Below are positions 1-64,000 of a stretch of 64,000 nt of DNA, piece after piece (within the stretch, counting starts at the first letter, position 1; each line of letters opens with the position of its first letter). The stretch is from assembly GCA_902782665.1 (NCBI GenBank), contig CACZOA010000054.1, forward strand, positions 1 to 64,000. The letters are read 5' to 3'. The notes beneath the pieces were generated by a model that did not search any database, was not told the origin of the DNA, and saw only the letters and a list, made by a program, of their open reading frames with translations. A program made the translations under genes and the position numbers. The DNA is from an uncultured Bacteroidales bacterium. GTDB lineage: Bacteria > Bacteroidota > Bacteroidia > Bacteroidales > Paludibacteraceae.

Positions 1-779
1 AGGCTCGGATTAGAATTCAACTGTTTCAAGCCATAGTAGGCCAAGATTCTGTTTTCTCCAATGATCGGCACAATATCAGAAGCGATACTTACAGCAGTCA
101 GGTCAAACAGATCAGTAAGTGTATCTGGAGAAATTCCATTGTTCAATGCGAAAGCCTGCATCAGTTTGAAACCGACACCACAGGCAGACAAGTTGGAATC
201 CGGATATGTAGAATCTGCGCGCTTAGGGTCGAGCACCGCCACTGCGTCAGGAAGATTGTCATCCGGAGTATGATGGTCACAGATGATAAAATCAATTCCC
301 TTCTCCTTAGCGTAATTCACCTTGTCGACAGCCTTGATACCACAGTCAAGAGCAATAATCAACTTAACATTAGTCTCAGCCGCATAATCAATACCCAAGT
401 ATGAGATTCCACTTCCCTCCACATATCTGTCAGGAATATAAAAATCGACATATGAGTAGTTGAATTTCAAGTATTTGTATACAAGGGCGACAGCAGTTAT
501 TCCGTCGACATCATAATCTCCATAAATCAGGATACGTTCTTTCTTGCCCATCGCCTGATTCAAACGATCGACCGCCTTGTCCATATCATTCATAAGAAAT
601 GGATCATGAAGGTCTTCTATACGAGGGCGGAAGAACTTTTTGGCAGCCTCTACCGTCGTAATGCCACGACGTACAAGAAGTTGACAAAGGATAGAACTAA
701 TGCCAAGTTCCTCAGACATCAGATCCCTTTGCTTATTCTGCTCTTCGGTAAGAGAAGTATATACCCAATTTGCTGCCAT
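1..779 (-). CDS. recJ: Single-stranded-DNA-specific 5'-3' exonuclease RecJ (N-terminal part)
   Basis: RecJ degrades single-stranded DNA 5' to 3' in recombinational and mismatch repair. The reading frame starts at the ATG at 779 (minus) and runs open through the left edge, so about 259 N-terminal residues are visible. They contain the DHH-phosphoesterase signatures: YGDYDVDG (motif I, metal-binding aspartates), ALDCG, and the name-giving DHHTPD. These are followed by DPKR and the GVGFKLMQAF segment typical of RecJ. The start is preceded by an AT-rich gap with no competing upstream ATG. The catalytic core looks intact; the OB-fold and the C-terminus lie outside the window. Family assignment is secure. 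Confidence 0.95.
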   Translation of the reverse strand, partial: MAANWVYTSLTEEQNKQRDLMSEELGISSILCQLLVRRGITTVEAAKKFFRPRIEDLHDPFLMNDMDKAVDRLNQAMGKKERILIYGDYDVDGITAVALVYKYLKFNYSYVDFYIPDRYVEGSGISYLGIDYAAETNVKLIIALDCGIKAVDKVNYAKEKGIDFIICDHHTPDDNLPDAVAVLDPKRADSTYPDSNLSACGVGFKLMQAFALNNGISPDTLTDLFDLTAVSIASDIVPIIGENRILAYYGLKQLNSNPS

Positions 780-937
780 ATCACTAACTTTTTATTACAT
801 AAGGATGAGGGCGAACGAAATCGACATTCTACCGCAATCAACCTTTATATTTTGTAAAATTATAAAAAAAAGATGAGAAAAGAATATTACACTGGCACAA
901 AAAAACACATTATTTAAAAATAAGGAACAAACGGGAG

Positions 938-965
938 TTTGATTGAAAAATTAGTTGTAAATTTG
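938..965 (+). promoter_or_regulatory. Candidate promoter of the ClC gene
   Basis: TAAATTTG at 958-965 fits the Bacteroidota -7 consensus TAnnTTTG. A TTTG lies at 938-941, but the spacer is 16 nt rather than the usual 19-21. Transcription would start near 972, about 50 nt before the ATG at 1023. This is inferred from the motif only. Confidence 0.4.
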
Positions 966-1022
966 TTCTTTCAATCTCCATTGGGCTTTTGAAAAACCTA
1001 AGGAAGAATTAAAAGTATAGAA

Positions 1023-2801
1023 ATGCATAATTTACAACATAGATTTCAGCAATTTTTAGTTTGGCGAGAACATACGATTCCGGCGAGATACTTCACCATG
1101 ATATTAAGTGCCTTTGTCGGATTGTTTTGTGCTTTAGCCGCCCATGTATTGAAGAGCATCATTGAATATCTGCATGAAGTTGCAAAAAATGCAGTGGAAG
1201 TAAGCGATGTCAACTATCTTTTCTTTGTAATGCCGATTGTCGGAATTTTTCTAGCCAGCACATTCGTACGCTACATCGTGAAAGATGATATCAGCCACGG
1301 AGTGACAAAAATATTATATGCGATCTCCCAAAGAAAAGCGATAATCAAGGCCCACAACATGTGGTCGTCTCTCGTAGCCAGTTCTCTGACCATCGGATTC
1401 GGAGGATCGGTCGGAGCCGAGGCCCCAATCGTGCTTACTGGTTCAGCCATAGGTTCAAACCTAGGCAAGACGTTCAAAATGGACAGAAAGACATTGATGC
1501 TCCTTGTTGGTTGCGGTGCTTCTGCGGCTGTGGCCGGAATCTTTAAGGCCCCAATTACAGGAGTGCTGTTCACATTGGAAGTTTTGCTTCTCGACCTTAC
1601 AATGTCAACCATCATTCCTTTGCTTATCTCATCAATCACAGCAAGTGTGGTGACATACTTTCTTTCTGGTTCCGATTTCATGTTCGGTTTCACCATCAAC
1701 GACCCATTCACTCCGACAAGAACACCATTTTATATCGTGCTTGGAGTGTTATGCGGATTCGTCTCTTTATATTTCACACGCGGAATGACAAAATTGGAGG
1801 CCAGTTTCGGTTCCGTACAATCTCCGACACACAAAATGGTGATCGGCGGTATCATGTTAAGCGTGCTGATTTTCCTTCTTCCCCCGCTTTACGGTGAGGG
1901 ATATACAACCATCACTGCCCTACTCGACAATGACGCAGTGAGAGTAACAGAAAACAGTGCATTCTATCAGTTCAGAGACCATTTCTGGATGCTTTTCCTA
2001 TTCCTTGGACTTCTTGTGATGCTTAAGATCTTCGCCTCAGCTGCCACAAACTGTGCAGGAGGAACCGGAGGAATCTTCGCCCCAAGTCTGTTCGTAGGAT
2101 GTATCACAGGTTATTTGATGGCGATGCTGATAAACTACACACAATGGGTACGTATACCTGAGAAAAACTTCGCCCTGGCTGGAATGGCCGGTGTGATGGC
2201 CGGAGTAATGCACGCTCCTCTTACAGGTACATTCCTTATCGCCGAGTTGACGGGAGGTTACGGACTCTTCGTGAGCCTGATGATCACAGCTACCGTGGCA
2301 TACATGACCATCATCGCTTTTGAGCCACACAGTCTGTATGCTCAACGTCTTGCGCTTAAAGGAGAGCTTCTTACCCATCACAAAGACAAGACTGTCCTTA
2401 CACTCCTAAAGATGGACGACGTGATAGAGCAAGATTTACAGAAATTGCATCCAGACATGTATCTGGAAGAGTTGGTTAAGGTCATCTCCCGCACAAAGAA
2501 AAACATCTATCCGGTATTAAACAAAAAGGGACAATTAATCGGAATCATCACTCTTGATGAAATCCGCAACGTCATGTTCCGCCCTGAACTATATACGAAA
2601 TTCCAGGTGAGCGACCTTATGACCGCCCCTCCATCAATTCTCTCAATACACGATTCAATGGAATCCGTAATGAAGAAATTTGAGAGCACACACGCATGGG
2701 ATCTTCCTGTTGCTGAAAATGGAATCTACGTCGGATTCGTATCGAAGGCAAAAATATTCAACGAATACCGTAATATCATAGTTCAGCTTTCAGAAGAATA
2801 A
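1023..2801 (+). CDS. ClC-family chloride channel/transporter with CBS domain pair
   Basis: 592-residue integral membrane protein of the ClC family, moving chloride across the inner membrane by H+/Cl- exchange or as a channel. The selectivity-filter motifs are visible: SHGV around residue 91 in place of GSGIP, GSVGAEAP at 128-135, and GGIFAP in the second half. Glu133 in GAEAP matches the gating glutamate of exchangers, so an antiporter is more likely than a pure channel. About ten hydrophobic segments are followed by a cytoplasmic region from about residue 450 with two CBS motifs, which in this family bind adenine nucleotides. The adjacent tcdA starts 17 nt after the stop and is probably co-transcribed. 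Substrate direction cannot be read from sequence. Confidence 0.93.
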   Translation: MHNLQHRFQQFLVWREHTIPARYFTMILSAFVGLFCALAAHVLKSIIEYLHEVAKNAVEVSDVNYLFFVMPIVGIFLASTFVRYIVKDDISHGVTKILYAISQRKAIIKAHNMWSSLVASSLTIGFGGSVGAEAPIVLTGSAIGSNLGKTFKMDRKTLMLLVGCGASAAVAGIFKAPITGVLFTLEVLLLDLTMSTIIPLLISSITASVVTYFLSGSDFMFGFTINDPFTPTRTPFYIVLGVLCGFVSLYFTRGMTKLEASFGSVQSPTHKMVIGGIMLSVLIFLLPPLYGEGYTTITALLDNDAVRVTENSAFYQFRDHFWMLFLFLGLLVMLKIFASAATNCAGGTGGIFAPSLFVGCITGYLMAMLINYTQWVRIPEKNFALAGMAGVMAGVMHAPLTGTFLIAELTGGYGLFVSLMITATVAYMTIIAFEPHSLYAQRLALKGELLTHHKDKTVLTLLKMDDVIEQDLQKLHPDMYLEELVKVISRTKKNIYPVLNKKGQLIGIITLDEIRNVMFRPELYTKFQVSDLMTAPPSILSIHDSMESVMKKFESTHAWDLPVAENGIYVGFVSKAKIFNEYRNIIVQLSEE

Positions 2802-2818
2802 AGTAACAGAATCGCTAT

Positions 2819-3574
2819 ATGGCAAACGATATCAACAACGACATATTTCACCGCGTCAACCTTGTTTTAGGCGAAGATTTTGTAAAGAAAGCAGGCGAAC
2901 TGAAGGTTATTGTGCTGGGACTTGGAGGAGTTGGAAGCTGGTGCGCAGAGAGTCTGTTCCGTACAGGTTTCACCAACATGACAATTGTCGACTGCGATAC
3001 AGTGAACGCGACAAACATCAACCGTCAGATGCCAGCCCTTTCCACTACAATTGGAAAGAAGAAGACTGAAGTGGTGAAGGAACGTCTGTTGTCGATCAAC
3101 AAAGATGCCAATGTGACAGTCATAGACAAGGCATATACACAGGCAGACCAAGCTGATTTCCACCTTGCCGATTACGACATAATCATAGACGCGATAGACA
3201 GTCTGACAAACAAAGCGGCGTTGATTTTGGAAGCATCATCGTATGACAATAAAATATTCGTATCTTCTATGGGAGCAGCGTCGAAAATAGACGCAACTCA
3301 AATATCAATAGCGGAATTTTGGAAGGTGATGGGATGCCCGTTGGCTGCGGCTATCCGCAAAAGATTCAAGAAATTCAAGACAATGCCTAAGCATAAATTC
3401 AAATGCATCTACTCACCTGAAATTCCATACCGACGAGACGAATACCTGACAGAGGAGGACAAATCGTCAGCGAAACAGGTGAACGGATCTCTCATCCACA
3501 TCACCGGAATATTCGGTTTCATGATCACCAATGTTGTGGTGAATGAAGTGATGAAGAGATTAAATGCGGAATAA
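2819..3574 (+). CDS. tcdA: tRNA threonylcarbamoyladenosine dehydratase TcdA
   Basis: 251-residue E1-like enzyme that uses ATP to cyclise t6A37 in ANN-decoding tRNAs to ct6A. The adenylation fold is plain: GLGGVGSW at about residues 34-41 (nucleotide-binding loop), VDCDTVNATNINRQ (Asp that contacts ribose, with the NxNRQ motif), and DAIDSL further on. The length is close to the E. coli protein (formerly CsdL/YgdL). It lacks the rhodanese or ubiquitin-like partner domains that mark MoeB/ThiF, and no moa or thi genes are nearby, which favours TcdA over those paralogues. It follows the ClC gene closely, with no terminator between them. Confidence 0.9.
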   Translation: MANDINNDIFHRVNLVLGEDFVKKAGELKVIVLGLGGVGSWCAESLFRTGFTNMTIVDCDTVNATNINRQMPALSTTIGKKKTEVVKERLLSINKDANVTVIDKAYTQADQADFHLADYDIIIDAIDSLTNKAALILEASSYDNKIFVSSMGAASKIDATQISIAEFWKVMGCPLAAAIRKRFKKFKTMPKHKFKCIYSPEIPYRRDEYLTEEDKSSAKQVNGSLIHITGIFGFMITNVVVNEVMKRLNAE

Positions 3575-3617
3575 ATGCGACCAGAATCTATCTGAATAAC
3601 CATAATCACTTATAATT

Positions 3618-4646
3618 ATGAAAAATTTCTTTCTCCGTTTGTTGCCCTTAACGGGACTTTTACTTGCGGCTTGCAATTCGTCAAACCAAACACATGCACC
3701 AGAAAACGGGCCAACAGAAGAACATCGGAATTACACCTCAGGATTTTCCCAAGACAACGATTATGATTCATACCCTGAATACGAGGAAACATATGAAGAT
3801 GAGAATAATGAAACATCAGATAGTGATGTCGCTGGTTTTGATTTTCTCACAAAACTATTCTATTATGGGAAAGATGTAGAGGAATCAGAGAAGGAAGAGT
3901 TAAATGCTTTAGCGGACAAGTTCATAAAAGAAGAATTCCAGAGAAGTCAATATCTAATAACCAATAATTCCGCAGGATATTTCAGAATAAACGGTATAGT
4001 ATCAGAGATCAACAATAAATACTACCAACTAGGCTACCATGTAGGCGGAATCAATATGGTAGATGCAGCAACGGTGGCCGGTAGTTTCTTAGACAAAGAC
4101 TACGATAACGTTGACGAGAAGATAGAGGGTTGTATGATGCCATATCCCGACGAGAATGCGATAATTTCATTTGAGAACAAATATTACAGACCTGACGAAG
4201 ACGGCAATCCTTCAGACGAAGAACTTAAAAAGAATACGAACATCTACCATATCCAGTGTGAGAACTCAGACTCTTGGTATTATAAAGACTCTATTGACGC
4301 TATCGTTATACGTTCTGAACTATTCAAGACGAAAGAAGGCATTGGCGTCGGCTCTACATTCGAAGAACTTAAAGAGGCTTATGGAGTTTTGCTTTTGCAC
4401 ATTGGTTGGATAGAGAGTGATGAAAGAGTCCAGGTTAGAGAGACCCAATACCCAATGGTAAGGTTTATCTTTATGGAGGAAGATGTCACAGTCTTTGCTC
4501 CAGACAAGGAGGAAGATGACGCTGAATATAGAGAGAGCGGGTTTAATGGTTGCCGGAAAGAGGATGGTTCTGGTTTAAAACCAAACTCTAAAATCTGGAG
4601 AATCATCATCGATCCTCATTTTGTGACATGTCCAGAATGTTTATAG
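3618..4646 (+). CDS. Lipoprotein of unknown function
   Basis: 342 residues. The N-terminus MKNFFLRLLPLTGLLLAAC is a lipoprotein signal peptide with lipobox LAAC and lipidated Cys19. A Ser/Asn/Glu-rich, strongly acidic linker follows (roughly residues 20-70, DNDYDSYPEYEETYEDE), then a folded domain of mixed alpha/beta composition. I recognise no family. The segment EGIGVGSTFEELKEAYG (about residues 240-256) resembles the short helix-and-strand unit of periplasmic proteins that carry repeated beta-alpha modules, but this is too weak to name. It lies 43 nt after tcdA and is followed by an intrinsic terminator, so it ends the transcription unit. Confidence 0.8.
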   Translation: MKNFFLRLLPLTGLLLAACNSSNQTHAPENGPTEEHRNYTSGFSQDNDYDSYPEYEETYEDENNETSDSDVAGFDFLTKLFYYGKDVEESEKEELNALADKFIKEEFQRSQYLITNNSAGYFRINGIVSEINNKYYQLGYHVGGINMVDAATVAGSFLDKDYDNVDEKIEGCMMPYPDENAIISFENKYYRPDEDGNPSDEELKKNTNIYHIQCENSDSWYYKDSIDAIVIRSELFKTKEGIGVGSTFEELKEAYGVLLLHIGWIESDERVQVRETQYPMVRFIFMEEDVTVFAPDKEEDDAEYRESGFNGCRKEDGSGLKPNSKIWRIIIDPHFVTCPECL

Positions 4647-4669
4647 AAACAAAATGAAATATATCCAGT

Positions 4670-4700
4670 AGAGACACGGCACTGCTGCGTCTCTTTTTTT
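4670..4700 (+). terminator. Intrinsic terminator after the 3618-4646 lipoprotein gene
   Basis: AGAGAC (4670-4675) pairs with GTCTCT (4689-4694), with additional pairing inside the loop, followed by a run of T from 4694 to 4700. Confidence 0.8.
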
Positions 4701-4734
4701 CTGTCTGTTGAGTCATTACCACAACGGACAGGAC

Positions 4735-4768
4735 AAAAAAAGGGTTTGTAAAGATTCTTTACAAACCC
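4735..4768 (-). terminator. Intrinsic terminator of the MORN-protein gene
   Basis: A perfect 12-bp stem (GGGTTTGTAAAG at 4742-4753 with its complement at 4757-4768) around a 3-nt loop. On the minus strand it is followed by seven U (A-tract 4735-4741). It ends the minus-strand gene at 4803, back to back with the plus-strand terminator at 4670-4700. Confidence 0.85.
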
Positions 4769-4802
4769 GCAAGGTGAGATTATTATAAACTAAATTGTTT
4801 TC

Positions 4803-5273
4803 TTACTGTTTCTTCACACGCTCGATTGAAATCTCCTCAATCATGTATGAATTTTCGAAAACACCAGTCTGTTTTGTTCCGCTAGCAAAGATGTAGACAC
4901 CCTGTCCATTTCTCTTACCCTCAAGGAACTCGCCTTCGTAACGGTCTCCATTTGCGAAACTGTACACTCCAGTACCACTTGGCATTCCGTCAACAAAGTC
5001 ACCAGTGTAGATATCACCAGTAGGATATACATAAGTACCCTTACCGTGGCGTTTACCAGCCTTGAACTCTCCAGTGTATTTTGCGCCGGAATTATAGGAA
5101 TATGTTCCTTTTCCCTCAAACTGTCCGTCTACGAATTGTCCATCGTACACTTCGCCATCTTCAAATGTGTAGATACCTTTACCGTTTCTACATTTTCCCT
5201 TACACTGAGAATATGCATCTACACTGAACATCATTAGCGAAACAATCGCGATAAATAAAACCTTTATCTTCAT
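4803..5273 (-). CDS. Secreted MORN-repeat protein
   Basis: 156 residues starting with a Sec signal peptide (MKIKVLFIAIVSLMMFSVDAYS) and then about five MORN repeats. Each has the pattern G-x-G-x-Y-x-x-x-x-G-x-x-Y-x-G-x-F, for instance GKGTYSYNSGAKYTGEF and GTGVYSFANGDRYEGEF. MORN repeats form an extended beta-hairpin sheet and often bind lipids or act as scaffolds; the role of secreted bacterial versions is unknown. The protein has no lipobox and no C-terminal T9SS sorting domain, so a periplasmic location is most likely. It is a single-gene unit with its own promoter motif (5303-5310) and terminator (4735-4768). Confidence 0.88.
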   Translation of the reverse strand: MKIKVLFIAIVSLMMFSVDAYSQCKGKCRNGKGIYTFEDGEVYDGQFVDGQFEGKGTYSYNSGAKYTGEFKAGKRHGKGTYVYPTGDIYTGDFVDGMPSGTGVYSFANGDRYEGEFLEGKRNGQGVYIFASGTKQTGVFENSYMIEEISIERVKKQ

Positions 5274-5302
5274 AATATTGCTTACTTTTCAAACAACAGT
5301 GC

Positions 5303-5310
5303 CAAAGGTA
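5303..5310 (-). promoter_or_regulatory. -7 element upstream of the MORN gene
   Basis: Minus-strand TACCTTTG fits TAnnTTTG and would start transcription near 5296, about 23 nt before the ATG. No convincing -33 TTTG is present at the right distance. Confidence 0.4.
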
Positions 5311-5390
5311 AACACTTTTTTGAAAATGTGTGTATATTTATTAGACTATTTTTAAAAACATGTTGTAAAAATGCTTTTTTGACCGAGTTA

Positions 5391-6551
5391 TCAACCGCGG
5401 AACATCTTTACCATCATTTTTTTCGATTCTTCGTAGTCGGATGCTTTTGGTTTGAATCCGTCGCTATCCATCAACTTCTCCATCTCTTTCTTCTCGTCCT
5501 TCGACAAGTTCTTTGGAATGAATACGCTGACATAAACCAACAGATCTCCAGTGCCATAGGCATTCAATCGTGGCAATCCCTTACCCTTCACTCTCAACAA
5601 CTTACCATGTGTTGTGCCTGGCTCTATCTTAACTTCACACTTCTTTCCGTCTACTGTAGGGACCTCGATCTTACCGCCACAAACCGCCATTGGAAGCGGA
5701 ATCAATGCGTTGTAGATCAAATCCTCGTTGTCGCGGAACAAATCTGGATCCTGCTCCTCTTCAATCTGAACAATCAAATTACCTTTCTCGCCGCCTCTAC
5801 CTGCTGCATTTCCAGCTCCTGGGACACGTAGACTCATACCGTCCTGAACACCTGCAGGAATCTTGAACTTAACTGTCGCCTCTTTCTGCACAACGCCAGA
5901 ACCGCCACAACACTTACATTTGTTCTTGACAATCTGTCCCTCTCCTTCACAATCAGGGCAATAAGACTGTGTTCTCATCTGACCCATGATAGTACGCTGC
6001 ACTCTATATACAACGCCCTTACCACCACAAGTCTGACATGTCGTTGTCTGTCCGTCTGCCGAACCAGTTCCATTACACTCAGTACACTCCTCATTACGTT
6101 TCAACTTCACCGTCTTCTCGACTCCGTTCATAACGTCTTTCAAAGTGACCTTCACTCTAACACGCAAATCGCCGCCACGACGTGTGACACGACCGCCACC
6201 TCCGCCGAAGCCGCCACTGAACGCTCCTCCGAATGCTCCTCCGAAAATATCACCGAACTGAGAGAAGATGTCTTCCATTGACATTCCTCCACCGAAGCCG
6301 CCTCCACCGAAGCCACCCTGGTCATCAAGTCCAGCATGACCATACTTGTCGTATCTAGCACGTTTATTCTCGTCGCTCAATACTTCATAAGCTTCTGCCG
6401 CTTCCTTGAACTTAGCCTCTGCCTCTGGATTGTCAGGGTTTCTGTCAGGATGATACTGGATAGCCTTCTTACGGTATGCTTTTTTCAACTCTTCTGCTGT
6501 GGCTGTCTTTGAAACGCCAAGCACTTCGTAGTAATCTCTCTTTTCTGCCAT
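5391..6551 (-). CDS. dnaJ: Chaperone protein DnaJ (Hsp40)
   Basis: 386-residue type I J-protein that delivers substrates to DnaK and stimulates its ATPase. The J domain occupies residues 1-70 with the invariant HPD at 34-36. It is followed by a Gly/Phe-rich linker (about 75-125) and a zinc-binding region with four CxxCxGxG repeats ([24 protein letters not shown] and the variant CKCCGGSG). The C-terminal substrate-binding domains end the protein. The start lies 4 nt after grpE, so the two form a grpE-dnaJ operon; dnaK is not in the window. No clear terminator is seen in the 90 nt after the stop. Confidence 0.98.
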
Positions 6552-6555
6552 GACT

Positions 6556-7170
6556 TTATGCTCCTATTACGACTTTGGCAAATCTCACGACCTTCTCACC
6601 CATGACATAACCTTTCTGAGTACAGTCGATGACAACACCTTTTTTATCTTCTCCCATGGGCACTTGCGCAACTGCCTCATGGAAGTCGGTATTGAAGGGC
6701 AAGCCTACAGTCTCTATTTCTTTTACATTGTTACTATCAAGGAATTTCACAAACTTATTATAAATCAGATCCACTCCTTCTTTCACTCCATCCACAGAAT
6801 CAGCAGTCTTCACTGACGCCATAGCTCTCTCAACATCGTCGATAAGCGGAAGCATCTGCTCAAGCACATTTTTACCGGCAGTCTGGATCAGCTCCGCCTT
6901 CTCCTTCAATGTACGTTTCTTATAATTATCAAATTCTGCGTAAAGACGCAAATATTGGTCTTTCTGAGCCGCAACCTGAGTTTCCAACTCTGCGATTCTT
7001 GCATCTCTCTCGTCTACTGGTTCTGCTGTCGCAGTCTCAGTTTCTGCAGTTGTTGCCTCAGTTGCTTCAGACGCTGCGTTGTCTGCTGCTGTTGCCTCAG
7101 CTGCATTCTCCACAGTCTGCTCTTCTGCGTTTTCCACTTTCTGTTCTTCTATATTATTATCTTCTGCCAT
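6556..7170 (-). CDS. grpE: Nucleotide exchange factor GrpE
   Basis: 204 residues. GrpE releases ADP from DnaK. The first 60 or so residues are a low-complexity acidic, Ala/Glu/Thr-rich extension that is expected to be disordered. It is followed by the long helix (about 65-110, [20 protein letters not shown]) used for dimerisation. The family core includes [25 protein letters not shown]-like sequence and the beta-domain near the C-terminus ([13 protein letters not shown]). The gene directly precedes dnaJ. No CIRCE-type inverted repeat or clear TAnnTTTG box was seen upstream, so heat-shock control is not visible here. Confidence 0.96.
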
Positions 7171-7404
7171 AATATCACTAATTTTTATCCGTTATCAAAA
7201 TATACATTTAAGCGTAATCAAAAAGTTTGCCAAACTTGCAAAACTGCAAATTTGGCAGACAATTCTATTTTCAGTGTGTCACTTATGACATTTAGTCACT
7301 CTTTTTCTAAAATCTAAAAATAAGTCTTAATCATCATAAATTCATAGAGACTTGCGTATTTCCTCATTTAGAATATCACAACACTATATGCGACATAGTC
7401 TGTA

Positions 7405-7632
7405 TCAGAAACAAGTTCCCAATACAATACTGACAACTCCTATAATAATAGGGAACCATATTCTTGAAATGTTCTGCCAAACACGGCTGACATTATCCCC
7501 CATAAATTTTGCGGTTGTCTCCACAGCTTTCTCAAATCGCTTTGGATTGTTTATCTTCTCGTAAAGGTTGTAGCCTCCAAAAGCGACGGCAATCAAGCCA
7601 ATCACAACAAAAAAAATTGGATCTTCGTTCAT
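7405..7632 (-). CDS. Small membrane protein of unknown function
   Basis: 75 residues with two hydrophobic segments: about residues 5-22 (PIFFVVIGLIAVAFGGY) and 58-75 (WFPIIIGVVSIVLGTCF). A basic amphipathic stretch lies between them. It starts 11 nt after the stop of the M23 peptidase gene and is probably translated from the same message. I do not recognise the family. The coding status rests on size, membrane pattern and tight operon spacing, so confidence is moderate. The 230 nt between its stop and grpE hold no other credible gene. Confidence 0.65.
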   Translation of the reverse strand: MNEDPIFFVVIGLIAVAFGGYNLYEKINNPKRFEKAVETTAKFMGDNVSRVWQNISRIWFPIIIGVVSIVLGTCF

Positions 7633-7643
7633 ACCTTATCGTT

Positions 7644-8609
7644 TTAGTCAAACACATTACCATTATTAGATGTAAGACGCACCATCTCATCATACTCCTC
7701 CGGACTCAAATCCTGGAAATAATAGTTTCGTGGATCCGTAACTTTTCCTTTATAATGGACCTCATAGTGAAGGTGCGTACCCGTACTCTTTCCTGTATTA
7801 CCCATATAACCAATCACGTCGCCTCGATTCACCTGCTGTCCTCGCTTCAACTTAAATCCATCCATGTGGGCATATAGAGTCTCGTAACCGAAACCGTGGT
7901 CGATAATCATACAGTTTCCATATCCCTGCTTCCAACCGACAAACGTAAGTGTACCTTTGGCAGTTGCGAAGATTTCCGAACGATGGGCTCCAGAAAAGTC
8001 CATTCCAGCATGGAACTTAGGAGTCTTGTATATAGGGTCGATACGCATACCGTATCCCGACGCCATACGTTTCATATCCTTATTAAGCACTGGCTGAATA
8101 GACGGAGTGCGCAATAGACGCTCCTCATGATTTCTAGCAGCGTCGAACACCTCATTGAAAGATTTGCTCTGCACATATAGCTTACGACGCAACTCATCCA
8201 CTTTCTGGGTAGTAAGGACAACGATGTCAGAAGATGTTTTCTCACGCAAATCCTTATACTTCACAGAAGTTTTGTCAATCTCCCTTGCCTCACTAGGCAC
8301 AGGATCCGCATTCACAACGACACGATACAAATTGTCGTCACGCTGCTGTATATCAGTCAACACCTCCTGAATCTCCTCAATCTGCGAGTTCAACAACTCA
8401 TATTGAGCCTCCAACTCAAGCTTCTCACTACGGAGAACCTTCTCATTAGGGCTCTCAAACAACATTACAAATAACACGAAACATGCCAATCCAGCAAACA
8501 CACTCGACACCAGGTGCGAGATGATATTGGATATCCTATACTGTATCTTATTGTCGATACGGAAATAGGTCATAGTTTTCGGGTCAAAATGATATATTGG
8601 TTTAGCCAT
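7644..8609 (-). CDS. M23-family (LytM-type) metallopeptidase, membrane anchored
   Basis: 321 residues. The order is a cytoplasmic N-terminus with a single transmembrane helix at about 31-50, a coiled coil at about 56-92, and a C-terminal M23 domain at about 185-290. The zinc ligands are intact: His200 and Asp204 in FHAGMDFSG, and His281 in the GTHLHYEV motif, with His279 beside it. Such enzymes cleave peptidoglycan peptide cross-links or, when degenerate, activate amidases; here the active site looks complete. The domain order resembles periplasmic envelope hydrolases of Bacteroidales. It is transcribed divergently from pyrH, with its own -7 box. Confidence 0.93.
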   Translation of the reverse strand: MAKPIYHFDPKTMTYFRIDNKIQYRISNIISHLVSSVFAGLACFVLFVMLFESPNEKVLRSEKLELEAQYELLNSQIEEIQEVLTDIQQRDDNLYRVVVNADPVPSEAREIDKTSVKYKDLREKTSSDIVVLTTQKVDELRRKLYVQSKSFNEVFDAARNHEERLLRTPSIQPVLNKDMKRMASGYGMRIDPIYKTPKFHAGMDFSGAHRSEIFATAKGTLTFVGWKQGYGNCMIIDHGFGYETLYAHMDGFKLKRGQQVNRGDVIGYMGNTGKSTGTHLHYEVHYKGKVTDPRNYYFQDLSPEEYDEMVRLTSNNGNVFD

Positions 8610-8637
8610 TTTCTCTTTAAGTTATACAATTGACACG

Positions 8638-8645
8638 CAAATATA
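8638..8645 (-). promoter_or_regulatory. -7 element of the M23 peptidase gene
   Basis: Minus-strand TATATTTG matches TAnnTTTG. Initiation near 8631 gives a leader of about 22 nt before the ATG at 8609. No good -33 element is visible. Confidence 0.5.
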
Positions 8646-8688
8646 TCTTTTTTATCGGTTTTTATAAAATATGCTCTGCTAAAATGCT

Positions 8689-8696
8689 TATATTTG
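8689..8696 (+). promoter_or_regulatory. -7 element of pyrH, decides the pyrH start
   Basis: TATATTTG fits TAnnTTTG. Initiation would be near 8703, 20 nt before the ATG at 8723. The open frame extends upstream to 8630, but an ATG there would lie ahead of the promoter, so 8723 is the better start. Confidence 0.55.
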
Positions 8697-8722
8697 CTGA
8701 TAAATATAAAAAAATCGGTGAA

Positions 8723-9433
8723 ATGGCACGTTTTAAGAGAATCTTATTGAAATTAAGCGGAGAATCATTGCAGGGTAGCAAAGGCTACGGCATCGACGAG
8801 ACTCGTCTTGCAGAATACGCACAACAAATAAAGGAAATCAAAGAGATGGGTGTCGAGATCGGCATCGTAATCGGTGGAGGTAATATCTTCCGTGGATTGA
8901 GCGGAGCAAAAGCTGGTTTCGACCGTGTGAAAGGTGACCAGATGGGTATGCTCGCCACTGTAATCAACGGCATGGCTCTATCTTCCGCACTTGCGTCTAT
9001 TGGTCAGCCAGCTAAGGTGTTGACTGCCATCCGCATGGAGCCTATAGGTGAATTCTACACTCGCGACAAAGCTGTAGAGACAATGCAGAGTGGAGCTATC
9101 GCAATCATGACTGCCGGAACAGGCTGTCCTTTCTTCACAACAGACACAGGTTCTGCTCTCCGTGCGATCGAGATCGGAGCAGACGTGATGTTGAAGGGTA
9201 CTCGTGTAGACGGAATCTATACAGCCGACCCAGAGAAAGATCCTACTGCAACTAAGTTTGACGATATCAGCTACGACGAGATCCTTAACCGTGGTTTGAA
9301 GGTAATGGATGTCACAGCCACAGCTTTGGCTAAAGACAACAAGATGCCTATCATGGTGTTCAACATGGATGTCGTAGGTAATTTGAAGAAGGTGATGTCG
9401 GGCGACAACATCGGTACTTTCGTACACCCTTAA
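8723..9433 (+). CDS. pyrH: UMP kinase
   Basis: 236 residues from the ATG at 8723 (MARFKRILLKLSGESL), the usual length for bacterial UMP kinase. The enzyme phosphorylates UMP to UDP in pyrimidine synthesis and is hexameric, activated by GTP and inhibited by UTP in many bacteria. Amino-acid-kinase motifs are present: KLSGESL at the N-terminus, IGGGNIFRG (phosphate loop), GTGCPFFTTDTGSALRA (UMP binding) and GIYTADP (nucleotide loop). The frame is open 31 codons further upstream, but that extension is not conserved in character and contains the promoter. A strong terminator follows. Confidence 0.97.
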   Translation: MARFKRILLKLSGESLQGSKGYGIDETRLAEYAQQIKEIKEMGVEIGIVIGGGNIFRGLSGAKAGFDRVKGDQMGMLATVINGMALSSALASIGQPAKVLTAIRMEPIGEFYTRDKAVETMQSGAIAIMTAGTGCPFFTTDTGSALRAIEIGADVMLKGTRVDGIYTADPEKDPTATKFDDISYDEILNRGLKVMDVTATALAKDNKMPIMVFNMDVVGNLKKVMSGDNIGTFVHP

Positions 9434-9461
9434 TCAAATTAGAAAATCAAAATGATAAATT

Positions 9462-9495
9462 CGCAGAGGTGTATCGCCTCTGCGTTTCTTTTTTT
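9462..9495 (+). terminator. Intrinsic terminator of pyrH
   Basis: CGCAGAGG (9462-9469) pairs perfectly with CCTCTGCG (9477-9484) around a 7-nt loop, followed by a T-rich tract to 9495. It lies inside the upstream open frame of nudC, which argues for the later nudC start at 9520. Confidence 0.85.
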
Positions 9496-9519
9496 GCTGG
9501 CTTACATACAATTCTGATT

Positions 9520-10287
9520 ATGAAAACATATTGGTTTGCATTCAACGAAAAATCTGAAATAGTAGTTGAGAGAAAAGCAGAAGATGAATATAGGATTCCG
9601 TTTGCGGAGACGGTGCCATTTGCCATAAAGTCGGAAATCATCACGTTGCCAGATCTGAATGGATCTCCTGCCAAGGCTGTCACAATTGATGGAGAGTTGC
9701 CGTCTACCTACAGCTTTTCCGGGCTGCGCGACTCATATTCCATTCTTCCTTTCGAAGAGTATTATGCCGCTGGGAAAGCATCAGAACTGATCAATTTCCA
9801 CACCAACATCCGATTTTGCGCACATTGCGGAAAAGAGATGGTGAGGAAGACGGATATCAGCCGCGTCTGCACAGGATGTGGCAAAGAGATCTGGGCTCCT
9901 GTCCAGCCAGCGATCATCGTGCTTGTATCCAAAGGCGAAGATGAGATTCTGCTCGCGAAATCAAAGAATTTCAAACGTCCGTATTATGGATTAGTCGCAG
10001 GATTTGTGGAGACGGGAGAAAGCATAGAGGAGACAGTGCGACGCGAGGTTATGGAGGAGACTGGATTGAAAATCAAAAATATCCGTTACTATAAATCACA
10101 GCCATGGCCATACCCCAACAACCTGATGCTCGGATTCTTTGCCGAATACGAAAGCGGCGAGATCAAGGTTCAGGAGGAGGAATTGGTAGACTGCCGATGG
10201 TTCAACCGTCATGCTATGCCAGAGATTCCAAGAAAACTATCTATGGCCAGAATGCTGATCGACGAGTGGCTGGGAGTGAAAGAATAA
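9520..10287 (+). CDS. nudC: NAD(H) pyrophosphatase / NAD-capped-RNA hydrolase NudC
   Basis: 255 residues from the ATG at 9520. NudC hydrolyses NADH and removes NAD caps from RNA. Visible features are a zinc ribbon with Cys100, Cys103, Cys117 and Cys120 (CAHC and CTGC), and a complete Nudix box at about 161-183 (GFVETGESIEE, then REVMEETGL). The SQPWPYPN motif at about 193-200 separates the NADH-specific subfamily from other Nudix enzymes. An ATG at 9469 in frame would add 17 residues but overlaps the pyrH terminator. The next gene starts within the stop codon (TAATG). Confidence 0.95.
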   Translation: MKTYWFAFNEKSEIVVERKAEDEYRIPFAETVPFAIKSEIITLPDLNGSPAKAVTIDGELPSTYSFSGLRDSYSILPFEEYYAAGKASELINFHTNIRFCAHCGKEMVRKTDISRVCTGCGKEIWAPVQPAIIVLVSKGEDEILLAKSKNFKRPYYGLVAGFVETGESIEETVRREVMEETGLKIKNIRYYKSQPWPYPNNLMLGFFAEYESGEIKVQEEELVDCRWFNRHAMPEIPRKLSMARMLIDEWLGVKE

Positions 10288-10301
10288 TGATTTTATCTGA
10301 A

Positions 10302-10907
10302 ATGAAATTTATTTTTCTATTATTCTCATTTTTCACAGTCTTGTTGTCTTGGGGTAAAGTGACTCCTCAATACGAATATTATCTATATGATAGTTTCGAT
10401 AATGCGGATATCAACTATAATAAAATCGACTCGATTGATTCATTCCCCGGAGGAAAGGAATCCATGATGAACGTTTTCTCACCATGTCCAGGATCCTACC
10501 GGGTTGTCAGATACATGTCTCATGACTATGGGGTTATCCATGAATCCACCGATTCCTTAAATGGAATGATAATATTGTCTGTAGACACCAACAACATAAT
10601 AGTCGATGGATTTCTAGTGCTTCTTCATCTAGGAGAATATCCGTTTTCTGAATTTATGATGAGGACAAACAAACATATCAAATTAAAATCCAAGATGGAT
10701 ATCAGCGACTTGGAGTTCTTCCCATACAGCAGAGACAAAGATGTTTTTGAACTCCCATTTATGCAACGTCTAAGATATTTAGGATTTTTGTCATCTAAAA
10801 AACAAAACAAAAAATGCAAAAGCACTTTTGACATATTCAAAGAGCAAGGGCATGAGTATAGACGTTATATAAAACATACAAGAAGAAAACTATACAATCA
10901 TCCATAA
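10302..10907 (+). CDS. Secreted protein of unknown function
   Basis: 201 residues from the ATG at 10302; an alternative ATG at 10287 overlaps the nudC stop and adds five residues. The N-terminus MKFIFLLFSFFTVLLSWG is a signal peptide without a lipobox Cys. The mature part is rich in Asp, Ser and Tyr, and the last 35 residues are Lys/Arg-rich (EQGHEYRRYIKHTRRKLYNHP). I recognise no family. Base composition is more AT-rich than the neighbouring nudC, hinting at a lineage-specific gene. The open frame upstream of 10287 is only the shadow of nudC in another frame. The stop codon sits inside a perfect 13-bp hairpin. Confidence 0.7.
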   Translation: MKFIFLLFSFFTVLLSWGKVTPQYEYYLYDSFDNADINYNKIDSIDSFPGGKESMMNVFSPCPGSYRVVRYMSHDYGVIHESTDSLNGMIILSVDTNNIIVDGFLVLLHLGEYPFSEFMMRTNKHIKLKSKMDISDLEFFPYSRDKDVFELPFMQRLRYLGFLSSKKQNKKCKSTFDIFKEQGHEYRRYIKHTRRKLYNHP

Positions 10908-10928
10908 TAGTAGCAATGGATGATTGTA
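10893..10928 (+). repeat. Perfect 13-bp inverted repeat spanning the stop codon of 10302-10907
   Basis: TACAATCATCCAT (10893-10905) is exactly complementary to 10916-10928, with a 10-nt loop holding the TAA-TAG region. No T-tract follows on either strand. It may act as a 3'-end stabiliser or a weak bidirectional terminator between convergent genes. Confidence 0.6.
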
Positions 10929-11046
10929 TTCAATGCTTACTACCAAGAATCTCTTTCAAACATTTACAAGATAAGGTTTCTCTATTTCTTCCTCCGACTC
11001 CTCATAGATTCTTGACAATAATGAATTTACATTATAATTCATCTGT

Positions 11047-11943
11047 TTATTTACCGTAGACTTTTTTTAGAAAATCAACATCAAATCCGTTGATTTTCAT
11101 GTCTTCCGTACTAAATTGGATCATAAAACCGTTAGTAAAATACGTAGACAATACGACAAAGGTCTGTATGCCATATAAATCTCTTCCATAAAGCAAACTT
11201 GTACATACATCAGTTACCGACATATACGGATTATCAGGTGTGTGTGAATGCATAGAGCTTTCTACTTTTTTCCCCGACTCAACAGGTAATGCTAAAAAAC
11301 CTTTATGACAACGTTTGAATGACGTGATATTGAAATTATTGTCATAATCTACAATATAATCATTTCCATAAGGAATAATTCCCATAAGTGCTGTTCCCTG
11401 AAGGATATAGAGTCTGTATCCTTCATTCCTCTTTATAATATCAATATTTAAGCTACCATTTGCACTTGGCATATTAAAAATACTATCACCATAACTCTCC
11501 GAAAGTTTTTGTATGCATTTTTTCTTTGCGTTTAAAGCCTCTTTTTCCACACCAGAAAGAGGTCTGACCTCATTGCTCCACTGCAATTCTCTCTTCAACG
11601 CATCTAATTTTCCTTTTCCACAAAACACAACATTTTCTTCTTTTTCATCTGTAAAGATACACGTAAATACGTTTCCTTCCTCATAAACCACAGAGACTCC
11701 TATATCATCCAAATTCTTACAATGGGTCCTTACTGAATCAGATGTCATCCAAGCGGCTTTTTCATAACCATATAGCCGCACACCTTCCGCAAGTATACTA
11801 TCAGCTATCGGCTGAAACTCTTCCATTGTCGGACATTTAATTACTTCAGTATTTGACTTCTTATGAGCCTTTACTCTTGATGCCACTACATTACTACAGG
11901 ACACCACAAATAATAACAAAACAGATAAATAGAAACGTATCAT
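11047..11943 (-). CDS. Lipoprotein of unknown function
   Basis: 298 residues. The N-terminus MIRFYLSVLLLFVVSC is a lipoprotein signal with Cys16. The rest is a soluble domain with alternating strands and helices and no motif I can name. Near residues 230-260 the sequence (HSHTPDNPYMSVTDVCTSLL) suggests a loop followed by a helix. It is the last gene of a tight minus-strand series (rnr, lipoprotein, panE, this gene) with gaps of 7, 11 and 26 nt, so it is probably co-transcribed with them. No T-rich terminator was found before the convergent gene. Confidence 0.75.
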   Translation of the reverse strand: MIRFYLSVLLLFVVSCSNVVASRVKAHKKSNTEVIKCPTMEEFQPIADSILAEGVRLYGYEKAAWMTSDSVRTHCKNLDDIGVSVVYEEGNVFTCIFTDEKEENVVFCGKGKLDALKRELQWSNEVRPLSGVEKEALNAKKKCIQKLSESYGDSIFNMPSANGSLNIDIIKRNEGYRLYILQGTALMGIIPYGNDYIVDYDNNFNITSFKRCHKGFLALPVESGKKVESSMHSHTPDNPYMSVTDVCTSLLYGRDLYGIQTFVVLSTYFTNGFMIQFSTEDMKINGFDVDFLKKVYGK

Positions 11944-11969
11944 ATCGGAATTTTATAAATTAGCATCTA

Positions 11970-12869
11970 TTATTTTATCTCTTTCAACCTCTTTTCCATC
12001 TCCTCCATCACTGGCATCGGCACACCTTTCGCCAATCCTAATCTGAGTGGACGGGAATATATAGCCTCTACCTCAAGTCGGCGACCGTGTGAATAATCCA
12101 CATACATGCTTGGATAGTATGGTTTCATGTTCAGTGTCATCTCTATCATCTGATCCGCAAACGATTCATCAACATCCGCACCGTTTGCCTGGGCAGCTTT
12201 GATAATCTCCAACATGGCTGGTTTGACATACAAATTCTTCTCTCTGCCAAACAACAACTCTTCTGTGTTTTTTCCAAACAACACCGACTGACCGTTAAAA
12301 CCAGTGTTCCACACCAGTTTCTTCCATCTCGCAGTATTTAGGTCTGCAGCACGCACGACGTCGATGCCAGCATCCTCCATATCTGCAATCATCGCGTCGA
12401 ACGCATCACAAGGATCTTCTCCGTGAAGGGCAAGCGTCAGTTTGCCATAATCATAATGAGACACCACCGCAGGAGCAGTCTTCTCCGCACAGATGAAAGC
12501 CAAGCCTCCGCACACTCTCGTTTCAGGAAACTCCTCCTGCAACTCCTGCTCATAGCCAATACCATTCTGGATCAATACTATCAACGTACCGTCTTTCACT
12601 ATCGGTTCAAGCAGTTCTGGAAGAAGACAGTTCTGCAACGTCTTCAATCCTACCAAAACGACATCTGCTTTCGGCATTGAAGCAGTGGAATTATAGGCGT
12701 TGATATGTTCTATTTCAAAATCTCCGTCGACGGAATTGACACGCAACCCATTACTCCACGCAGCGTCGAAATCAGAATGAAAAAGGAAATGGACATCAAA
12801 TCCAGCATTTGCCAGCATTCCTCCGTAATATCCTCCAATCGCACCAGTTCCAACTACAGCATATCTCAT
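11970..12869 (-). CDS. panE: 2-dehydropantoate 2-reductase (ketopantoate reductase)
   Basis: 299 residues. The enzyme reduces ketopantoate to pantoate with NADPH in pantothenate/CoA synthesis. The N-terminal Rossmann motif is GTGAIGGYYGGML (residues 7-19). It is followed by a conserved LKT-type loop (LVGLKTLQN) and an IQNG motif at the domain junction. The RWKKLVWN helix carries the catalytic lysine, and the family C-terminal helical domain is present. No other pantothenate genes are nearby, and ApbA/PanE-like oxidoreductases with other 2-keto substrates exist, so the substrate is likely but not proven. Confidence 0.85.
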   Translation of the reverse strand: MRYAVVGTGAIGGYYGGMLANAGFDVHFLFHSDFDAAWSNGLRVNSVDGDFEIEHINAYNSTASMPKADVVLVGLKTLQNCLLPELLEPIVKDGTLIVLIQNGIGYEQELQEEFPETRVCGGLAFICAEKTAPAVVSHYDYGKLTLALHGEDPCDAFDAMIADMEDAGIDVVRAADLNTARWKKLVWNTGFNGQSVLFGKNTEELLFGREKNLYVKPAMLEIIKAAQANGADVDESFADQMIEMTLNMKPYYPSMYVDYSHGRRLEVEAIYSRPLRLGLAKGVPMPVMEEMEKRLKEIK

Positions 12870-12880
12870 TTTGATATATC

Positions 12881-13735
12881 TTATTTTGAAAAGTATTCTA
12901 TTGTTCTGACAGTGATATAAAGAGGTTTGTTTCCTTCATACTCAGTGCATGTCAACCAATTCTTATGCTCGTCAAAGGTATATTTCCATGTATGAGGGAT
13001 GAAAGCCTCTCCCTGTCCATCCACAGCTGTTTGAGAGATTGCGTTACCCATCTCATCATAAAGGAAATTGACCACCATAGTCACACTGCCATCAGACTCC
13101 TTCACCGTAAGTTTTTCTAGCAGACCGTCAGAATTGAATTTCTCCTCTCGCCAGTTTGCCAAATCACCCTCACGTCCATAAATCTTAGTCACAGATGGGA
13201 ATCCACGCTTCGACATACTCTGCTCAATAGTCTGAAGCAACTCACCTTTGAAATTATAGTAACGAGTATAATTCATGCTGTTTTCATCATCATACTCATA
13301 GCTAACACGTCCTGAGATATTGTCTTCCGCCGTGTATTTTTCTATTCTGTCAAGTTTATCTTTCTTATAGAAGAATATTGATTTGTCGATCGGATTTCCT
13401 TCAGCGTCATGGTTTTTCTCACACACTTTCTGTCCTTGCTTATTATAGGCATACGAAATGCTACCAACATCATTGCCCTCACTTGTGATCAAGCGGACAG
13501 TATCAAAATATCCGGCCTTGTTGAAGATGATTTCACGGTCCCACTCTCCATCCTCACGGAAAGCATCCCCCTGCGTCACCTCTCCAAAACTTTCAACCGC
13601 TGTATACTTAAACTCTCTCAATTTGTGCACATCTCCCGACATACCCATCTCTTCAATATCAGAAGTCTGCTTCTCACCGCAAGAGACAAGACCAATCAGC
13701 AAAGACGCTGCAATATAAATCAAATTCTTTTTCAT
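12881..13735 (-). CDS. Lipoprotein with YD-like beta-strand repeats
   Basis: 284 residues from the ATG at 13735; 20 further codons upstream are open but overlap rnr. The N-terminus MKKNLIYIAASLLIGLVSC is a lipoprotein signal with Cys19. The mature protein is a series of short strands with a recurring Tyr-containing pattern (ISYAYNKQGQKV, VSYEYDDENS, VNFLYDEMGN, WKYTFDEHKN). It resembles the YD/RHS-type repeats found in many Bacteroidales surface lipoproteins, but is far too short to be an RHS toxin. Function unknown. It lies between rnr and panE with 7 and 11 nt gaps. Confidence 0.8.
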   Translation of the reverse strand: MKKNLIYIAASLLIGLVSCGEKQTSDIEEMGMSGDVHKLREFKYTAVESFGEVTQGDAFREDGEWDREIIFNKAGYFDTVRLITSEGNDVGSISYAYNKQGQKVCEKNHDAEGNPIDKSIFFYKKDKLDRIEKYTAEDNISGRVSYEYDDENSMNYTRYYNFKGELLQTIEQSMSKRGFPSVTKIYGREGDLANWREEKFNSDGLLEKLTVKESDGSVTMVVNFLYDEMGNAISQTAVDGQGEAFIPHTWKYTFDEHKNWLTCTEYEGNKPLYITVRTIEYFSK

Positions 13736-13742
13736 ATCAATT

Positions 13743-15944
13743 TTATTTCTTCTCCACAAGTGCAAAATCAAGTTGTTTCTTGTCCAAGTCAGCACGAGCG
13801 ATCTTCACAACCACCTCGTCACCAAGCTGGAATTTCTTGCCTTTTCTACGACCAGTGATACAATAATTCTTTTCGTCGAATACGTAGTAGTCGTCATCAA
13901 GTTCACGGATAGGGATCATTCCCTCACACTTATTCTGTGCCAATTCGACATAGATTCCCCACTCTGTCACGCCAGAGATAACTCCGTCGTAGATCTGTCC
14001 TAGACGCTCCTTCATATACTCCACTTGCTTGTATTTGATAGACGCACGCTCCGCATTTGCGGCTAGTTGCTCCATCTTTGAACTGTGGTCACAAAGGTCG
14101 TCAAACAACAGTTTATCAGCACTCTTCTCTCCTCTTGCGTATCTGTCGAGCAGACGGTGCACCATCATATCTGGATAACGGCGGATTGGCGAAGTGAAGT
14201 GAGTGTAATAATCAAATGAAAGTCCATAATGGCCAACATTGTCAGTAGAATAGATAGCTTTTGCCATCGAGCGGATTGTGATAGTCTCAATCAAATTCTG
14301 TTCTCTTGTACCCTGTACTTTGTCAAGTAAGTTGTTGATTGACGTAGAGACCTCCTTATTCTTTCCTGTCGTGTTCAGTTTGTAGCCGAAACGAGAGATG
14401 AATTGAGACAGATTGTTCAATTTATCAGGATCCGGATTATCGTGGACACGATATACGAACGTCTTAGGATTCTTCTGTCCGCCGATATGTTCAGCCACAG
14501 TTCTGTTGGCAAGAAGCATGAACTCCTCGATAAGTTTGTTTGCATCCTTGCTCTCCTTGAAATAAACATCGATAGGTTTGCCTGTCTCATCAATTTCAAA
14601 TCTTACCTCAGTACGTTCAAATGCAATAGCTCCGTTCTTGAATCGATCTTCACGAAGTTTCTTAGCCAATCTGTCGAGAGTAAGGATTTCATCCTTCATA
14701 TCGCCCTCTTTTGTTTCGATCACGCTCTGAGCATCCTCATATGTGAAGCGACGGTCGGATTTGATGACAGTGTGCACAATCTGATATTTGATTACCTTGG
14801 CATTGTCGTCCATTTCAAACATCACCGAATAACAGAGTTTTTCCTCGTCTGGACGAAGAGAACAAACCTTGTTACACAATCTTTCAGGAAGCATAGGGAT
14901 TGTACGGTCTACAAGATATACGCTAGTAGCACGGTTGACAGCCTCCTGCTCAATACAGTCGTCAAGATGCACATAATGAGTCACGTCAGCGATGTGCACA
15001 CCGACCTCCCAGTTACCATTATCAAGTTTACGGATAGACAATGCGTCGTCGAAATCTTTTGCGTCACGAGGGTCGATAGTGAATGTTGGTATATCACGGC
15101 AGTCAAGACGTTTGGCGATCTCCTCAGATGAGATCTCATCTGGAATAGTATCTGCATAAGCTTCCACCTCAGCAGGATAGCTATAAGGCAAACCAAACTC
15201 GACAAGGATAGCATGCATTTCCGCATTGTTGTCACCAGAGCTTCCGAGGACTACAGTCACCTCACCGACTGGATTTCTGCCCTTTTCTGCCCAGTCTATG
15301 ATCTTTACGATCGCCTTATCTCCATCTTTCGCTCCATTGAGTTTGTCGATTGGAACAAAGATGTCGTTGCCTAGGATACGGTTGTCGACAAGCAAGAACG
15401 CATAATTCTCCTTCACATTCAGTTTGCCGACGAAAGTGTCACGTTCACGTTTAAGAACCTCCATGACCTCACCTTCCTGCTCTTTACCTTGACGGCGTGC
15501 AAACAGACGGACCTTAACAGTGTCGCCGACAGCCGCCTTATTAAGATTACGGTCGCTGATTATGATTTCATCACCTCCGTCTTCAGGCACAAGGATAGCT
15601 CCGCCACCACGTTTTGCTGTGATAACACCGACAATTGAACCCATTCGAGGATTCATACGGTATTTGCCGACAGGTGATTCGATAAGATATCCCGTCGCAG
15701 CGAACTCTTGAAGGACATCTATTATTTGCTGACGAGCAGTCATGCCGGAATAACCGAGAGTGGCAGCCACATCCTTGTAGGATACAGGATCACCTTGGTA
15801 TTCAGAAAAGTATTTTGATATATCATTTATTATCTCCTTCTTGCGAACAGAGACAGCTGACTCATGTTTTCTATTTTTATTTTTCGGACGCATAGCTTTT
15901 TTACCGATGCTAAACGCCTTATTTGATTTTTTCCCTCTTTTCAT
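13743..15944 (-). CDS. rnr: Ribonuclease R (RNase II/RNB family 3'-5' exoribonuclease)
   Basis: 733 residues. RNase R degrades structured RNA from the 3' end. Domain order: a basic N-terminal tail (about 1-35), a winged-helix domain (about 36-95) and cold-shock domains (about 100-260). The RNB catalytic domain follows, with the metal-binding motif DPRDAKDFDDAL near residue 300, and a C-terminal S1 domain (about 640-730, IYDGVISGVTEWGIYVEL) ends the protein. The winged helix separates RNase R from RNase II. Its length fits the family. It heads the operon with the downstream lipoprotein and panE. A -7 box lies just upstream at 15964-15971. Confidence 0.96.
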   Translation of the reverse strand: MKRGKKSNKAFSIGKKAMRPKNKNRKHESAVSVRKKEIINDISKYFSEYQGDPVSYKDVAATLGYSGMTARQQIIDVLQEFAATGYLIESPVGKYRMNPRMGSIVGVITAKRGGGAILVPEDGGDEIIISDRNLNKAAVGDTVKVRLFARRQGKEQEGEVMEVLKRERDTFVGKLNVKENYAFLLVDNRILGNDIFVPIDKLNGAKDGDKAIVKIIDWAEKGRNPVGEVTVVLGSSGDNNAEMHAILVEFGLPYSYPAEVEAYADTIPDEISSEEIAKRLDCRDIPTFTIDPRDAKDFDDALSIRKLDNGNWEVGVHIADVTHYVHLDDCIEQEAVNRATSVYLVDRTIPMLPERLCNKVCSLRPDEEKLCYSVMFEMDDNAKVIKYQIVHTVIKSDRRFTYEDAQSVIETKEGDMKDEILTLDRLAKKLREDRFKNGAIAFERTEVRFEIDETGKPIDVYFKESKDANKLIEEFMLLANRTVAEHIGGQKNPKTFVYRVHDNPDPDKLNNLSQFISRFGYKLNTTGKNKEVSTSINNLLDKVQGTREQNLIETITIRSMAKAIYSTDNVGHYGLSFDYYTHFTSPIRRYPDMMVHRLLDRYARGEKSADKLLFDDLCDHSSKMEQLAANAERASIKYKQVEYMKERLGQIYDGVISGVTEWGIYVELAQNKCEGMIPIRELDDDYYVFDEKNYCITGRRKGKKFQLGDEVVVKIARADLDKKQLDFALVEKK

Positions 15945-15963
15945 AACTCATCATTTTATATCT

Positions 15964-15971
15964 CAAAGATA
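15964..15971 (-). promoter_or_regulatory. -7 element of rnr
   Basis: Minus-strand TATCTTTG matches TAnnTTTG, about 20 nt upstream of the ATG at 15944. A CAAA (minus TTTG) lies 22 nt further upstream, slightly beyond the usual spacing. Confidence 0.45.
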
Positions 15972-16017
15972 AGAAATAAATCCAAAAAGAAAGCAAAACA
16001 TATATTAATCTTGACAT

Positions 16018-16050
16018 AAAAAAGAGGAGCGGACAATTTGTCCGCCCCTC
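16018..16050 (-). terminator. Intrinsic terminator of the 16100-17830 cargo gene
   Basis: A GC-rich stem (minus GAGGGGCGGACA with its near-perfect complement, 16024-16050) is followed on the minus strand by a U-run (A-tract 16018-16023). Confidence 0.85.
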
Positions 16051-16099
16051 GTGTGAGATATAATTTGTAAAGAAGTTCCTAAGAACGTCTGTACATAAA

Positions 16100-17830
16100 T
16101 TACTTCTTGATGATCTGACCTGTGATTACACCAGCCTCAGTGTTAGCCTTAACAACGTAGATACCGTTAACCAAGTTAGCAACGTTAATTACGTTAGACT
16201 CAGAAGAAGCAACCAAAGAACCAGCGATAGAGTAAACAGCTACGCTCTTAACACCCTCGTTAGTTACAGTGATAACATCAGTTGCAGGATTAGGATAGAT
16301 AGAGATCTGACCCTTAGCAACAATGTTCTTTACATCTGAACGGAATGAAGTTGGGATCATGTTGCCAAGATAATCCTCGCCAAACTTATAGTCTTTAGCC
16401 TTCTTTGGCCAAGAATTATTGTCACCAGTCAAACGGATATCACCGAACATGTAAGAGATTACATCGTTAGGGATGAAACGCAATGTGATGTAAGAATAAT
16501 CCTTTGAAGGAAGCTCAACATCACCGTAAACCATAGACATCATAGTAGGGATAGAATCGATCAAATCCTTGCCACCCTTCTCATATGAAGGAGAGAACTG
16601 CTTCCACTCTGTCTTTGATGTAATTGTCTGAGCATCACCTGCCTCAAATCTGTACTCTACAGGGAAGCGGATATCCTTAGAATCTGCCTTGTAGTCTGCA
16701 TATGGAGTCTTACCACCAGAAGTACCAGCGTTGTGACCAAGACGCATAGCGATAGAGACAATCTTATCTACAGCGTCACCCAATGGAATACGAAGCTGAG
16801 CATCAGCAGCAACACCATCATCATCAAGACGCTCGTCCTCATTAGCCTTACCCATGTATGGCAAGAAACCGTACTCTGTATCATAGAAGTCTGCCTCTCC
16901 CTGCTCACCTGCATCACAATACATACGGTCGTTCTTCAACATGTTGAAGTAACCATCTGCGCTGTTAGATACGAACAACTGCTGTCCGTACATCTTAGTT
17001 GGGTTCTCCAACTCACCCTCAACATATGACAACTCACCTACAGTTGCATCAGCATGTTTACCTCCATTAGATGCATATACGAAGTTAGTGAAAGAAGACA
17101 TATAAATAGTACCCTCACCACCAAGGATAGTCATCTTATCAGCATAGAATGGCTTTGTACCGTCAGAAACGAACTTCAAGTTCTTGATATAACCTACGAT
17201 CTCAGCACCTGACTCTGGGAACAAAGCAATGAAAATAGCCTTAACTACATTAGCATCACCTCTTTCAGCAACCTCTTTTGGCAACAATGGGCTTGAGTAA
17301 ACATACTTAGTCACACTTCTTAGTTTACCAACTCCATGGTTGTCCAAAACAGACTCACCATCTACATACGAATAGAAATCACGCATACGAGCATCAATTG
17401 ATACGTGTGCTATACGATACTCACTCTGGCTTGGATTTGTCTTCCATGTAGCACCAGTTACTGGTAGTGTATCAGCCATCAAATCAAATTTCCAGCACTC
17501 ACGTTTTGCGCAATCATCAGTAAGTTCAGTACCCTCCTCGAAGTAGTACTCGATCTCAAGATTCCATGCCTCGTTCAAATCAATTCCCTCTGGCAAGTAA
17601 ATCATACCTGATTTGTAAAGTTCAGCTGGATTCTTAACCTTAACCATATCATCTCCAGCAGAATTCTTTGACTCCTCAATCTCATAAGCCTCTTCTACTG
17701 GATCTGCAGATGGAACGAACTCACAGTTCACCATCTTACCGTCTTTAATAACGTAGAACTCCTTCTCAGCTGCGTTTGAAGCAACGGCAAGAGAAAGAAC
17801 ACTACTAGCAAGTAAAAATTTCTTTATCAT
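16100..17830 (-). CDS. Probable type IX secretion cargo protein, unknown function
   Basis: 576 residues. A Sec signal peptide (MIKKFLLASSVLSLAVASNA) is followed by a large domain of about 480 residues, rich in Asp, Gly and Tyr, that I cannot assign. The last 75 residues are a type A T9SS C-terminal sorting domain: ISIYPNPATDVITVTN, then VKSVAVYSIAG, NLVNGIYVVKA and a Lys-Lys end. The protein should therefore be exported across the outer membrane by the type IX system, to which PorP and PorE elsewhere in the window belong. It is a single-gene unit with a good promoter and terminator. Confidence 0.88.
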   Translation of the reverse strand: MIKKFLLASSVLSLAVASNAAEKEFYVIKDGKMVNCEFVPSADPVEEAYEIEESKNSAGDDMVKVKNPAELYKSGMIYLPEGIDLNEAWNLEIEYYFEEGTELTDDCAKRECWKFDLMADTLPVTGATWKTNPSQSEYRIAHVSIDARMRDFYSYVDGESVLDNHGVGKLRSVTKYVYSSPLLPKEVAERGDANVVKAIFIALFPESGAEIVGYIKNLKFVSDGTKPFYADKMTILGGEGTIYMSSFTNFVYASNGGKHADATVGELSYVEGELENPTKMYGQQLFVSNSADGYFNMLKNDRMYCDAGEQGEADFYDTEYGFLPYMGKANEDERLDDDGVAADAQLRIPLGDAVDKIVSIAMRLGHNAGTSGGKTPYADYKADSKDIRFPVEYRFEAGDAQTITSKTEWKQFSPSYEKGGKDLIDSIPTMMSMVYGDVELPSKDYSYITLRFIPNDVISYMFGDIRLTGDNNSWPKKAKDYKFGEDYLGNMIPTSFRSDVKNIVAKGQISIYPNPATDVITVTNEGVKSVAVYSIAGSLVASSESNVINVANLVNGIYVVKANTEAGVITGQIIKK

Positions 17831-17899
17831 ACTCTTTTCTTTTTAATTAATATTCCTAACTATAAAACCTTATTTCGAACACTTAGATACGAAACGACA

Positions 17900-17929
17900 C
17901 AAAAATAGTCTTAAAAAGTAAACCAACAA
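17900..17929 (-). promoter_or_regulatory. Promoter of the T9SS cargo gene
   Basis: Minus-strand TATTTTTG (17907-17900) lies 19 nt after a TTG (17929-17927), the standard spacing. Start near 17893, giving a leader of about 62 nt. Confidence 0.6.
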
Positions 17930-17951
17930 TTTTTCAGCATAAGAAAAAATG

Positions 17952-17980
17952 TTAAAAAGAGTGTTTTTTCACTTTTTTAA
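17952..17980 (-). terminator. Probable terminator after cysS
   Basis: TTAAAAAGAGTG pairs with CACTTTTTTAA around a TTTTTT loop. On the minus strand a further U-rich stretch follows. The stem is AT-rich and imperfect; it lies between the cysS stop and the next promoter. Confidence 0.4.
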
Positions 17981-18007
17981 GACTGTTTTTGTATTATATA
18001 ACATATT

Positions 18008-19474
18008 TTACAAGCTCCACTCGAATCCGTCCTTGGTGTCCTTGACCTTAAAGCCAAGTCGTGCCAACTCATCACGGATCTTGTCGCTTGTTGCCCAATC
18101 CTTGTTTGTCTTCGCCTGTTTTCTGATCTCCAAAAGCAAATCCACAGCACCCTTGTAGGCATCGTTTGCAGCACCAGAATTCTCCTCTACTCTCATTCCA
18201 AGAATATCGATCAAATACAAGTCGAACACCTCCTTCAACTCCTTCAAATCAGCCTCTGAGATTGTAGCTTTGCCGTCTGCAACAGTATTGATAATACGTG
18301 TGGCGTCGTACAAATGGGAAATAACAATAGGAGTATTCAAATCGTCAAGCATCGCATCCTCACAAAGCTGACGGTAATTCTTCATCTCCATTGATGTCTC
18401 TTTCGATGGAGTAAGCTTCTGTAAACGTGCGTAGCTCTCACATAATCTTGCGAATCCCTTCTCAGCAGCGACCAATGCCTCGTTGCTGAAATCAACAGTA
18501 CTACGATAATGAGCCTGAAGAATGAAGAAACGGATTGTCATCGGTGCGTATGCCTGAGTCAACAGCTTATGATTTCCTGTGAAGAACTCATCCAATGTGA
18601 TGAAGTTGCCAAGAGACTTACCCATCTTCTGTCCGTTGATGGTGATCATATTGTTATGCATCCAATAATGCACCGTCTCCTTACCAAGGGCTGCTGTACT
18701 TTGTGCGATCTCACACTCATGGTGAGGGAAGATCAAATCCATTCCACCTCCGTGGATATCAAACTCTTCTCCAAGATACTTAGTTCCCATTGCTGAACAC
18801 TCCATGTGCCAGCCAGGGAAACCGTCGCTCCATGGAGATGGCCAACGCATGATATGCTCTGGCTGTGCTTTCTTCCACAACGCGAAGTCAAGTGCGCAAT
18901 GTTTCTCGTTCTGACCGTCAAGTTCACGTGTTGTCTCCAACAAATCCTCGATATTTCTACCTGACAATTTGCCGTAGCGATGATCCTTGTTATATTTCTT
19001 GACATCGAAATATATAGAGCCTTCACTCTCATATGCATAACCAGCATCAAGAATCTTCTTCACGAAGTCGATCTGCTCAATAATATGGCCCGACGCGTGA
19101 GGCTCGATGCTTGGTGGCAACACACCAAGTCTATCCATTGCAGAATGGTAACGGTTAAGGTAATACTGCACTACCTCCATTGGTTCCTTCTGCTCAAGAC
19201 GCGCTTTTTTTGCGATTTTGTCCTCGCCTTCATCAGCATCATGCTCCAAGTGTCCCACATCAGTGATGTTGCGGACATAGCGGACCTTATAACCAAGATG
19301 AGTCAAAAATCTGTATAGGATATCGAATGTGATAGCCGGACGTGCATGACCTAGATGTCCGTCTCCATAGACAGTTGGTCCGCAAACATACATTCCCACG
19401 TATGGCTCTTTCAATGGCTTGAATATCTGCTTAGTACGTGTTAAAGTGTTGTATATCGTTAATTTATGTTCCAT
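18008..19474 (-). CDS. cysS: Cysteinyl-tRNA synthetase
   Basis: 488-residue class I aminoacyl-tRNA synthetase. The signatures are [16 protein letters not shown] (Cys31 as zinc ligand, HIGH motif as HLGH at 40-43) and the zinc-site residues in [10 protein letters not shown] and HHECEIAQ. The KMSKS loop reads KMGKSLGN near residue 277. A C-terminal DALR-type anticodon domain and a short tail ([15 protein letters not shown]) complete the protein. It starts 3 nt after the stop of an Lrp/AsnC-family regulator gene, so the two share a transcript. The length is normal for the family. Confidence 0.97.
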
Positions 19475-19477
19475 ATA

Positions 19478-19936
19478 TTATAGTGTAATTGGCACTTCTC
19501 TCTTAATACTCATATCCAAAGAAATCAATGTTTCTGTCGACATAACACCCTTGATACTCTGGATTTTACCGTTAAGAAGATCCATAAGATCTTCATTATC
19601 TTTCGCATAAAGTTTAACCATCATTGTGTATGGTCCAGTTGTAAAGTGACACTCTACAACCTCAGGGATTTTCTCCAATTCAGGTACAACAGTAGCATAC
19701 ATAGATCCCTTCTCTAGCTTGATACCGATGTATGTACAAGTCTGATAACCCAAAGTTTTTGGATTAACATGATAACCTGAGCCAACAATTACTCCTGTGT
19801 CAATAAGACGCTGCACACGCTGGTGGATAGCAGCTCTTGAAACCTCACAATCCTCGGCAATATCCTTAAATGGGATTCTGGCATTCTTAGTGATTATATT
19901 AAGAATTTGTCTGTCTAAGTCGTCGATTTTTTCCAT
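19478..19936 (-). CDS. Lrp/AsnC-family transcriptional regulator
   Basis: 152 residues. The N-terminal winged HTH (about 5-60) reads DLDRQILNIITKNARIPFKDIA, then SRAAIHQRVQRL as recognition helix. The C-terminal RAM/AsnC effector domain (about 68-145) has the pattern TCTYIGIKLE, VVECHFTTGPYTMMVKLYA and TETLISLD. Such proteins form octamers and usually sense amino acids. The gene lies directly upstream of cysS. A second, clearly related Lrp is encoded at 34524-35048; the two share the TGxYxMxxKxYAKxN and STETxISL segments. The effector is unknown; cysteine or another amino acid is only a guess from the neighbour. Confidence 0.92.
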   Translation of the reverse strand: MEKIDDLDRQILNIITKNARIPFKDIAEDCEVSRAAIHQRVQRLIDTGVIVGSGYHVNPKTLGYQTCTYIGIKLEKGSMYATVVPELEKIPEVVECHFTTGPYTMMVKLYAKDNEDLMDLLNGKIQSIKGVMSTETLISLDMSIKREVPITL

Positions 19937-19961
19937 CTTTCAACTTTTTTATTCTTTTTTA

Positions 19962-19969
19962 CAAATTTA
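19962..19969 (-). promoter_or_regulatory. -7 element of lrp-cysS
   Basis: Minus-strand TAAATTTG fits TAnnTTTG, 25 nt upstream of the ATG at 19936. A long T/A-rich tract follows upstream, without a clear -33 box. Confidence 0.45.
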
Positions 19970-20031
19970 GCTCAAAATTAGACTTTTTCTTTCATTTTTT
20001 TTCAAAAACGCCGAATTTTTTCACAAAAAGA

Positions 20032-20062
20032 CAAAAAAAAGCGTTGTTCAAATGAACAACGC
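20032..20062 (-). terminator. Intrinsic terminator of the rpsF-rpsR-rplI operon
   Basis: GCGTTGTTC (20041-20049) pairs perfectly with GAACAACGC (20054-20062) around a 4-nt loop. On the minus strand it is followed by a run of U (A-tract 20033-20040). Confidence 0.9.
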
Positions 20063-20087
20063 CTAATTTCTTATCAATGCTGAGATA

Positions 20088-20534
20088 TTATTCAGCAACA
20101 ACGCTGAACTTAACCTCTGCAGAAACCTCCTTGTGAAGACGTGCAACAGCAACGTACTCACCAAGAGACTTAACAGTCTCCTTAACAGAGATAATCTTTC
20201 TGTCTACATTGTAACCAGCCTTCTCAAGAGCCTCTGCAATCTGGATGTTAGTTACTGAACCGTAGATTGCACCTGTCTCCTTATTAGCCTTAGTTGGGAT
20301 TGTAAGTGAAACTGTGTTCAACTTAGCAGCCAACTCCTCAGCATCAGCCTTGATCTTAGCAAGCTTGTGAGCTCTCTGCTTCAAGTTCTCAGCCAATACC
20401 TTCTTTGCAGAAGGAGTAGCAACGATAGCCTTTCCCTGAGGAATAAGGTAGTTAAGACCGTATCCGTTCTTTACCTTTACAACGTCATCCTTGTAACCAA
20501 GATTAGTAACGTCCTCTAGCAATATAATTTCCAT
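20088..20534 (-). CDS. rplI: 50S ribosomal protein bL9
   Basis: 148 residues, the usual L9 length. The N-terminal RNA-binding domain begins MEIILLEDVTNLGYKDDVVKVKNGYG with the signature GYGLNYLIPQGKAI. A connecting helix (about 41-75) and the C-terminal domain (about 80-148, GAIYGSVTNIQIAEAL) follow. It is the last gene of the rpsF-rpsR-rplI operon, 18 nt after rpsR, and is followed by a strong terminator. Confidence 0.98.
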   Translation of the reverse strand: MEIILLEDVTNLGYKDDVVKVKNGYGLNYLIPQGKAIVATPSAKKVLAENLKQRAHKLAKIKADAEELAAKLNTVSLTIPTKANKETGAIYGSVTNIQIAEALEKAGYNVDRKIISVKETVKSLGEYVAVARLHKEVSAEVKFSVVAE

Positions 20535-20552
20535 TGTTATTCCTCCTGTTTA

Positions 20553-20822
20553 TTACTTCAACAAATCTGTTACGTATGGTAGCAATGCAAGGTGACGAGC
20601 ACGCTTAACAGCCTGAGCAACCTTACGCTGGAACTTCAAAGATGTACCAGTTAGACGGCGAGGCAAAATCTTACCCTGCTCGTTAAGGAACTTCTTCAAA
20701 AATTCAGGATCCTTGTAGTCGATATACTTAATACCGTTCTTCTTGAAACGACAGTACTTCTTTCTCTTAACGTCTACTGTAGGAGGCGTCAAATATCTGA
20801 TTTCTGATGCGTTCTGTGCCAT
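20553..20822 (-). CDS. rpsR: 30S ribosomal protein bS18
   Basis: 89 residues. It binds the platform of the small subunit as a pair with bS6. Typical core: [20 protein letters not shown], then [31 protein letters not shown] (with the hallmark RRLTGTS and KRARxLALLPY). The N-terminal ten residues are a lineage-specific extension. It is located 3 nt after rpsF, the order found in most bacteria. Confidence 0.98.
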
Positions 20823-20825
20823 GTC

Positions 20826-21167
20826 TTAGTTCTCCTTATTTTTGCCGTTCTTTCTCTTTGCAGCATATTCAACTGCATACTTGTCCAACTTAGTAGTCAA
20901 GAAGCGAAGCACCTTCTCGTCACGACGGAACTGAAGCTCCAATTTCTCTACCATTGTAGGCTCTGCCTCAAACTCGAACAAGCAGTAAAAGCCTGAGCTC
21001 TTCTTGTCGATTGAATAAGCAAGCTTACGCATACCCCAAAGCTCCTCATTAACGATCTTTGATCCTTCGTTAACAAGTACGCTCTTGAATTTTTCTGCCG
21101 TTTCCTTCATCTGTTCGTCAGACAAAACGGGAGTTAAGATGAAAACGACCTCGTAATGATTCAACAT
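20826..21167 (-). CDS. rpsF: 30S ribosomal protein bS6
   Basis: 113 residues, a normal length. It forms a heterodimer with bS18 on the 30S platform. Recognisable pattern: [11 protein letters not shown] at the N-terminus, [23 protein letters not shown] in the middle and [12 protein letters not shown] near the end, followed by a basic tail ([12 protein letters not shown]). It is the first gene of the operon, with a consensus promoter 46 nt upstream. I looked for the S6:S18 autoregulatory leader element; the leader is only about 39 nt long and I could not identify it. Confidence 0.98.
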
Positions 21168-21212
21168 AACTTGTTTATTAATTAATTAAAATAATTTGCT
21201 TTAAAAGCGGTG

Positions 21213-21244
21213 CAAAAGTAGTGATTATTTTTCTTCTATCCAAA
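21213..21244 (-). promoter_or_regulatory. Consensus promoter of rpsF-rpsR-rplI
   Basis: Minus-strand TTTG (21244-21241), 20-nt spacer, TACTTTTG (21220-21213): a complete Bacteroidota housekeeping promoter. Start near 21206. The -7 box is part of TCACTACTTTTG, a 12-mer that recurs at the dnaN promoter. Confidence 0.8.
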
Positions 21245-21351
21245 TAATCATACACTTTTCGGAAAATTGTTGATAAATAGTCGTAACCTCTATCGTATGT
21301 CCATATATATATTCCACATTCTAAAAGATGCACTTTCTACAACTTTTCCAT

Positions 21352-21387
21352 AAGAATGGAGACGTGAATAATCACGTCTCCATTCTT
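21352..21387. repeat. Perfect 16-bp inverted repeat downstream of carAB
   Basis: AAGAATGGAGACGTGA (21352-21367) is exactly complementary to 21372-21387, with loop ATAA. It lies 30 nt after the carAB stop and overlaps the first heptad unit. No clear U-tract follows on the minus strand, so it is a strong 3' hairpin rather than a classic terminator. The inner ATGGAGACG recurs in the hairpin at 30161-30188. Confidence 0.75.
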
Positions 21388-21416
21388 CATTATGCATTAC
21401 GCATTTTTAATTCATA
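21382..21416. repeat. Array of five 7-bp units (ATTnnnn) abutting the carAB stop codon
   Basis: Five contiguous heptads, each beginning ATT on the plus strand (for example ATTATGC at 21389 and ATTACGC at 21396). The array ends at 21416, directly before the stop triplet of carAB (21417-21419). Arrays with the same period and unit number occur at 30190-30224, 41787-41821 and 56206-56240. Confidence 0.75.
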
Positions 21417-24400
21417 TTAATACTCGTCCCAGCTCTTGATCTTGATGTCCTCAAACTTAAGCTCGCAAACTGAGCGGATAAACGCACTTGCAAGACGGGC
21501 ATTTGTGATCAACGGAATATTGAAGTCGATCGCGCTTCGACGGATCGCATATCCATTGTTTATCTCACGTTCTGTATTATTCTTTGGTATGTTGATCACC
21601 AAATCAAACTCCTTGTTATGAATCATCTCCATAACATTCTTCTTTGCATTTGGTTCATCTGGCCAACCTACTGGAATTGACTTGATGCCGTTCTCATCCA
21701 AGAACTTGTATGTTCCGTATGTAGCGTAGATATCAAAACCGTTGTTCTGAAGCATCTTGCAAGCGTCTAGCAAATCTACCTTTGATTTTGCCTCTCCTGA
21801 TGAGATCATCACGTTCTTCTTCGGTATCTTGTATCCTACTGACAACAATGACTTCAACAATGCCTCCGACAAATCATCTCCGATACATCCAACCTCTCCT
21901 GTTGAACTCATATCCACTCCATGTACCGGATCGGCTTGTGTCAAACGTGCGTATGAGAACTGTGATGCCTTAACTCCTACATAGTCAAGATCAAACGCAC
22001 TCTTCTCTGGCTTCTCTACCTTCTGTCCTAACATGATCTTTGTAGCCAACTCAATAAAGTTGATCTTCAAAACCTTGCTGACAAATGGGAAGCTTCGTGA
22101 TGATCGCAAGTTACACTCGATAACTTTGATCTCGTTATTCTTAGCCAAGAACTGGATGTTGAATGGTCCAGATATATGAAGCGCAGCTGCGATCTTACGC
22201 GCAATCGCTTTGATTCTGCGTACAGTCTCTACATAAATCTTCTGTGGTGGGAACTGAGTTGTGGCATCTCCTGAGTGTACTCCTGCAAACTCAATATGCT
22301 CACTAATCGCGTAAACAACAATCTCTCCGTTCTGAGCAACAGCGTCAATCTCGATCTCCTTACATCTCTCCATAAACTCAGAGATGACAACAGGATGTTT
22401 CTTTGATACGTTGGCTGCCAACTTCAAGAAATTCTCAAGCTGTGACTTGTCGTAGCAAACATTCATCGCAGCTCCAGACAACACATATGATGGACGTACC
22501 AATACTGGGAATCCAACTTCATCAACAAATCCGTAGATATCCTCAAGACTTGTAAGCTCACTCCAACGTGGCTGGTCGATTCCAAGTTCATCACACATAG
22601 ATGAGAACTTCTGTCGGTCCTCAGCACGGTCGATATCGACTGCCTGTGTACCAAGCAATGTCACACCTGCATCTGAAAGTTTTACAGCAAGGTTGTTTGG
22701 AATCTGTCCTCCCGTCGACACAATGACTCCCTTCGGATTCTCCATCTCTATGATATCCATCACACGCTCGAAACTCAACTCATCGAAGTAAAGTCTGTCG
22801 CACATATCATAGTCAGTAGAAACTGTCTCTGGATTGTAGTTGATCATCACTGAACGAAGACCTTCCTTGCGGATTGTGTTCAACGCATTTACACCACACC
22901 AGTCGAACTCTACAGATGATCCGATTCGGTATGCTCCAGATCCAAGTACGACTACCGACTTATGGTCGCCAACATACTTGACATCATTTGCTGTACCTGA
23001 ATATGTGACATATAGATAATTTGTCTGTGCTGGATACTCAGCGGCAAGTGTATCGATCTGCTTAACTACAGGCAAGATACCTTTGTTCTTTCTGTGTGCA
23101 CGGACATTCAAAACCTCTTTTTCAATCACGTCGTTGCCACACTTTGTAACAAGACGAGCTATCTGGAAGTCGGAGAATCCCAACTGTTTTGCACGAAGAA
23201 GAATGCCATCTGGCAACTCCTTCAACGAGTTGAATTCTGATAGATTCTTCTCCAAACTGATAATATTCTCAAGTTTCTGCAAGAACCACAAGTCGATCTT
23301 TGTCAATTCGTGAATTCTCTCTATAGAATAACCCTCATGAAGAGCCTGTGCGATATAGAATATACGCTTATCAGTAGGCTTTGACAATGCTGAATCCAAA
23401 TCGTCGGACATCAAATCTTTGTTTGCAACAAATCCGTGCATGCCCTGTCCGATCATACGAAGACCCTTCTGGATGCTCTCCTCAAATGTGCGTCCGATTG
23501 CCATGATCTCACCGACCGACTTCATTGAAGATCCTAGCAGACGGCTTACTCCATGGAATTTACCAAGATCCCAACGAGGAATCTTACATACGATATAGTC
23601 GAGAGCAGGCTCAAAGAATGCTGAAGTCTCCTTTGTCACAGAGTTCTTAAGCTCTGGCAAAGCATAACCCATACCAAGTTTAGCAGCGACAAAAGCAAGT
23701 GGATATCCCGTCGCCTTTGAAGCCAAAGCAGAAGATCTTGATAGACGGGCGTTAACCTCGATCACTCTGTAATCTTCACTCTGTGGGTCGTATGCGTACT
23801 GCACATTACACTCTCCTACGATTCCGATATGACGGATAATGCGGATTGCAGTCTCACGTAGTTTATGATAATCTTTATTTGAAAGTGTCTGAGACGGTGC
23901 AACTACGATACTCTCTCCTGTATGGATTCCAAGTGGGTCGAAGTTTTCCATATTACATACTGTAATACAGTTGTCGTACTTATCACGGACAACCTCATAC
24001 TCAACCTCTTTCCATCCCTTCAACGACTTCTCTACCAACACCTGTGGAGAATAAGAGAATGCCTTCTCAACAAGTATTCTCAACTCTTCATCGTTGTTGC
24101 AGAAACCAGATCCTAGTCCACCAAGTGCGTAAGCGGCGCGCACGATCACTGGATAGCCAAGCTCGTTAGCAGCCTTCAAAGCATGGTCGATATCTGTAAC
24201 AGCCTCACTCTTAATATAGTTGACGTTGATTTCAGCCAACTTCGAGTTGAAGATCTCACGGTCCTCTGTATCGATGATTGCCTGAACCGGAGTTCCAAGC
24301 ACCTCAATATTATATTTCTCTAGGATGCCTCCCTTATATAGAGCCACACCACAGTTCAACGCTGTCTGTCCACCGAACGACAAGAAGATTCCGTCTGGAC

Positions 24401-25763
24401 GCTCTTTCTGAATAACTCTCTCCACAAACTCAGGAGTCACAGGCAAGAAATAAACCTTGTCAGCCACACCCTCAGATGTCTGGACAGTTGCGATGTTTGG
24501 ATTGATAAGCACCGTCTTCACACCCTCTTCACGAAGAGCTTTCAACGCCTGTGAACCAGAGTAGTCAAACTCTCCTGCCTCACCGATCTTCAACGCGCCT
24601 GATCCAAGTAGCAATACTTTATTATACTTCTTAGGTCCAGTGAACTTGCCCTCGTCGATGATGCTTACTGGCTCTTTGCTCTGCTTTGCCACCATATCCA
24701 CGAATGTGTCGAACAAGAATTCTGTATCTGTAGGACCTGAACTTGCCTCTGGGTGGAACTGAGCCGAGAAGAAAGGCTTAGACTTATGACGGATACCCTC
24801 ATTTGTACCGTCGTTCATATTGATGAACAATGGCTCCCAATCAGATGGGATTGTTTTATTGTCGACGGCAAAACCGTGATTCTGCGAAGTGATATATGCA
24901 CGTGTGCTACCAACCATGCTCACTGGCTGGTTGTGGCTACGGTGACCATACTTCAATTTATATGTCTGAGCTCCAGCGGCGATAGAAAGCAACTGGTTAC
25001 CCATACAAATTCCGAAGATTGGCTTGTTTTTCTGCAATGCGACGCGGATGTGCTCGACTGTCTTTCCGCAAAGGGCAGGGTTACCTGGACCGTTTGAGAT
25101 GAATAGTCCGTCATACTCAAGAGTGTTGAAATCGTAGTCCCAAGGCACGCGAGTTAGGGTCACATCTCGTTTCAACAAGCAACGGATAATATTATTCTTG
25201 ACACCACAATCGACCATCACGATCTTGTACTTACCTTTTCCGTAAGTCACAACCTCCTTGCAACTTACCTTAGCGACAAGATTCTCAAGATTTGGATCAA
25301 CGAATGGAATGTCTTTATTTTCATCAGGGAAAACCAACTTACCCTTCATCGCACCCTTCTCACGAACGATCTTCGTAAGCTCACGAGTGTCGATACCGCA
25401 GATTCCTGGGATTTTCTCAGCCTTTAGCCAGTCGCCAAGGCTCTTCACAGCGTTCCAATGGCTGTAGCGGTCAGAGTAGTCAGAGATAATGATTGCAGAC
25501 GCCTGAATTTTGTCAGACTCATAAAATTTGGAAATACCGAACTCATCCTTTTCATCATTCGGCACTCCGTAGTTGCCGACAAGAGGGAAAGTGACTGTTA
25601 ACAACTGGCCTGCATAAGATGGATCCGTCAAACTTTCTGGATAACCTACCATGGCAGTGGCAAACACTACCTCACCAGAAACAGGAGCCTCGTATCCAAA
25701 CGATTTTCCTTCAAATACGGTACCGTCTTCAAGCACCAAATTCAATGGTCTGTATGCGTGCAT
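21417..25763 (-). CDS. carAB: Carbamoyl-phosphate synthase, fused small (glutaminase) and large subunits
   Basis: 1448 residues that join CarA and CarB in one chain. Residues 1-360 are the small subunit: an N-terminal CPSase_sm domain, then a class I glutamine amidotransferase with nucleophile Cys253 (GICMGNQLLS) and His337/Glu339 (FHPEAS). A linker of about 20 residues (to about 380) leads into the large subunit. This has two ATP-grasp synthetase halves, each with a LLGSGA- or VLGSGAYRIGSSVEFD-type start, and a C-terminal MGS-like allosteric domain from about residue 1315. The product carbamoyl phosphate feeds pyrimidine and arginine synthesis. In most bacteria carA and carB are separate; fusion is typical of eukaryotic CPS. 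All key residues I checked are present. A second, unfused carB lies at 41819-45040. No consensus promoter was found in the 210 nt upstream. Confidence 0.96.
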   Translation of the reverse strand: MHAYRPLNLVLEDGTVFEGKSFGYEAPVSGEVVFATAMVGYPESLTDPSYAGQLLTVTFPLVGNYGVPNDEKDEFGISKFYESDKIQASAIIISDYSDRYSHWNAVKSLGDWLKAEKIPGICGIDTRELTKIVREKGAMKGKLVFPDENKDIPFVDPNLENLVAKVSCKEVVTYGKGKYKIVMVDCGVKNNIIRCLLKRDVTLTRVPWDYDFNTLEYDGLFISNGPGNPALCGKTVEHIRVALQKNKPIFGICMGNQLLSIAAGAQTYKLKYGHRSHNQPVSMVGSTRAYITSQNHGFAVDNKTIPSDWEPLFINMNDGTNEGIRHKSKPFFSAQFHPEASSGPTDTEFLFDTFVDMVAKQSKEPVSIIDEGKFTGPKKYNKVLLLGSGALKIGEAGEFDYSGSQALKALREEGVKTVLINPNIATVQTSEGVADKVYFLPVTPEFVERVIQKERPDGIFLSFGGQTALNCGVALYKGGILEKYNIEVLGTPVQAIIDTEDREIFNSKLAEINVNYIKSEAVTDIDHALKAANELGYPVIVRAAYALGGLGSGFCNNDEELRILVEKAFSYSPQVLVEKSLKGWKEVEYEVVRDKYDNCITVCNMENFDPLGIHTGESIVVAPSQTLSNKDYHKLRETAIRIIRHIGIVGECNVQYAYDPQSEDYRVIEVNARLSRSSALASKATGYPLAFVAAKLGMGYALPELKNSVTKETSAFFEPALDYIVCKIPRWDLGKFHGVSRLLGSSMKSVGEIMAIGRTFEESIQKGLRMIGQGMHGFVANKDLMSDDLDSALSKPTDKRIFYIAQALHEGYSIERIHELTKIDLWFLQKLENIISLEKNLSEFNSLKELPDGILLRAKQLGFSDFQIARLVTKCGNDVIEKEVLNVRAHRKNKGILPVVKQIDTLAAEYPAQTNYLYVTYSGTANDVKYVGDHKSVVVLGSGAYRIGSSVEFDWCGVNALNTIRKEGLRSVMINYNPETVSTDYDMCDRLYFDELSFERVMDIIEMENPKGVIVSTGGQIPNNLAVKLSDAGVTLLGTQAVDIDRAEDRQKFSSMCDELGIDQPRWSELTSLEDIYGFVDEVGFPVLVRPSYVLSGAAMNVCYDKSQLENFLKLAANVSKKHPVVISEFMERCKEIEIDAVAQNGEIVVYAISEHIEFAGVHSGDATTQFPPQKIYVETVRRIKAIARKIAAALHISGPFNIQFLAKNNEIKVIECNLRSSRSFPFVSKVLKINFIELATKIMLGQKVEKPEKSAFDLDYVGVKASQFSYARLTQADPVHGVDMSSTGEVGCIGDDLSEALLKSLLSVGYKIPKKNVMISSGEAKSKVDLLDACKMLQNNGFDIYATYGTYKFLDENGIKSIPVGWPDEPNAKKNVMEMIHNKEFDLVINIPKNNTEREINNGYAIRRSAIDFNIPLITNARLASAFIRSVCELKFEDIKIKSWDEY

Positions 25764-25973
25764 ATTCTTTTATTTTTTTCAGTTCTTAAAAAATCGCACA
25801 AATTTCGTGATAATTTTTGATTATAGAAAGAGAATTTTGAAAAAATCCTCAAATTGTGAATAACAGACCTCCGTTTCAACAAAATATGCTAAAAAACATG
25901 CAAAATTGCATTTGGTCACAACTTCGTTCTCGACATCCAGAATTTCAATATGATAATCCGGAATAAATTCCGT

Positions 25974-26828
25974 TCATAAACGCGAACCGCCGCATATAAT
26001 AAAAAATACAGCGATGTCCATTATTATGGAGATTACTAAAGAAAAAAAGATGAGTCTTCCCCAACGTCTTCTGCCTTCTATCCTTAAATATAAATGTGAT
26101 AATAATATGATCAAAGGCATCAGTAAACACAAAAGATAAAATGCGATCATTGCGCCAATGGAGTATGCATTATTTATCATTAAAGAATTAGAAAAGCATC
26201 CAAATATAACACAGATGGCAAAAATTGTAATTTTACTTCGCAAATCTGGTTGAAATCCCCCAAAATTCAAAAGCGAAGACGAAATCATCATGATGATAAA
26301 TCCAGTCAACACACTCAAGAAAACGATCGCAACCGTCCTCCAACTATCACCAGAAAAGACAATCGGTTCACTGGAATCGCCAGTCACTTTCACATTATAA
26401 GTTTTTGATTTATGAAGTCTAAACTCCTTGCTGACATAAATCATTTTTGTTTTAGGGAAATAGACAGCCAACCGAGTTCCACTTAGTCCTTTATAAATTC
26501 GAGCCTCATAAGTGAGTCTTCCTGTTTCCGTATAATCATCAAATGCACCCACGAAAACGGAAAACAGACCTTTTTCAAGTCTTTCTATGACATCAACAGA
26601 ATCATTTTTAGCATCATATACATAAAATTTATCGTCATCAAAATTTTCTTGTTCTGTCTCAAACAACAAGCTAAGGCTATGATTATTAACCAAGTCAACA
26701 TAAAATGTGTCGCTTATCGCACTTCCATCAATATTCAAAGTCAATTTAACGTTTAATCCACTGGCTTGAGAAACAGATATAGTCAAAAGCAATAATATAA
26801 AACTAATTATGTATTTGATTGTTCGCAT
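25974..26828 (-). CDS. Exported membrane protein of unknown function
   Basis: 284 residues from the ATG at 26828; an ATG at 26840 in frame would leave almost no leader after the -7 box at 26854-26861. The signal peptide is MRTIKYIISFILLLLTISVSQA. A soluble beta-rich periplasmic domain follows (about 25-165, including SDTFYVDLVNNHSLSLLFE). Then come about four transmembrane helices (near 170-190, 200-215, 220-245 and 265-284, in the LLCLLMPLIILLSHLYL and VISIIMDIAVFFIIC regions). I do not recognise the family. It is transcribed divergently from mazEF. The 145 nt between its stop and the carAB leader show no gene. Confidence 0.7.
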   Translation of the reverse strand: MRTIKYIISFILLLLTISVSQASGLNVKLTLNIDGSAISDTFYVDLVNNHSLSLLFETEQENFDDDKFYVYDAKNDSVDVIERLEKGLFSVFVGAFDDYTETGRLTYEARIYKGLSGTRLAVYFPKTKMIYVSKEFRLHKSKTYNVKVTGDSSEPIVFSGDSWRTVAIVFLSVLTGFIIMMISSSLLNFGGFQPDLRSKITIFAICVIFGCFSNSLMINNAYSIGAMIAFYLLCLLMPLIILLSHLYLRIEGRRRWGRLIFFSLVISIIMDIAVFFIICGGSRL

Positions 26829-26853
26829 TCTGATATTCATTTATTATTTATCA

Positions 26854-26861
26854 CAAAAATA
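26854..26861 (-). promoter_or_regulatory. -7 element of the 25974-26828 gene
   Basis: Minus-strand TATTTTTG fits TAnnTTTG; start near 26847, which favours the ATG at 26828. No -33 element seen. Confidence 0.4.
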
Positions 26862-26931
26862 ACAAGAAATCATTATTATAAAAAAAGAATGAAAAAAGCG
26901 GTCGAACATTATAATTAGTTATAACATTTGC

Positions 26932-26939
26932 TATATTTG
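26932..26939 (+). promoter_or_regulatory. -7 element of mazEF
   Basis: TATATTTG fits TAnnTTTG; start near 26946, 18 nt before the mazE ATG at 26964. The frame open from 26928 would begin inside the promoter. Confidence 0.5.
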
Positions 26940-26963
26940 CATAAACTTCAAAATTATACAAAT

Positions 26964-27209
26964 ATGACAGGAAAAGTAATATCAATCGGTAACAGTTTAG
27001 GAATGATACTGCCTGCACGTATTCTAAAAGAATTGGCATTGACAAAAGATTCTAATTTAGAATTACGTGTAGAAGACGGCAAGTTGATTGTATCAGAAAG
27101 CACACCGCATAAAGGATGGGCAGAAGATGCAAAGAGGCTACATGCTTTGAATGAAGAAGAACTTCTTGAAGATTCATTAGACGACTTGAACGGAGAATGG
27201 GAATGGTAA
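26964..27209 (+). CDS. mazE: MazE-type antitoxin (AbrB/SpoVT domain)
   Basis: 81 residues from the ATG at 26964. The N-terminal swapped-hairpin DNA-binding domain reads MTGKVISIGNSLGMILPARI (the SIGNSLGxxLP pattern of MazE/AbrB). The acidic C-terminus (EELLEDSLDDLNGEWEW) is the part that in this family wraps around and blocks the toxin. The toxin gene overlaps its last codons, the usual MazEF layout. The antitoxin presumably represses its own promoter. Confidence 0.88.
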   Translation: MTGKVISIGNSLGMILPARILKELALTKDSNLELRVEDGKLIVSESTPHKGWAEDAKRLHALNEEELLEDSLDDLNGEWEW

Positions 27210-27541
27210 ACATAAAAAAATACGAAATATACAAAGTAACTTTGGACCCTGCGGTTGGTTCAGAAGAAGCAAAAAGAAGACCTTGTGCCATTATATCCCC
27301 TGATGTGCTTAATGAAAATCTAAGTACATATATAATTGTTCCAATAACATCAAAAGTAAGAAATTTTGCATTCAGAGTTAAATGTACAGTAGAAGGCAGA
27401 GAGGGAGAACTAATGTGCGAGCAAATCAGAACTGTTTCGATTAAACGCTTTGGAAATAATATAGAAAAAATAGGAACCTTATCTGATGATGAAGCCAAAC
27501 AACTAAAACGCACTCTCTACAAAATGTTTTGTGAAGATTGA
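27203..27541 (+). CDS. mazF: MazF/PemK-type endoribonuclease toxin
   Basis: 112 residues from the ATG at 27203 (an ATG at 27197 adds two residues); it overlaps the antitoxin gene. The MazF fold is clear: KKYEIYKVTLDPAVGSEEAKRRPCAII (with the conserved GSE-x-x-K-x-RP segment), YIIVPITSK and GELMCEQIRTVSIKRF. It ends with the short helix containing LKRTLYKMF. The RP and T/S residues of the catalytic region are present, so the toxin should be an active mRNA interferase when free. There are no mobile-element remnants on either side. Confidence 0.9.
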   Translation: MVNIKKYEIYKVTLDPAVGSEEAKRRPCAIISPDVLNENLSTYIIVPITSKVRNFAFRVKCTVEGREGELMCEQIRTVSIKRFGNNIEKIGTLSDDEAKQLKRTLYKMFCED

Positions 27542-27560
27542 CTTCGTTTATAAAAAACAT

Positions 27561-27596
27561 AAAAAAGAAGACGGAACTGTTCGCAGCTCCGTCTTC
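27561..27596 (-). terminator. Terminator of the S41 protease gene, shared with convergent mazF
   Basis: GAAGACGGA (27567) pairs with TCCGTCTTC (27596) and, after one mismatch, CTG pairs with CAG around TTCG. On the minus strand a U6 tail follows (27561-27566). Confidence 0.85.
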
Positions 27597-27648
27597 TCTA
27601 ACCTTAAAAACTATAAACTCTAACCACTACTCTCTAAACCTCTACAGT

Positions 27649-29385
27649 TTATTTCTTTTTCTTGTCTTTCTTTCCGTCTTCCTTAACCTTACTCTTTCGG
27701 TCCACAAACGATTCTTTATAAAGGTTTGGATCCTTGATTATCTCCAAAGCCTTTTTCACAACATCACTTTGGGTGTTCATGATCTCGTAGTATGTGCCAC
27801 GGCCCCAAAGATCGCTTGCAATCAAAGCCTTCATGTTGATCTTCATATGTTCACGCGAACGTTTGATCTGCTCCTCATCACGCTCGATCTTAGCTTCATC
27901 CGCCTGCTTCAACAAATCTTCCAACATATCATCCGTAATAACGAATGTCTTATTGAATTCTGCAAACGAACCTTCCTGCTCGTAGTCATACTTGCCATTC
28001 AACTTCTCACGGTTACGCTCCACATATTTCAAGCAATATTTGTTGAGTACTCCCTTACCGATCACCTTTCTGTAGTAGGCTGTGTTATAAGTAGTGTCGA
28101 GCGGAACAAACACATCCGGCATGATACCTCCACCTCCATAGATTGTACGCTCTCTATATAAAGTAGTGTACTTCAACGAATCTGGGAATGATATACTGTC
28201 CTCATGCATATACTCACCACGTGCCCATCTGTCGCTCAAATCCTTGGCATAATCTTTCTTGCCATTCTTCTCATATGGTTTCTGCACACATCTTCCTGCC
28301 GGAGTATAGTATTTGGCGATTGTAAGACGCATCTCACTTCCATCTGCGAACTTGAATGGTTTCTGCACCAATCCCTTTCCAAATGTACGGCGACCTACAA
28401 TGACTGCTCGGTCAAGATCCTGCAATGCTCCAGCTGTAATCTCGGATGCCGATGCTGAATTCTCGTCCACCAAAACCACAAGTCTGTTTTTATGCTCAGT
28501 AAGTGTTGTCACATTCTCACGGAACTGTCCCTCTTTTCTCTTCGAAGGCTCCATCATCGCACCGTCGCCATCAAAATATCTATCAGACGAACGATATTCC
28601 TGTCTTGGCTGATGCACACCCTCTGTGTAAACAACCATCGAATTCTCTGGCACAAACATTGATACAAGATCTTTGGCTGTATTCAAGAATCCGCCACCGT
28701 TACCCTGAAGGTCGATGATCATATATTTCATTCCCTGCTTAGAAAGTTTGTTGAATGCCTCAACATACTCGTCCATAGTGGTGCGCGCGTAACGGTTGAT
28801 CTTGATATAACCGACCTCCTTATCTATCATATAAGACGCATCGACACTATACAAAGGAATTTTATCTCTGGTGATTGTGAACATCAAAGGAGCTGTCTCT
28901 CCACCTCTCACAACAGTGATATTAACATCTGTGCCACGTGGTCCACGGACACGCTTCTGTATCTCATTCGTACTCATTTTGACGATATTCTCACCGTCTA
29001 CTGATATAATTTTGTCGCCGGCCATGATTCCAACTTTCTCAGCTGGAGCGCCACTGATTGTCTGCATCACCACCATTGTGTCTTCCAACATCTGGAATGT
29101 GACACCGATTCCGTCAAAATCACCACGTAAACCTTCATTAGCTTTTTCAACTTCTTCCTTTGGAATATAAGAAGAGTGAGGATCTAGCGATTGCAACATG
29201 GCAGCGATTGCCTCATCAGCAAACTCTTTCTCGTTGACTGTATCCACATAATTGTTGATCACGAAATGAGAAGCCCAAATTATTTTCTGAAGGTCAGGAG
29301 ACAATCCTGATTGCTGTGCGTTCACATAAAAAATTGACATCAAAGACATCAAAACCGCAACTAATGTTCTTCTTTCTTTTCTCAT
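27649..29385 (-). CDS. S41-family C-terminal processing peptidase, exported
   Basis: 578 residues. A signal peptide (MRKERRTLVAVLMSLMSIFYVNAQ) is followed by a PDZ domain (about 95-180, with GIGVTFQ and GDKIISVDGENI). The tail-specific protease domain has the Ser nucleophile in NSASASEI and the general-base Lys in RRTFGKGLVQ. A helical C-terminal region ends in a Lys-rich tail (KSKVKEDGKKDKKKK). Such Ser-Lys proteases cleave the C-termini of envelope proteins. It is related to the 35794-37452 protein, sharing SASxxEIxxGALQDLDRAVI, so the locus encodes two paralogues. Confidence 0.93.
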   Translation of the reverse strand: MRKERRTLVAVLMSLMSIFYVNAQQSGLSPDLQKIIWASHFVINNYVDTVNEKEFADEAIAAMLQSLDPHSSYIPKEEVEKANEGLRGDFDGIGVTFQMLEDTMVVMQTISGAPAEKVGIMAGDKIISVDGENIVKMSTNEIQKRVRGPRGTDVNITVVRGGETAPLMFTITRDKIPLYSVDASYMIDKEVGYIKINRYARTTMDEYVEAFNKLSKQGMKYMIIDLQGNGGGFLNTAKDLVSMFVPENSMVVYTEGVHQPRQEYRSSDRYFDGDGAMMEPSKRKEGQFRENVTTLTEHKNRLVVLVDENSASASEITAGALQDLDRAVIVGRRTFGKGLVQKPFKFADGSEMRLTIAKYYTPAGRCVQKPYEKNGKKDYAKDLSDRWARGEYMHEDSISFPDSLKYTTLYRERTIYGGGGIMPDVFVPLDTTYNTAYYRKVIGKGVLNKYCLKYVERNREKLNGKYDYEQEGSFAEFNKTFVITDDMLEDLLKQADEAKIERDEEQIKRSREHMKINMKALIASDLWGRGTYYEIMNTQSDVVKKALEIIKDPNLYKESFVDRKSKVKEDGKKDKKKK

Positions 29386-29490
29386 CAGCTAATATCTATT
29401 ATCAAATCCAAGTGCGAATTTACACATATTTTACGCATTGCACCCCACCACGCATTAATTATTTTCCAATATTTAAGAATTTTTAGGAAG

Positions 29491-29520
29491 AAAAAAGGCT
29501 CCACCCAAAAGGATGGAGCC
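29491..29520 (-). terminator. Intrinsic terminator of the Ala-rich lipoprotein gene
   Basis: GGCTCCA (29497-29503) pairs with TGGAGCC (29514-29520), with a further CC/GG pair inside the loop. A U-run follows on the minus strand (29491-29496). Confidence 0.85.
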
Positions 29521-29542
29521 TTATGTTTTCTGCGTAAAGTTA

Positions 29543-29806
29543 TTACTTTGCAGCCTCAGCAGCAGCCTCAGCAACAGCCTCTACAGCGTTAGCAACTGTG
29601 TCACCAGCAGCCTTAGCAGCAGCAACTACAGAATCAGCAGCAGCAGCTACAGCAGCAGCAGCTGAATCAGCCTTAGCGATTGAATCTGCGATAGCAGCAG
29701 AATCAGCAGCAGCAGCCTCACAAGCAGCCTTGTCACACTTAGAACCACAGCAAGATGCTAGACAAAGAGCAGCACCAGCAACAAAGAATAGAACAACTTT
29801 TTTCAT
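29543..29806 (-). CDS. Small Ala-rich, Cys-cluster lipoprotein
   Basis: 87 residues. The signal MKKVVLFFVAGAALCLASC ends in a lipobox with Cys19. It is followed by a short Cys cluster (CCGSKCDKAAC) and then about 55 residues that are almost only Ala, Asp, Ser, Val, Lys and Glu (AAADSAAIADSIAKADSAAA, and so on). The pattern predicts one long amphipathic helix, similar in character to the Braun-type lipoprotein Lpp but without its C-terminal Lys-Arg anchor. I recognise no named family. It has its own promoter and a strong terminator, typical of an abundant small envelope protein. Confidence 0.8.
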   Translation of the reverse strand: MKKVVLFFVAGAALCLASCCGSKCDKAACEAAAADSAAIADSIAKADSAAAAVAAAADSVVAAAKAAGDTVANAVEAVAEAAAEAAK

Positions 29807-29857
29807 TTCTCTTGTATATAATATGAATTAAACAAATTCGTGCTTTGAATTCGCTTA

Positions 29858-29892
29858 CAAAATTACACTTATTTTTAATAACATGCACCAAA
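29858..29892 (-). promoter_or_regulatory. Promoter of the Ala-rich lipoprotein gene
   Basis: Minus-strand TAATTTTG (29865-29858) fits TAnnTTTG. A TTTG (29892-29889) lies 23 nt upstream, slightly longer than standard. The start is near 29851, giving a leader of about 45 nt. Confidence 0.45.
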
Positions 29893-30160
29893 AACACATT
29901 TTTTTTACATTTTTTTGCCATATTTTTTTCATAATGTAAGCCATGCAAATATTACAATGGCAAATTGCAGTGTTTTTCTCTATTTTATGATTCATTTTCA
30001 CACTAGAAAAGGGCATATATATACAAGTTTGATGATTGATGGTTGAGGGTTGATGGTTGTCTTTCGCGAAATCGAAGAATGGACAAAAATTAAAGACGCT
30101 CATTAATAATAATAGAAACACAAAAACAGATAAAAAATATATAGACACACAACATAAACA
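29893..30160. other. Gene-free stretch between the Ala-rich lipoprotein gene and the 30226 gene
   Basis: About 400 nt from 29807 to 30225 hold no convincing gene. Besides the promoter at 29858-29892, they contain the heptad array at 30031-30058, the inverted repeat at 30161-30188 and the ATT-heptad array at 30190-30224. The remainder is AT-rich (T- and A-runs near 29900-29935), with no other structure that I can see. Confidence 0.6.
30031..30058. repeat. Four tandem 7-bp units related to GATGGTT
   Basis: Four contiguous heptads: GATGATT, GATGGTT, GAGGGTT and GATGGTT. The period is the same as in the ATT-type arrays but the sequence is unrelated. Confidence 0.7.
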
Positions 30161-30188
30161 ATGGAGACGCACGGACGTGCATCTCCAT
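30161..30188. repeat. 12-bp inverted repeat after the 30226-30576 gene
   Basis: ATGGAGACGCAC (30161-30172) pairs with GTGCATCTCCAT (30177-30188), with one C-A mismatch and loop GGAC. It shares ATGGAGACG with the carAB 3' hairpin and likewise lies next to an ATT-heptad array. Confidence 0.7.
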
Positions 30189-30189
30189 A

Positions 30190-30224
30190 ATTTTGCATTT
30201 CGAATTTAGAATTTAGAATTCTTA
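30190..30224. repeat. Array of five ATT-type heptads next to the stop codon of 30226-30576
   Basis: Five contiguous 7-bp units starting ATT (ATTTTGC, ATTTCGA, then ATTTAGA twice, and ATTCTTA). The array ends one nucleotide before the stop triplet at 30226-30228. Confidence 0.75.
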
Positions 30225-30225
30225 A

Positions 30226-30576
30226 TTATTCCTCGTCCTCATTATCTGTGAAGACACCTGTTTTGTCGCAATATCCATACTCTCCTTCTAGAACTTCTGC
30301 GATACGGTCTTCATCAAATTTCTGAGCCAACTTTTCTCCTGCCTTCTTGTCTTTCTCCACCTGATCCACTACATACTGGAGAATCTCATCTTCGTCGATA
30401 TCCACCTCATCATCTGAATCCTCATCGAAGAATCCCTGGGCCTCGTAGTAATCGTAAAGGATATCAAGGATATACTCTACCTCTTCAGCTGTTGTGTCGG
30501 CATACTCTTCATCCAAGTTGGCAAGGATGAATTCCACAGCTTCCTTATCGTCGTATCCGATTTCGTCTTGTGCCAT
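30226..30576 (-). CDS. Highly acidic cytoplasmic protein, unknown function
   Basis: 116 residues with no signal peptide and a very high Asp/Glu content. It is predicted all-helical with a disordered middle (FFDEDSDDEVDIDEDEI). I recognise no named domain. Its regular composition, ATG start and position 27 nt after the trifunctional MMPL gene make it a real, probably co-transcribed gene. It ends at an ATT-heptad array. Confidence 0.75.
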   Translation of the reverse strand: MAQDEIGYDDKEAVEFILANLDEEYADTTAEEVEYILDILYDYYEAQGFFDEDSDDEVDIDEDEILQYVVDQVEKDKKAGEKLAQKFDEDRIAEVLEGEYGYCDKTGVFTDNEDEE

Positions 30577-30603
30577 AATCTATAGTTTTTAGTTTATATT
30601 CAC

Positions 30604-33600
30604 TTAATAAGTCTTATTTTTTCGTTTCAACACGAATATCTTATTCGATGTCGTCTCATCATTGTCTGTGATCTCGATTTCTAACCCGTGTTTTTCAGCA
30701 AAAGTTTTCATCTCTTCTGCATCAAAAAAGTCTATCTTGCGGGCGACTTTGTTGAAATGGATGATGGATGAAGTGGAGAACCATTCCGTCAACTTGGTTA
30801 TTTTATGCGTCTTCTTCTGACTCTTGTCCGCATCTCGCACAATGATTTTTCCCCCATCTTTCAATTTCTCCAAACATTTGCATAGGACGCTGTTTCGTTC
30901 GCCTGCTTTCATATAATGCAACACGTCGTTGAGGATGAACACATCGCTCTCTACAAAATCCGAATTCACAATGTCAGCCACGCTATATGTCTGGTTGTCA
31001 GCCACTGAATAACAATGCTGAGCTATTTCTATCTTATCCTCATCATAGTCGTACGAATGAATCTCGGCTTCTGGCATCGTATGGCTCAGCATGAACGACA
31101 AATATCCGTAGCCACATCCCAAATCTGAGACGACGGCATTGTTTGGAATCTGTCTCCAATACTTCTTATAGTCTTCTTCTATTCTGATTTTGGCTTTGGT
31201 GTAGTATTCAAGCACGGGTCCTTTCAGAATAAAGTTTTGCTCCAGCAGATGACGGAAATATGGATTCTTAGGAGTGTCTATCTCACGGCAGAGTGCATCA
31301 TACTCACTCTTTATCAAAGTTTCATATTCCGCAGCGTCTTCCTTGAACAATCGTTTGGCACGGTCGGACGGTGCGCACGCTCTCCTTTCACAAATCTTCA
31401 TTGCAATATTCGTCCTGCCTACATATATAATGTCTCCTTTGCGGATGCCATAATGATGGCCGGCAAACACGACAGGAAGAATATCGATGCCAAGTTCACT
31501 TGCCAAAAAGAATGCTCCAGGATGGAATTTCGCAATTTTTCCATCGACACTTCTCTCTCCTTCCGGAAAGACACTGATGCTATAACCGTTGGCAACCAAC
31601 GATTTTAGCTGTGGTATGTAGTCTTCGGTGGCATCGTCGCTACAAAAAAATCCAGACAGATGAAGAAGTATTCCATAGACAGGTGAATTCCAGTTGGTCT
31701 TCTTTGCCATAATCACCACTTTTGGTGTAAGTGCCATCACTCGCACAATGTCGAGCACCGACTGATGGTTGGCAATTATCATCGCTGGCTTTGAAAAATC
31801 CTCGTGCGTATTATCCGCATCTTTTCTGGTCAGACGCGGAGTGGCTATCCACAGCAAACATCTGCAGAAATAGCAAATCAGATAATGAAGCAAGTTGTAC
31901 CGCCATATTTTTTTCAGCGGCAAACAGTAAGACAGCATCGCAATCAATGAGAGCAAAATGCCCGCTATACCGAAACTGCCTATCAGAAGTATTGTCCAAA
32001 ACAGGCTGTTGATTGTGATTGGCGACAATCCTTTCTCCGTGCGACGTGTGACAAACAACCTGAATATCAATGGCTGCAACACATACGCGATCAGCACCGT
32101 CGCAAACATTCCTATCAATGACGTATATGCTACAGTAAGCAACGAAGGATGATCGGCAAACACCAGAACACCCATGCCGAGTATGGATACGACAGACGAG
32201 AAAAAGATCGCTATCTTGTGCGACAACAATGTATGCCTTCCCCTACTGTATTCATCCACAAGTCCATCTGTGATGAAAATGCTGAAATCATCTCCGATAC
32301 CGAATATGAATGTTGAGATTATGACACTCACAATATTGAACGACAATCCAAAGAAATACATCACTCCAAGGATGATCAGCCAAGCCAATGCCATTGGCAT
32401 GAAACTTAACAATGCTGTTTCCAATCGTCCATAATTAAGGAGCAGTCCAAGGAACACAATCAACGACGAAACTCCCAGCACAAAATTGAAATCATCCTGT
32501 ACGCTTCGCATATACCCCTGAACAAAATGAGGTTTGTCGAGAATCACAACATTCCTGCTGCCTACAAACGAATCATAGACCTTCTGTTTGGCTTCCGCTT
32601 TCATCACGACGTTTGAGATTGCCATTTTCATTCCGTCTTCCGAACAGAACCAACTGTCGATATGTTTGCTTAAAGGCGACTGTGGAACTTTCTCAAATGC
32701 CGACTCCACTCTGTCTGCTTTATACTCCGCATTTATTGTTTTGACAAATGGATCAAAAGCAGACGGTTGAAATCCATATTTCTCCGCCGACTTCTTTAAT
32801 TGCTGAGTCACTGTCTGCTTCCGTTCTGCTGTCCAGAAAGAATTCCATTTCTCAATTTTCTCCTGCTGTTCTCCGCCAGACACCAGCAATTTGTCTAGAT
32901 GGGAATGACGCACTATATCACCCGTGCCAAGCAAAGAGTCTAGTGTATGATTCATCTTATGATAGGCGACGAGGGACTCATCGTCTGTTTCTCCAGCTGA
33001 CACAAAATATATCGACACCTCACCATCCTCACATGTTGAACGCTGCAAACGTTTCTCTACATCAAGCGTGCCGTCGGGATAATAGCAGAGATGGTTCATG
33101 TTGGCATCAAACTCCACATCATTGTAGTGATAGAATCCATAACCGGAAAGCAATAGTATCACCACCACCAGGAACGACACATTCTCAATCTTGTAGGCAT
33201 TGATTTTCTCTATCCATCTCAATAGTCTGCGTTTCTCCCCCGTCTCTCCATAACTCATAATATGAGGAAGATAGATGAGACAGAAAATCATGGCTCCGAT
33301 TATCATGTTAGACGCAAGGAGTCCAAAATCAATCAATAATGAAGACGACGTGAATGTAAGGCTGAAAAAAGCTCCGATAGTTGTGAAACTGCCGACTGTC
33401 AGCGGAGATGACAATTCCTTTATCAATTGTGGGGCATCTTTACAATGCTCCTTATGCGTCACCACATGGATCGCATAACTCATCACCACTCCCATGATGG
33501 CACTGCTCGCTCCCATGGCGATCAGAGAGATAGTCCCTTTATACAAAGCCATCACAGCCAATGCGAAAAGGAATCCGAATGAGCTTGGCAACAATATCAG

Positions 33601-34470
33601 AAAGACACTCTTTCGGTCACGGAAAGAAAAGAAGATGATTGTGCATATAGCTAAGATTCCGACAATAAGCGTCAGACGCATATCCTTCTGGATGCAACGA
33701 GAATTGTAAACTCCCATCACTGGCCCACCAAAACAGTCGATCTTTGCCTCATTATGTTTAGCCAACACTTTCTCCACCGCCTCGGTAAGTTTCTGAGACG
33801 AGTTGACATCTCCAGCTGGGAAAGTTGGAGTTATTGTGATCATAGCGGTGGAATCAGTGGAAAGGTATACACCACCGTCGATTATGGAATATTTAGATGA
33901 GACCTGGGTGTTGGCAAGGCTTTTCAACGCAGGGCCAGCAAGTCCGAACGGATCTTTATAGATGTAGTCTGCGGCAAAAATACCAAACAATCCGTGCAAC
34001 GCCCCATAGTTTGCAGCCATCTTTCTATCAATGGCATCCGCAGAAAAGATAGAATCAAATGTCGAGTAGACGGAATTGTCGATAAAGATCGGAAGATTGT
34101 TATAGATTATATCAGATGTTGATTGTCCAGCATCCGGATCCACAGTAAAGTCTACACTTTTTGCAAGATCAGGCACAAGAGCGTCGTTCAGTTCCTTTTC
34201 CAAAGTCAACGCACATTTATGGACAGAGGCGATATCCCCGTCTTCCGAGCTCACCATCACCACAACATTATCCTTCACCTTGAGTTTTTCAAACACAAGT
34301 TTCTGGACTGCATTGTTTCCATTGTCGGGCAGAATCTTCATTATATCCTGCTCAACATTCAGACGTGATGCGGAAAAACCAAGCAGAGCAATCAACACAA
34401 CAAGCGACATCCACAAAAGTGAACGCCGTTGCTCAAAAAAGTAATATATCGATAAAAATATCCTTTCCAC
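30604..34470 (-). CDS. Trifunctional MMPL/RND transporter - lysophospholipid acyltransferase - SAM methyltransferase fusion
   Basis: 1288 residues with three modules. Residues 1 to about 850 are an MMPL/RND-type exporter: an N-terminal helix, a periplasmic loop, a first transmembrane block (about 265-430), a second loop and a second block (about 670-850, with GIGDDFSIFITDG). About 880-1060 is a PlsC-type acyltransferase with NHQSVLD near 898 in place of the usual NHx4D (His and Asp kept) and FPEGERS near 967. About 1095-1288 is a class I methyltransferase with DLGCGYGY near 1117. Such fusions are known in Bacteroidota and are often linked to aryl-polyene/flexirubin-type lipids, but no ketosynthase or acyl-carrier genes are next to this one. 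It probably exports and modifies an acyl lipid of the envelope; the substrate is unknown. Confidence 0.88.
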   Translation of the reverse strand: MERIFLSIYYFFEQRRSLLWMSLVVLIALLGFSASRLNVEQDIMKILPDNGNNAVQKLVFEKLKVKDNVVVMVSSEDGDIASVHKCALTLEKELNDALVPDLAKSVDFTVDPDAGQSTSDIIYNNLPIFIDNSVYSTFDSIFSADAIDRKMAANYGALHGLFGIFAADYIYKDPFGLAGPALKSLANTQVSSKYSIIDGGVYLSTDSTAMITITPTFPAGDVNSSQKLTEAVEKVLAKHNEAKIDCFGGPVMGVYNSRCIQKDMRLTLIVGILAICTIIFFSFRDRKSVFLILLPSSFGFLFALAVMALYKGTISLIAMGASSAIMGVVMSYAIHVVTHKEHCKDAPQLIKELSSPLTVGSFTTIGAFFSLTFTSSSLLIDFGLLASNMIIGAMIFCLIYLPHIMSYGETGEKRRLLRWIEKINAYKIENVSFLVVVILLLSGYGFYHYNDVEFDANMNHLCYYPDGTLDVEKRLQRSTCEDGEVSIYFVSAGETDDESLVAYHKMNHTLDSLLGTGDIVRHSHLDKLLVSGGEQQEKIEKWNSFWTAERKQTVTQQLKKSAEKYGFQPSAFDPFVKTINAEYKADRVESAFEKVPQSPLSKHIDSWFCSEDGMKMAISNVVMKAEAKQKVYDSFVGSRNVVILDKPHFVQGYMRSVQDDFNFVLGVSSLIVFLGLLLNYGRLETALLSFMPMALAWLIILGVMYFFGLSFNIVSVIISTFIFGIGDDFSIFITDGLVDEYSRGRHTLLSHKIAIFFSSVVSILGMGVLVFADHPSLLTVAYTSLIGMFATVLIAYVLQPLIFRLFVTRRTEKGLSPITINSLFWTILLIGSFGIAGILLSLIAMLSYCLPLKKIWRYNLLHYLICYFCRCLLWIATPRLTRKDADNTHEDFSKPAMIIANHQSVLDIVRVMALTPKVVIMAKKTNWNSPVYGILLHLSGFFCSDDATEDYIPQLKSLVANGYSISVFPEGERSVDGKIAKFHPGAFFLASELGIDILPVVFAGHHYGIRKGDIIYVGRTNIAMKICERRACAPSDRAKRLFKEDAAEYETLIKSEYDALCREIDTPKNPYFRHLLEQNFILKGPVLEYYTKAKIRIEEDYKKYWRQIPNNAVVSDLGCGYGYLSFMLSHTMPEAEIHSYDYDEDKIEIAQHCYSVADNQTYSVADIVNSDFVESDVFILNDVLHYMKAGERNSVLCKCLEKLKDGGKIIVRDADKSQKKTHKITKLTEWFSTSSIIHFNKVARKIDFFDAEEMKTFAEKHGLEIEITDNDETTSNKIFVLKRKNKTY

Positions 34471-34523
34471 TATATATTATGGGGTGTATTATAACAACCC
34501 CGATTTATAATTTTGGAAGAAGA

Positions 34524-35048
34524 TCAATCCACCACATCATCAGCAATGTCATCGTCTCCATCATAATCATCATCTGTGATTTCGATATCGATGATAGGAG
34601 CCTGACGTTTGAACGCTTCGTTTAGAGAAATGATTGTCTCTGTACTTGAGATGCCTTTGATAGCCTGCAGTCTCTCATGGATCAAGCGCAAGAAATCACG
34701 GTTGCTCTTTGCGTAAATCTTGATGAACATCGCATATTCTCCAGTTGTGTAATGGCATTCCACCACCTCTGGAATTTTATACAATGCGTCCACAACATCC
34801 TGGAAATCATTCGCGTCGCGCAAGAAAATACCCATGTACGCGCATGTGTTGTAACCAATTTTTGATGGGTCGAGCACAAACTCAGAACCTTTGATCACAC
34901 CGATTTTCTGCAACTTCTGTATACGCTGGTGAATTGCAGCTCCTGAGACATTACATTCTCTTGCCACCTCCAAGAATGGCATTCGTGCATTGTCTGAAAT
35001 CAGTTTCAGAATCTTCTCATCTAATTTGTCAATGTGTTTTTGTCCCAT
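34524..35048 (-). CDS. Lrp/AsnC-family transcriptional regulator (second copy)
   Basis: 174 residues. The N-terminal winged HTH reads HIDKLDEKILKLISDNARMP, then GAAIHQRIQKLQKIGVI. The RAM domain has TCAYMGIFLRD, VVECHYTTGEYAMFIKIYAKSN and STETIISLNEAF. It is closely similar to the 19478-19936 regulator throughout, but has an extra acidic C-terminal tail of about 20 residues (DDDYDGDDDIADDVVD). It lies between a nucleotidyltransferase gene (gap 11 nt) and the MMPL fusion (gap 53 nt) in one orientation, so it may control this envelope operon. Effector unknown. Confidence 0.92.
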   Translation of the reverse strand: MGQKHIDKLDEKILKLISDNARMPFLEVARECNVSGAAIHQRIQKLQKIGVIKGSEFVLDPSKIGYNTCAYMGIFLRDANDFQDVVDALYKIPEVVECHYTTGEYAMFIKIYAKSNRDFLRLIHERLQAIKGISSTETIISLNEAFKRQAPIIDIEITDDDYDGDDDIADDVVD

Positions 35049-35059
35049 ATTCAGTCTGT

Positions 35060-35797
35060 TTATTGATTAATGTGTTTATCTATAAACTCACTCGCTTTTG
35101 CCAACGCGTCAACCTTACCAACATCGATAAGCTGCAAATCGGCAGATTCATGAAGTTGGATATTGTGAGACGGTGCCATATCCAGATAAAAATCAATGAT
35201 TGAGAATTTATCCGGAAAATCAGACATCTTTCGCAAAAGAGATGGGTTTATAATATGTATTCCAGCGAACGCCAACTGATTGTTTGGTTCTTCAAACACA
35301 GTCACGTCGCCTTTTGTTTCGTCTGTTTTAAGATTTTTCCATGCTCGCAGTCTGCCATCCTCAGAAGAGATCAACTGACGTGAAGAATCACGGTGCGAAC
35401 AAAGAAGTGTAGCCTCGGCTTCATTTGCCAAATGAGTTTCGTACAATGCTTTGATATCCGCATTAGAAAAAATATCCACGTTATGGACAATGAGCGGCTC
35501 ATCACCACCGAATGTCTCAAACGCACGTTTCAATCCGCCACCTGTATCAAGCAGAAAATCACGTTCGTCGGATATTTTCACGTCCACACCAAAATCATTC
35601 GACTTCAGATAGTCGATAATCTGGTCGCCAAAATGGTGAACATTAACCATAAATTCCGTCACACCAAAACGCTTCAAGTTCTCGATGCAATGGAAAAGCA
35701 ACGGTTTGCCATTCAGTTCAACCAATGCCTTAGGACGATTGTCCGTAAGTGGGCGAAGACGTGTGCCAAGTCCGGCAGCAAATATCATTGCTCTCAT
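35060..35797 (-). CDS. Sugar-1-phosphate nucleotidyltransferase (MurU-like)
   Basis: 245 residues with a single Rossmann-like NTP-transferase domain. The N-terminal loop AAGLGTRLRPLT (about 7-18) is followed by the catalytic lysine region RPKALVELNGKPLL. LDTGGGLKRA and IVHNVDIFSN (metal-binding Asp) complete the active site. The short length and motif set resemble MurU, which makes UDP-MurNAc from MurNAc-1-phosphate in peptidoglycan recycling; mannose-1-phosphate guanylyltransferase-like activity is the alternative. The kinase AmgK that usually accompanies MurU is not next to it. The start overlaps the stop of the S41 protease gene by 4 nt. Confidence 0.82.
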   Translation of the reverse strand: MRAMIFAAGLGTRLRPLTDNRPKALVELNGKPLLFHCIENLKRFGVTEFMVNVHHFGDQIIDYLKSNDFGVDVKISDERDFLLDTGGGLKRAFETFGGDEPLIVHNVDIFSNADIKALYETHLANEAEATLLCSHRDSSRQLISSEDGRLRAWKNLKTDETKGDVTVFEEPNNQLAFAGIHIINPSLLRKMSDFPDKFSIIDFYLDMAPSHNIQLHESADLQLIDVGKVDALAKASEFIDKHINQ

Positions 35798-37452
35798 TTG
35801 TCACTTTTTTTAGATGTCGACAAAATAGCGTTGTAAACGTTCTTGTTGCGCAAAATATCAGAAGCTCTCTTCGTCTCCTTGTCGTATTTCAGACTTTCCT
35901 CAGAAGCTCCCTTCTGGAAATAATAACGTTGAGCCAAGTCAGTAGAAATCAACTGGATAATCTCATCCTTGTTCTTATCCAACTCTTCATCCTGACAACG
36001 GAACAGAGCCATCTGCAATGCATCATACTGCTGTTTTGCAGCCTCATATGTGCTGTCTTTCTTTGCTTTCTCCACAAGAGCGTCAAAAAGTTTCTCTTTA
36101 TCTGTCTTGTAGCTGAAATCCTTGCTTACAACAAAATTCTTAAAATCCTGCCAATCAGTAAATTTGAACTCCGACACCGACGGAATTGTAAGATGCTCAG
36201 CAGCCCACTTTGTACAATAATCAAAAATGATATTCTTCGCGTAAAGCTGATAAACAATCTGAGCAGGAACGCTGTCTCCTGTATATACAGTGTCCGGCAT
36301 CACACCACAACCATCCTTCACGATTCTGCCATTCTTAGTTTTGAACTCATGAGTCAAACTATCTGGAATCACAAATTTCTTTCCGTTCTCACGTGTACGG
36401 GCATAGTCGATAGCCTGTATACAACGTCCTGATGGGATATGGTATTTAGAGATTGTCAATTTAAGGCTGCCTCCAAATGGCAAACTGCGGCTTGTCTGCA
36501 CAAGACCTTTACCGTAAGTACGCTCACCCAAGATGACAGCTCTGTCCAAATCCTGCAATGCTCCGGATACGATCTCAGCGGCGGAAGCACTCTCCCCGTT
36601 CACCATCACTACGATTGGCATATCCAAGTCGACAGGATCCTTAGTTGTTGAGAATGTCTCATCCCACTCCTTAATCTTACTCTTGGTGTAAACCACCTTT
36701 GTACCCTTCTCCACAAAACATCCGACGATGTCGACTGCCTCTGAAAGGATTCCTCCAGGGTTGGAACGAAGGTCGATGATCAAACCTTGGATGCCCGACT
36801 GTTTAAGTTTCTTCAACTCTGTCTTGAACAAATCAGCAGTGCCAGTTGTGAAACCAGTCAAATGGATGTAGCCAATATTGTCACCGATGTTTTTAGCCAA
36901 GTTCAAAGATGATATAGTGATATTGTCACGCACAATATTAAGAGTCACCTCCTTATCTCCACGCTTGACAACCACCTTGACCGAAGTTCCAGCCACACCA
37001 CGCAACTTCTTGCTGACGTCTGATGTGGTACTACCTATCACTTTTTCCCCGTCGACGCTAAGAAGCACGTCGCCAGCCTTTAATCCATATTTATGAGATG
37101 GAGAATTTTCGTATACCTCCTGGATCATCACAAGACTGTCTCGCTGCGAGATCACCGAACCGACGCCGGCATACGTACCTGTAGTCATAAACTTAAGGTC
37201 GTCCATCTCACGCTCAGGGATATACATAGTGTATGGGTCAATCTTGTTGAGCATCGCGTTGATTCCCGTCTCCACCGTCTTCTCAACAGAAAACGTGTCA
37301 ACATAGAACATATCCAGCTCACGCAACAAAGTAGAATAGATTTCCAGGTTTCGAGATACTTCAGCATTTTTATTAGCCATAACCGACGTTGGCGCCACAG
37401 CTGCCAACAAGCCAATCATTGCTGCATATATTTTGTTTCTTTTGACTCCCAT
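35794..37452 (-). CDS. S41-family C-terminal processing peptidase, exported (second copy)
   Basis: 552 residues. An N-terminal hydrophobic segment (IYAAMIGLLAAVAPTSVMA) acts as signal or anchor. The PDZ domain (about 90-165) contains GVGSVIS and AGDVLLSVDGEKV. The catalytic Ser lies in GESASAAEI and the Lys in ERTYGKGLVQ. The C-terminal part is helical. It heads the operon that continues with the nucleotidyltransferase, Lrp, MMPL fusion and acidic protein genes. Compared with the 27649-29385 paralogue it lacks the Lys-rich tail. Substrate unknown. A complete promoter is present upstream. Confidence 0.93.
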   Translation of the reverse strand: MGVKRNKIYAAMIGLLAAVAPTSVMANKNAEVSRNLEIYSTLLRELDMFYVDTFSVEKTVETGINAMLNKIDPYTMYIPEREMDDLKFMTTGTYAGVGSVISQRDSLVMIQEVYENSPSHKYGLKAGDVLLSVDGEKVIGSTTSDVSKKLRGVAGTSVKVVVKRGDKEVTLNIVRDNITISSLNLAKNIGDNIGYIHLTGFTTGTADLFKTELKKLKQSGIQGLIIDLRSNPGGILSEAVDIVGCFVEKGTKVVYTKSKIKEWDETFSTTKDPVDLDMPIVVMVNGESASAAEIVSGALQDLDRAVILGERTYGKGLVQTSRSLPFGGSLKLTISKYHIPSGRCIQAIDYARTRENGKKFVIPDSLTHEFKTKNGRIVKDGCGVMPDTVYTGDSVPAQIVYQLYAKNIIFDYCTKWAAEHLTIPSVSEFKFTDWQDFKNFVVSKDFSYKTDKEKLFDALVEKAKKDSTYEAAKQQYDALQMALFRCQDEELDKNKDEIIQLISTDLAQRYYFQKGASEESLKYDKETKRASDILRNKNVYNAILSTSKKSDK

Positions 37453-37479
37453 ATTATGAATTCAAAGTTATTAATGCAA

Positions 37480-37510
37480 CAAAATTATCAAAAAGGATAG
37501 AAAACTCAAA
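37480..37510 (-). promoter_or_regulatory. Consensus promoter of the S41-nucleotidyltransferase-lrp-MMPL operon
   Basis: Minus-strand TTTG (37510-37507), 19-nt spacer, TAATTTTG (37487-37480). Start near 37473, leader about 21 nt. Confidence 0.75.
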
Positions 37511-37631
37511 TTAGAATAGAGTTTAATTTTCAAAACTTCATCCTCAACACAGAGCTCACATACAGACAAAATCACAACAATTCCTCTAATTTTTTTCAAA
37601 CTCACATCATAGTAGCCATTTTTTCTGCACG

Positions 37632-37655
37632 AAAAATCCAAGAAATAGGATTTTT
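37632..37655. other. Small hairpin in the 356-nt divergent intergenic region
   Basis: AAAAATCC (37632-37639) pairs with GGATTTTT (37648-37655). The region 37453-37808 otherwise holds the two divergent promoters (37480-37510 and 37754-37761) and AT-rich sequence; no gene is visible. Confidence 0.4.
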
Positions 37656-37753
37656 GTCTTAGCTCAATTAACAAAATCGGTTAATAATATTAATAAAAAA
37701 AGACAAAAGCGTTCGTAACTCGACATGCTTTACATTTTGTTCAATTATAATTG

Positions 37754-37761
37754 TACATTTG
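37754..37761 (+). promoter_or_regulatory. -7 element of the GH16 gene
   Basis: TACATTTG fits TAnnTTTG; start near 37768, leader about 40 nt to the ATG at 37809. The -33 region has only a weak TTTA. Confidence 0.5.
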
Positions 37762-37808
37762 TAGAGCAAAAAATAAGTTAATAAACCCTTTTTATAAAGT
37801 ATCTTGGT

Positions 37809-39632
37809 ATGATAAAAAAATTACTCCTAACCGTTTGCACAACACTATGCTGTTCATTCCTATATGGAAAGCAAGACTGGAAACTCGTCTGGAACGATGA
37901 GTTCGACTATTCTGGTGCACCAGATAATTCAAAATGGTCGTTTGATACAGAAGGAAATAACTGGGACTGGGGAAACAATGAGGCCCAGAACTACACTCCT
38001 GCCGACAACAAAAACGCTTGGGTGGAAGATGGCAACCTTATCATTGAGGCTCGTAAAGAGTCGTATAGATGGTATGGCGACGGCCAAACAAAAGAGTACA
38101 CATCAGCACGTCTGATCACAAAAGGCAAAGGTGATTGGCTTTACGGAAAAGTTGAAGTCAAAGCATTGTTGCCGACTGGCAAAGGTATGTGGCCAGCCAT
38201 CTGGATGCTTTCCACAGACGACACTTATGGTGGATGGCCCAACTCTGGTGAGCTGGACATCATGGAGAATGTAGGCTTCGACCCTAATAAAATCCACTGC
38301 AACATCCACACAGAGGCCTACAACCACAAGAATGGCACGAACAAGGGTAACACAGTCAGCACAACAGATCCAAGCAAGAACTGGCATGTCTACAGCATGG
38401 AATGGGACGCAGAACAAGTGAGTTTCTTCCTGGATGGGAATCTGGTATTCCAGTTCAAAAACGAACACAGATCATACAAAGAGTGGCCATACGACAAACG
38501 ATTCCACCTTCTTCTAAATATCGCCGTGGGTGGCAGTTGGGGAGGAGAACAGGGCATCGACAATGGAATCTTTCCTCAACGAATGCTTGTCGACTACGTA
38601 AGAGTTTATCAGTATGGTGAAGTGGAGGAAGAACCTGTGGATGGAGTATTGAAGCTTAACTCTTCTATCGCCGCTACTAACGTTTGTGAAGAAGACAGTA
38701 CTGTACTCACTATCGACACAACAGGAACTGGAAATATACTATATCCATCAAAATTAAATCTTACGGTATTAGAATTTAATGATAAAGAAATCACTGATGT
38801 CACTTCAGAACTTCAAAAAAGCGACAAAGGATTCATTCTAAAAAGACAACAAAATGTGCCTGGATTTGTCAAATACATCACAAGATTTTCATATCGTGAA
38901 GGAGAAAGTGAGTTCGAACAAATTGTACACGACACTGCCTATGTCATAGTGTCTGCACCTTCCATGATAGATCTTGATAAGATCGAAATTTGTGAAGGAG
39001 ATCGTGTTACTATTGACTTATCTGAATCTGAAATAAAAGACTACGAATGGAAGTCTGAAGAAAGCGGTGATATTTTAAGTAATAATGCCATTTTGGATTT
39101 CGAGCCAAAAGAAACAACAAACATTAGTTTTAAGGCAAATGATGGCATATGCACAACTTCTGCATCCATAGAAATCAAAGTTAATCCTCGTCCAGTAATC
39201 GCATCTGTGGACAGCATCGGTCCAAGAGATGTGATGGTTGTGTTGGAGAGCTACGATTATGCACCATATCTATACGCATTAGACAGAGGTCCATATGGAG
39301 AAAAAGACGAATACCATAATCTGGATGCAAGGGATTATGTAGTGTCCGTAAAAGATGCTAATGGTTGTATTGCACAATATCGATTCACTATTAAAGAGCC
39401 AACCGCAGTGGAACTTATCGCAGGAGACAATATCTCTGTTTATTCAAACGGCAATAACGTTATAGTGACTGGAGTGGAAGCAGGTGCATCGTTCAGTGTG
39501 ATTGATGCTATCGGAAGCCGTGTGATAGAAGGAGTATTATCAGTCGACGGTGAGATCAACGCATCTTCTTTGAATGATGGAATCTACTACGTGGTTATTG
39601 AAGGAAAAGCATATCCATTCATAAAGAAATAA
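37809..39632 (+). CDS. Secreted glycoside hydrolase family 16 beta-glucanase (laminarinase-like) with T9SS sorting domain
   Basis: 607 residues. A signal peptide (about 1-20) is followed by a GH16 domain (about 23-275). The catalytic motif is GELDIMENVG, with nucleophile Glu148, assisting Asp150 and acid/base Glu153, and the substrate-cleft residues WPAIWML precede it. The extra residue in ELDIME matches the laminarinase/beta-1,3-glucanase branch rather than lichenases. Residues about 290-530 form Ig/PKD-like beta domains (EICEGDRVTIDLSESEI; ANGC-type repeats). The last 70 residues (SVYSNGNNVIVTG, SLNDGIYYVVIEGKAY, FIKK) look like a type A T9SS sorting domain. The likely substrate is beta-1,3- or mixed-linkage glucan at the cell surface. 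No SusC/D genes are nearby, so it is not part of a visible utilisation locus. Confidence 0.93.
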   Translation: MIKKLLLTVCTTLCCSFLYGKQDWKLVWNDEFDYSGAPDNSKWSFDTEGNNWDWGNNEAQNYTPADNKNAWVEDGNLIIEARKESYRWYGDGQTKEYTSARLITKGKGDWLYGKVEVKALLPTGKGMWPAIWMLSTDDTYGGWPNSGELDIMENVGFDPNKIHCNIHTEAYNHKNGTNKGNTVSTTDPSKNWHVYSMEWDAEQVSFFLDGNLVFQFKNEHRSYKEWPYDKRFHLLLNIAVGGSWGGEQGIDNGIFPQRMLVDYVRVYQYGEVEEEPVDGVLKLNSSIAATNVCEEDSTVLTIDTTGTGNILYPSKLNLTVLEFNDKEITDVTSELQKSDKGFILKRQQNVPGFVKYITRFSYREGESEFEQIVHDTAYVIVSAPSMIDLDKIEICEGDRVTIDLSESEIKDYEWKSEESGDILSNNAILDFEPKETTNISFKANDGICTTSASIEIKVNPRPVIASVDSIGPRDVMVVLESYDYAPYLYALDRGPYGEKDEYHNLDARDYVVSVKDANGCIAQYRFTIKEPTAVELIAGDNISVYSNGNNVIVTGVEAGASFSVIDAIGSRVIEGVLSVDGEINASSLNDGIYYVVIEGKAYPFIKK

Positions 39633-39680
39633 TCAATCAGTGAAGACGGTGCAAACTCCCGTCTTTACAAATCATAAACA

Positions 39681-39715
39681 AAATCCCGCCTCTTTTTCAG
39701 GAGACGGGATTTTTT
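39681..39715 (+). terminator. Intrinsic terminator of the GH16 gene
   Basis: The ATCCCG...CGGGAT stem, with a few extra pairs towards the loop, is followed by T6. A weaker AAGACGG/CCGTCTT hairpin precedes it at 39643-39665. Confidence 0.8.
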
Positions 39716-39789
39716 CAGTATAGAACACAAAATCGTCTGATTTTATTCAGTATAATGAACAAAAAAAGCCAACTTCACAATCTCAAATA

Positions 39790-39814
39790 CAAAAAAGGCG
39801 ACCGAAGTCGCCTT
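39790..39814 (-). terminator. Intrinsic terminator of the 39839-41132 gene pair
   Basis: AAAGGCGAC (39793-39801) pairs perfectly with GTCGCCTTT (39806-39814). The minus-strand loop is TTCG and a U-run follows (39790-39795). Confidence 0.88.
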
Positions 39815-39838
39815 TGTGCTTGTGATATCACGTTGATA

Positions 39839-40615
39839 TCATTTATTTTCTACAGCACGAATAGGAAATCCAAAGTATCGAAATTGTCCTTCATCTATAC
39901 TTGCATGCGATAGGTGGAATTGTTCATAGGAAATTATTGAAAATCGATTGACAATATACTCATATGAACGGTCAAATGTTTTGACAAAATTCTGATTTAC
40001 CGTAGAAATCGTATAGTCACAACAACCATCTATGCTATATGTTCCCATGCGATATCCAGCTGAAGGAAGAAAAATAGCATTGCCATTTATCTTACTTTTC
40101 ACATAATTACCATTAACTTTTACTCCAGTTCCACTGATAATAATCATCTTATAAAAATCACAATTTTCTGCTAACTCTCGAAATTCTGTTGCAGTTGGCG
40201 TTCGATACAGCACATTTTTTACTGTAGCTGCATCATATGCAAACGTTAGATTTCCATTATTGTCAATGATACCTTCATCGATCAATTCAGTTGTTGACTT
40301 GTTTATAGTTATCGAAGTAGAAGAAGAATAATCATCTTTAGGCTTAGTCTCACCCCATGCAAAATAATAACCATTGTCATAGAAATTTAGAGCACCAACA
40401 TTTTTAGATGTCCACTTAACACTCAATCCAAGATCGACAAGGACCTCACCTTCAAATGGGTAATTAAGGCCTAAATCAGACAAAGTTGCATAATCCTCAG
40501 ACGAAACTTCTTCTGGAATATCTACCTTGCTCTCTTCCTTCTCATCTTCATCGCCACACGATGCGAATGACAAAAGCGAGACGAGAGACAACGCTAAATA
40601 AATAAATTTCTTCAT
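39839..40615 (-). CDS. Lipoprotein with a Fibrobacter-major-paralogous-like (FISUMP-type) domain
   Basis: 258 residues. The lipoprotein signal MKKFIYLALSLVSLLSFASC has Cys20, followed by an acidic linker (GDEDEKEESK). The domain beginning VDLGLSVKWTSKNVG and YYFAWGETKPK matches a motif set very common in Bacteroidales surface proteins (often written VDLGLxSGxLWAxxNVGA and YFAWGET). I associate these with the Fibrobacter succinogenes major paralogous domain family. The C-terminal part (LPSAGYRMGT, FPIRAV) fits the same family end. Function unknown; surface exposure is likely. The gene follows the 40632 gene with a 16-nt gap. Confidence 0.75.
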   Translation of the reverse strand: MKKFIYLALSLVSLLSFASCGDEDEKEESKVDIPEEVSSEDYATLSDLGLNYPFEGEVLVDLGLSVKWTSKNVGALNFYDNGYYFAWGETKPKDDYSSSTSITINKSTTELIDEGIIDNNGNLTFAYDAATVKNVLYRTPTATEFRELAENCDFYKMIIISGTGVKVNGNYVKSKINGNAIFLPSAGYRMGTYSIDGCCDYTISTVNQNFVKTFDRSYEYIVNRFSIISYEQFHLSHASIDEGQFRYFGFPIRAVENK

Positions 40616-40631
40616 ATTATTAAATTTTAAA

Positions 40632-41132
40632 TCAATTCAATGTTACTGTAAAATCTTCTTTAGTCTTCATAGGGATAACCATAGGCTTAACAACACAGTT
40701 ATCACCCTTGATTAACAAAAATAAAAAGTTGAATGGAGGCATCAAAAACATCATTCCGACTGTCAAACCTATACTTTTGCCTCTTGACGAATTTCCTTTT
40801 TCTACAGCAGAACCCTTAACTGCCAATATTTTGCCATCTACGGTTTGTGTATGTACACCTTCTAGCTTTACTTTTCCTGGTTTTCCAATGCCGTGTCTTT
40901 TGCGGCAATTAACATCAATAACTACAGGCGTCTCAGCCTTTATTACAGTGTTGCCATCAACTACCACATCATTTGCAATGTAGCCCGTGATCTTTTTTAT
41001 CTTAGAAGTTGAAGAAATTGAATCAGTTGTTCTGACAAACACATCCGTCCCCTTTGGAATCACAACTTCTTTTTGTGCGAATAATGTCACACTAAACAAA
41101 GACAGAATCAAAATTAATAGATCTTTCCTCAT
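40632..41132 (-). CDS. Exported protein of unknown function
   Basis: 166 residues from the ATG at 41132; codons up to 41165 are open but would put charged residues ahead of the signal peptide MRKDLLILILSLFSVTLFAQ. The mature part is a small beta-rich domain (PKGTDVFVRTTDSISS, VVDGNTVIKAETPVVIDV). This resembles the AIM/SH3-like folds used for envelope stress or conjugation proteins, but no family is certain. Near 130-150 is a hydrophobic segment (GLTVGMMFLMPPFNFLFLL). The start lies 48 nt downstream of the U-tailed structured RNA at 41181-41275, and no TAnnTTTG box lies between them. Confidence 0.7.
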   Translation of the reverse strand: MRKDLLILILSLFSVTLFAQKEVVIPKGTDVFVRTTDSISSTSKIKKITGYIANDVVVDGNTVIKAETPVVIDVNCRKRHGIGKPGKVKLEGVHTQTVDGKILAVKGSAVEKGNSSRGKSIGLTVGMMFLMPPFNFLFLLIKGDNCVVKPMVIPMKTKEDFTVTLN

Positions 41133-41180
41133 AAGCCCTAATATTATACCCACCCAATTCCCCAAGGTAAATTATAAAAC

Positions 41181-41453
41181 AAAAAACGAGCGCAGGAACC
41201 GTACTCCACTGCGTGTGAATTAACAGGCTCGGCAAAGCCCTCTCCCCTACACACAATGACAGATTCCTGTGCTCGAATATCATAACTATACCAACCATGC
41301 ACCTATTACATAGGCACACGGAGGTACAGATCTATTCTATGCCCAGACATCTACTCATTACCATGCTTCAGGGGAATTTCAAATTTTGCCGATTTGTTAA
41401 TCCTTAGCAAAGCGAGTAAACGCTCGTATAAAATATTTCACAGTATCATAGAT
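41181..41453 (-). ncRNA. Candidate structured RNA or riboregulatory leader with U-tailed 3' domain
   Basis: On the minus strand, CGAGCACAGGAA (41275-41264) pairs over 12 positions (one G-U) with TTCCTGCGCTCG (41198-41187), followed directly by U6 (41186-41181). Inside this closing stem is a second helix GUGUG/CACAC and an apical GGCU/AGCC hairpin, giving an 89-nt structured domain. A promoter-like element at 41461-41489 would start the transcript near 41453. There is no open frame. It could be a free small RNA of about 270 nt or an attenuating leader of the 40632-41132 gene. It does not carry SRP, tmRNA, RNase P or common riboswitch signatures that I know; a 6S-like RNA cannot be excluded. 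Confidence 0.5.
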
Positions 41454-41460
41454 ACCATTG

Positions 41461-41489
41461 CAAAGATAATATAAAAATCTACAATACAA
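41461..41489 (-). promoter_or_regulatory. Promoter-like element for the structured RNA
   Basis: Minus-strand TTG (41489-41487), 18-nt spacer, TATCTTTG (41468-41461). Close to consensus; the spacer is one nucleotide short. Confidence 0.5.
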
Positions 41490-41499
41490 TGTTACATAA

Positions 41500-41662
41500 A
41501 TAAAATAATGGAAAAATCTCTCGGGACCCTCACATAAAAAAAGCTCTTGATTTCTAAGGTTCTATATAAATACGCTCGTCCTTCGGACTCGCGTGGATGG
41601 ATGGGTTAGGGCGTTCCGCCCTTAACAATCCTCATGTTGGACATCTACTAATGGAGTCCAAA
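41500..41662. other. Gene-free stretch with successive hairpins
   Basis: The region contains an ACGC...GCGT hairpin with triloop TTC at about 41571-41594 and GTTAGGGCG/CGCCCTTAAC at 41605-41626. TTGGAC/GTCCAA follows at 41637-41661. There is no credible reading frame, promoter or homology that I recognise. It may be a decayed element or an untranslated RNA. Confidence 0.4.
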
Positions 41663-41668
41663 ATCAAT

Positions 41669-41699
41669 AAAAAATCCCGACTCTTTCGAATCGGGATTT
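41669..41699 (-). terminator. Intrinsic terminator of carB
   Basis: AAATCCCGA (41672-41680) pairs perfectly with TCGGGATTT (41691-41699); U6 on the minus strand (41669-41674). It lies 120 nt after the carB stop. Confidence 0.8.
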
Positions 41700-41786
41700 C
41701 TGTTCTTATTGTCAGGAGGATTTGATACCCTCCCCTACGTAATGGTCTGCTTTCAACTAATTATTTGTAGACATTGTATACCTATA

Positions 41787-41821
41787 ATTTAGCATTCTGC
41801 ATTCCTCATTTAGCATTATTA
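41787..41821. repeat. Array of five ATT-type heptads containing the carB stop codon
   Basis: Five contiguous 7-bp units starting ATT (ATTTAGC occurs twice; also ATTCTGC and ATTCCTC). The last unit, ATTATTA, supplies the TAA stop of carB (41819-41821 on the minus strand). Confidence 0.75.
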
Positions 41822-44800
41822 ATACTCCTGCCAAGTCTTAATCTTGATATCAGACATACTCTTTATCGACAATGCACGGATATATGCGCTTGCAAGACGA
41901 GCGTTTGTCATCAATGGAATATTGTGGTCGATCGCAGAACGACGGATCTTGTATCCATTTGTAAGCTCACGCTTTGTCTGATCCTTTGGTATGTTGATAA
42001 CCAAATCAATCTGATGGTTAGACATCAACTTAGCGATGTTCTCCTTACCGTTCGACTCCTCATCTGGCCAGCAAACAGCTGTAGCCTGGATACCATGATC
42101 GCCCAAGAACTTCTGTGTTCCATCTGTTGCGTAGATCTTGTATCCCTTAGCAGCCAACATCTTGCATGCGTCAAGAAGCTCGACCTTTCCACGAACATCT
42201 CCTGATGAAACCAAGATTCCCTTCTGTGGAATTGGATAACCAACTGATATCATTGAAGTAAGCAATGCCTCTTCGAAATCAGCTCCGATACATCCAACCT
42301 CTCCTGTCGACGACATGTCTACGCCAAGCACTGGATCTGCCTTGTGAAGACGTGCGAAAGAGAACTGTGATGCCTTAACTCCAACATAGTCAATATCGAA
42401 TGTTGAAGAATCTGGTGTCTCAACTGGAACATCAAGCATAATCTTTGTAGCAGTCTCGATGAAGTTTCTCTTCAATACCTTCGATACGAATGGGAAACTA
42501 CGTGATGCACGCAAGTTACACTCGATAACCTTAACATCATTGTTCTTTGCAAGGAACTGGATATTGAATGGTCCGCTGATGTTCAACTCCTCAGCGATCT
42601 TCTTACTGATTCTCTTGATTCTACGGGCTGTCTCCAAGTAGATATTCTGTGCTGGGAATACAAGTGTAGCGTCGCCTGAGTGAACTCCTGCAAACTCAAC
42701 ATGCTCAGAAATAGCATACTCGATAACCTTACCGTTCTTAGCAACCGCGTCGAACTCGATCTCCTTTGCCTCCTGCATGAACACAGACACAACTACTGGA
42801 TACTCCTTAGATACCTTTGCGGCAGCCTTCAAGAATGTGTGCATCTGCTCTTTGTTGTGGCAAACGTTCATTGCCGCACCTGAAAGCACGTATGATGGAC
42901 GAATCAACACTGGGAAGCCGACCTCATCAATGAAGGCGTCAATCTCGTCGAAGCTTGTCAACTCCTTCCATCTTGGCTGGTCGATTCCTAGCTGGTCAAG
43001 CATTGCAGAGAACTTGTGACGGTTTTCAGCACGGTCGATAGATACTGGTGATGTTCCTAGGATAGGCACATTCTGACGGTGTAACTTCATCGCCAAATTG
43101 TTAGGGATCTGTCCACCCACAGATACAATCACACCCTTAGGAGTCTCCAAATCCAAAACATCCAATACACGCTCGTAGCTCAACTCATCAAAGTAAAGTC
43201 TGTCGCACATATCGTAGTCTGTTGAGACTGTCTCTGGGTTGTAGTTGATCATGATCGACTTGTAACCCAACTTTCTTGCAGTCTGTACAGCATTTACCGA
43301 ACACCAGTCGAACTCTACAGATGAACCGATACGGTAAGCTCCGGAACCAAGAACAACGATTGACTTGTCATTCTTGTAATTATAATTGATAGAGTGCTCA
43401 GTAGCACCGTAAGTCATATATAGATAGTTAGTCAACTCTGGATGCTCAGAAGCGACAGTGTTGATTCTTCTAACCGCAGGAACGATATTGTTCTTCTTAC
43501 GAGATGCACGTACACGTAGGATCTCCTTCTCCATGTTGCCAGAAGGATTCTCGCAGTAGCGAGCGATCTGGAAGTCGGAGAATCCAAGACGCTTAGCCTC
43601 ACGCATCACATCTGCTGGGATATCCTCGATTGTCTTATACTTAGCGATTACCTTAGTGTAGTCAACAATATTCTTCAACTTGTTCAAGAACCAGATGTCG
43701 ATCTTTGTCAACTCCTCGATTCTCTCCACTGTGTAACCTTTCTCCAAAGCAGCGGCGATAGCGAAGATACGCAAGTCTGTAGGATGAGAAAGTTCCTTAT
43801 CCAAGTCGCCAAACTCAAGGTCTCTGTTGCCAACGAATCCGTGCATACCCTGTCCGATCATACGAAGACCCTTCTGGATAATCTCCTCGAAAGACTTACC
43901 GATTGACATGATTTCACCGACTGACTTCATTGAAGATCCGATCTCACGGTCGACACCAGCGAACTTAGTCAAATCCCAACGAGGAATCTTAACAATCATA
44001 TAGTCGACAGACGGTGCGACGTAAGCTGAGTTAGGAGTACCCATCTCACCGATCTGGTCAAGTGAGTAACCCAAAGCTAACTTAGCGGCAACGAATGCCA
44101 ATGGATAACCAGAAGCCTTAGATGCCAAAGCAGAAGAACGGCTCAAACGAGCGTTGATCTCGATGATACGGTAGTCGTTTGTCTGTGCGTTGAAAGCGTA
44201 CTGGATATTACACTCACCAACGATTCCGATATGGCGAACAACCTTCTTTGCAACCTCCTGAAGGAATGTGATCTGCTCCTGAGACAAAGAGATGATTGGA
44301 GCGACGACGATAGACTCTCCAGTGTGGATGCCAAGTGGATCGAAGTTTTCCATAGGCACAACAGTGAAGCAGTGATCGTTCTTATCACGGATAACCTCGA
44401 ACTCGATCTCCTTCCAACCCTTCAACGACTCCTCAACAAGGATCTGCTTTGAGTGAGCCAACGCACTGTCGCAAAGTTCACGGAATTCAGCCTCGTTCTC
44501 GCAAACACCAGAACCAAGACCACCAAGAGCGTAAGCCGAACGAACCATCACAGGGAATCCGATCTCGTGAGCTACACGAAGAGCATCCTCCATCGACTCA
44601 ACAGCCTCCGACTTAGGAGTAAGAGCCTTGATCTCATCCAACTTCTTTACAAACAAATCACGGTCCTCAGTGATCATGATAGCGTCAACGGACGTACCTA
44701 GAACCTTGACACCATATTTCTCAAAAATGCCGTTTGTGTACAACTCAGTACCACAGTTAAGTGCTGTCTGTCCACCAAAAGCAAGCAAAATTCCGTCTGG

Positions 44801-45040
44801 TTTCTCCTTCTTGATAACCTCCTCAACGAAGTATGGAGTGATTGGTAAGAAATAAACTTTGTCAGCAACACCAGCAGAAGTCTGGATTGTTGCGATGTTT
44901 GGATTAATCAACACTGTGCTGATACCCTCCTCGCGCATTGCCTTCAATGCCTGCGAACCTGAGTAGTCAAACTCACCTGCCTGTCCGATCTTCAAAGCTC
45001 CGGATCCAAGCAGAATGACCTTTTTGATTCCTTCTATCAT
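41819..45040 (-). CDS. carB: Carbamoyl-phosphate synthase large subunit, free-standing paralogue
   Basis: 1073 residues from the ATG at 45040 (MIEGIKKVILLGSGALKIGQ). The normal CarB order is present: two ATP-grasp halves and an MGS-like regulatory domain from about residue 940. It is very similar to the CarB part of the fused gene at 21417-25763, down to the C-terminal IKIKTWQEY/IKIKSWDEY. No carA lies beside it, so it must use ammonia, borrow a glutaminase from elsewhere, or pair with an unlinked CarA. Both CarBs have the segment DPVxGVDMSSTGEVGCIG, which recalls eukaryotic CPS (MASTGEVACFG) more than E. coli CarB. A long leader with a terminator-like hairpin suggests separate regulation. 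Codons upstream of 45040 to 45109 are open but overlap the attenuator. Confidence 0.94.
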   Translation of the reverse strand: MIEGIKKVILLGSGALKIGQAGEFDYSGSQALKAMREEGISTVLINPNIATIQTSAGVADKVYFLPITPYFVEEVIKKEKPDGILLAFGGQTALNCGTELYTNGIFEKYGVKVLGTSVDAIMITEDRDLFVKKLDEIKALTPKSEAVESMEDALRVAHEIGFPVMVRSAYALGGLGSGVCENEAEFRELCDSALAHSKQILVEESLKGWKEIEFEVIRDKNDHCFTVVPMENFDPLGIHTGESIVVAPIISLSQEQITFLQEVAKKVVRHIGIVGECNIQYAFNAQTNDYRIIEINARLSRSSALASKASGYPLAFVAAKLALGYSLDQIGEMGTPNSAYVAPSVDYMIVKIPRWDLTKFAGVDREIGSSMKSVGEIMSIGKSFEEIIQKGLRMIGQGMHGFVGNRDLEFGDLDKELSHPTDLRIFAIAAALEKGYTVERIEELTKIDIWFLNKLKNIVDYTKVIAKYKTIEDIPADVMREAKRLGFSDFQIARYCENPSGNMEKEILRVRASRKKNNIVPAVRRINTVASEHPELTNYLYMTYGATEHSINYNYKNDKSIVVLGSGAYRIGSSVEFDWCSVNAVQTARKLGYKSIMINYNPETVSTDYDMCDRLYFDELSYERVLDVLDLETPKGVIVSVGGQIPNNLAMKLHRQNVPILGTSPVSIDRAENRHKFSAMLDQLGIDQPRWKELTSFDEIDAFIDEVGFPVLIRPSYVLSGAAMNVCHNKEQMHTFLKAAAKVSKEYPVVVSVFMQEAKEIEFDAVAKNGKVIEYAISEHVEFAGVHSGDATLVFPAQNIYLETARRIKRISKKIAEELNISGPFNIQFLAKNNDVKVIECNLRASRSFPFVSKVLKRNFIETATKIMLDVPVETPDSSTFDIDYVGVKASQFSFARLHKADPVLGVDMSSTGEVGCIGADFEEALLTSMISVGYPIPQKGILVSSGDVRGKVELLDACKMLAAKGYKIYATDGTQKFLGDHGIQATAVCWPDEESNGKENIAKLMSNHQIDLVINIPKDQTKRELTNGYKIRRSAIDHNIPLMTNARLASAYIRALSIKSMSDIKIKTWQEY

Positions 45041-45075
45041 AACCGTATAATAAATTGTTTCTTTTTCTAAAATGC

Positions 45076-45108
45076 AAAAAAAATGCGTCGGAATCAAAAA
45101 CCAACGCA
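45076..45108 (-). promoter_or_regulatory. Transcription attenuator in the carB leader
   Basis: Minus-strand TGCGTTGG (45108-45101) pairs with CCGACGCA (45091-45084) in an 8-bp stem with one G-U, followed at once by U8 (45083-45076). It is a complete intrinsic terminator located between the carB promoter and the ATG, ending 35 nt before the start codon. Confidence 0.7.
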
Positions 45109-45134
45109 ATTAAAAAGGAAAAGTGAAACGACAT

Positions 45135-45156
45135 GCGGATGTGTTGTCCGCAACAG
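45135..45156 (-). promoter_or_regulatory. Alternative hairpins upstream of the carB attenuator
   Basis: GCGGA/TCCGC (45151-45147 with 45139-45135 on the minus strand) and TGTTG-CGGA-CAACA (45156-45143) share bases and exclude each other. Such switching upstream of a terminator is expected in attenuation. How it couples to the terminator stem is not evident. Confidence 0.4.
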
Positions 45157-45165
45157 CCAATTGCT

Positions 45166-45186
45166 TATGTCCATAGTCCATAGTCA
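45166..45186. repeat. Three 7-bp units related to ATAGTCC in the carB leader
   Basis: TATGTCC, ATAGTCC and ATAGTCA are contiguous. This is a third heptad family in the window, here inside an untranslated leader. Confidence 0.55.
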
Positions 45187-45209
45187 TACCACCTTCTTTT
45201 TGAATCGTG

Positions 45210-45241
45210 CAAATCTACACAAATTCTGTCTACTTCCCAAA
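45210..45241 (-). promoter_or_regulatory. Consensus promoter of carB
   Basis: Minus-strand TTTG (45241-45238), 20-nt spacer, TAGATTTG (45217-45210). Start near 45203 gives a leader of about 163 nt containing the attenuator. Confidence 0.8.
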
Positions 45242-45532
45242 TTTTGACGGAAAGAATTGGAATGTAACTTTTCAACAAGAAAAGAATGCGACATATTTTA
45301 TGGTTACGGAGAACACATAACTGAATGTATTTACGTTAATTCGTTCAATACAACTGAAGGAATTTGCATTAAGTCCATCATTAATTACACCATCAGGCGT
45401 TTAACATCGGTAGAAAAATATTTAGATGGATTCCTTTTCTACCTCTTTAGAGGTTATAGGTTAAATGCCATTTACATTTTGGCAGTTCAAAAATTCATAA
45501 TTTGAGTCTTTTAACAAACACTCATTATTCAT
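45242..45532. other. Gene-free stretch between the carB promoter and the hicB terminator
   Basis: AT-rich, about 290 nt. The only sizeable frame (45257-45505, plus, 82 codons) has no recognisable domain, no promoter box and unusual composition, so I do not call it a gene. No other structure seen. Confidence 0.5.
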
Positions 45533-45559
45533 AAAAAAAGACGGGATTCCACCCGTCTT
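45533..45559 (-). terminator. Intrinsic terminator of the hicA-hicB locus
   Basis: AAGACGGG (45538-45545) pairs with CCCGTCTT (45552-45559); U-run on the minus strand (45533-45539). Nearly the same stem as the radA terminator. Confidence 0.85.
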
Positions 45560-45582
45560 CCTAATAATTATTTTCGTTTCGT

Positions 45583-45921
45583 TTACGACATCGCAGCCAC
45601 TTTGCTTTCCACCGCTTCTCGAATAAATGCATTTATCGAAATACCTGCTTTTTTTGCCAAAAGTGCCACTTGGTTGTGAATACTTGGCGTAAGGCTTATA
45701 CTTAAAGAAACATTATGACTTTTTTGCGGTTCTATTTTTCTTTCCTCACAAAAAGTGAGATAATCATCCACAGCTTCATGAAAAGCAGCTTTAAGTTCAG
45801 ATACACTCTCCCCTTCGTAAGTCACAACACTTCCGATACCTTCTATTTTTCCAAAAAAAGTATCATCTTCTTCACTGAATGCGACACTTCCAATATAACC
45901 TTTATAACTCATTGTGTTCAT
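45583..45921 (-). CDS. hicB: HicB-family antitoxin
   Basis: 112 residues. The N-terminal HicB partial-RNase-H-like domain reads YKGYIGSVAFSEEDDTFFGKIEGI, then VTYEGESVSELKAAFHEAVDDYL. It is followed by a C-terminal ribbon-helix-helix domain (VSLSISLTPSIHNQVALLAKKAGISINAFIREAV) that binds DNA and represses the locus. An internal ATG at 45912 would remove three residues. It lies 14 nt after the disrupted hicA. The antitoxin is intact although its toxin is frameshifted, so it may survive as a regulator or a protective antitoxin. Confidence 0.9.
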   Translation of the reverse strand: MNTMSYKGYIGSVAFSEEDDTFFGKIEGIGSVVTYEGESVSELKAAFHEAVDDYLTFCEERKIEPQKSHNVSLSISLTPSIHNQVALLAKKAGISINAFIREAVESKVAAMS

Positions 45922-45935
45922 AATCCAAACTTTTT

Positions 45936-46195
45936 TTATTTACTTATATAACCAGCTACGACCAATGCGTCATAGATTATTTTCAAAGCATACCCTTTGA
46001 CTACATTACCAGGATGTGGCTTATGAATCAAATATTATTTTGACTTTTGTGTTCAAACATAATTCTCGATCCAGAAGTTTTGCCCTTATTACACTTGACA
46101 TAGCCATAGATTGATAAAAGTTTCTCTAACTCGTCAAATGTAAAATCTTTCGGAAGTTGCTTAAATCTTTCTACTAATTTTTCATTTTTACTCAT
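45936..46195 (-). pseudogene. hicA: HicA-family mRNA interferase toxin, disrupted by a single-base frameshift
   Basis: The first frame, from the ATG at 46195, reads MSKNEKLVERFKQLPKDF and KGKTSGSRIMFEH and stops at TGA (46028-46030). In another frame the sequence continues as IHKPHPGNVVKGYALK and ends YDALVVAGYISK at the TAA 45936-45938. The catalytic His of HicA lies in HKPHPG. Adding one T to the TTT run on the minus strand (46030-46032) restores a continuous 86-residue HicA (NNILIHKPHPG). The total length of 260 nt is one short of a whole number of codons. It is either a real inactivating deletion or a homopolymer sequencing error. Confidence 0.85.
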
Positions 46196-46281
46196 AAATA
46201 CTATTATTAATCCTACAATTGCAAATATACTAAACACTCACATTTTTACATCTATATTACGACTAAAAAAAACGGATAGTC

Positions 46282-46308
46282 AAAAAAAGACGGGATCTCT
46301 CCCGTCTT
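46282..46308 (-). terminator. Intrinsic terminator of radA
   Basis: AAGACGGGA (46287-46295) pairs perfectly with TCCCGTCTT (46300-46308); U7 on the minus strand (46282-46288). Confidence 0.9.
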
Positions 46309-46316
46309 CCTATATC

Positions 46317-47696
46317 CTAAGCAAATAATATTTTGAATGCGTCTTCCACTTTTTCCGCTGTAAGAACCTGTATTTGTCTTCCGCTGACATCCATGTTCTT
46401 GAATCGCGGAATGACTATCTTCTTGAATCCTAACTTTTCCGCTTCCGAAATTCTTTGCTCTATCCTGTTGATCGGACGTATCTCTCCCGTCAATCCTATT
46501 TCTCCCGCCAAACAGACACTCGGATCTATCGCTATATCCATATTCGACGAAAGGATGGCGCTGATCACAGCTAAATCCAACGCCGGATCACTGACCTTCA
46601 ATCCTCCGGCAATATTCAAAAAGACATCTTTCTGCGATAATTTGAATCCTACTCGTTTCTCCAACACAGCAAGCAGCATATTCAATCGGCGTGCGTCAAA
46701 TCCTGTGGCTGAACGTTGCGGTGTGCCATATGCAGCTGTGCTCACCAATGCCTGTACCTCTATCAGCAACGGTCTGATTCCCTCTATCATCGCTCCGATC
46801 GCCGTTCCGCTGAGTCCAAGGTTGTTGTGAGACATGAGCATCTCGGATGGGTTTGACACTTCTCTCAATCCACTGTGCTGCATCTCAAAAATACCGATCT
46901 CGGATGTGCTTCCGAATCTGTTTTTTATCGCACGTAAGATACGATACATATAATGTTGGTCTCCCTCAAACTGTATAACCGTATCCACAATATGCTCCAA
47001 GATCTTCGGTCCGGCTATCGTACCGTCTTTCGTGATATGACCGATCATCAAAACAGGCGTGTTGCTCTCTTTGGCATAACGCAAAATCTGCGCCGCACAC
47101 TCTCTGACCTGCGATACACTGCCGGCCGCACTCTCCACCAACTCAGTCTCTATCGTCTGTATGGAATCGATGATCAGCAGTTCCGGCTGCACATTCTTTA
47201 TATGTGTGAAGATTCTTTCAAGTGAGTTGTCGCTCACAAAATAGCACTGTTTGTTGGCATACGACCCAAGTCGCTCAGCTCGCATCTTCAACTGGTTAAG
47301 GCTCTCCTCTCCCGACACATACAATGTCTTCTTTCCTTCTATATTCAGCACCACCTGAAGCACCAGCGTACTCTTTCCGATTCCTGGCTCTCCTCCGATC
47401 AACACCATCGATCCAGGCACAAGTCCACCGCCAAGCACACGGTTGAACTCGGCACACTTGGTATCAAAACGGACCTCCTGCGTCACCTCTATATTTTCTA
47501 TCAACACAGGACGAGTTCGCTCGTCGTTTGCTGAGACTATCGATACGCCCTTTTTTATAGAAGAAGACGCGGGGGCTTTATTCACCACCTCTTCGACGAA
47601 GGTGTTCCACTCTCCGCACGCAGGACATCTGCCAAGCCATTTGCTCGACTCATTGCCACAGTTTTGACAGAAAAAGACGCTTTTAAGTTTTGCCAT
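46317..47696 (-). CDS. radA: DNA repair protein RadA (Sms)
   Basis: 459 residues. RadA is a RecA-like ATPase/helicase that extends strand exchange in recombination. Order: an N-terminal zinc finger (CQNCGNESSKWLGRCPACGEW, Cys residues at both ends), a RecA-like ATPase with Walker A GGEPGIGKST, and the RadA-specific KNRFG motif (AIKNRFGSTSEIG). A Lon-protease-like C-terminal domain has LNIAGGLKVSDPALDLA. Length and motif set are standard. It lies downstream of the TonB-domain gene but is separated by 108 nt containing a hairpin. Confidence 0.96.
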   Translation of the reverse strand: MAKLKSVFFCQNCGNESSKWLGRCPACGEWNTFVEEVVNKAPASSSIKKGVSIVSANDERTRPVLIENIEVTQEVRFDTKCAEFNRVLGGGLVPGSMVLIGGEPGIGKSTLVLQVVLNIEGKKTLYVSGEESLNQLKMRAERLGSYANKQCYFVSDNSLERIFTHIKNVQPELLIIDSIQTIETELVESAAGSVSQVRECAAQILRYAKESNTPVLMIGHITKDGTIAGPKILEHIVDTVIQFEGDQHYMYRILRAIKNRFGSTSEIGIFEMQHSGLREVSNPSEMLMSHNNLGLSGTAIGAMIEGIRPLLIEVQALVSTAAYGTPQRSATGFDARRLNMLLAVLEKRVGFKLSQKDVFLNIAGGLKVSDPALDLAVISAILSSNMDIAIDPSVCLAGEIGLTGEIRPINRIEQRISEAEKLGFKKIVIPRFKNMDVSGRQIQVLTAEKVEDAFKILFA

Positions 47697-47724
47697 AAAA
47701 ACAGATGGTATGATTATCTAAAAT

Positions 47725-47746
47725 GGGCAGGTTTTAACACCTGCCC
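47725..47746. repeat. GGGCAGG-type inverted repeat between the TonB-domain gene and radA
   Basis: GGGCAGGT (47725-47732) pairs with ACCTGCCC (47739-47746) around a 6-nt loop. A similar AGGGCAGG hairpin lies at 56870-56892. Both sit in short gaps between minus-strand genes. Confidence 0.6.
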
Positions 47747-47804
47747 CTACTTTTCTGAATATTATCAATCGCAGTGGATAGTTTGTTGCGTTCCACTGAG
47801 TATA

Positions 47805-48482
47805 TTAATAGTCGCTATAATCCTCATAGTACTCGTACTCATCCTCAGGACGCTTTGGTTTCGGATGCTTACGGTTATAGTAGACAGGGACAGTCAATGC
47901 CACCTTCACACGGATACCATCAATTTCACCTGGCTTGAAAATCGGCAGATCACTCATGATCTCCAACGCCTCTGTATCGTATTCCTCACACACTCCCTTT
48001 ATGATCTCTGGGTTCACAGCCTTTCCACAACGGTCGATTGTGACTCTCACAAGCACAGTGCCACGAAGCAGATACTGCAAATCGCCTCCGTCCGGACCTT
48101 TTCCAGCTGCAACAGAGTCGACTACTTCCACTCCTTGCTGATGGTGGAACACATAACGTGAGAATTCCACCTCTCCTCCACCGGGGAAGATAGGCAATAT
48201 CAAACCAGGTTTCTTCTTCTGAGCATCGAAAATCTCAGAAGCCTCATTATCCTCACATCCAGGATATAGATTGACGAATCGTCCATAACGGTCAGGTACC
48301 TCTTCCTCACCTCCGCCACCACCGCCTTCGCTGTAGTCGCTATAATCACTGTAGTCGCTGCTATCACTGCTGTCGCTACTTCCGTCGTCATATTCATCCT
48401 GCGCATAAGCGACAAATGAGAACATTGTCGCAATCAATAATGCACAAATTCTTTTTATTTCTATTTGTTTATTCATCTTCAT
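47805..48482 (-). CDS. Secreted protein with TonB C-terminal domain
   Basis: 225 residues. The signal peptide is about 1-27 (ICALLIATMFSFVAYAQ). A low-complexity segment follows (SSDSSDSSDYSDYSDY, then a run of Gly and Glu). The last 130 residues are a TonB C-terminal-like domain (FPGGGEVEFSRYV, LRGTVLVRVTIDRCGKAV, SDLPIFKPGEIDGIRVKVALTVPV) and a Tyr/Glu-rich tail. Unlike true TonB it has no N-terminal membrane anchor and no Pro-rich spanner, so it is unlikely to transmit energy. It may bind TonB-dependent receptors or partner proteins in the periplasm. It is placed 5 nt after the topoisomerase gene, probably in the same operon. Confidence 0.83.
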   Translation of the reverse strand: MKMNKQIEIKRICALLIATMFSFVAYAQDEYDDGSSDSSDSSDYSDYSDYSEGGGGGGEEEVPDRYGRFVNLYPGCEDNEASEIFDAQKKKPGLILPIFPGGGEVEFSRYVFHHQQGVEVVDSVAAGKGPDGGDLQYLLRGTVLVRVTIDRCGKAVNPEIIKGVCEEYDTEALEIMSDLPIFKPGEIDGIRVKVALTVPVYYNRKHPKPKRPEDEYEYYEDYSDY

Positions 48483-48487
48483 TATCT

Positions 48488-51166
48488 TTAGAACAATGTC
48501 AACTGACCATTTTCATCAGTCGGCAAATTTGAATTATCATCATTATCATCTGTGTCGTCTGTCGAAGTTTCTGGATCTTCCTCCTCAGGCTCCGGGTCTG
48601 GCACTTTTGTAGGCTCAAGTTCGACAACCTCACCGACAGTCCAAGACGGATGAATTCTCTTACCTTTAGCCTTGACTCCCTTCACTGCTATAAATTCATC
48701 CACTCCGAAATCAATCTCCATTGGAGCGCGTTGCGAATCATTTCCTCCAAAAATCACCTTCAAATGAGGGTAGACGGTGGACGTGATAAGCAGAATTTTA
48801 CTGTTAGGGTTGTCTCCGATGAACGATGTAGGCTTAGCAGTGACATCAAACACAAATCGTTTGATATATGCATACTTCTCGTTTGCGTCATACAAACATA
48901 CCGTCCAAACTTTATCCGGATTCAATTTTTCAACAAACATCACATCCTCAGGGAAATGCAATGTGTCTTCAAATCCAGTCATATAGTATTCTCCGCTCTT
49001 TGTGACAACGAGGATTTTGTCTTCCGACATGAATTCTCCAAGATAAATACCATGAGAATCGTAGTTGATACGAAGGATATCAGTATCAAACCATACGTTT
49101 CGGCCACCCATTGTGCTGGAACCTCGCGTCTTCATAGTGATTGAGAAGATCTCGTTCTTCGTCAACATTTTTCCAAGCGACGCGCGTCCCTTGATCGCTA
49201 TGTCGGCAAAGTTTCTGTCCATAGCCGCCACCTTCAGACGCAATTTCGGTTTCAGTTTGACATGGATCACCTCAGCCTCCGCATTCTTGTTTGCAGAGAA
49301 ATAAAGGATCTTAGATCCTGCCTCACCTTGGGTGATATCATAATCCTTATCACGGGTAACTCCAGTGATAGAGAAACGTTTCATATAAGTAGGTCCAAGT
49401 TTTCCATTTCTGTAGACGACGTTGTAAACCATACGTTTGTCGTTTTTCTTGAACACATTGACATAAAGGATGTTCTTGCCGACATACTCTTTCGGCTTCA
49501 CCTTGATGATCTTGTATTTACCATCCTTAAAGATGACAAGCACGTCGTCGATCTCCGAACAAGGGCAGACATATTCAGCCTCGCCTTTCTTCAATCCGAA
49601 TCCTACGAATCCTTCATCACGGTTGACATACAGTTTCTCGTTCGCCTCCACAACCTTAGCGGCAGCCACAGTGTCGAACACTCGGATCTCCGTCTTACGA
49701 GGATGGTCTGCTCCATATTTCTCCTTGAGCATTGCGAACCAGTTGATTGTATATTCAACAAGATTCTTTAGGTTCTTATCGATCTTGGCAATCTGGTCTT
49801 TGATCTCAAAAATGATTCTATCCGCTTCGTCGGAACTGAACTTCAAGATTCTACGCATCTTGATTTCCATCAGTCTCAGGATATCCTCACGTGTCACCTC
49901 ACGCACGAAATCTGCCACAAATGGTTTCAGACGTTTGTCGACGTGAGCCACAGCGGCATCCATATCCTTAGCGTTTTCAAAATCCTTATCCTTATAGATA
50001 CGGTTCTCGATAAAGATTTTTTCCAGTGAACAGAAATGAAGTTTCTCCAGCAATTCTCCCTTCTCATACTCCAACTCCTTACGAAGCAACTCCTTGGTAT
50101 GGTCGGCAGAGAATTTCAACAATTCGGATACGTTTGTGAAGATTGGTTTTTTATCCTTGATGACGCTGCAATATGGAGAGATTCTCTTTTCACATATATT
50201 CAACGCATACAAAGCGTCGATCATCTTATCCGAACTTGTTTTGTCGGACAAATGAAGAATAATCTTCACCTCAGAAGAAGTCTCATCTACGATATTCTTG
50301 ATGCTGATTTTTCCTTTCTCATTGGCAGCGATAATCTTCTCCTTCAACTCTTCCGTCTTCATTCCGTATGGAAGGTCGGTGATCACCAAAGTCTTATTGT
50401 CAAGTTTGCTGATATGGCTTCTCACACGAAGCACACCGCCACGTTCACCATCATTATATCTCTGGACGTCACACATACCGCCAGTCGGGAAGTCGGGATA
50501 CAGAGTGAATTCCTCTCCCTTCAAGTAAGCGATTGCGGCATCCAATATCTCATTGAAATTGTGCGGCATGATCTCCGTCTTCAACGTAACGGCGATACCT
50601 GTTGCACCTTGAGCCAAGAGTAGAGGGAATTTGACAGGCAAAGTGATTGGCTCATTCTTTCTTCCGTCGTAAGATTTTTTCCAATCCGTGATCTGAGGGC
50701 AGAACACCACATCCAAAGCGAATTTAGATAGTCGGGCCTCGATATAACGGGGAGCGGCAGCATCGTCTCCTGTAAGTATATTACCCCAGTTTCCCTGAGC
50801 ATCAATAAGAAGGTCTTTCTGACCCAACTCGACAAGTGCTCCATAGATAGACGCATCACCGTGAGGGTGGTACTGCATAGCCTGACCCACAATGTTAGCC
50901 ACCTTATTGTAACGGCCATCATGAATAGTCTTCATCGTATGCATGATACGTCGCTGCACAGGTTTGAAACCATCTTCTATATATGGGATAGCACGGTCGG
51001 TGATAACATACGAGGCATAATCCAAGAACCATTGCTGATACATACCGCCAAGATGCAGGCGTGCATCCTCGCTGTTCATATCAGTCACAACATAACTGGA
51101 ATGTCCGAGATTCTCGTCGTCGTTTACCGATTCTAGGTCATCTATGTTTTCGTCTTCTCTACTCAT
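48488..51166 (-). CDS. Type II topoisomerase A subunit (ParC/GyrA-like)
   Basis: 892 residues from the ATG at 51166; an ATG at 51175 adds three residues and sits only 14 nt after the predicted transcription start. The breakage-reunion domain has KPVQRRIMHTM, HPHGDASIYGAL and AAAPRYIEARL, where the catalytic Tyr is residue 141. A long coiled-coil follows, then a C-terminal beta-pinwheel. The tail is acidic (PEPEEEDPETSTDDTDDNDD). I found no canonical GyrA box (QRRGGKG), so it is probably a topoisomerase IV-type subunit that decatenates chromosomes. The B subunit is not in the window. The positions equivalent to GyrA Ser83 and Asp87 are Ala and Gly. Confidence 0.9.
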   Translation of the reverse strand: MSREDENIDDLESVNDDENLGHSSYVVTDMNSEDARLHLGGMYQQWFLDYASYVITDRAIPYIEDGFKPVQRRIMHTMKTIHDGRYNKVANIVGQAMQYHPHGDASIYGALVELGQKDLLIDAQGNWGNILTGDDAAAPRYIEARLSKFALDVVFCPQITDWKKSYDGRKNEPITLPVKFPLLLAQGATGIAVTLKTEIMPHNFNEILDAAIAYLKGEEFTLYPDFPTGGMCDVQRYNDGERGGVLRVRSHISKLDNKTLVITDLPYGMKTEELKEKIIAANEKGKISIKNIVDETSSEVKIILHLSDKTSSDKMIDALYALNICEKRISPYCSVIKDKKPIFTNVSELLKFSADHTKELLRKELEYEKGELLEKLHFCSLEKIFIENRIYKDKDFENAKDMDAAVAHVDKRLKPFVADFVREVTREDILRLMEIKMRRILKFSSDEADRIIFEIKDQIAKIDKNLKNLVEYTINWFAMLKEKYGADHPRKTEIRVFDTVAAAKVVEANEKLYVNRDEGFVGFGLKKGEAEYVCPCSEIDDVLVIFKDGKYKIIKVKPKEYVGKNILYVNVFKKNDKRMVYNVVYRNGKLGPTYMKRFSITGVTRDKDYDITQGEAGSKILYFSANKNAEAEVIHVKLKPKLRLKVAAMDRNFADIAIKGRASLGKMLTKNEIFSITMKTRGSSTMGGRNVWFDTDILRINYDSHGIYLGEFMSEDKILVVTKSGEYYMTGFEDTLHFPEDVMFVEKLNPDKVWTVCLYDANEKYAYIKRFVFDVTAKPTSFIGDNPNSKILLITSTVYPHLKVIFGGNDSQRAPMEIDFGVDEFIAVKGVKAKGKRIHPSWTVGEVVELEPTKVPDPEPEEEDPETSTDDTDDNDDNSNLPTDENGQLTLF

Positions 51167-51195
51167 ACAATACAAATATTACATAAAATTGCCTC

Positions 51196-51203
51196 CAAAT
51201 ATA
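51196..51203 (-). promoter_or_regulatory. -7 element of the topoisomerase gene
   Basis: Minus-strand TATATTTG fits TAnnTTTG; start near 51189. No -33 match. Confidence 0.45.
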
Positions 51204-51248
51204 CAAAAAAAATCGAGAATAGGGGAAGTGGATTTTCCATTTTATATT

Positions 51249-51280
51249 TTTGAATAAGCTTTAATCTTTTGATAATTTTG
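51249..51280 (+). promoter_or_regulatory. Consensus promoter of the MFS transporter gene
   Basis: TTTG (51249-51252), 20-nt spacer, TAATTTTG (51273-51280). Start near 51287, leader about 29 nt. Confidence 0.75.
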
Positions 51281-51315
51281 CAGTCGTTATATATGATTGG
51301 TTTGATTTAGACAAT

Positions 51316-52494
51316 ATGAACGGAATTGCAAAAAACTACAACAAAACTAAAACTGCCTGCTATCTCGGTTTTATCACTCAGGCAATCGTTGCCAATTTCA
51401 CCCCACTTCTTTTCACTGCATTTCATCGTGAATACGGAATTCCATTAGCAAATTTAGCTTTGATACCAGCTGTATTCTACATCATCCAACTAATCACAGA
51501 CTTTCTTTGTGCTAAATTCAAGAATATCGACTACCGCAGGAGCATCGTCATCTCTGAAATTGCGGCGGCGATCGGACTCGTCGGATTGGCTTTTATACCG
51601 TCGCTATTCAGCAATCCAATGATAGGAATTCTCATCTGCGTCTGCATATACGCAGTGGGAAGCGGACTTATTGAAGTGTTGTGCAGCCCGATAATAGAGG
51701 CTTGTCCTTTCCCCAACAAAGAAAGCACAATGAGTCTGCTCCACTCCTTCTACTGTTGGGGAGCAGTCGGCGTAATTCTAGGTTCGACGCTTTTCTTCAC
51801 ATTCTTTGGAGTGGACAACTGGAAAATATTAGCCTGTGTATGGGCATTGATACCTCTCTACAACATTATCAATTTTACCACTTGTCCTATCGAGCCTATT
51901 GTGGAGGATGCCAACGGAATGAACATGGGTCAGCTTCTTAAAAACCATATGTTTTGGATATTCCTTCTTTTGATGGTTGCTGCCGGAGCATCAGAATGCA
52001 CAATGGCACAGTGGGCATCGGCATTTGCGGAAGCGTCATTAGGAGTAGACAAAGCTGTTGGCGACTTGGCAGGACCATGTGGATTTGCATTTTGCATGGG
52101 GCTTGGCCGACTTTGGTATGGCAAGAAAGGTCAGAATCTCGACCTTACTTCCTACATGACCGGAGCTGGTATTCTATGTTTCGCTGCCTACCTGACAGCA
52201 TCCCTATCCCCAATTCCACATATTAGTTTGATTGGTTGCATGATCAACGGATTGGCGGTCGGTATCATGTGGCCAGGCTCCATCAGCATCACATCGAAAC
52301 GCATTCCAACGGGTGGCACTGCCATGTTTGCAATGCTTGCTTTAGCAGGAGACATGGGAGGAACGTTAGGGCCATCACTTGTGGGAATCTGTACAAAATC
52401 CAGTGAGAATATACAAAACGGTCTGCTTGCCGCATCCGTATTTCCAGTCATATTAGTGGTTTGTCTTTTCAGAATCAGAAGATACGGGCGATAA
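51316..52494 (+). CDS. Major facilitator superfamily transporter (sugar-permease-like)
   Basis: 392 residues with about twelve hydrophobic helices and a short loop after helix 6 (CPIEPIVEDANGMN). The general pattern (GFITQAIVANFTPLLF at the start, LHSFYCWGAVGVILG in helix 5, TGGTAMFAMLALAGDMGGTLGPSLVG in helices 10-11) resembles the fucose/glucose permease branch of the MFS. The diagnostic sugar-binding residues cannot be assigned, so the substrate is open. It is a monocistronic plus-strand gene between two minus-strand blocks. The 240 nt after it hold no gene; the only terminator there belongs to porP. Confidence 0.85.
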   Translation: MNGIAKNYNKTKTACYLGFITQAIVANFTPLLFTAFHREYGIPLANLALIPAVFYIIQLITDFLCAKFKNIDYRRSIVISEIAAAIGLVGLAFIPSLFSNPMIGILICVCIYAVGSGLIEVLCSPIIEACPFPNKESTMSLLHSFYCWGAVGVILGSTLFFTFFGVDNWKILACVWALIPLYNIINFTTCPIEPIVEDANGMNMGQLLKNHMFWIFLLLMVAAGASECTMAQWASAFAEASLGVDKAVGDLAGPCGFAFCMGLGRLWYGKKGQNLDLTSYMTGAGILCFAAYLTASLSPIPHISLIGCMINGLAVGIMWPGSISITSKRIPTGGTAMFAMLALAGDMGGTLGPSLVGICTKSSENIQNGLLAASVFPVILVVCLFRIRRYGR

Positions 52495-52680
52495 GACAAG
52501 CGAATCATAAAAAAATTTGGCAAACAACCATTCGCCACTGCTGGATCTTTAATAGATCTTCTCGCATTGATTACTATTCGTTTTTCGTTGTGGTCTGCCT
52601 ACAGCAACGACAAACCAAACAAAATTATCAATCGTTTGTCAATCCATAAATTGACAACCAGAAAACAGTAACCTGAAAAC

Positions 52681-52712
52681 AAAAAAAAGTGGAGAATCTT
52701 TCGACCCTCCAC
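52681..52712 (-). terminator. Intrinsic terminator of the OmpA-porP operon
   Basis: GTGGAG (52689-52694) pairs with CTCCAC (52707-52712), with further partial pairing inside; U8 on the minus strand (52681-52688). Confidence 0.85.
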
Positions 52713-52734
52713 ATGATATCTTACTAAAAAAATC

Positions 52735-53679
52735 TTATTCCTCATCCTCCAAGAATCTCTGATACTTAGCTTTCTTCTTTGGAATTCTGTAAGAAACCAA
52801 GACTTCATGAGATTGTTTTGACAACATTGAAATATCACCCAATCCAAGGTTGAAAGCGTAACCAAAGCGTAGACGGTTTCTCTCCATACCGATTGTGAAT
52901 GTCATCTCATTTGATGAGAACCAAGCTCCTGAACCAACATCTGGACGATAAGTGATACCACCCCAGATCAATCTGTTGAAGAACGCCTGCACATTAAGTT
53001 CTACCTTGCTCACCTTATTTCTATGCATCAATACGAATGCAGGACAGATCGCCAAGAAATCCGATGGTGATAAAGTCGCTCTTGTGTACAAATAGAACTG
53101 ACGACCAGGAACTGAAGTTGTTACCTTCTCTTCGTTATTCAAGATATGTACAATAGACGCACCAAACATCAACTTTGGTGTTGCCAACTCCATACCAAAA
53201 TCCATATCTGGTCGGAACTTTTTCTCTGGATCAGCAGGGAATGATTCCAATCCATACTCTTGCGGATCAATAAGTCTGTGATCAGACGGATCCCATGAAT
53301 GGTAAAGGAAACCGAAAGAAAGACCCATTGAAAGCAACATACTCTCGTTCATATTAATATGATAAGCGTACGCTGGCTTGCATATAAACGTATGGTTTGC
53401 TATACCTAAGTCGTCATAACTTAAAGAGAGACCAAAACCAGATCTGATAGACTCGATATAGTTGCTCACATTGAACACTCCATCTTTCGGAGAATCCTCA
53501 AAATCAGACCACTGAGAACGACCAATCAAGAAGAAATCGATGTCATCGCTGTTTCCTGTTGCCGCAGGGTTGAAGTTCAATCGAGAGAAGAACTGCTGAG
53601 ATAGCATCAAATCTCTTTGTGCAAAAGCTGATATTGCGCTAAACAAAACTACGCAAATTGCTAAAAATCTCGTTTTCAT
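52735..53679 (-). CDS. porP: PorP/SprF family type IX secretion outer-membrane protein
   Basis: 314 residues from the ATG at 53679, preceded by GAGGAG at 53691-53696, one of few Shine-Dalgarno-like sites in the window; ten more codons upstream overlap the previous gene. A signal peptide (MKTRFLAICVVLFSAISAFAQ) is followed by a beta-barrel with the family start RDLMLSQQFFSRLNFNPAATG. Alternating hydrophobic strands (FGLSLSYDDLGI, GMELATPKLMFGASIVHIL, FGYAFNLGLG) and the closing VLVSYRIP follow. PorP-type proteins help anchor or energise the T9SS and are usually encoded with OmpA-like partners. The upstream gene is such a partner. Confidence 0.92.
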   Translation of the reverse strand: MKTRFLAICVVLFSAISAFAQRDLMLSQQFFSRLNFNPAATGNSDDIDFFLIGRSQWSDFEDSPKDGVFNVSNYIESIRSGFGLSLSYDDLGIANHTFICKPAYAYHINMNESMLLSMGLSFGFLYHSWDPSDHRLIDPQEYGLESFPADPEKKFRPDMDFGMELATPKLMFGASIVHILNNEEKVTTSVPGRQFYLYTRATLSPSDFLAICPAFVLMHRNKVSKVELNVQAFFNRLIWGGITYRPDVGSGAWFSSNEMTFTIGMERNRLRFGYAFNLGLGDISMLSKQSHEVLVSYRIPKKKAKYQRFLEDEE

Positions 53680-53701
53680 AATATATTGTCCTCCTCTTCT
53701 C

Positions 53702-55075
53702 TTATTCATTCAAAATCTTAATATCGGCACGACGGTTCTGCTCGTGCTCTGCCTCAGACTGTGCGTTTGGAATCACAGGATCGTGGAATCCACGTCCAAC
53801 TGACTTCAACTTGTTCGGATCCAAACCACGATTAATCAACATTCCACGGATATAATCGGCACGTTTCTGTGACAACTTGACGTTGTATGCATCAGAACCA
53901 CGGGAGTCGGTATGTCCAGATACCTCAAAGATCGCTCCAGGGAACTCATTCATCGCACTTACCAACTCATCCAACTGAGCCTCATACTCTGGTTTCATCG
54001 TAGCCACGTTGAAGTCGAAGAACATTAGCACCCAGTGGAAGCCCTTAGGCTCATCAATTGTGAAGTCTGGTATCAACTCTGGCTCTCGAGTGGCAACAAA
54101 CGGTGCAGGACGATAGATATCATCACTACCCTTACCGCCTGTTCTGTTTGACATGTACAAACAGATTTTAGGAGATCCAATCAAGTTGTAATCATTTGAA
54201 CTTGAATTAAATACAGAATCCAAATGTATTGGAGTATCCCAAATTTCAAGTTCCTGTTTATTCACCTGACCTGTAGTCGTATCAGTTGTCTCACGAGTGA
54301 TAGTCTTCAAATGAGACACATATATATCCAAACCTCCATATCCACCTCCACGGTTGGATGCGAAATACAACAATGTATCATTGTAACACCACGCATAGTC
54401 ATCACGTGCGTTTGAATTCATCGGTATAATACTGTCACTGGCATTCTCAGGCATCTTCCATCTTGTATTGTCAGTCGCCTTTCCTCTGTCTATATACCAG
54501 ATGTCTCGACCACCAAAACTCTTCTTTGGAAAATCAGCTGAGAAATATATTCTGTCTCCTCCTTTCGCAATTGTCGGATTGAAGAATCCTGATATTCTAT
54601 TGTATCGGTATGTCCATCCAGCTGTAACTGTTGAACTTCCCTTAATCGGTTTACGCACCTTATTCAATCCCTGAATCTCAAGCTTCACAGGTTCTGTATA
54701 CGATCCACCCATCCACTTCGCTTCATACAAATCCGAATTTCCTACCTCATCCGTCTTTGCAAAATATATTGTACGACGCTTCTGATCGTATGCAAATGTT
54801 CCTTCTATACCTAGATCCTGCAACTCTGGACATGGCTCGATATCCACCAATTCATAAGTGTCACCTATTCTTGCCATATAAGCGCTGTCTCCCTTAAAGA
54901 ACACAACCTTACCATCTTTATACAACGACATTGGACGCTCTTGCATCTTAGAGCTTGCCTGAGAAGACGAGAATTCGTATCCTTCTATGAATTCCTCATG
55001 CACAGCGAACGTCGGGAGTGCGAACCCTACCGCTGCAATCAGAGACATAACTATTTTCTTACTATTCGCAAACAT
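53702..55075 (-). CDS. OmpA-family protein with PD40-type beta-propeller
   Basis: 457 residues. The N-terminal signal region is SKKIVMSLIAAVGFALPTFA. A beta-propeller follows (about 50-330), with PD40-like repeats (GDRIYFSADFPKKSFGGRDIWYI; LLYFASNRGGGYGGLDIYV; IGSPKICLYMSNRTGGKGSDDIY). The C-terminal OmpA domain (about 345-457) binds peptidoglycan: FFDFNVATMKPE, FEVSGHTDSRGSDAYN and LSQKRADYIRGMLI. This order resembles PorE-like proteins without the TPR part. It stops 22 nt before the porP ATG, so the two proteins likely form an outer-membrane-to-peptidoglycan complex linked to type IX secretion. Confidence 0.9.
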   Translation of the reverse strand: MFANSKKIVMSLIAAVGFALPTFAVHEEFIEGYEFSSSQASSKMQERPMSLYKDGKVVFFKGDSAYMARIGDTYELVDIEPCPELQDLGIEGTFAYDQKRRTIYFAKTDEVGNSDLYEAKWMGGSYTEPVKLEIQGLNKVRKPIKGSSTVTAGWTYRYNRISGFFNPTIAKGGDRIYFSADFPKKSFGGRDIWYIDRGKATDNTRWKMPENASDSIIPMNSNARDDYAWCYNDTLLYFASNRGGGYGGLDIYVSHLKTITRETTDTTTGQVNKQELEIWDTPIHLDSVFNSSSNDYNLIGSPKICLYMSNRTGGKGSDDIYRPAPFVATREPELIPDFTIDEPKGFHWVLMFFDFNVATMKPEYEAQLDELVSAMNEFPGAIFEVSGHTDSRGSDAYNVKLSQKRADYIRGMLINRGLDPNKLKSVGRGFHDPVIPNAQSEAEHEQNRRADIKILNE

Positions 55076-55277
55076 AGATAAATAAGTCTATCTTAATATA
55101 ATATTATCCTTTCGTTCGTGACTCATGCCACTTGAACAATTTACAAAGTAAGTTATAATTTTTTAAATTCAACAATATTTCGATAGCATTTATTAACAAT
55201 AATTAAAAAAAATGCTAATAAACATTTATTGACATATCACATTTCATTAGGAATCATGCATTCTTTCAACAGAAAAT

Positions 55278-55394
55278 AAAAAAAGAGATATCTGATTGCT
55301 CAAATATCTCTATTTTACTACACATTTAATGTAGCACAAAAGGATTTAATATTAGGACTAAACTACAAAATGAATCCGTCATCACGACGTACAC
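55278..55394 (-). ncRNA. Probable sigma-54-dependent small RNA
   Basis: An orphan transcription unit of about 117 nt. It starts near 55394 behind a -24/-12 promoter and ends at an intrinsic terminator: AGAGATAT (55284-55291) pairs with ATATCTCT (55304-55311) and U7 follows on the minus strand (55278-55284). Two small internal hairpins are possible, CGTC/GACG near 55380-55390 and CTACA/TGTAG near 55318-55334. No frame of useful length or start codon is present. The mmcQ gene on the plus strand separates it from minus-strand genes upstream, so the terminator has no other user. Confidence 0.6.
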
Positions 55395-55403
55395 TATTTA
55401 TAC

Positions 55404-55420
55404 TACAAAAACTGTGCCAA
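55404..55420 (-). promoter_or_regulatory. Sigma-54 (RpoN) -24/-12 promoter
   Basis: Minus-strand TTGGCACAGTTTTTGT (55420-55405) matches TTGGCAC-N5-TTGC in the -24 block fully and in three of four -12 positions, with the correct 10-nt GG-to-G spacing. Confidence 0.65.
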
Positions 55421-55572
55421 TTTTATAAATCAGCATGCCAATTTTGCAAAATAATTTCAAAAAAGTTCATATTTTATTACAAATCAACAAAATAAAATTT
55501 ACGATTTAATATACATACTTTTTTAAGAGATTCGTTTTTTTATAAAATCCCCGCTAATTTTTAGATTTTGCT

Positions 55573-55580
55573 TACCTTTG
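55573..55580 (+). promoter_or_regulatory. -7 element of the MmcQ/YjbR gene
   Basis: TACCTTTG fits TAnnTTTG; start near 55587, 15 nt before the ATG at 55602. A TTG at 55578 in frame lies inside this box and is not a credible start. Confidence 0.5.
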
Positions 55581-55601
55581 TTATTAGAAAAAAATCATGT
55601 T

Positions 55602-55955
55602 ATGACGATAGAAGACGCTCGTATCTACTGTTTAAGTAAACCTCATGTCACCGAGGATATGCCATTTGGCGACGACTATGTGGCATTCAGAGTCGGTGGC
55701 AAAATTTTCGCAGGACTTCCGTTGGAGAAGCCCAACCTACTCGTTCTGAAATGTGATCCTGAAATGTTTGATGAAATGGTGACCCAATACTCCGCCATCG
55801 AACAAGCATGGCATTGGCATAAACGTCTGTGGATGCAGATTCATCTCGACGATGCTGAAATCACCACTGAACTGGTTAAATATCTCACTGATATCGCCTA
55901 CGAATTAGTGTACAGCAAGTTGACAAAGAAGGCGAAAGCGGAGCTGGAATTATAA
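55602..55955 (+). CDS. MmcQ/YjbR family DNA-binding-like protein
   Basis: 117 residues from the ATG at 55602. The compact alpha/beta fold of the YjbR family is recognisable by the opening EDARIYCLSKPHVTEDMPFGDDYVAFRVGGKIFAGL and the closing helix (LVKYLTDIAYELVYSKLTKKAKAEL). VLKCDPEMFDEM and the WHWHKRLWMQIHLDD segment are in between. The family has a double-wing structure and is annotated as DNA-binding in some members, but no biological role is settled. It is a single gene with its own promoter; neighbours give no hint of function. Confidence 0.88.
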   Translation: MTIEDARIYCLSKPHVTEDMPFGDDYVAFRVGGKIFAGLPLEKPNLLVLKCDPEMFDEMVTQYSAIEQAWHWHKRLWMQIHLDDAEITTELVKYLTDIAYELVYSKLTKKAKAELEL

Positions 55956-56109
55956 ATGTCGTCCGCAAAACTTAGAACAGATCAACTTCTTGGTTGAAAT
56001 GCTACAATGATCTCTCCCAAACAGGGGAAATAAATCCAAGATGTTCCTTTTTCTCTCACTAATCATTAAACCGCTCGCCTTACGGTTCGCTTTTTATTCT
56101 CCCTGGTTT

Positions 56110-56844
56110 CTACATCTTCAAATAAAATTCTTTCGTCAGTCTTATATAATCATCCGTATATTGGTGGCGGACATCTGTCTCAACAGTAAGGGTCTCAATC
56201 TCAACATTTTGCATTTTGCATTCATCATTCTTAATTTTCACAAACTCTCCCACCACTCTTTTGACTTCCGCTCCTGGTTTAGGATAAACCAACGTCTTTT
56301 TTCTTAAATATAACCCATATTCCTCAGCAATCTTCTCAAACTTTTCATGAGCATCCGTCGGCAATATGATGGAAAGGGATCCGTCATCGCTCAGTAGCGT
56401 CGACGCGGATGATGCCAACTCTGAGAATGGAAGGCTATCGGTGTGCCTCGCCAACGTGCGGCTGGCTTTTGGTGCTTTCAGACTATCCTCAAAATACGGT
56501 GGATTGGTGATTATTTTGTCGAATGACGACGGTGCAGCCTCCACAAATTCCTGCAACGATTTCCCAACTATAGAGATCCGTCCAGCCCATTTCGACGATT
56601 CACAATTCTGCGTCGCTCCACGCACGGCATCCTCATCTATGTCAATCCCGACAATTTCCGCCGTCCCATTTCTCTGTGCCGTCATCAGGCACAACAATCC
56701 TGTGCCACAACCGATGTCGAGCACTCGTCTTGCTTTCTCCACATCCGCCACAGCTCCAAGTGTCACGCCATCCGTGCCAACTTTCATCGCACATAGTGAC
56801 TGGTCTATCGTAAACTGTTTGAACTGAAATATATGGTTTGCCAT
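56110..56844 (-). CDS. trmN6: tRNA1(Val) (adenine37-N6)-methyltransferase
   Basis: 244 residues from the ATG at 56844 (MANHIFQFKQFTIDQSLCAMKVGTDGVTLG, a strongly conserved family start). Thirty further codons upstream are open but run through a hairpin into the exonuclease gene. The methyltransferase core has LDIGCGTGLLCLM (SAM binding) and the catalytic TNPPYFEDSL. The C-terminus YIRLTKEFYLKM is typical. Between them, residues encoded by 56206-56240 (including KNDECKMQN) come from an ATT-type heptad array read in frame, replacing a variable loop. The enzyme methylates A37 of tRNA-Val (YfiC family). Confidence 0.92.
   Translation of the reverse strand: MANHIFQFKQFTIDQSLCAMKVGTDGVTLGAVADVEKARRVLDIGCGTGLLCLMTAQRNGTAEIVGIDIDEDAVRGATQNCESSKWAGRISIVGKSLQEFVEAAPSSFDKIITNPPYFEDSLKAPKASRTLARHTDSLPFSELASSASTLLSDDGSLSIILPTDAHEKFEKIAEEYGLYLRKKTLVYPKPGAEVKRVVGEFVKIKNDECKMQNVEIETLTVETDVRHQYTDDYIRLTKEFYLKM
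56206..56240. repeat. Array of five ATT-type heptads inside the trmN6 coding sequence
   Basis: Five contiguous 7-bp units (ATTTTGC twice, then ATTCATC, ATTCTTA, ATTTTCA). They are read in frame on the minus strand near the C-terminus of TrmN6. The 35-bp length is not a multiple of three, so flanking changes must have kept the frame. Confidence 0.75.
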
Positions 56845-56869
56845 TTTGAGTATTTGCCTTACATAATAA

Positions 56870-56892
56870 AGGGCAGGAATCAACCCTGCCCT
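56870..56892 (-). terminator. GGGCAGG-type hairpin, probable terminator of the dnaN-exonuclease operon
   Basis: AGGGCAGG (56870-56877) pairs with CCTGCCCT (56885-56892). On the minus strand it is followed by TTTATTAT, a weak U-tract. Confidence 0.5.
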
Positions 56893-56900
56893 ATATAAAA

Positions 56901-57662
56901 TTACAATTGTCCCAATTTCACAAGTGTCGCGCAACGTTTGGTGTCAAGGCTAAACTCACCTCGTTGAATCCATCCGTAATATCCGGGATCCGTAACGAAC
57001 ACTTCTTTGAGCTTTTTGCCTTTATGCTTTCCAAAATTGACCACGACATCATCCTTATCATCGAAAACGAATCGTCCTTCAAAATCAACGACTCTCTTCT
57101 GTGTGGAGAATTTCGACAGCCACTTGATATCATTCTCAAGATCAGGATATCTGTCTAGTTGAGCCTGAAGCACTTCATATGTGGCTTTAGTGTCGGCCAT
57201 GGCTCCATGGGCTCCGACCAACTCCTTATCACAATAGAATCGGTATGCTGCGGAAAGTGTACGGGCCTCTTTCTTATGGAAGATTGTCTGAACATCCACA
57301 AGACAATGTTTGCGGACATTCAAATCGATATCGCAACGCAACATCTCCTCCACCAACATCGGAATATCAAACTTATTCGAATTATATCCAGCTATATCAC
57401 AACCTGAAAAATCACTGGCTATCTGGTGTGCCACATCCTTAAACTTCGGACAGTCTGCCACATCCTCGTCTTTTATATGATGGATGGCAGTAGACTTTGC
57501 TGGGATCGGCATTTCCGGATTGATACGGATTGTCTTCTGCTCCTCCATTCCATTTGGATGGATCTTCAGATATGAAATTTCTATGATTCTATCTTTTGCC
57601 ACATCTATTCCGGTAGACTCTAAATCAAAGAATATCAGTGGTTTAGTAAGTTTAAGCTTCAT
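56901..57662 (-). CDS. DEDDh 3'-5' exonuclease (DnaQ-like) with C-terminal DUF3820-type domain
   Basis: 253 residues. The exonuclease domain (about 8-170) has the DEDDh residues: FFDLESTGID (Asp, Glu), GYNSNKFDIPML (Asp) and HGAMADTKATYEVL (His, Asp). It therefore degrades DNA or RNA from the 3' end with two metals. The C-terminal part (about 200-253) contains VVNFGKHKGKKLKEV and DPGYYGWI, the pattern of the DUF3820 domain seen beside exonucleases in Bacteroidota. It starts 10 nt after dnaN, suggesting a role in replication or repair; it may act as a stand-alone proofreading subunit. Confidence 0.9.
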   Translation of the reverse strand: MKLKLTKPLIFFDLESTGIDVAKDRIIEISYLKIHPNGMEEQKTIRINPEMPIPAKSTAIHHIKDEDVADCPKFKDVAHQIASDFSGCDIAGYNSNKFDIPMLVEEMLRCDIDLNVRKHCLVDVQTIFHKKEARTLSAAYRFYCDKELVGAHGAMADTKATYEVLQAQLDRYPDLENDIKWLSKFSTQKRVVDFEGRFVFDDKDDVVVNFGKHKGKKLKEVFVTDPGYYGWIQRGEFSLDTKRCATLVKLGQL

Positions 57663-57672
57663 ACTAAAGGAT

Positions 57673-58824
57673 TTATAGAGTTGTCATTGGCATTACCAAG
57701 CATAGCATCTCATAGTTCTGCTGCTCCTCACCATCCTCCGAAGTATTGAACAATGGCTCTACCACCACTCCACGATATGGACTTTCAATCTTCATCACAA
57801 CATCTGATGTCTCCATGTATGAGCAGAAGTTTGTGATAGACTCTGTCTTGAATGTCATCTCGAATGGCTCGCCACTATATGCGCAAACGACAACCTCTGT
57901 CGCAGCTGTTCCGAAATCCAAACTCTGGGCAGACACTGTGATCTGATTCTCACGTACGTCAAACTTAACACCCTTGTTAGACTGCTCTGCAAATGGCTCG
58001 ATATGGCGAACTGCAGAGATCAATGAGTTACGGTCGATAACCAACTCTTTATTCCACTGGATTGAGATCGCATTCTTATAGTTAGGGAAGTTTCCTTCGA
58101 TCTGGCGGCAAACCAATGTGAAGTCGTTAAGCTCAAACAAGATGTTCTTTGAATCCCATGACACAACGACATCCTCACCCTCCTTGCCAAGGATAGACTT
58201 CAAAAGTTTCGCAGCATTGGCAGGAAGTATCACTGAACAATTGCCAGAAGCCTCAACAATTGAAGATTTCACCTGAGAAAGGTGGAACATATCTGTAGCC
58301 ACGAATGTGATCTTGCTATCAGCCGCATCAATGTCAAGATAGATTCCCATCATTGTTGGGCGAAGGGTATCTGTGCTGACAGCGAAAATAGTGTGAGAGA
58401 TTCCCAACGAAAGTGTCTGTGCCTGCATGCGCACTGTATTTGTGTTGCTAGCATCCAATGATGTCAATTTTGGATAAGCATCTCCGTCTACACCATTATA
58501 CTCTGCTTTCCACGAACCAGAACTCAACTTGACAGCGTAAGTGTTCATGTCAATATCGAAGTCGACTGTTCTGCCGTGAAGCACTTTAAATGTATCCAAC
58601 AAAAGTTTTGCAGGCAAGGCTATCATTCCTGAACCATCAACGTTCTCGACATCCATTCTTGTCGCCATGGAAGTCTCTCCGTCTGAGGCAGTCAACTCTA
58701 ATGTACTGTCTGTCAAATTAAAAAGGAAATTATCGAGAATTGGTAACGCCGTCTTTGAAGCCATCACACGGCTTGTTGCTGTAAGACGAGCCATCAACTC
58801 GTCGCTATTCACTGAAAATCTCAT
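57673..58824 (-). CDS. dnaN: DNA polymerase III sliding clamp (beta subunit)
   Basis: 383 residues, close to the normal length. It forms the ring that tethers polymerase to DNA. The start MRFSVNSDELMARLTATSRV matches bacterial clamps. Three repeated domains follow, with LPILDNFLF, TDMFHLSQVKS (the conserved TDxxRL-like turn) and the C-terminal LVMPMTTL (the MPMxx end that lines the peptide-binding pocket). It is co-transcribed with the downstream exonuclease gene. dnaA is not nearby, so this is not an oriC-linked dnaN arrangement. Confidence 0.96.
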   Translation of the reverse strand: MRFSVNSDELMARLTATSRVMASKTALPILDNFLFNLTDSTLELTASDGETSMATRMDVENVDGSGMIALPAKLLLDTFKVLHGRTVDFDIDMNTYAVKLSSGSWKAEYNGVDGDAYPKLTSLDASNTNTVRMQAQTLSLGISHTIFAVSTDTLRPTMMGIYLDIDAADSKITFVATDMFHLSQVKSSIVEASGNCSVILPANAAKLLKSILGKEGEDVVVSWDSKNILFELNDFTLVCRQIEGNFPNYKNAISIQWNKELVIDRNSLISAVRHIEPFAEQSNKGVKFDVRENQITVSAQSLDFGTAATEVVVCAYSGEPFEMTFKTESITNFCSYMETSDVVMKIESPYRGVVVEPLFNTSEDGEEQQNYEMLCLVMPMTTL

Positions 58825-58848
58825 AAGTTTTGATTTAAATATTTCTTC

Positions 58849-58872
58849 AAAAGTAGTGAAAAATCACTACTA
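58849..58872 (-). promoter_or_regulatory. dnaN promoter overlapping a palindrome
   Basis: Minus-strand TACTTTTG (58856-58849) fits TAnnTTTG. It overlaps the perfect inverted repeat AGTAGTGA-AAAA-TCACTACT (58853-58872), a possible operator. The 12-mer TCACTACTTTTG is shared with the rpsF promoter. Confidence 0.6.
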
Positions 58873-58929
58873 TATCATTATCATTTAATTATTTTTCTCG
58901 CAGACGCGATTTTTCCCGTCTACGTTTGA

Positions 58930-59724
58930 TTATACGCTGACCGCACCTTTGATTGGCGGATGGCATTCGTAATTCTCCAACACGATATCATCCGCTGTGA
59001 AATCGAAGATATCCTTCACATCAGGATTCAATCTGATTCTTGAAAGATGCAACGGCTCTCTGCTCAACTGCAATTTCACCTGATCGATATGGTTGTTGTA
59101 GATATGAGTGTCTCCGAATGTATGGACGAAATCGCCTGGTTCCAATCCCGTCACCTGAGCCATCATGAGAAGAAGCAACGAGTAGCTCGCAATATTGAAC
59201 GGCACTCCCAAGAATAGGTCTGCGCTTCTCTGATAAAGCTGCAAACTCAATTTTCCATCTGCCACATAGAACTGGAAGAAACAGTGGCATGGAGGAAGAT
59301 TCATGTTGTCGATATCCGCAACATTCCATGCTGACACAATGATTCTGCGTGAGTTAGGATTGTTTTTGATCGTCTCCACAACCTCCTTGATCTGGTCGAT
59401 ATGTCCGCCATTATAATCTGGCCAACTTCTCCACTGATATCCATACACATGGCCAAGACCACCATCAGGATCAGCCCACTCATCCCATATATGCACATTG
59501 TTGTCGACAAGATACTTGATGTTGGTATCGCCCTTCAAAAACCATAACAACTCGTGCAACACTCCTTTGAAGTACACTTTCTTAGTTGTCACCAATGGGA
59601 ATCCGTCTTTCATCGAAAAACGCATCTGATGACCGAATATACTTCTTGTGCCTGTGCCTGTACGGTCGCCTTTTACGACTCCCTCATCCAACACTTTCTG
59701 CAATAAATCTAAATACTGTCTCAT
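58930..59724 (-). CDS. thyA: Thymidylate synthase
   Basis: 264 residues, identical in length to E. coli ThyA. It makes dTMP from dUMP with methylene-tetrahydrofolate. The nucleophile is Cys146 in [13 protein letters not shown]. Other hallmarks are KGDRTGTGT (Arg that binds phosphate), [36 protein letters not shown] and [12 protein letters not shown]. It is the last gene of a folA-porE-thyA series, 10 nt after porE. DHFR in the same operon regenerates the tetrahydrofolate that ThyA oxidises. Confidence 0.98.
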
Positions 59725-59734
59725 CTTGTCTTCC

Positions 59735-61720
59735 TTAATACATATTATATGTAGTCTTCAACACACGGAACTCAGTACGACGATTGATCTTGTTGGCAAT
59801 CTCCTGATTTTCTTTTGAAAGTGCGTCGATAAAATCTTCATTCAATTCATCATTCTCCTTCAAGAATGAATACTGTTTAGCTAAATTCTTATCCACCACA
59901 ACAGGCTTGGTCTTTCCATATCCTTTTGCAGTAAGACGTGGGGCTTCTATTCCTCCCTTGATCAGATAGTTGACTACACTCTGCGCACGTTCTCCAGACA
60001 GAGCAAGGTTTCCTTCCGCACTACCGACCTTATCGGTATGAGCACCAATCTCAATCGTGATATTAGGATTATCCTTTAGCAGTTTCACCAACTTATCCAA
60101 AGCGTTTGACGACTCTGCTGTCAATGTAGCTTTACCAAACTCAAAGAAGATGTTGTCAAGACCGACTGGTTTTGATACAGACGCCAATGTGAATGGGACA
60201 TCAAATGTTTTTGAATCCTCAAGTCCAAGTGTGTTGACAGCATTTTTCTCGTTCAAGTAGCCACGACAGTTGCCAAGCATCACGTATTCCACTCCAGGTT
60301 TCACCTCAAACGAGTATGAACCATCATTTTTTGCTTTGATTTTCACGTTTGTACCGTCAGTTCCGACGATTCTGACATTCGCGTCGCCCAAAGCGTCTCC
60401 GTCTGTGTTCTTCACCTTACCGGATATGATGTATCTGATAGGAGGTGCGACGAAGGTATAGATTTTGTCGTAACCCTTATTCTCTCCACGGTTGCTGGAG
60501 AAAGCACCCTGCTCCGCGCCAGCCACAAACGAGATTCCGAAATCATCTCCATTGGAGTTGATTGGAGCTCCCATATTCTCAACTATCCACTTTTTCGCTG
60601 TATCCTCTTTTGCTCGATAGATATCCAGACCTCCGAATCCTTCATGACCGTTAGATGAAAAATAAAGTGTGGAATCTTCACGGATGAATGGATACATCTC
60701 ATCTTTATCTGTGTTGATATCCGGACCAAGGTTTTCAGCAGCGGAATAAGTCTCTCCCGTCTTCATACATCTCCAGATATCCTTTCCACCTATACCACCT
60801 GGCATATCAGAAACGAAATAAAGCCAGTTGCCATCAGGCGACAACGCAGGATGAGCCACTGTGACCGAGCTGTCTTTCAACACCATCACACGTGTTGCCT
60901 TGCCCCATTTTCCGCTCTGACGCTGCGACATCCAGATCTCTCCTCCATGAGTCTCACCCTTAACATATCGGCAACGGGTGAAAAGCATGATTTTTCCATC
61001 CGACGAGAAAGATGGGCTACCCTCATCATCCTCTGTATTAATATCAGAATCAACAAGTTCAAGATTATCCCATTTGCCTACAGCATTCTTTTTCGCAAAA
61101 TAGATATCATTGTTTGGTGTACCTGTGATATTGCTCACCTTATGGGCTGTCTGCTTGTTGTCACGCGATGATGCGAAATAGACGATTGTGCTGTCGCCTC
61201 CAGGGAAACGTGGACTGCTCTCACTCTTCTTGCTGATGAAGAATGGATCCTTGAAGACCTCATAGCGTCTCTTTGCATTCTCCCACTCAGAATATTTCAA
61301 AGCGGAAATCTTTCCGTTGAGCGCGACAACCGAATTAGGATTATGCTTCAAGTAGACGTCGTACATCTCAGCAGCCTCCTTGTTTTTCTTCTGCTTGCGA
61401 AGCACATCAGCATAAAGCAAATATGATGTTGTGTCCGCATACTTGTATCGCACGCAGTTCGCCAACATTCTCTCCGCCTTATCCGTCTCACCAAACTTAT
61501 CATAGCAATCACCCAATCGATAAGCCACGTAACCCTTCTGCTGCTTGTCTGCCAACTTGACACGAGAATAGGCAGTCTTGTATATGCTCGCAGCCTTATG
61601 GTACTCACCGATCTCATATTTCTTGTCGGCCTTGCGGATCTTCTTATTCACCGAACAAGAAGAGATAGCCAGCAAAAAAAGAGATGCTATAACACAAATT
61701 GAATAATTCTTATTCCTCAT
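59735..61720 (-). CDS. porE: Type IX secretion lipoprotein PorE (TPR, beta-propeller, CarboxypepD-reg, OmpA)
   Basis: 661 residues. The lipoprotein signal has Cys22 (LLAISSC). Domains in order: TPR helices (about 35-145, [13 protein letters not shown] and AAEMYDVYL), a PD40/WD40-like propeller (about 170-430, ending in [11 protein letters not shown] and GYDKIYTF), a CarboxypepD-regulatory-like beta domain (about 435-530, [16 protein letters not shown]) and a C-terminal OmpA domain (about 540-660, [13 protein letters not shown] and [12 protein letters not shown]). This is the domain order of Porphyromonas PorE, which tethers the T9SS to peptidoglycan. It starts 2 nt after folA and ends 10 nt before thyA. 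Confidence 0.93.
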
Positions 61721-61722
61721 AC

Positions 61723-62208
61723 TTAAAATCTTTCGTAGTCAACAAACGAATAGTTGAAGTCGTTCTTCTCATCCGCCTCGTGACTTTCCCTACCAACCTC
61801 AATCCATTCCATAGGATTCAGTTCAGGGAAAAATGTATCTCCATCTGTTATTTCGGTATCCACCTCAGTAAGATAGACCTTCTTTGCGTATGGCAAAAAC
61901 TGCTTGTAGATTTCCCCGCCTCCGATTATAAACACATTGCCTTCCAATGTTTTATCGTTCAGCAAATCCTCCACACTCTTCACAATATCACATCCATCAA
62001 TAGCATCAGTAGAACGAGTGATCACAATATTGCGTCTGCCTGGAAGCGGACGGCCGATCGATTCGAATGTACGTCTGCCCATCACAATCGGATGACCAGT
62101 GGTAAGTGACTTAAAACGTTTCAAATCAGCAGACAAATGCCAAGGTATTCCACCGTCTCTGCCAATCACATTATTTTTGCTTGTCGCTACTATAATTGAA
62201 AATTCCAT
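61723..62208 (-). CDS. folA: Dihydrofolate reductase
   Basis: 161 residues from the ATG at 62208; a TTG six codons upstream is in frame but weak. It reduces dihydrofolate with NADPH. Motifs: SIIVATSKNNVIGRDGGIPWHL (substrate loop with IPWHL), HPIVMGRRTFESIGRPLPGRRN (NADPH binding) and FIIGGGEIYKQFLPYAKKVYLTEV. The acidic catalytic residue is Asp in LSADLKRF. A good promoter precedes it. It begins the folA-porE-thyA operon. Confidence 0.96.
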   Translation of the reverse strand: MEFSIIVATSKNNVIGRDGGIPWHLSADLKRFKSLTTGHPIVMGRRTFESIGRPLPGRRNIVITRSTDAIDGCDIVKSVEDLLNDKTLEGNVFIIGGGEIYKQFLPYAKKVYLTEVDTEITDGDTFFPELNPMEWIEVGRESHEADEKNDFNYSFVDYERF

Positions 62209-62250
62209 CAGTTTTTTATATTTCAATGTGCATTTCGCACCATAAGTCTA

Positions 62251-62282
62251 CAAATTTACATATAATAAATGTTTAGACACAA
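62251..62282 (-). promoter_or_regulatory. Promoter of folA-porE-thyA
   Basis: Minus-strand TTG (62282-62280), 21-nt spacer, TAAATTTG (62258-62251). Start near 62244, leader about 36 nt. Confidence 0.65.
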
Positions 62283-62385
62283 TTTTGACGGGTTTATTTG
62301 TCAACAGTTTTCCTTTTACATAAGCGTAATGTTTGGTTATGTCCTCAAATAAAATAGGATTTTGGTTTCGAACCATTCGCCATAC

Positions 62386-62417
62386 AAAAAAATCCCCCAC
62401 CATTGGTGAGGGATTTT
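62386..62417 (-). terminator. Intrinsic terminator of the mutL-cobW operon
   Basis: An AAATCCC...GGGATTT stem with CACC/GGTG inside and a 3-nt loop; a U-run on the minus strand continues from 62392 down to 62386. Confidence 0.85.
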
Positions 62418-62440
62418 CTATATGATATCTATTTGGAATC

Positions 62441-63766
62441 TTATTTCTCCAAGCAAGCATCCAACTCTGCGATGATCTTCTCCTTATCCATCTTCTGTCC
62501 GATGAATACGATCTTCTGCATCTTGTCGCCGTACTTCTCATCCCAGTCGTTCAAAATCTCTGGATTCTCTGCCAAGATCTCCTTCAACTCCTCCTCTGGA
62601 GCTGTGCAGAACCACTGTCCTGCCTCTGTCACTTTCTTCTGAACTCCAGCCTGTTCAAACAAATACGACATCTCTGGGTTCACATTGAAGTAGCAGACTC
62701 CCTTTGTACGGATGATGTTCTTAGCCCATTTCTTTGAAACGAACGCCTCGAATTTATCAAGGTTGAATGCAGGTCGACGGTAGTATACGAATGTTCCGAT
62801 ACCATACTCTTCAACCTCTCCACCGTCGTGATGATGATGATGGTGATGGCAACTACAATGTGGATCATCACACTCTTTTCCATCTTCATGATGATGGTGG
62901 TGATGCTCATGTTCGTCGTCATCATCATCGTCGTGATGGTGGTGGCAGTGGTGCTCGTGCTCGTCGTCATCATCGTCGTGATGGTGGTGATGATGGTGAT
63001 GGCCGTCTGCATCTGCCTTCTCCTCCTCAGTCAACGGACGCTCCAACTCCTTTATCCATCCAGCTGAGATAGAAGCCTTCTCCATCTGGAATCTGCCAGT
63101 GTTTATAATCTTATCCAAATCCACATCAGCGTAATCACACTCAATGATCTCTGCGTATGGCTGGAGAGTCTTGATAATCTCTTTGATTCGTGCAAGTTCC
63201 GACTTCTCAACTTCAGAAGCCTTGTTAAGCAAGATGATATTGCAGAACTCAATCTGCTGGATCACAAGGTTTTCTATATCCTCTTCATCAAGTTCTTTGC
63301 TCTTCAATGCATCTCCGCATTCAAACTCACTCTGTAGACGAAGAGCGTCGACAACAGTGACTATACTATCCAAAAAACATGCCTCTCTGCCAGCATACTT
63401 GCTGCTCATCTGCTGAAGAGAGACAAGAGTCTGAGCGATAGGAGCAGGTTCACACACACCGCTCGCCTCGATCACGATATAGTCGAATTTATTCTGCACA
63501 AGGATCTCGTTGACCTGCTCCACCAAATCCATCTTCAGTGTGCAGCAGATACATCCGTTCTGCAATGCCACAAGGCTGTCGTCTTTCTTGTCGACCACAC
63601 CACCCTTCTGTATCAAATCGGCATCAATGTTGACCTCGCCTATATCGTTTACAATCACAGCGAATTTGATACCACGCTTGTTAGACAATATATGGTTTAC
63701 CAAAGTTGTCTTTCCGCTACCTAGGTAACCAGTAAGTAGCAATACCGGAATTGATTTTGCTTCCAT
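62441..63766 (-). CDS. CobW/COG0523-family GTPase with His-rich metal-binding insert
   Basis: 441 residues. The G3E-family GTPase has Walker A GYLGSGKT (13-20), the metal-binding GCICC motif (Cys72, Cys74, Cys75) and an NKAS motif at about 181-184 in place of NKxD. Residues 254-320 are an insert of almost pure His, Asp and Glu (runs of up to 8 His, with Cys residues in CSCHHHH) that must bind several Zn2+ or Ni2+ ions. The C-terminal CobW_C domain follows. The family delivers metals, often zinc under starvation. It follows mutL by 7 nt. No Zur-type operator is visible because the promoter lies outside the window. Confidence 0.92.
   Translation of the reverse strand: MEAKSIPVLLLTGYLGSGKTTLVNHILSNKRGIKFAVIVNDIGEVNIDADLIQKGGVVDKKDDSLVALQNGCICCTLKMDLVEQVNEILVQNKFDYIVIEASGVCEPAPIAQTLVSLQQMSSKYAGREACFLDSIVTVVDALRLQSEFECGDALKSKELDEEDIENLVIQQIEFCNIILLNKASEVEKSELARIKEIIKTLQPYAEIIECDYADVDLDKIINTGRFQMEKASISAGWIKELERPLTEEEKADADGHHHHHHHHDDDDDEHEHHCHHHHDDDDDDEHEHHHHHHEDGKECDDPHCSCHHHHHHHDGGEVEEYGIGTFVYYRRPAFNLDKFEAFVSKKWAKNIIRTKGVCYFNVNPEMSYLFEQAGVQKKVTEAGQWFCTAPEEELKEILAENPEILNDWDEKYGDKMQKIVFIGQKMDKEKIIAELDACLEK
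62807..63007. repeat. Low-complexity His/Asp-coding repeat in the CobW gene
   Basis: Runs of His and Asp/Glu codons. The block HHHDDDDD(D)EHEHH occurs twice in tandem, indicating internal duplication. Such tracts are prone to slippage. Confidence 0.7.
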
Positions 63767-63773
63767 ATTCTAA

Positions 63774-64000
63774 CTAATTAAATCTCTTCTTTATCTCTTC
63801 CGCCGTCACCACAGTCATGATTGGCTTGCAGTCTGGCGTAAAATTATAATTGTCACACGCAAAAAGTGATTCACACAAATGTTTGATCTCAGCATCACTC
63901 ATCTCCTTGCCGTAACGTATAGCCTGGCTCTCCGCCATACTCTGAGCCACTTTGTCGTTCATGATGAGATCATCACCGATCTCTCCTTCCGAAATAGACG
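63774..64000 (-). CDS. mutL: DNA mismatch repair protein MutL (C-terminal end)
   Basis: The last 75 residues of a protein that runs off the right edge; the frame is open to 64000, so the internal ATG at 63962 is not the real start. The sequence AESQAIRYGKEMSDAEIKHL followed by LFACDNYNFTPDCKPIM and IKKRFN is the conserved end of the MutL dimerisation domain (usual pattern PYG, LF-AC-x-PNxTPDGKP). The usual Gly of PDG is Cys here. MutL couples mismatch recognition by MutS to strand removal. It is co-transcribed with the downstream CobW GTPase. Confidence 0.85.
   Translation of the reverse strand, partial: SISEGEIGDDLIMNDKVAQSMAESQAIRYGKEMSDAEIKHLCESLFACDNYNFTPDCKPIMTVVTAEEIKKRFN

What the first reader, a model, noticed from the sequence alone, without database searches (positions are those of the whole stretch)
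45041..45241. carB is preceded by a leader that looks like a transcription attenuator
A complete promoter (TTTG-N20-TAGATTTG, 45241-45210) starts a leader of about 163 nt. Between it and the ATG lies a perfect intrinsic terminator (8-bp stem 45108-45084, then U8), ending 35 nt before the start codon. The upstream neighbour hicB has its own terminator, so this one can only act on carB. Mutually exclusive small hairpins (45135-45156) and a 7-bp repeat (45166-45186) lie upstream. Pyrimidine or arginine control by premature termination is an attractive idea; neither PyrR-type elements nor a leader peptide with diagnostic codons was recognised.
Basis: partly seen in the sequence, partly recalled or inferred. 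Interest (0 to 1): 0.75.

Follow-up and report, generated by a model that had tools for sequence, protein, structure and literature searches.

The report
Likely UTP-sensing attenuator before carB
Just before a carbamoyl-phosphate synthase gene of a Bacteroidales bacterium lies a short decoy gene with a uridine-rich end that runs straight into a transcription stop signal, an arrangement found in many relatives that probably lets the cell switch the gene on only when its pyrimidine nucleotides run low.

Summary
Observation confirmed to the base: promoter, hairpin, terminator (8-bp stem, U8) and spacing to carB are as described. Its stop codon ends one base before the terminator stem and its last codons form a U-rich tract (CUUUUCCUUUUU) 10 nt after the hairpin.

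The layout recurs before carB genes not linked to carA: 84 of 151 unique upstream regions have a terminator within 130 nt of the start; 68 of those 84 also have an ORF ending at it (13.0 expected; 3 of the 68 are tRNA read-throughs). 0 of 28 carA-linked carB have the terminator. Between genera the peptide is not conserved but U-richness is, also at third positions of non-Phe codons. The terminator's 5' arm has no antiterminator partner. Six E. coli amino-acid attenuators keep 24-65 nt between stop codon and terminator; here the median is about zero.

Best reading: a pyrBI-like, translation-coupled, UTP-sensing attenuator. The architecture is well supported; UTP as effector is inferred. None of the paper listings seen named it. 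No experiment was available.

The parts
45210..45241 (-). Bacteroidota-type promoter TTTG-N20-TAGATTTG; start site expected near 45204 (inferred)
   Evidence: Sequence; consensus TTTG / TAnnTTTG seen in a passage of PMC7366714; TAnnTTTG upstream of the leader ATG in 38 of 54 clusters vs 3.4 shuffled
45192..45197 (-). Shine-Dalgarno-like AGAAGG, 4 nt before the leader ATG
   Evidence: Sequence
45110..45187 (-). Leader ORF, 25 codons plus TAA: MTMDYGHKQLAVADNTSACRFTFPF*
   Evidence: same 78-nt length and frame in 8 of 8 sequences picked by the shared start motif, variable columns by codon position 5/6/11
45134..45152 (-). Hairpin TGCGGA-CAACACA-TCCGCA inside the ORF, proposed polymerase pause hairpin
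   Evidence: -7.2 kcal/mol, 10 nt before the U tract; modest covariation
45112..45123 (-). U-rich tract CUUUUCCUUUUU, proposed UTP-sensing pause region
45076..45108 (-). Intrinsic terminator (the attenuator): 8-bp stem, 9-nt loop, U8
   Evidence: only match to TGCGTT-N8-25-ACGCATTTTTT in the held genome
41819..45040 (-). carB, complete carbamoyl-phosphate synthase large chain (1073 aa), the paralogue not linked to carA
   Evidence: Pfam; tree
45534..45559 (-). Terminator of the upstream hicB gene

Best explanation
This is a transcription attenuator that works like that of E. coli pyrBI. Polymerase starts near 45204 and a ribosome loads on the 25-codon leader ORF. Polymerase slows behind the hairpin and in the U-rich tract. 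If UTP is scarce the pause is long, the ribosome catches up and runs to the stop codon, one base before the terminator stem; there it covers the 5' arm, the terminator cannot fold, and carB is transcribed. If UTP is plentiful polymerase moves ahead of the ribosome, the terminator folds, and a leader RNA of about 129 nt ends near 45076. Shown by sequence and comparison: promoter, ORF, hairpin, U tract, terminator, their order and spacing, their recurrence before carA-unlinked carB, and the lack of an antiterminator partner. Inferred: translation of the ORF, pausing, ribosome blocking, and UTP (possibly also CTP) as the signal.
For: Terminator in 84 of 151 unique carA-unlinked carB upstreams, 0 of 28 carA-linked. 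ORF of 18-60 codons with stop codon in [-14,+22] of the stem in 68 of the 84 vs 13.0 (sd 3.4, max 20) in 100 shuffles; 3 of the 68 (L246, L249, L250) read through a tRNA gene. Best 12-nt U count in the last 62 nt 8.96 vs 7.24 shuffled over 54 clusters, Wilcoxon 9e-9. U is favoured at nucleotide level: third-position U in non-Phe codons 251 of 467 in the last 12 codons vs 233 of 644 earlier, p 8e-9; best 6-codon window 603 U vs 564 (sd 7.6, max 587 of 1000) under synonymous resampling from the leaders' own codons. Stop codon starts at a median of -1 nt from the stem, whereas six E. coli amino-acid leaders stop 24-65 nt before it and pyrL runs through; passages of PMC4824070 say ribosomes repress terminators close to a stop codon and that amino-acid attenuators keep more than 20 bp. 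No antiterminator (2 of 54 at p<0.05). Terminator + ORF + at least 9 U in 12: carA-unlinked carB 53 of 84 terminators; pyrB 1 of 16, pyrE 0 of 4, carA 0 of 1. Constant ORF length and third-position bias in near relatives.
Against: No expression, pausing or UTP-response data. 67 of 151 carA-unlinked upstreams failed the terminator test; by eye a few (L016, L017, L048) have long-loop or bulged terminators that the test misses, but the 7 Prevotellaceae and 3 Muribaculaceae rows of the clade show no leader. On the tree the leader label needs 15 changes, so gains, losses or missed cases are frequent. Singly, the U-tract test passes p<0.05 in only 13 of 54 clusters and 13 of 54 lack a 12-nt window with 9 U. 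The pause hairpin is significant as a set (-3.2 vs -2.0 kcal/mol, p 0.004) but only 8 of 54 pass p<=0.05 singly. 50 of 54 leaders have Phe in the last 12 codons, so Phe sensing is not formally excluded. In the window sequence a second ORF (MDISNW..., stop at +12) overlaps in another frame. E. coli pyrE, a UTP-sensitive attenuator, scores like an amino-acid leader in my yardstick (offset -37, 7 U of 30), and E. coli is less AT-rich, so the U comparison across species is not corrected for composition. pyrB and pyrE of the own genus show no such leader. Tight ribosome-polymerase coupling in Bacteroidota is assumed, not shown.
Confidence: 0.66

Rival explanations
1. [quoted passage not shown]
For: Phe in the last 12 codons of 50 of 54 clusters, two or more in 37; the window peptide ends FTFPF.
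Against: UUU codons follow from U-richness; U is also raised at third positions of non-Phe codons (p 8e-9) and Phe codons shift to UUU (UUU:UUC 87:23 late, 25:21 earlier). The stop codon abuts the terminator instead of lying 24-65 nt away. No antiterminator. Phe control of carbamoyl phosphate makes little metabolic sense (inference).
Confidence: 0.1
2. Translation-coupled attenuator that senses another signal (arginine through a nascent peptide, CTP, or general ribosome speed) through the same geometry.
For: Geometry alone suggests only ribosome dependence; carbamoyl phosphate also feeds arginine.
Against: No peptide residue is shared by the leaders of different genera by eye; Arg in the last 12 codons of only 18 of 54. 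The shared quantity is U.
Confidence: 0.16
3. A plain terminator: the 3' end of a small RNA or constitutive partial attenuation, the ORF and U tract being incidental.
For: The ORF test alone is not very specific: pyrB loci give such ORFs in 7 of 16.
Against: 68 of 84 vs 13.0 expected (3 spurious); U-tract signal is lower in pyrB, pyrE and carA controls and before 40 other terminators (U fraction in the 30 nt before the stem 0.34 vs 0.47, p 5e-6).
Confidence: 0.06
4. PyrR-type attenuator or riboswitch with alternative hairpins.
For: Pyrimidine-pathway gene with a leader terminator.
Against: No PyrR element or riboswitch among the 11 Rfam matches at E<=10 in 44800-45600; no antiterminator pairing.
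Confidence: 0.02

Closest known systems
E. coli pyrBI (pyrL) UTP-sensing attenuator
   Same: Leader ORF with a U-rich stretch before an intrinsic terminator, coupled translation preventing termination, pyrimidine-pathway gene; 12 U in the 30 nt before the stem in pyrBI, mean 14.2 in 54 carB leader clusters (not corrected for base composition).
   Different: Different phylum and gene; here the ORF usually stops at the base of the stem, whereas the pyrL stop codon lies 44 nt past the stem start; no sequence relation seen; Bacteroidota-type promoter; UTP response untested.
E. coli rph-pyrE attenuator
   Same: An upstream ORF ends before the terminator and coupled translation prevents termination (mechanism recalled; UTP-sensitive attenuation of pyrE is named in a passage of PMC4491880).
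   Different: There the upstream ORF is a full gene, annotated as truncated in MG1655 (offset -37); here a dedicated short leader.
Amino-acid leader-peptide attenuators (trpL, hisL, pheL, thrL, leuL, ilvL)
   Same: Short leader ORF plus terminator.
   Different: Stop codon 24-65 nt before the stem there, about 0 here; an antiterminator there (recalled), none found here.

Membership tests
pyrBI-type UTP-sensing attenuation | Intrinsic terminator between promoter and a pyrimidine-pathway gene | tested here: met
pyrBI-type UTP-sensing attenuation | Leader ORF that reaches the terminator | tested here: met
   Geometry only: stop codon ends 1 nt before the stem; 68 of 84 relatives vs 13.0 shuffled, 3 of the 68 spurious. 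Translation itself not tested
pyrBI-type UTP-sensing attenuation | U-rich tract shortly upstream of the terminator | tested here: met
   As a set; singly p<0.05 in 13 of 54 clusters; window itself p 0.06
pyrBI-type UTP-sensing attenuation | UTP-dependent polymerase pausing in the U-rich tract | not testable with these tools
   Needs in vitro transcription
pyrBI-type UTP-sensing attenuation | Expression rises when UTP falls, dependent on leader translation | not testable with these tools
   Needs cells
Amino-acid leader-peptide attenuator | Run of regulatory codons for one amino acid | tested here: inconclusive
   Phe common (50 of 54) but explicable by U-richness
Amino-acid leader-peptide attenuator | Antiterminator that pairs with the terminator 5' arm | tested here: not met
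   2 of 54 at p<0.05; mean -6.0 vs -6.4 kcal/mol shuffled
Amino-acid leader-peptide attenuator | Stop codon well upstream of the terminator (24-65 nt in six E. coli cases) | tested here: not met
   Median -1 nt
PyrR-regulated attenuator | PyrR-binding element (Rfam) | tested here: not met
   Not among the 11 Rfam matches at E<=10

The most novel reading that the evidence does not exclude
Bacteroidales carry, independently of the gammaproteobacteria, a UTP-measuring attenuator on the stand-alone carbamoyl-phosphate synthase gene, possibly ancestral to that gene's clade; it needs the first ribosome to keep close to RNA polymerase, so it is a built-in reporter of transcription-translation coupling in Bacteroidota.
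Probability: 0.55. Interest if true: 0.75.

Novelty: new variant of a known kind. Interest (0 to 1): 0.62.

Why it matters
UTP-sensing attenuation is known to me only from E. coli and its kin (recalled). A second, unrelated case in another phylum, found before carB of some Bacteroides and Parabacteroides species, would show that measuring UTP by polymerase pausing is a recurrent solution. It would also give a natural reporter for whether ribosomes keep up with polymerase in Bacteroidota; among the titles listed by two searches on that question (11 of 11 papers; 10 of 65) I saw none that studies it directly. It further suggests that the stand-alone carB answers to pyrimidine need.

Tried and rejected
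Alternative antiterminator: tested over 54 clusters, not found. Sequestration of the leader Shine-Dalgarno by the U tract, suggested by the fold: not conserved (-7.4 vs -6.9 kcal/mol, p 0.16, 54 clusters). A covariance model of 13 leaders run on 41 genomes with stricter filters listed 31 matches: the 10 strong ones (E below 1e-12) all lie before carB by their coordinates; of the 21 weaker ones I looked at 13: 2 are carB leaders (L311, L317), for L313 the printed stretch does not show the match, and the other 10 look like ordinary terminators or chance; 8 were not looked at. Rfam: nothing relevant. The window test is biased by choosing the U-richest window; replaced.

Dropped rows and limits: of 199 loci, exact duplicates by the last 200 nt and 2 short ones were left out. 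'carA-unlinked' is decided by tblastn of carA upstream; in the tree three such carB (L080, L084, L096) fall with the carA-linked clade, and L032 is labelled without leader only because its upstream duplicates L006. The 54 clusters, formed by k-mer similarity, are not fully independent and include two tRNA read-through clusters (L246; L249 with L250). For the alignment A1 I dropped L202 (no matching leader) and L203 and L205 (copies of L035 and L036).

Papers: only listings, or passages by term, were seen (passages: PMC7366714, PMC9723704, PMC6245113, PMC10268239, PMC5021804, PMC4491880, PMC4824070, PMC12632263; PMC2965389 gave no passage for the terms); none was read whole. The MMBR review looked up by DOI was not held. 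Nine paper searches ran, several listing only part of their hits. Supplementary tables, including B. thetaiotaomicron short-ORF lists, could not be searched.

Full report
WHAT IS THERE. On the minus strand, between hicB (PF05534, with its own terminator) and a complete carB, lie a Bacteroidota-type promoter, a 25-codon ORF (MTMDYGHKQLAVADNTSACRFTFPF*, 45187-45110) with an AGAAGG 4 nt before its ATG, a 6-bp hairpin inside it (45152-45134), 10 nt, a U-rich tract CUUUUCCUUUUU (45123-45112) that makes up the last codons, a UAA ending one base before the stem of an intrinsic terminator (45108-45084, U8 to 45076), and 35 nt to the carB ATG. A second ORF (MDISNW..., stop at +12 of the stem) overlaps in another frame here and in L005 and L006, but not in L007 and L008.

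WHICH carB. The genome has two: this one, and a 1448-aa carA-carB fusion at 21417-25763. In a tree of 90 carB proteins, 67 carA-unlinked ones form one side of a branch with support 100; the other side holds the 20 linked ones and 3 unlinked (L080, L084, L096); all 29 leader-bearing rows are on the unlinked side. Three genomes at 95-100% completeness (G013, G015, G019) hold this carB but no carA over the family cut-off, so the enzyme may work without a glutaminase subunit, presumably on ammonia (inference).

CONSERVATION. From 199 loci, 179 unique upstream regions were compared: 151 carA-unlinked, 28 linked. An intrinsic terminator within 130 nt of the start is found in 84 of 151 and 0 of 28. 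Of the 84, 68 have an ATG ORF of 18-60 codons whose stop codon starts between -14 and +22 of the stem, against 13.0 (sd 3.4, maximum 20) when up to 150 nt before the stem are dinucleotide-shuffled 100 times; three of the 68 (L246, L249, L250) are read-throughs of a tRNA-Gln gene. The 68 form 54 clusters. In the tree the leader occurs in rows named Rikenellaceae, Barnesiellaceae (Coprobacter), Bacteroidaceae, Tannerellaceae (Parabacteroides) and Paludibacteraceae; the 7 Prevotellaceae and 3 Muribaculaceae rows of the clade lack it; the label needs 15 changes (24.7 when shuffled), so ancestry with losses, repeated gain and missed cases cannot be told apart. TAnnTTTG lies upstream of the leader ATG in 38 of 54 clusters, in 32 of them starting 28-46 nt before it, against 3.4 in shuffles. 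In eight sequences picked by the shared start motif (own genus and genus g4, two of them alike) the ORF is 78 nt long in 8 of 8, and 11 of 22 variable columns are third positions; L009 of the same genus was not in that set, its leader has another sequence but also 25 codons. In 13 aligned leaders 94.5% of the cells of the two hairpins pair and three pairs show a change on both sides, one in the inner hairpin and two in the terminator, against 0.6 in shuffles: modest covariation.

WHAT IS FAVOURED. Between genera the peptide differs; U is shared. The best 12-nt U count in the 62 nt before the stem averages 8.96 against 7.24 in shuffles (Wilcoxon 9e-9; singly p<0.05 in 13 of 54 clusters, p 0.06 for the window's own). 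U in the last 12 codons is 896 against 692 (sd 17) when codon order is shuffled, and synonymous resampling from the leaders' own codons gives 564 (sd 7.6) against 603 observed in the best 6-codon windows. Third positions of non-Phe codons carry U in 251 of 467 late codons and 233 of 644 earlier ones (p 8e-9), and Phe codons shift to UUU (87:23 late, 25:21 earlier). So the stretch seems kept for uridines rather than for one amino acid, although Phe occurs in 50 of 54. A hairpin in the 42 nt before the U tract is stronger than shuffled as a set (-3.2 vs -2.0 kcal/mol, p 0.004), with 8 of 54 passing singly.

MECHANISM CLASS. The terminator's 5' arm has no better partner upstream than expected (2 of 54 at p<0.05; mean -6.0 vs -6.4 kcal/mol shuffled), so no trp-like or riboswitch-like antiterminator is seen. 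The stop codon starts at a median of -1 nt from the stem. By the same kind of script, E. coli trp, phe, his, thr, leu and ilv leaders stop 24-65 nt before the stem and have 2-7 U in the preceding 30 nt; pyrBI has 12 U and its ORF runs through the terminator; pyrE has 7 U and an offset of -37 behind an rph annotated as truncated, so by this yardstick pyrE does not stand out. The comparison is not corrected for the lower AT content of E. coli. Passages of PMC4824070 state that a ribosome at a stop codon close to a terminator represses it, that more than 27 nt relieves this in their system, and that amino-acid attenuators keep more than 20 bp. The carB leaders therefore have the geometry of direct blocking by a coupled ribosome. 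In pyrBI, pausing in the leader couples polymerase and ribosome and normal UTP leaves the terminator active (passages of PMC4824070, and PMC5021804). Together with the U tract and the pyrimidine-pathway gene this makes UTP the most likely signal. That last step is inference.

CONTROLS. With the full signature (terminator, ORF, at least 9 U in 12), carA-unlinked carB scores 53 of 84 terminators from 151 loci (41 of 54 clusters); pyrB 1 of 16 from 30 loci, pyrE 0 of 4 from 28, carA 0 of 1 from 29. The ORF test alone is weakly specific (pyrB 7 of 16). Forty other terminators have a U fraction of 0.34 in the preceding 30 nt against 0.47 here (p 5e-6). A covariance model gave 10 strong matches in 41 genomes, all before carB.

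KNOWN OR NEW. No relevant Rfam match at E<=10. In nine paper searches, several showing only part of their hits, I saw no title or abstract start about a carB or UTP attenuator in Bacteroidota. A passage of PMC7366714 mentions B. thetaiotaomicron 5' UTRs with short ORFs reminiscent of leader peptides, and its main text holds neither 'carbamoyl' nor 'pyrimidine'; a passage of PMC9723704 reports leader-peptide attenuation clues for amino-acid operons of a flavobacterium. I describe it as working like pyrBI; membership awaits a UTP test.

Noticed in passing
L018, L246, L248, L249, L250 (upstream of carB, unnamed family members): A tRNA-Gln (CTG) gene stands where the leader ORF should be, directly before the carB terminator; the attenuator seems lost or replaced there.
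   Followed up: partly
window 21417-25763 (-): Second carbamoyl-phosphate synthase: a 1448-aa carA-carB fusion; only a weak terminator-like site with no leader signature was seen upstream.
   Followed up: partly
genomes G013, G015, G019: carB but no carA over the family cut-off in genomes 95-100% complete: perhaps an ammonia-dependent single-subunit synthase.
   Followed up: no
   Followed up: no
L321, L322, L323, L324, L325 (own genus): A conserved terminator with a U-rich lead-in downstream of a small gene weakly matches the covariance model; looks like an ordinary 3' end.
   Followed up: partly
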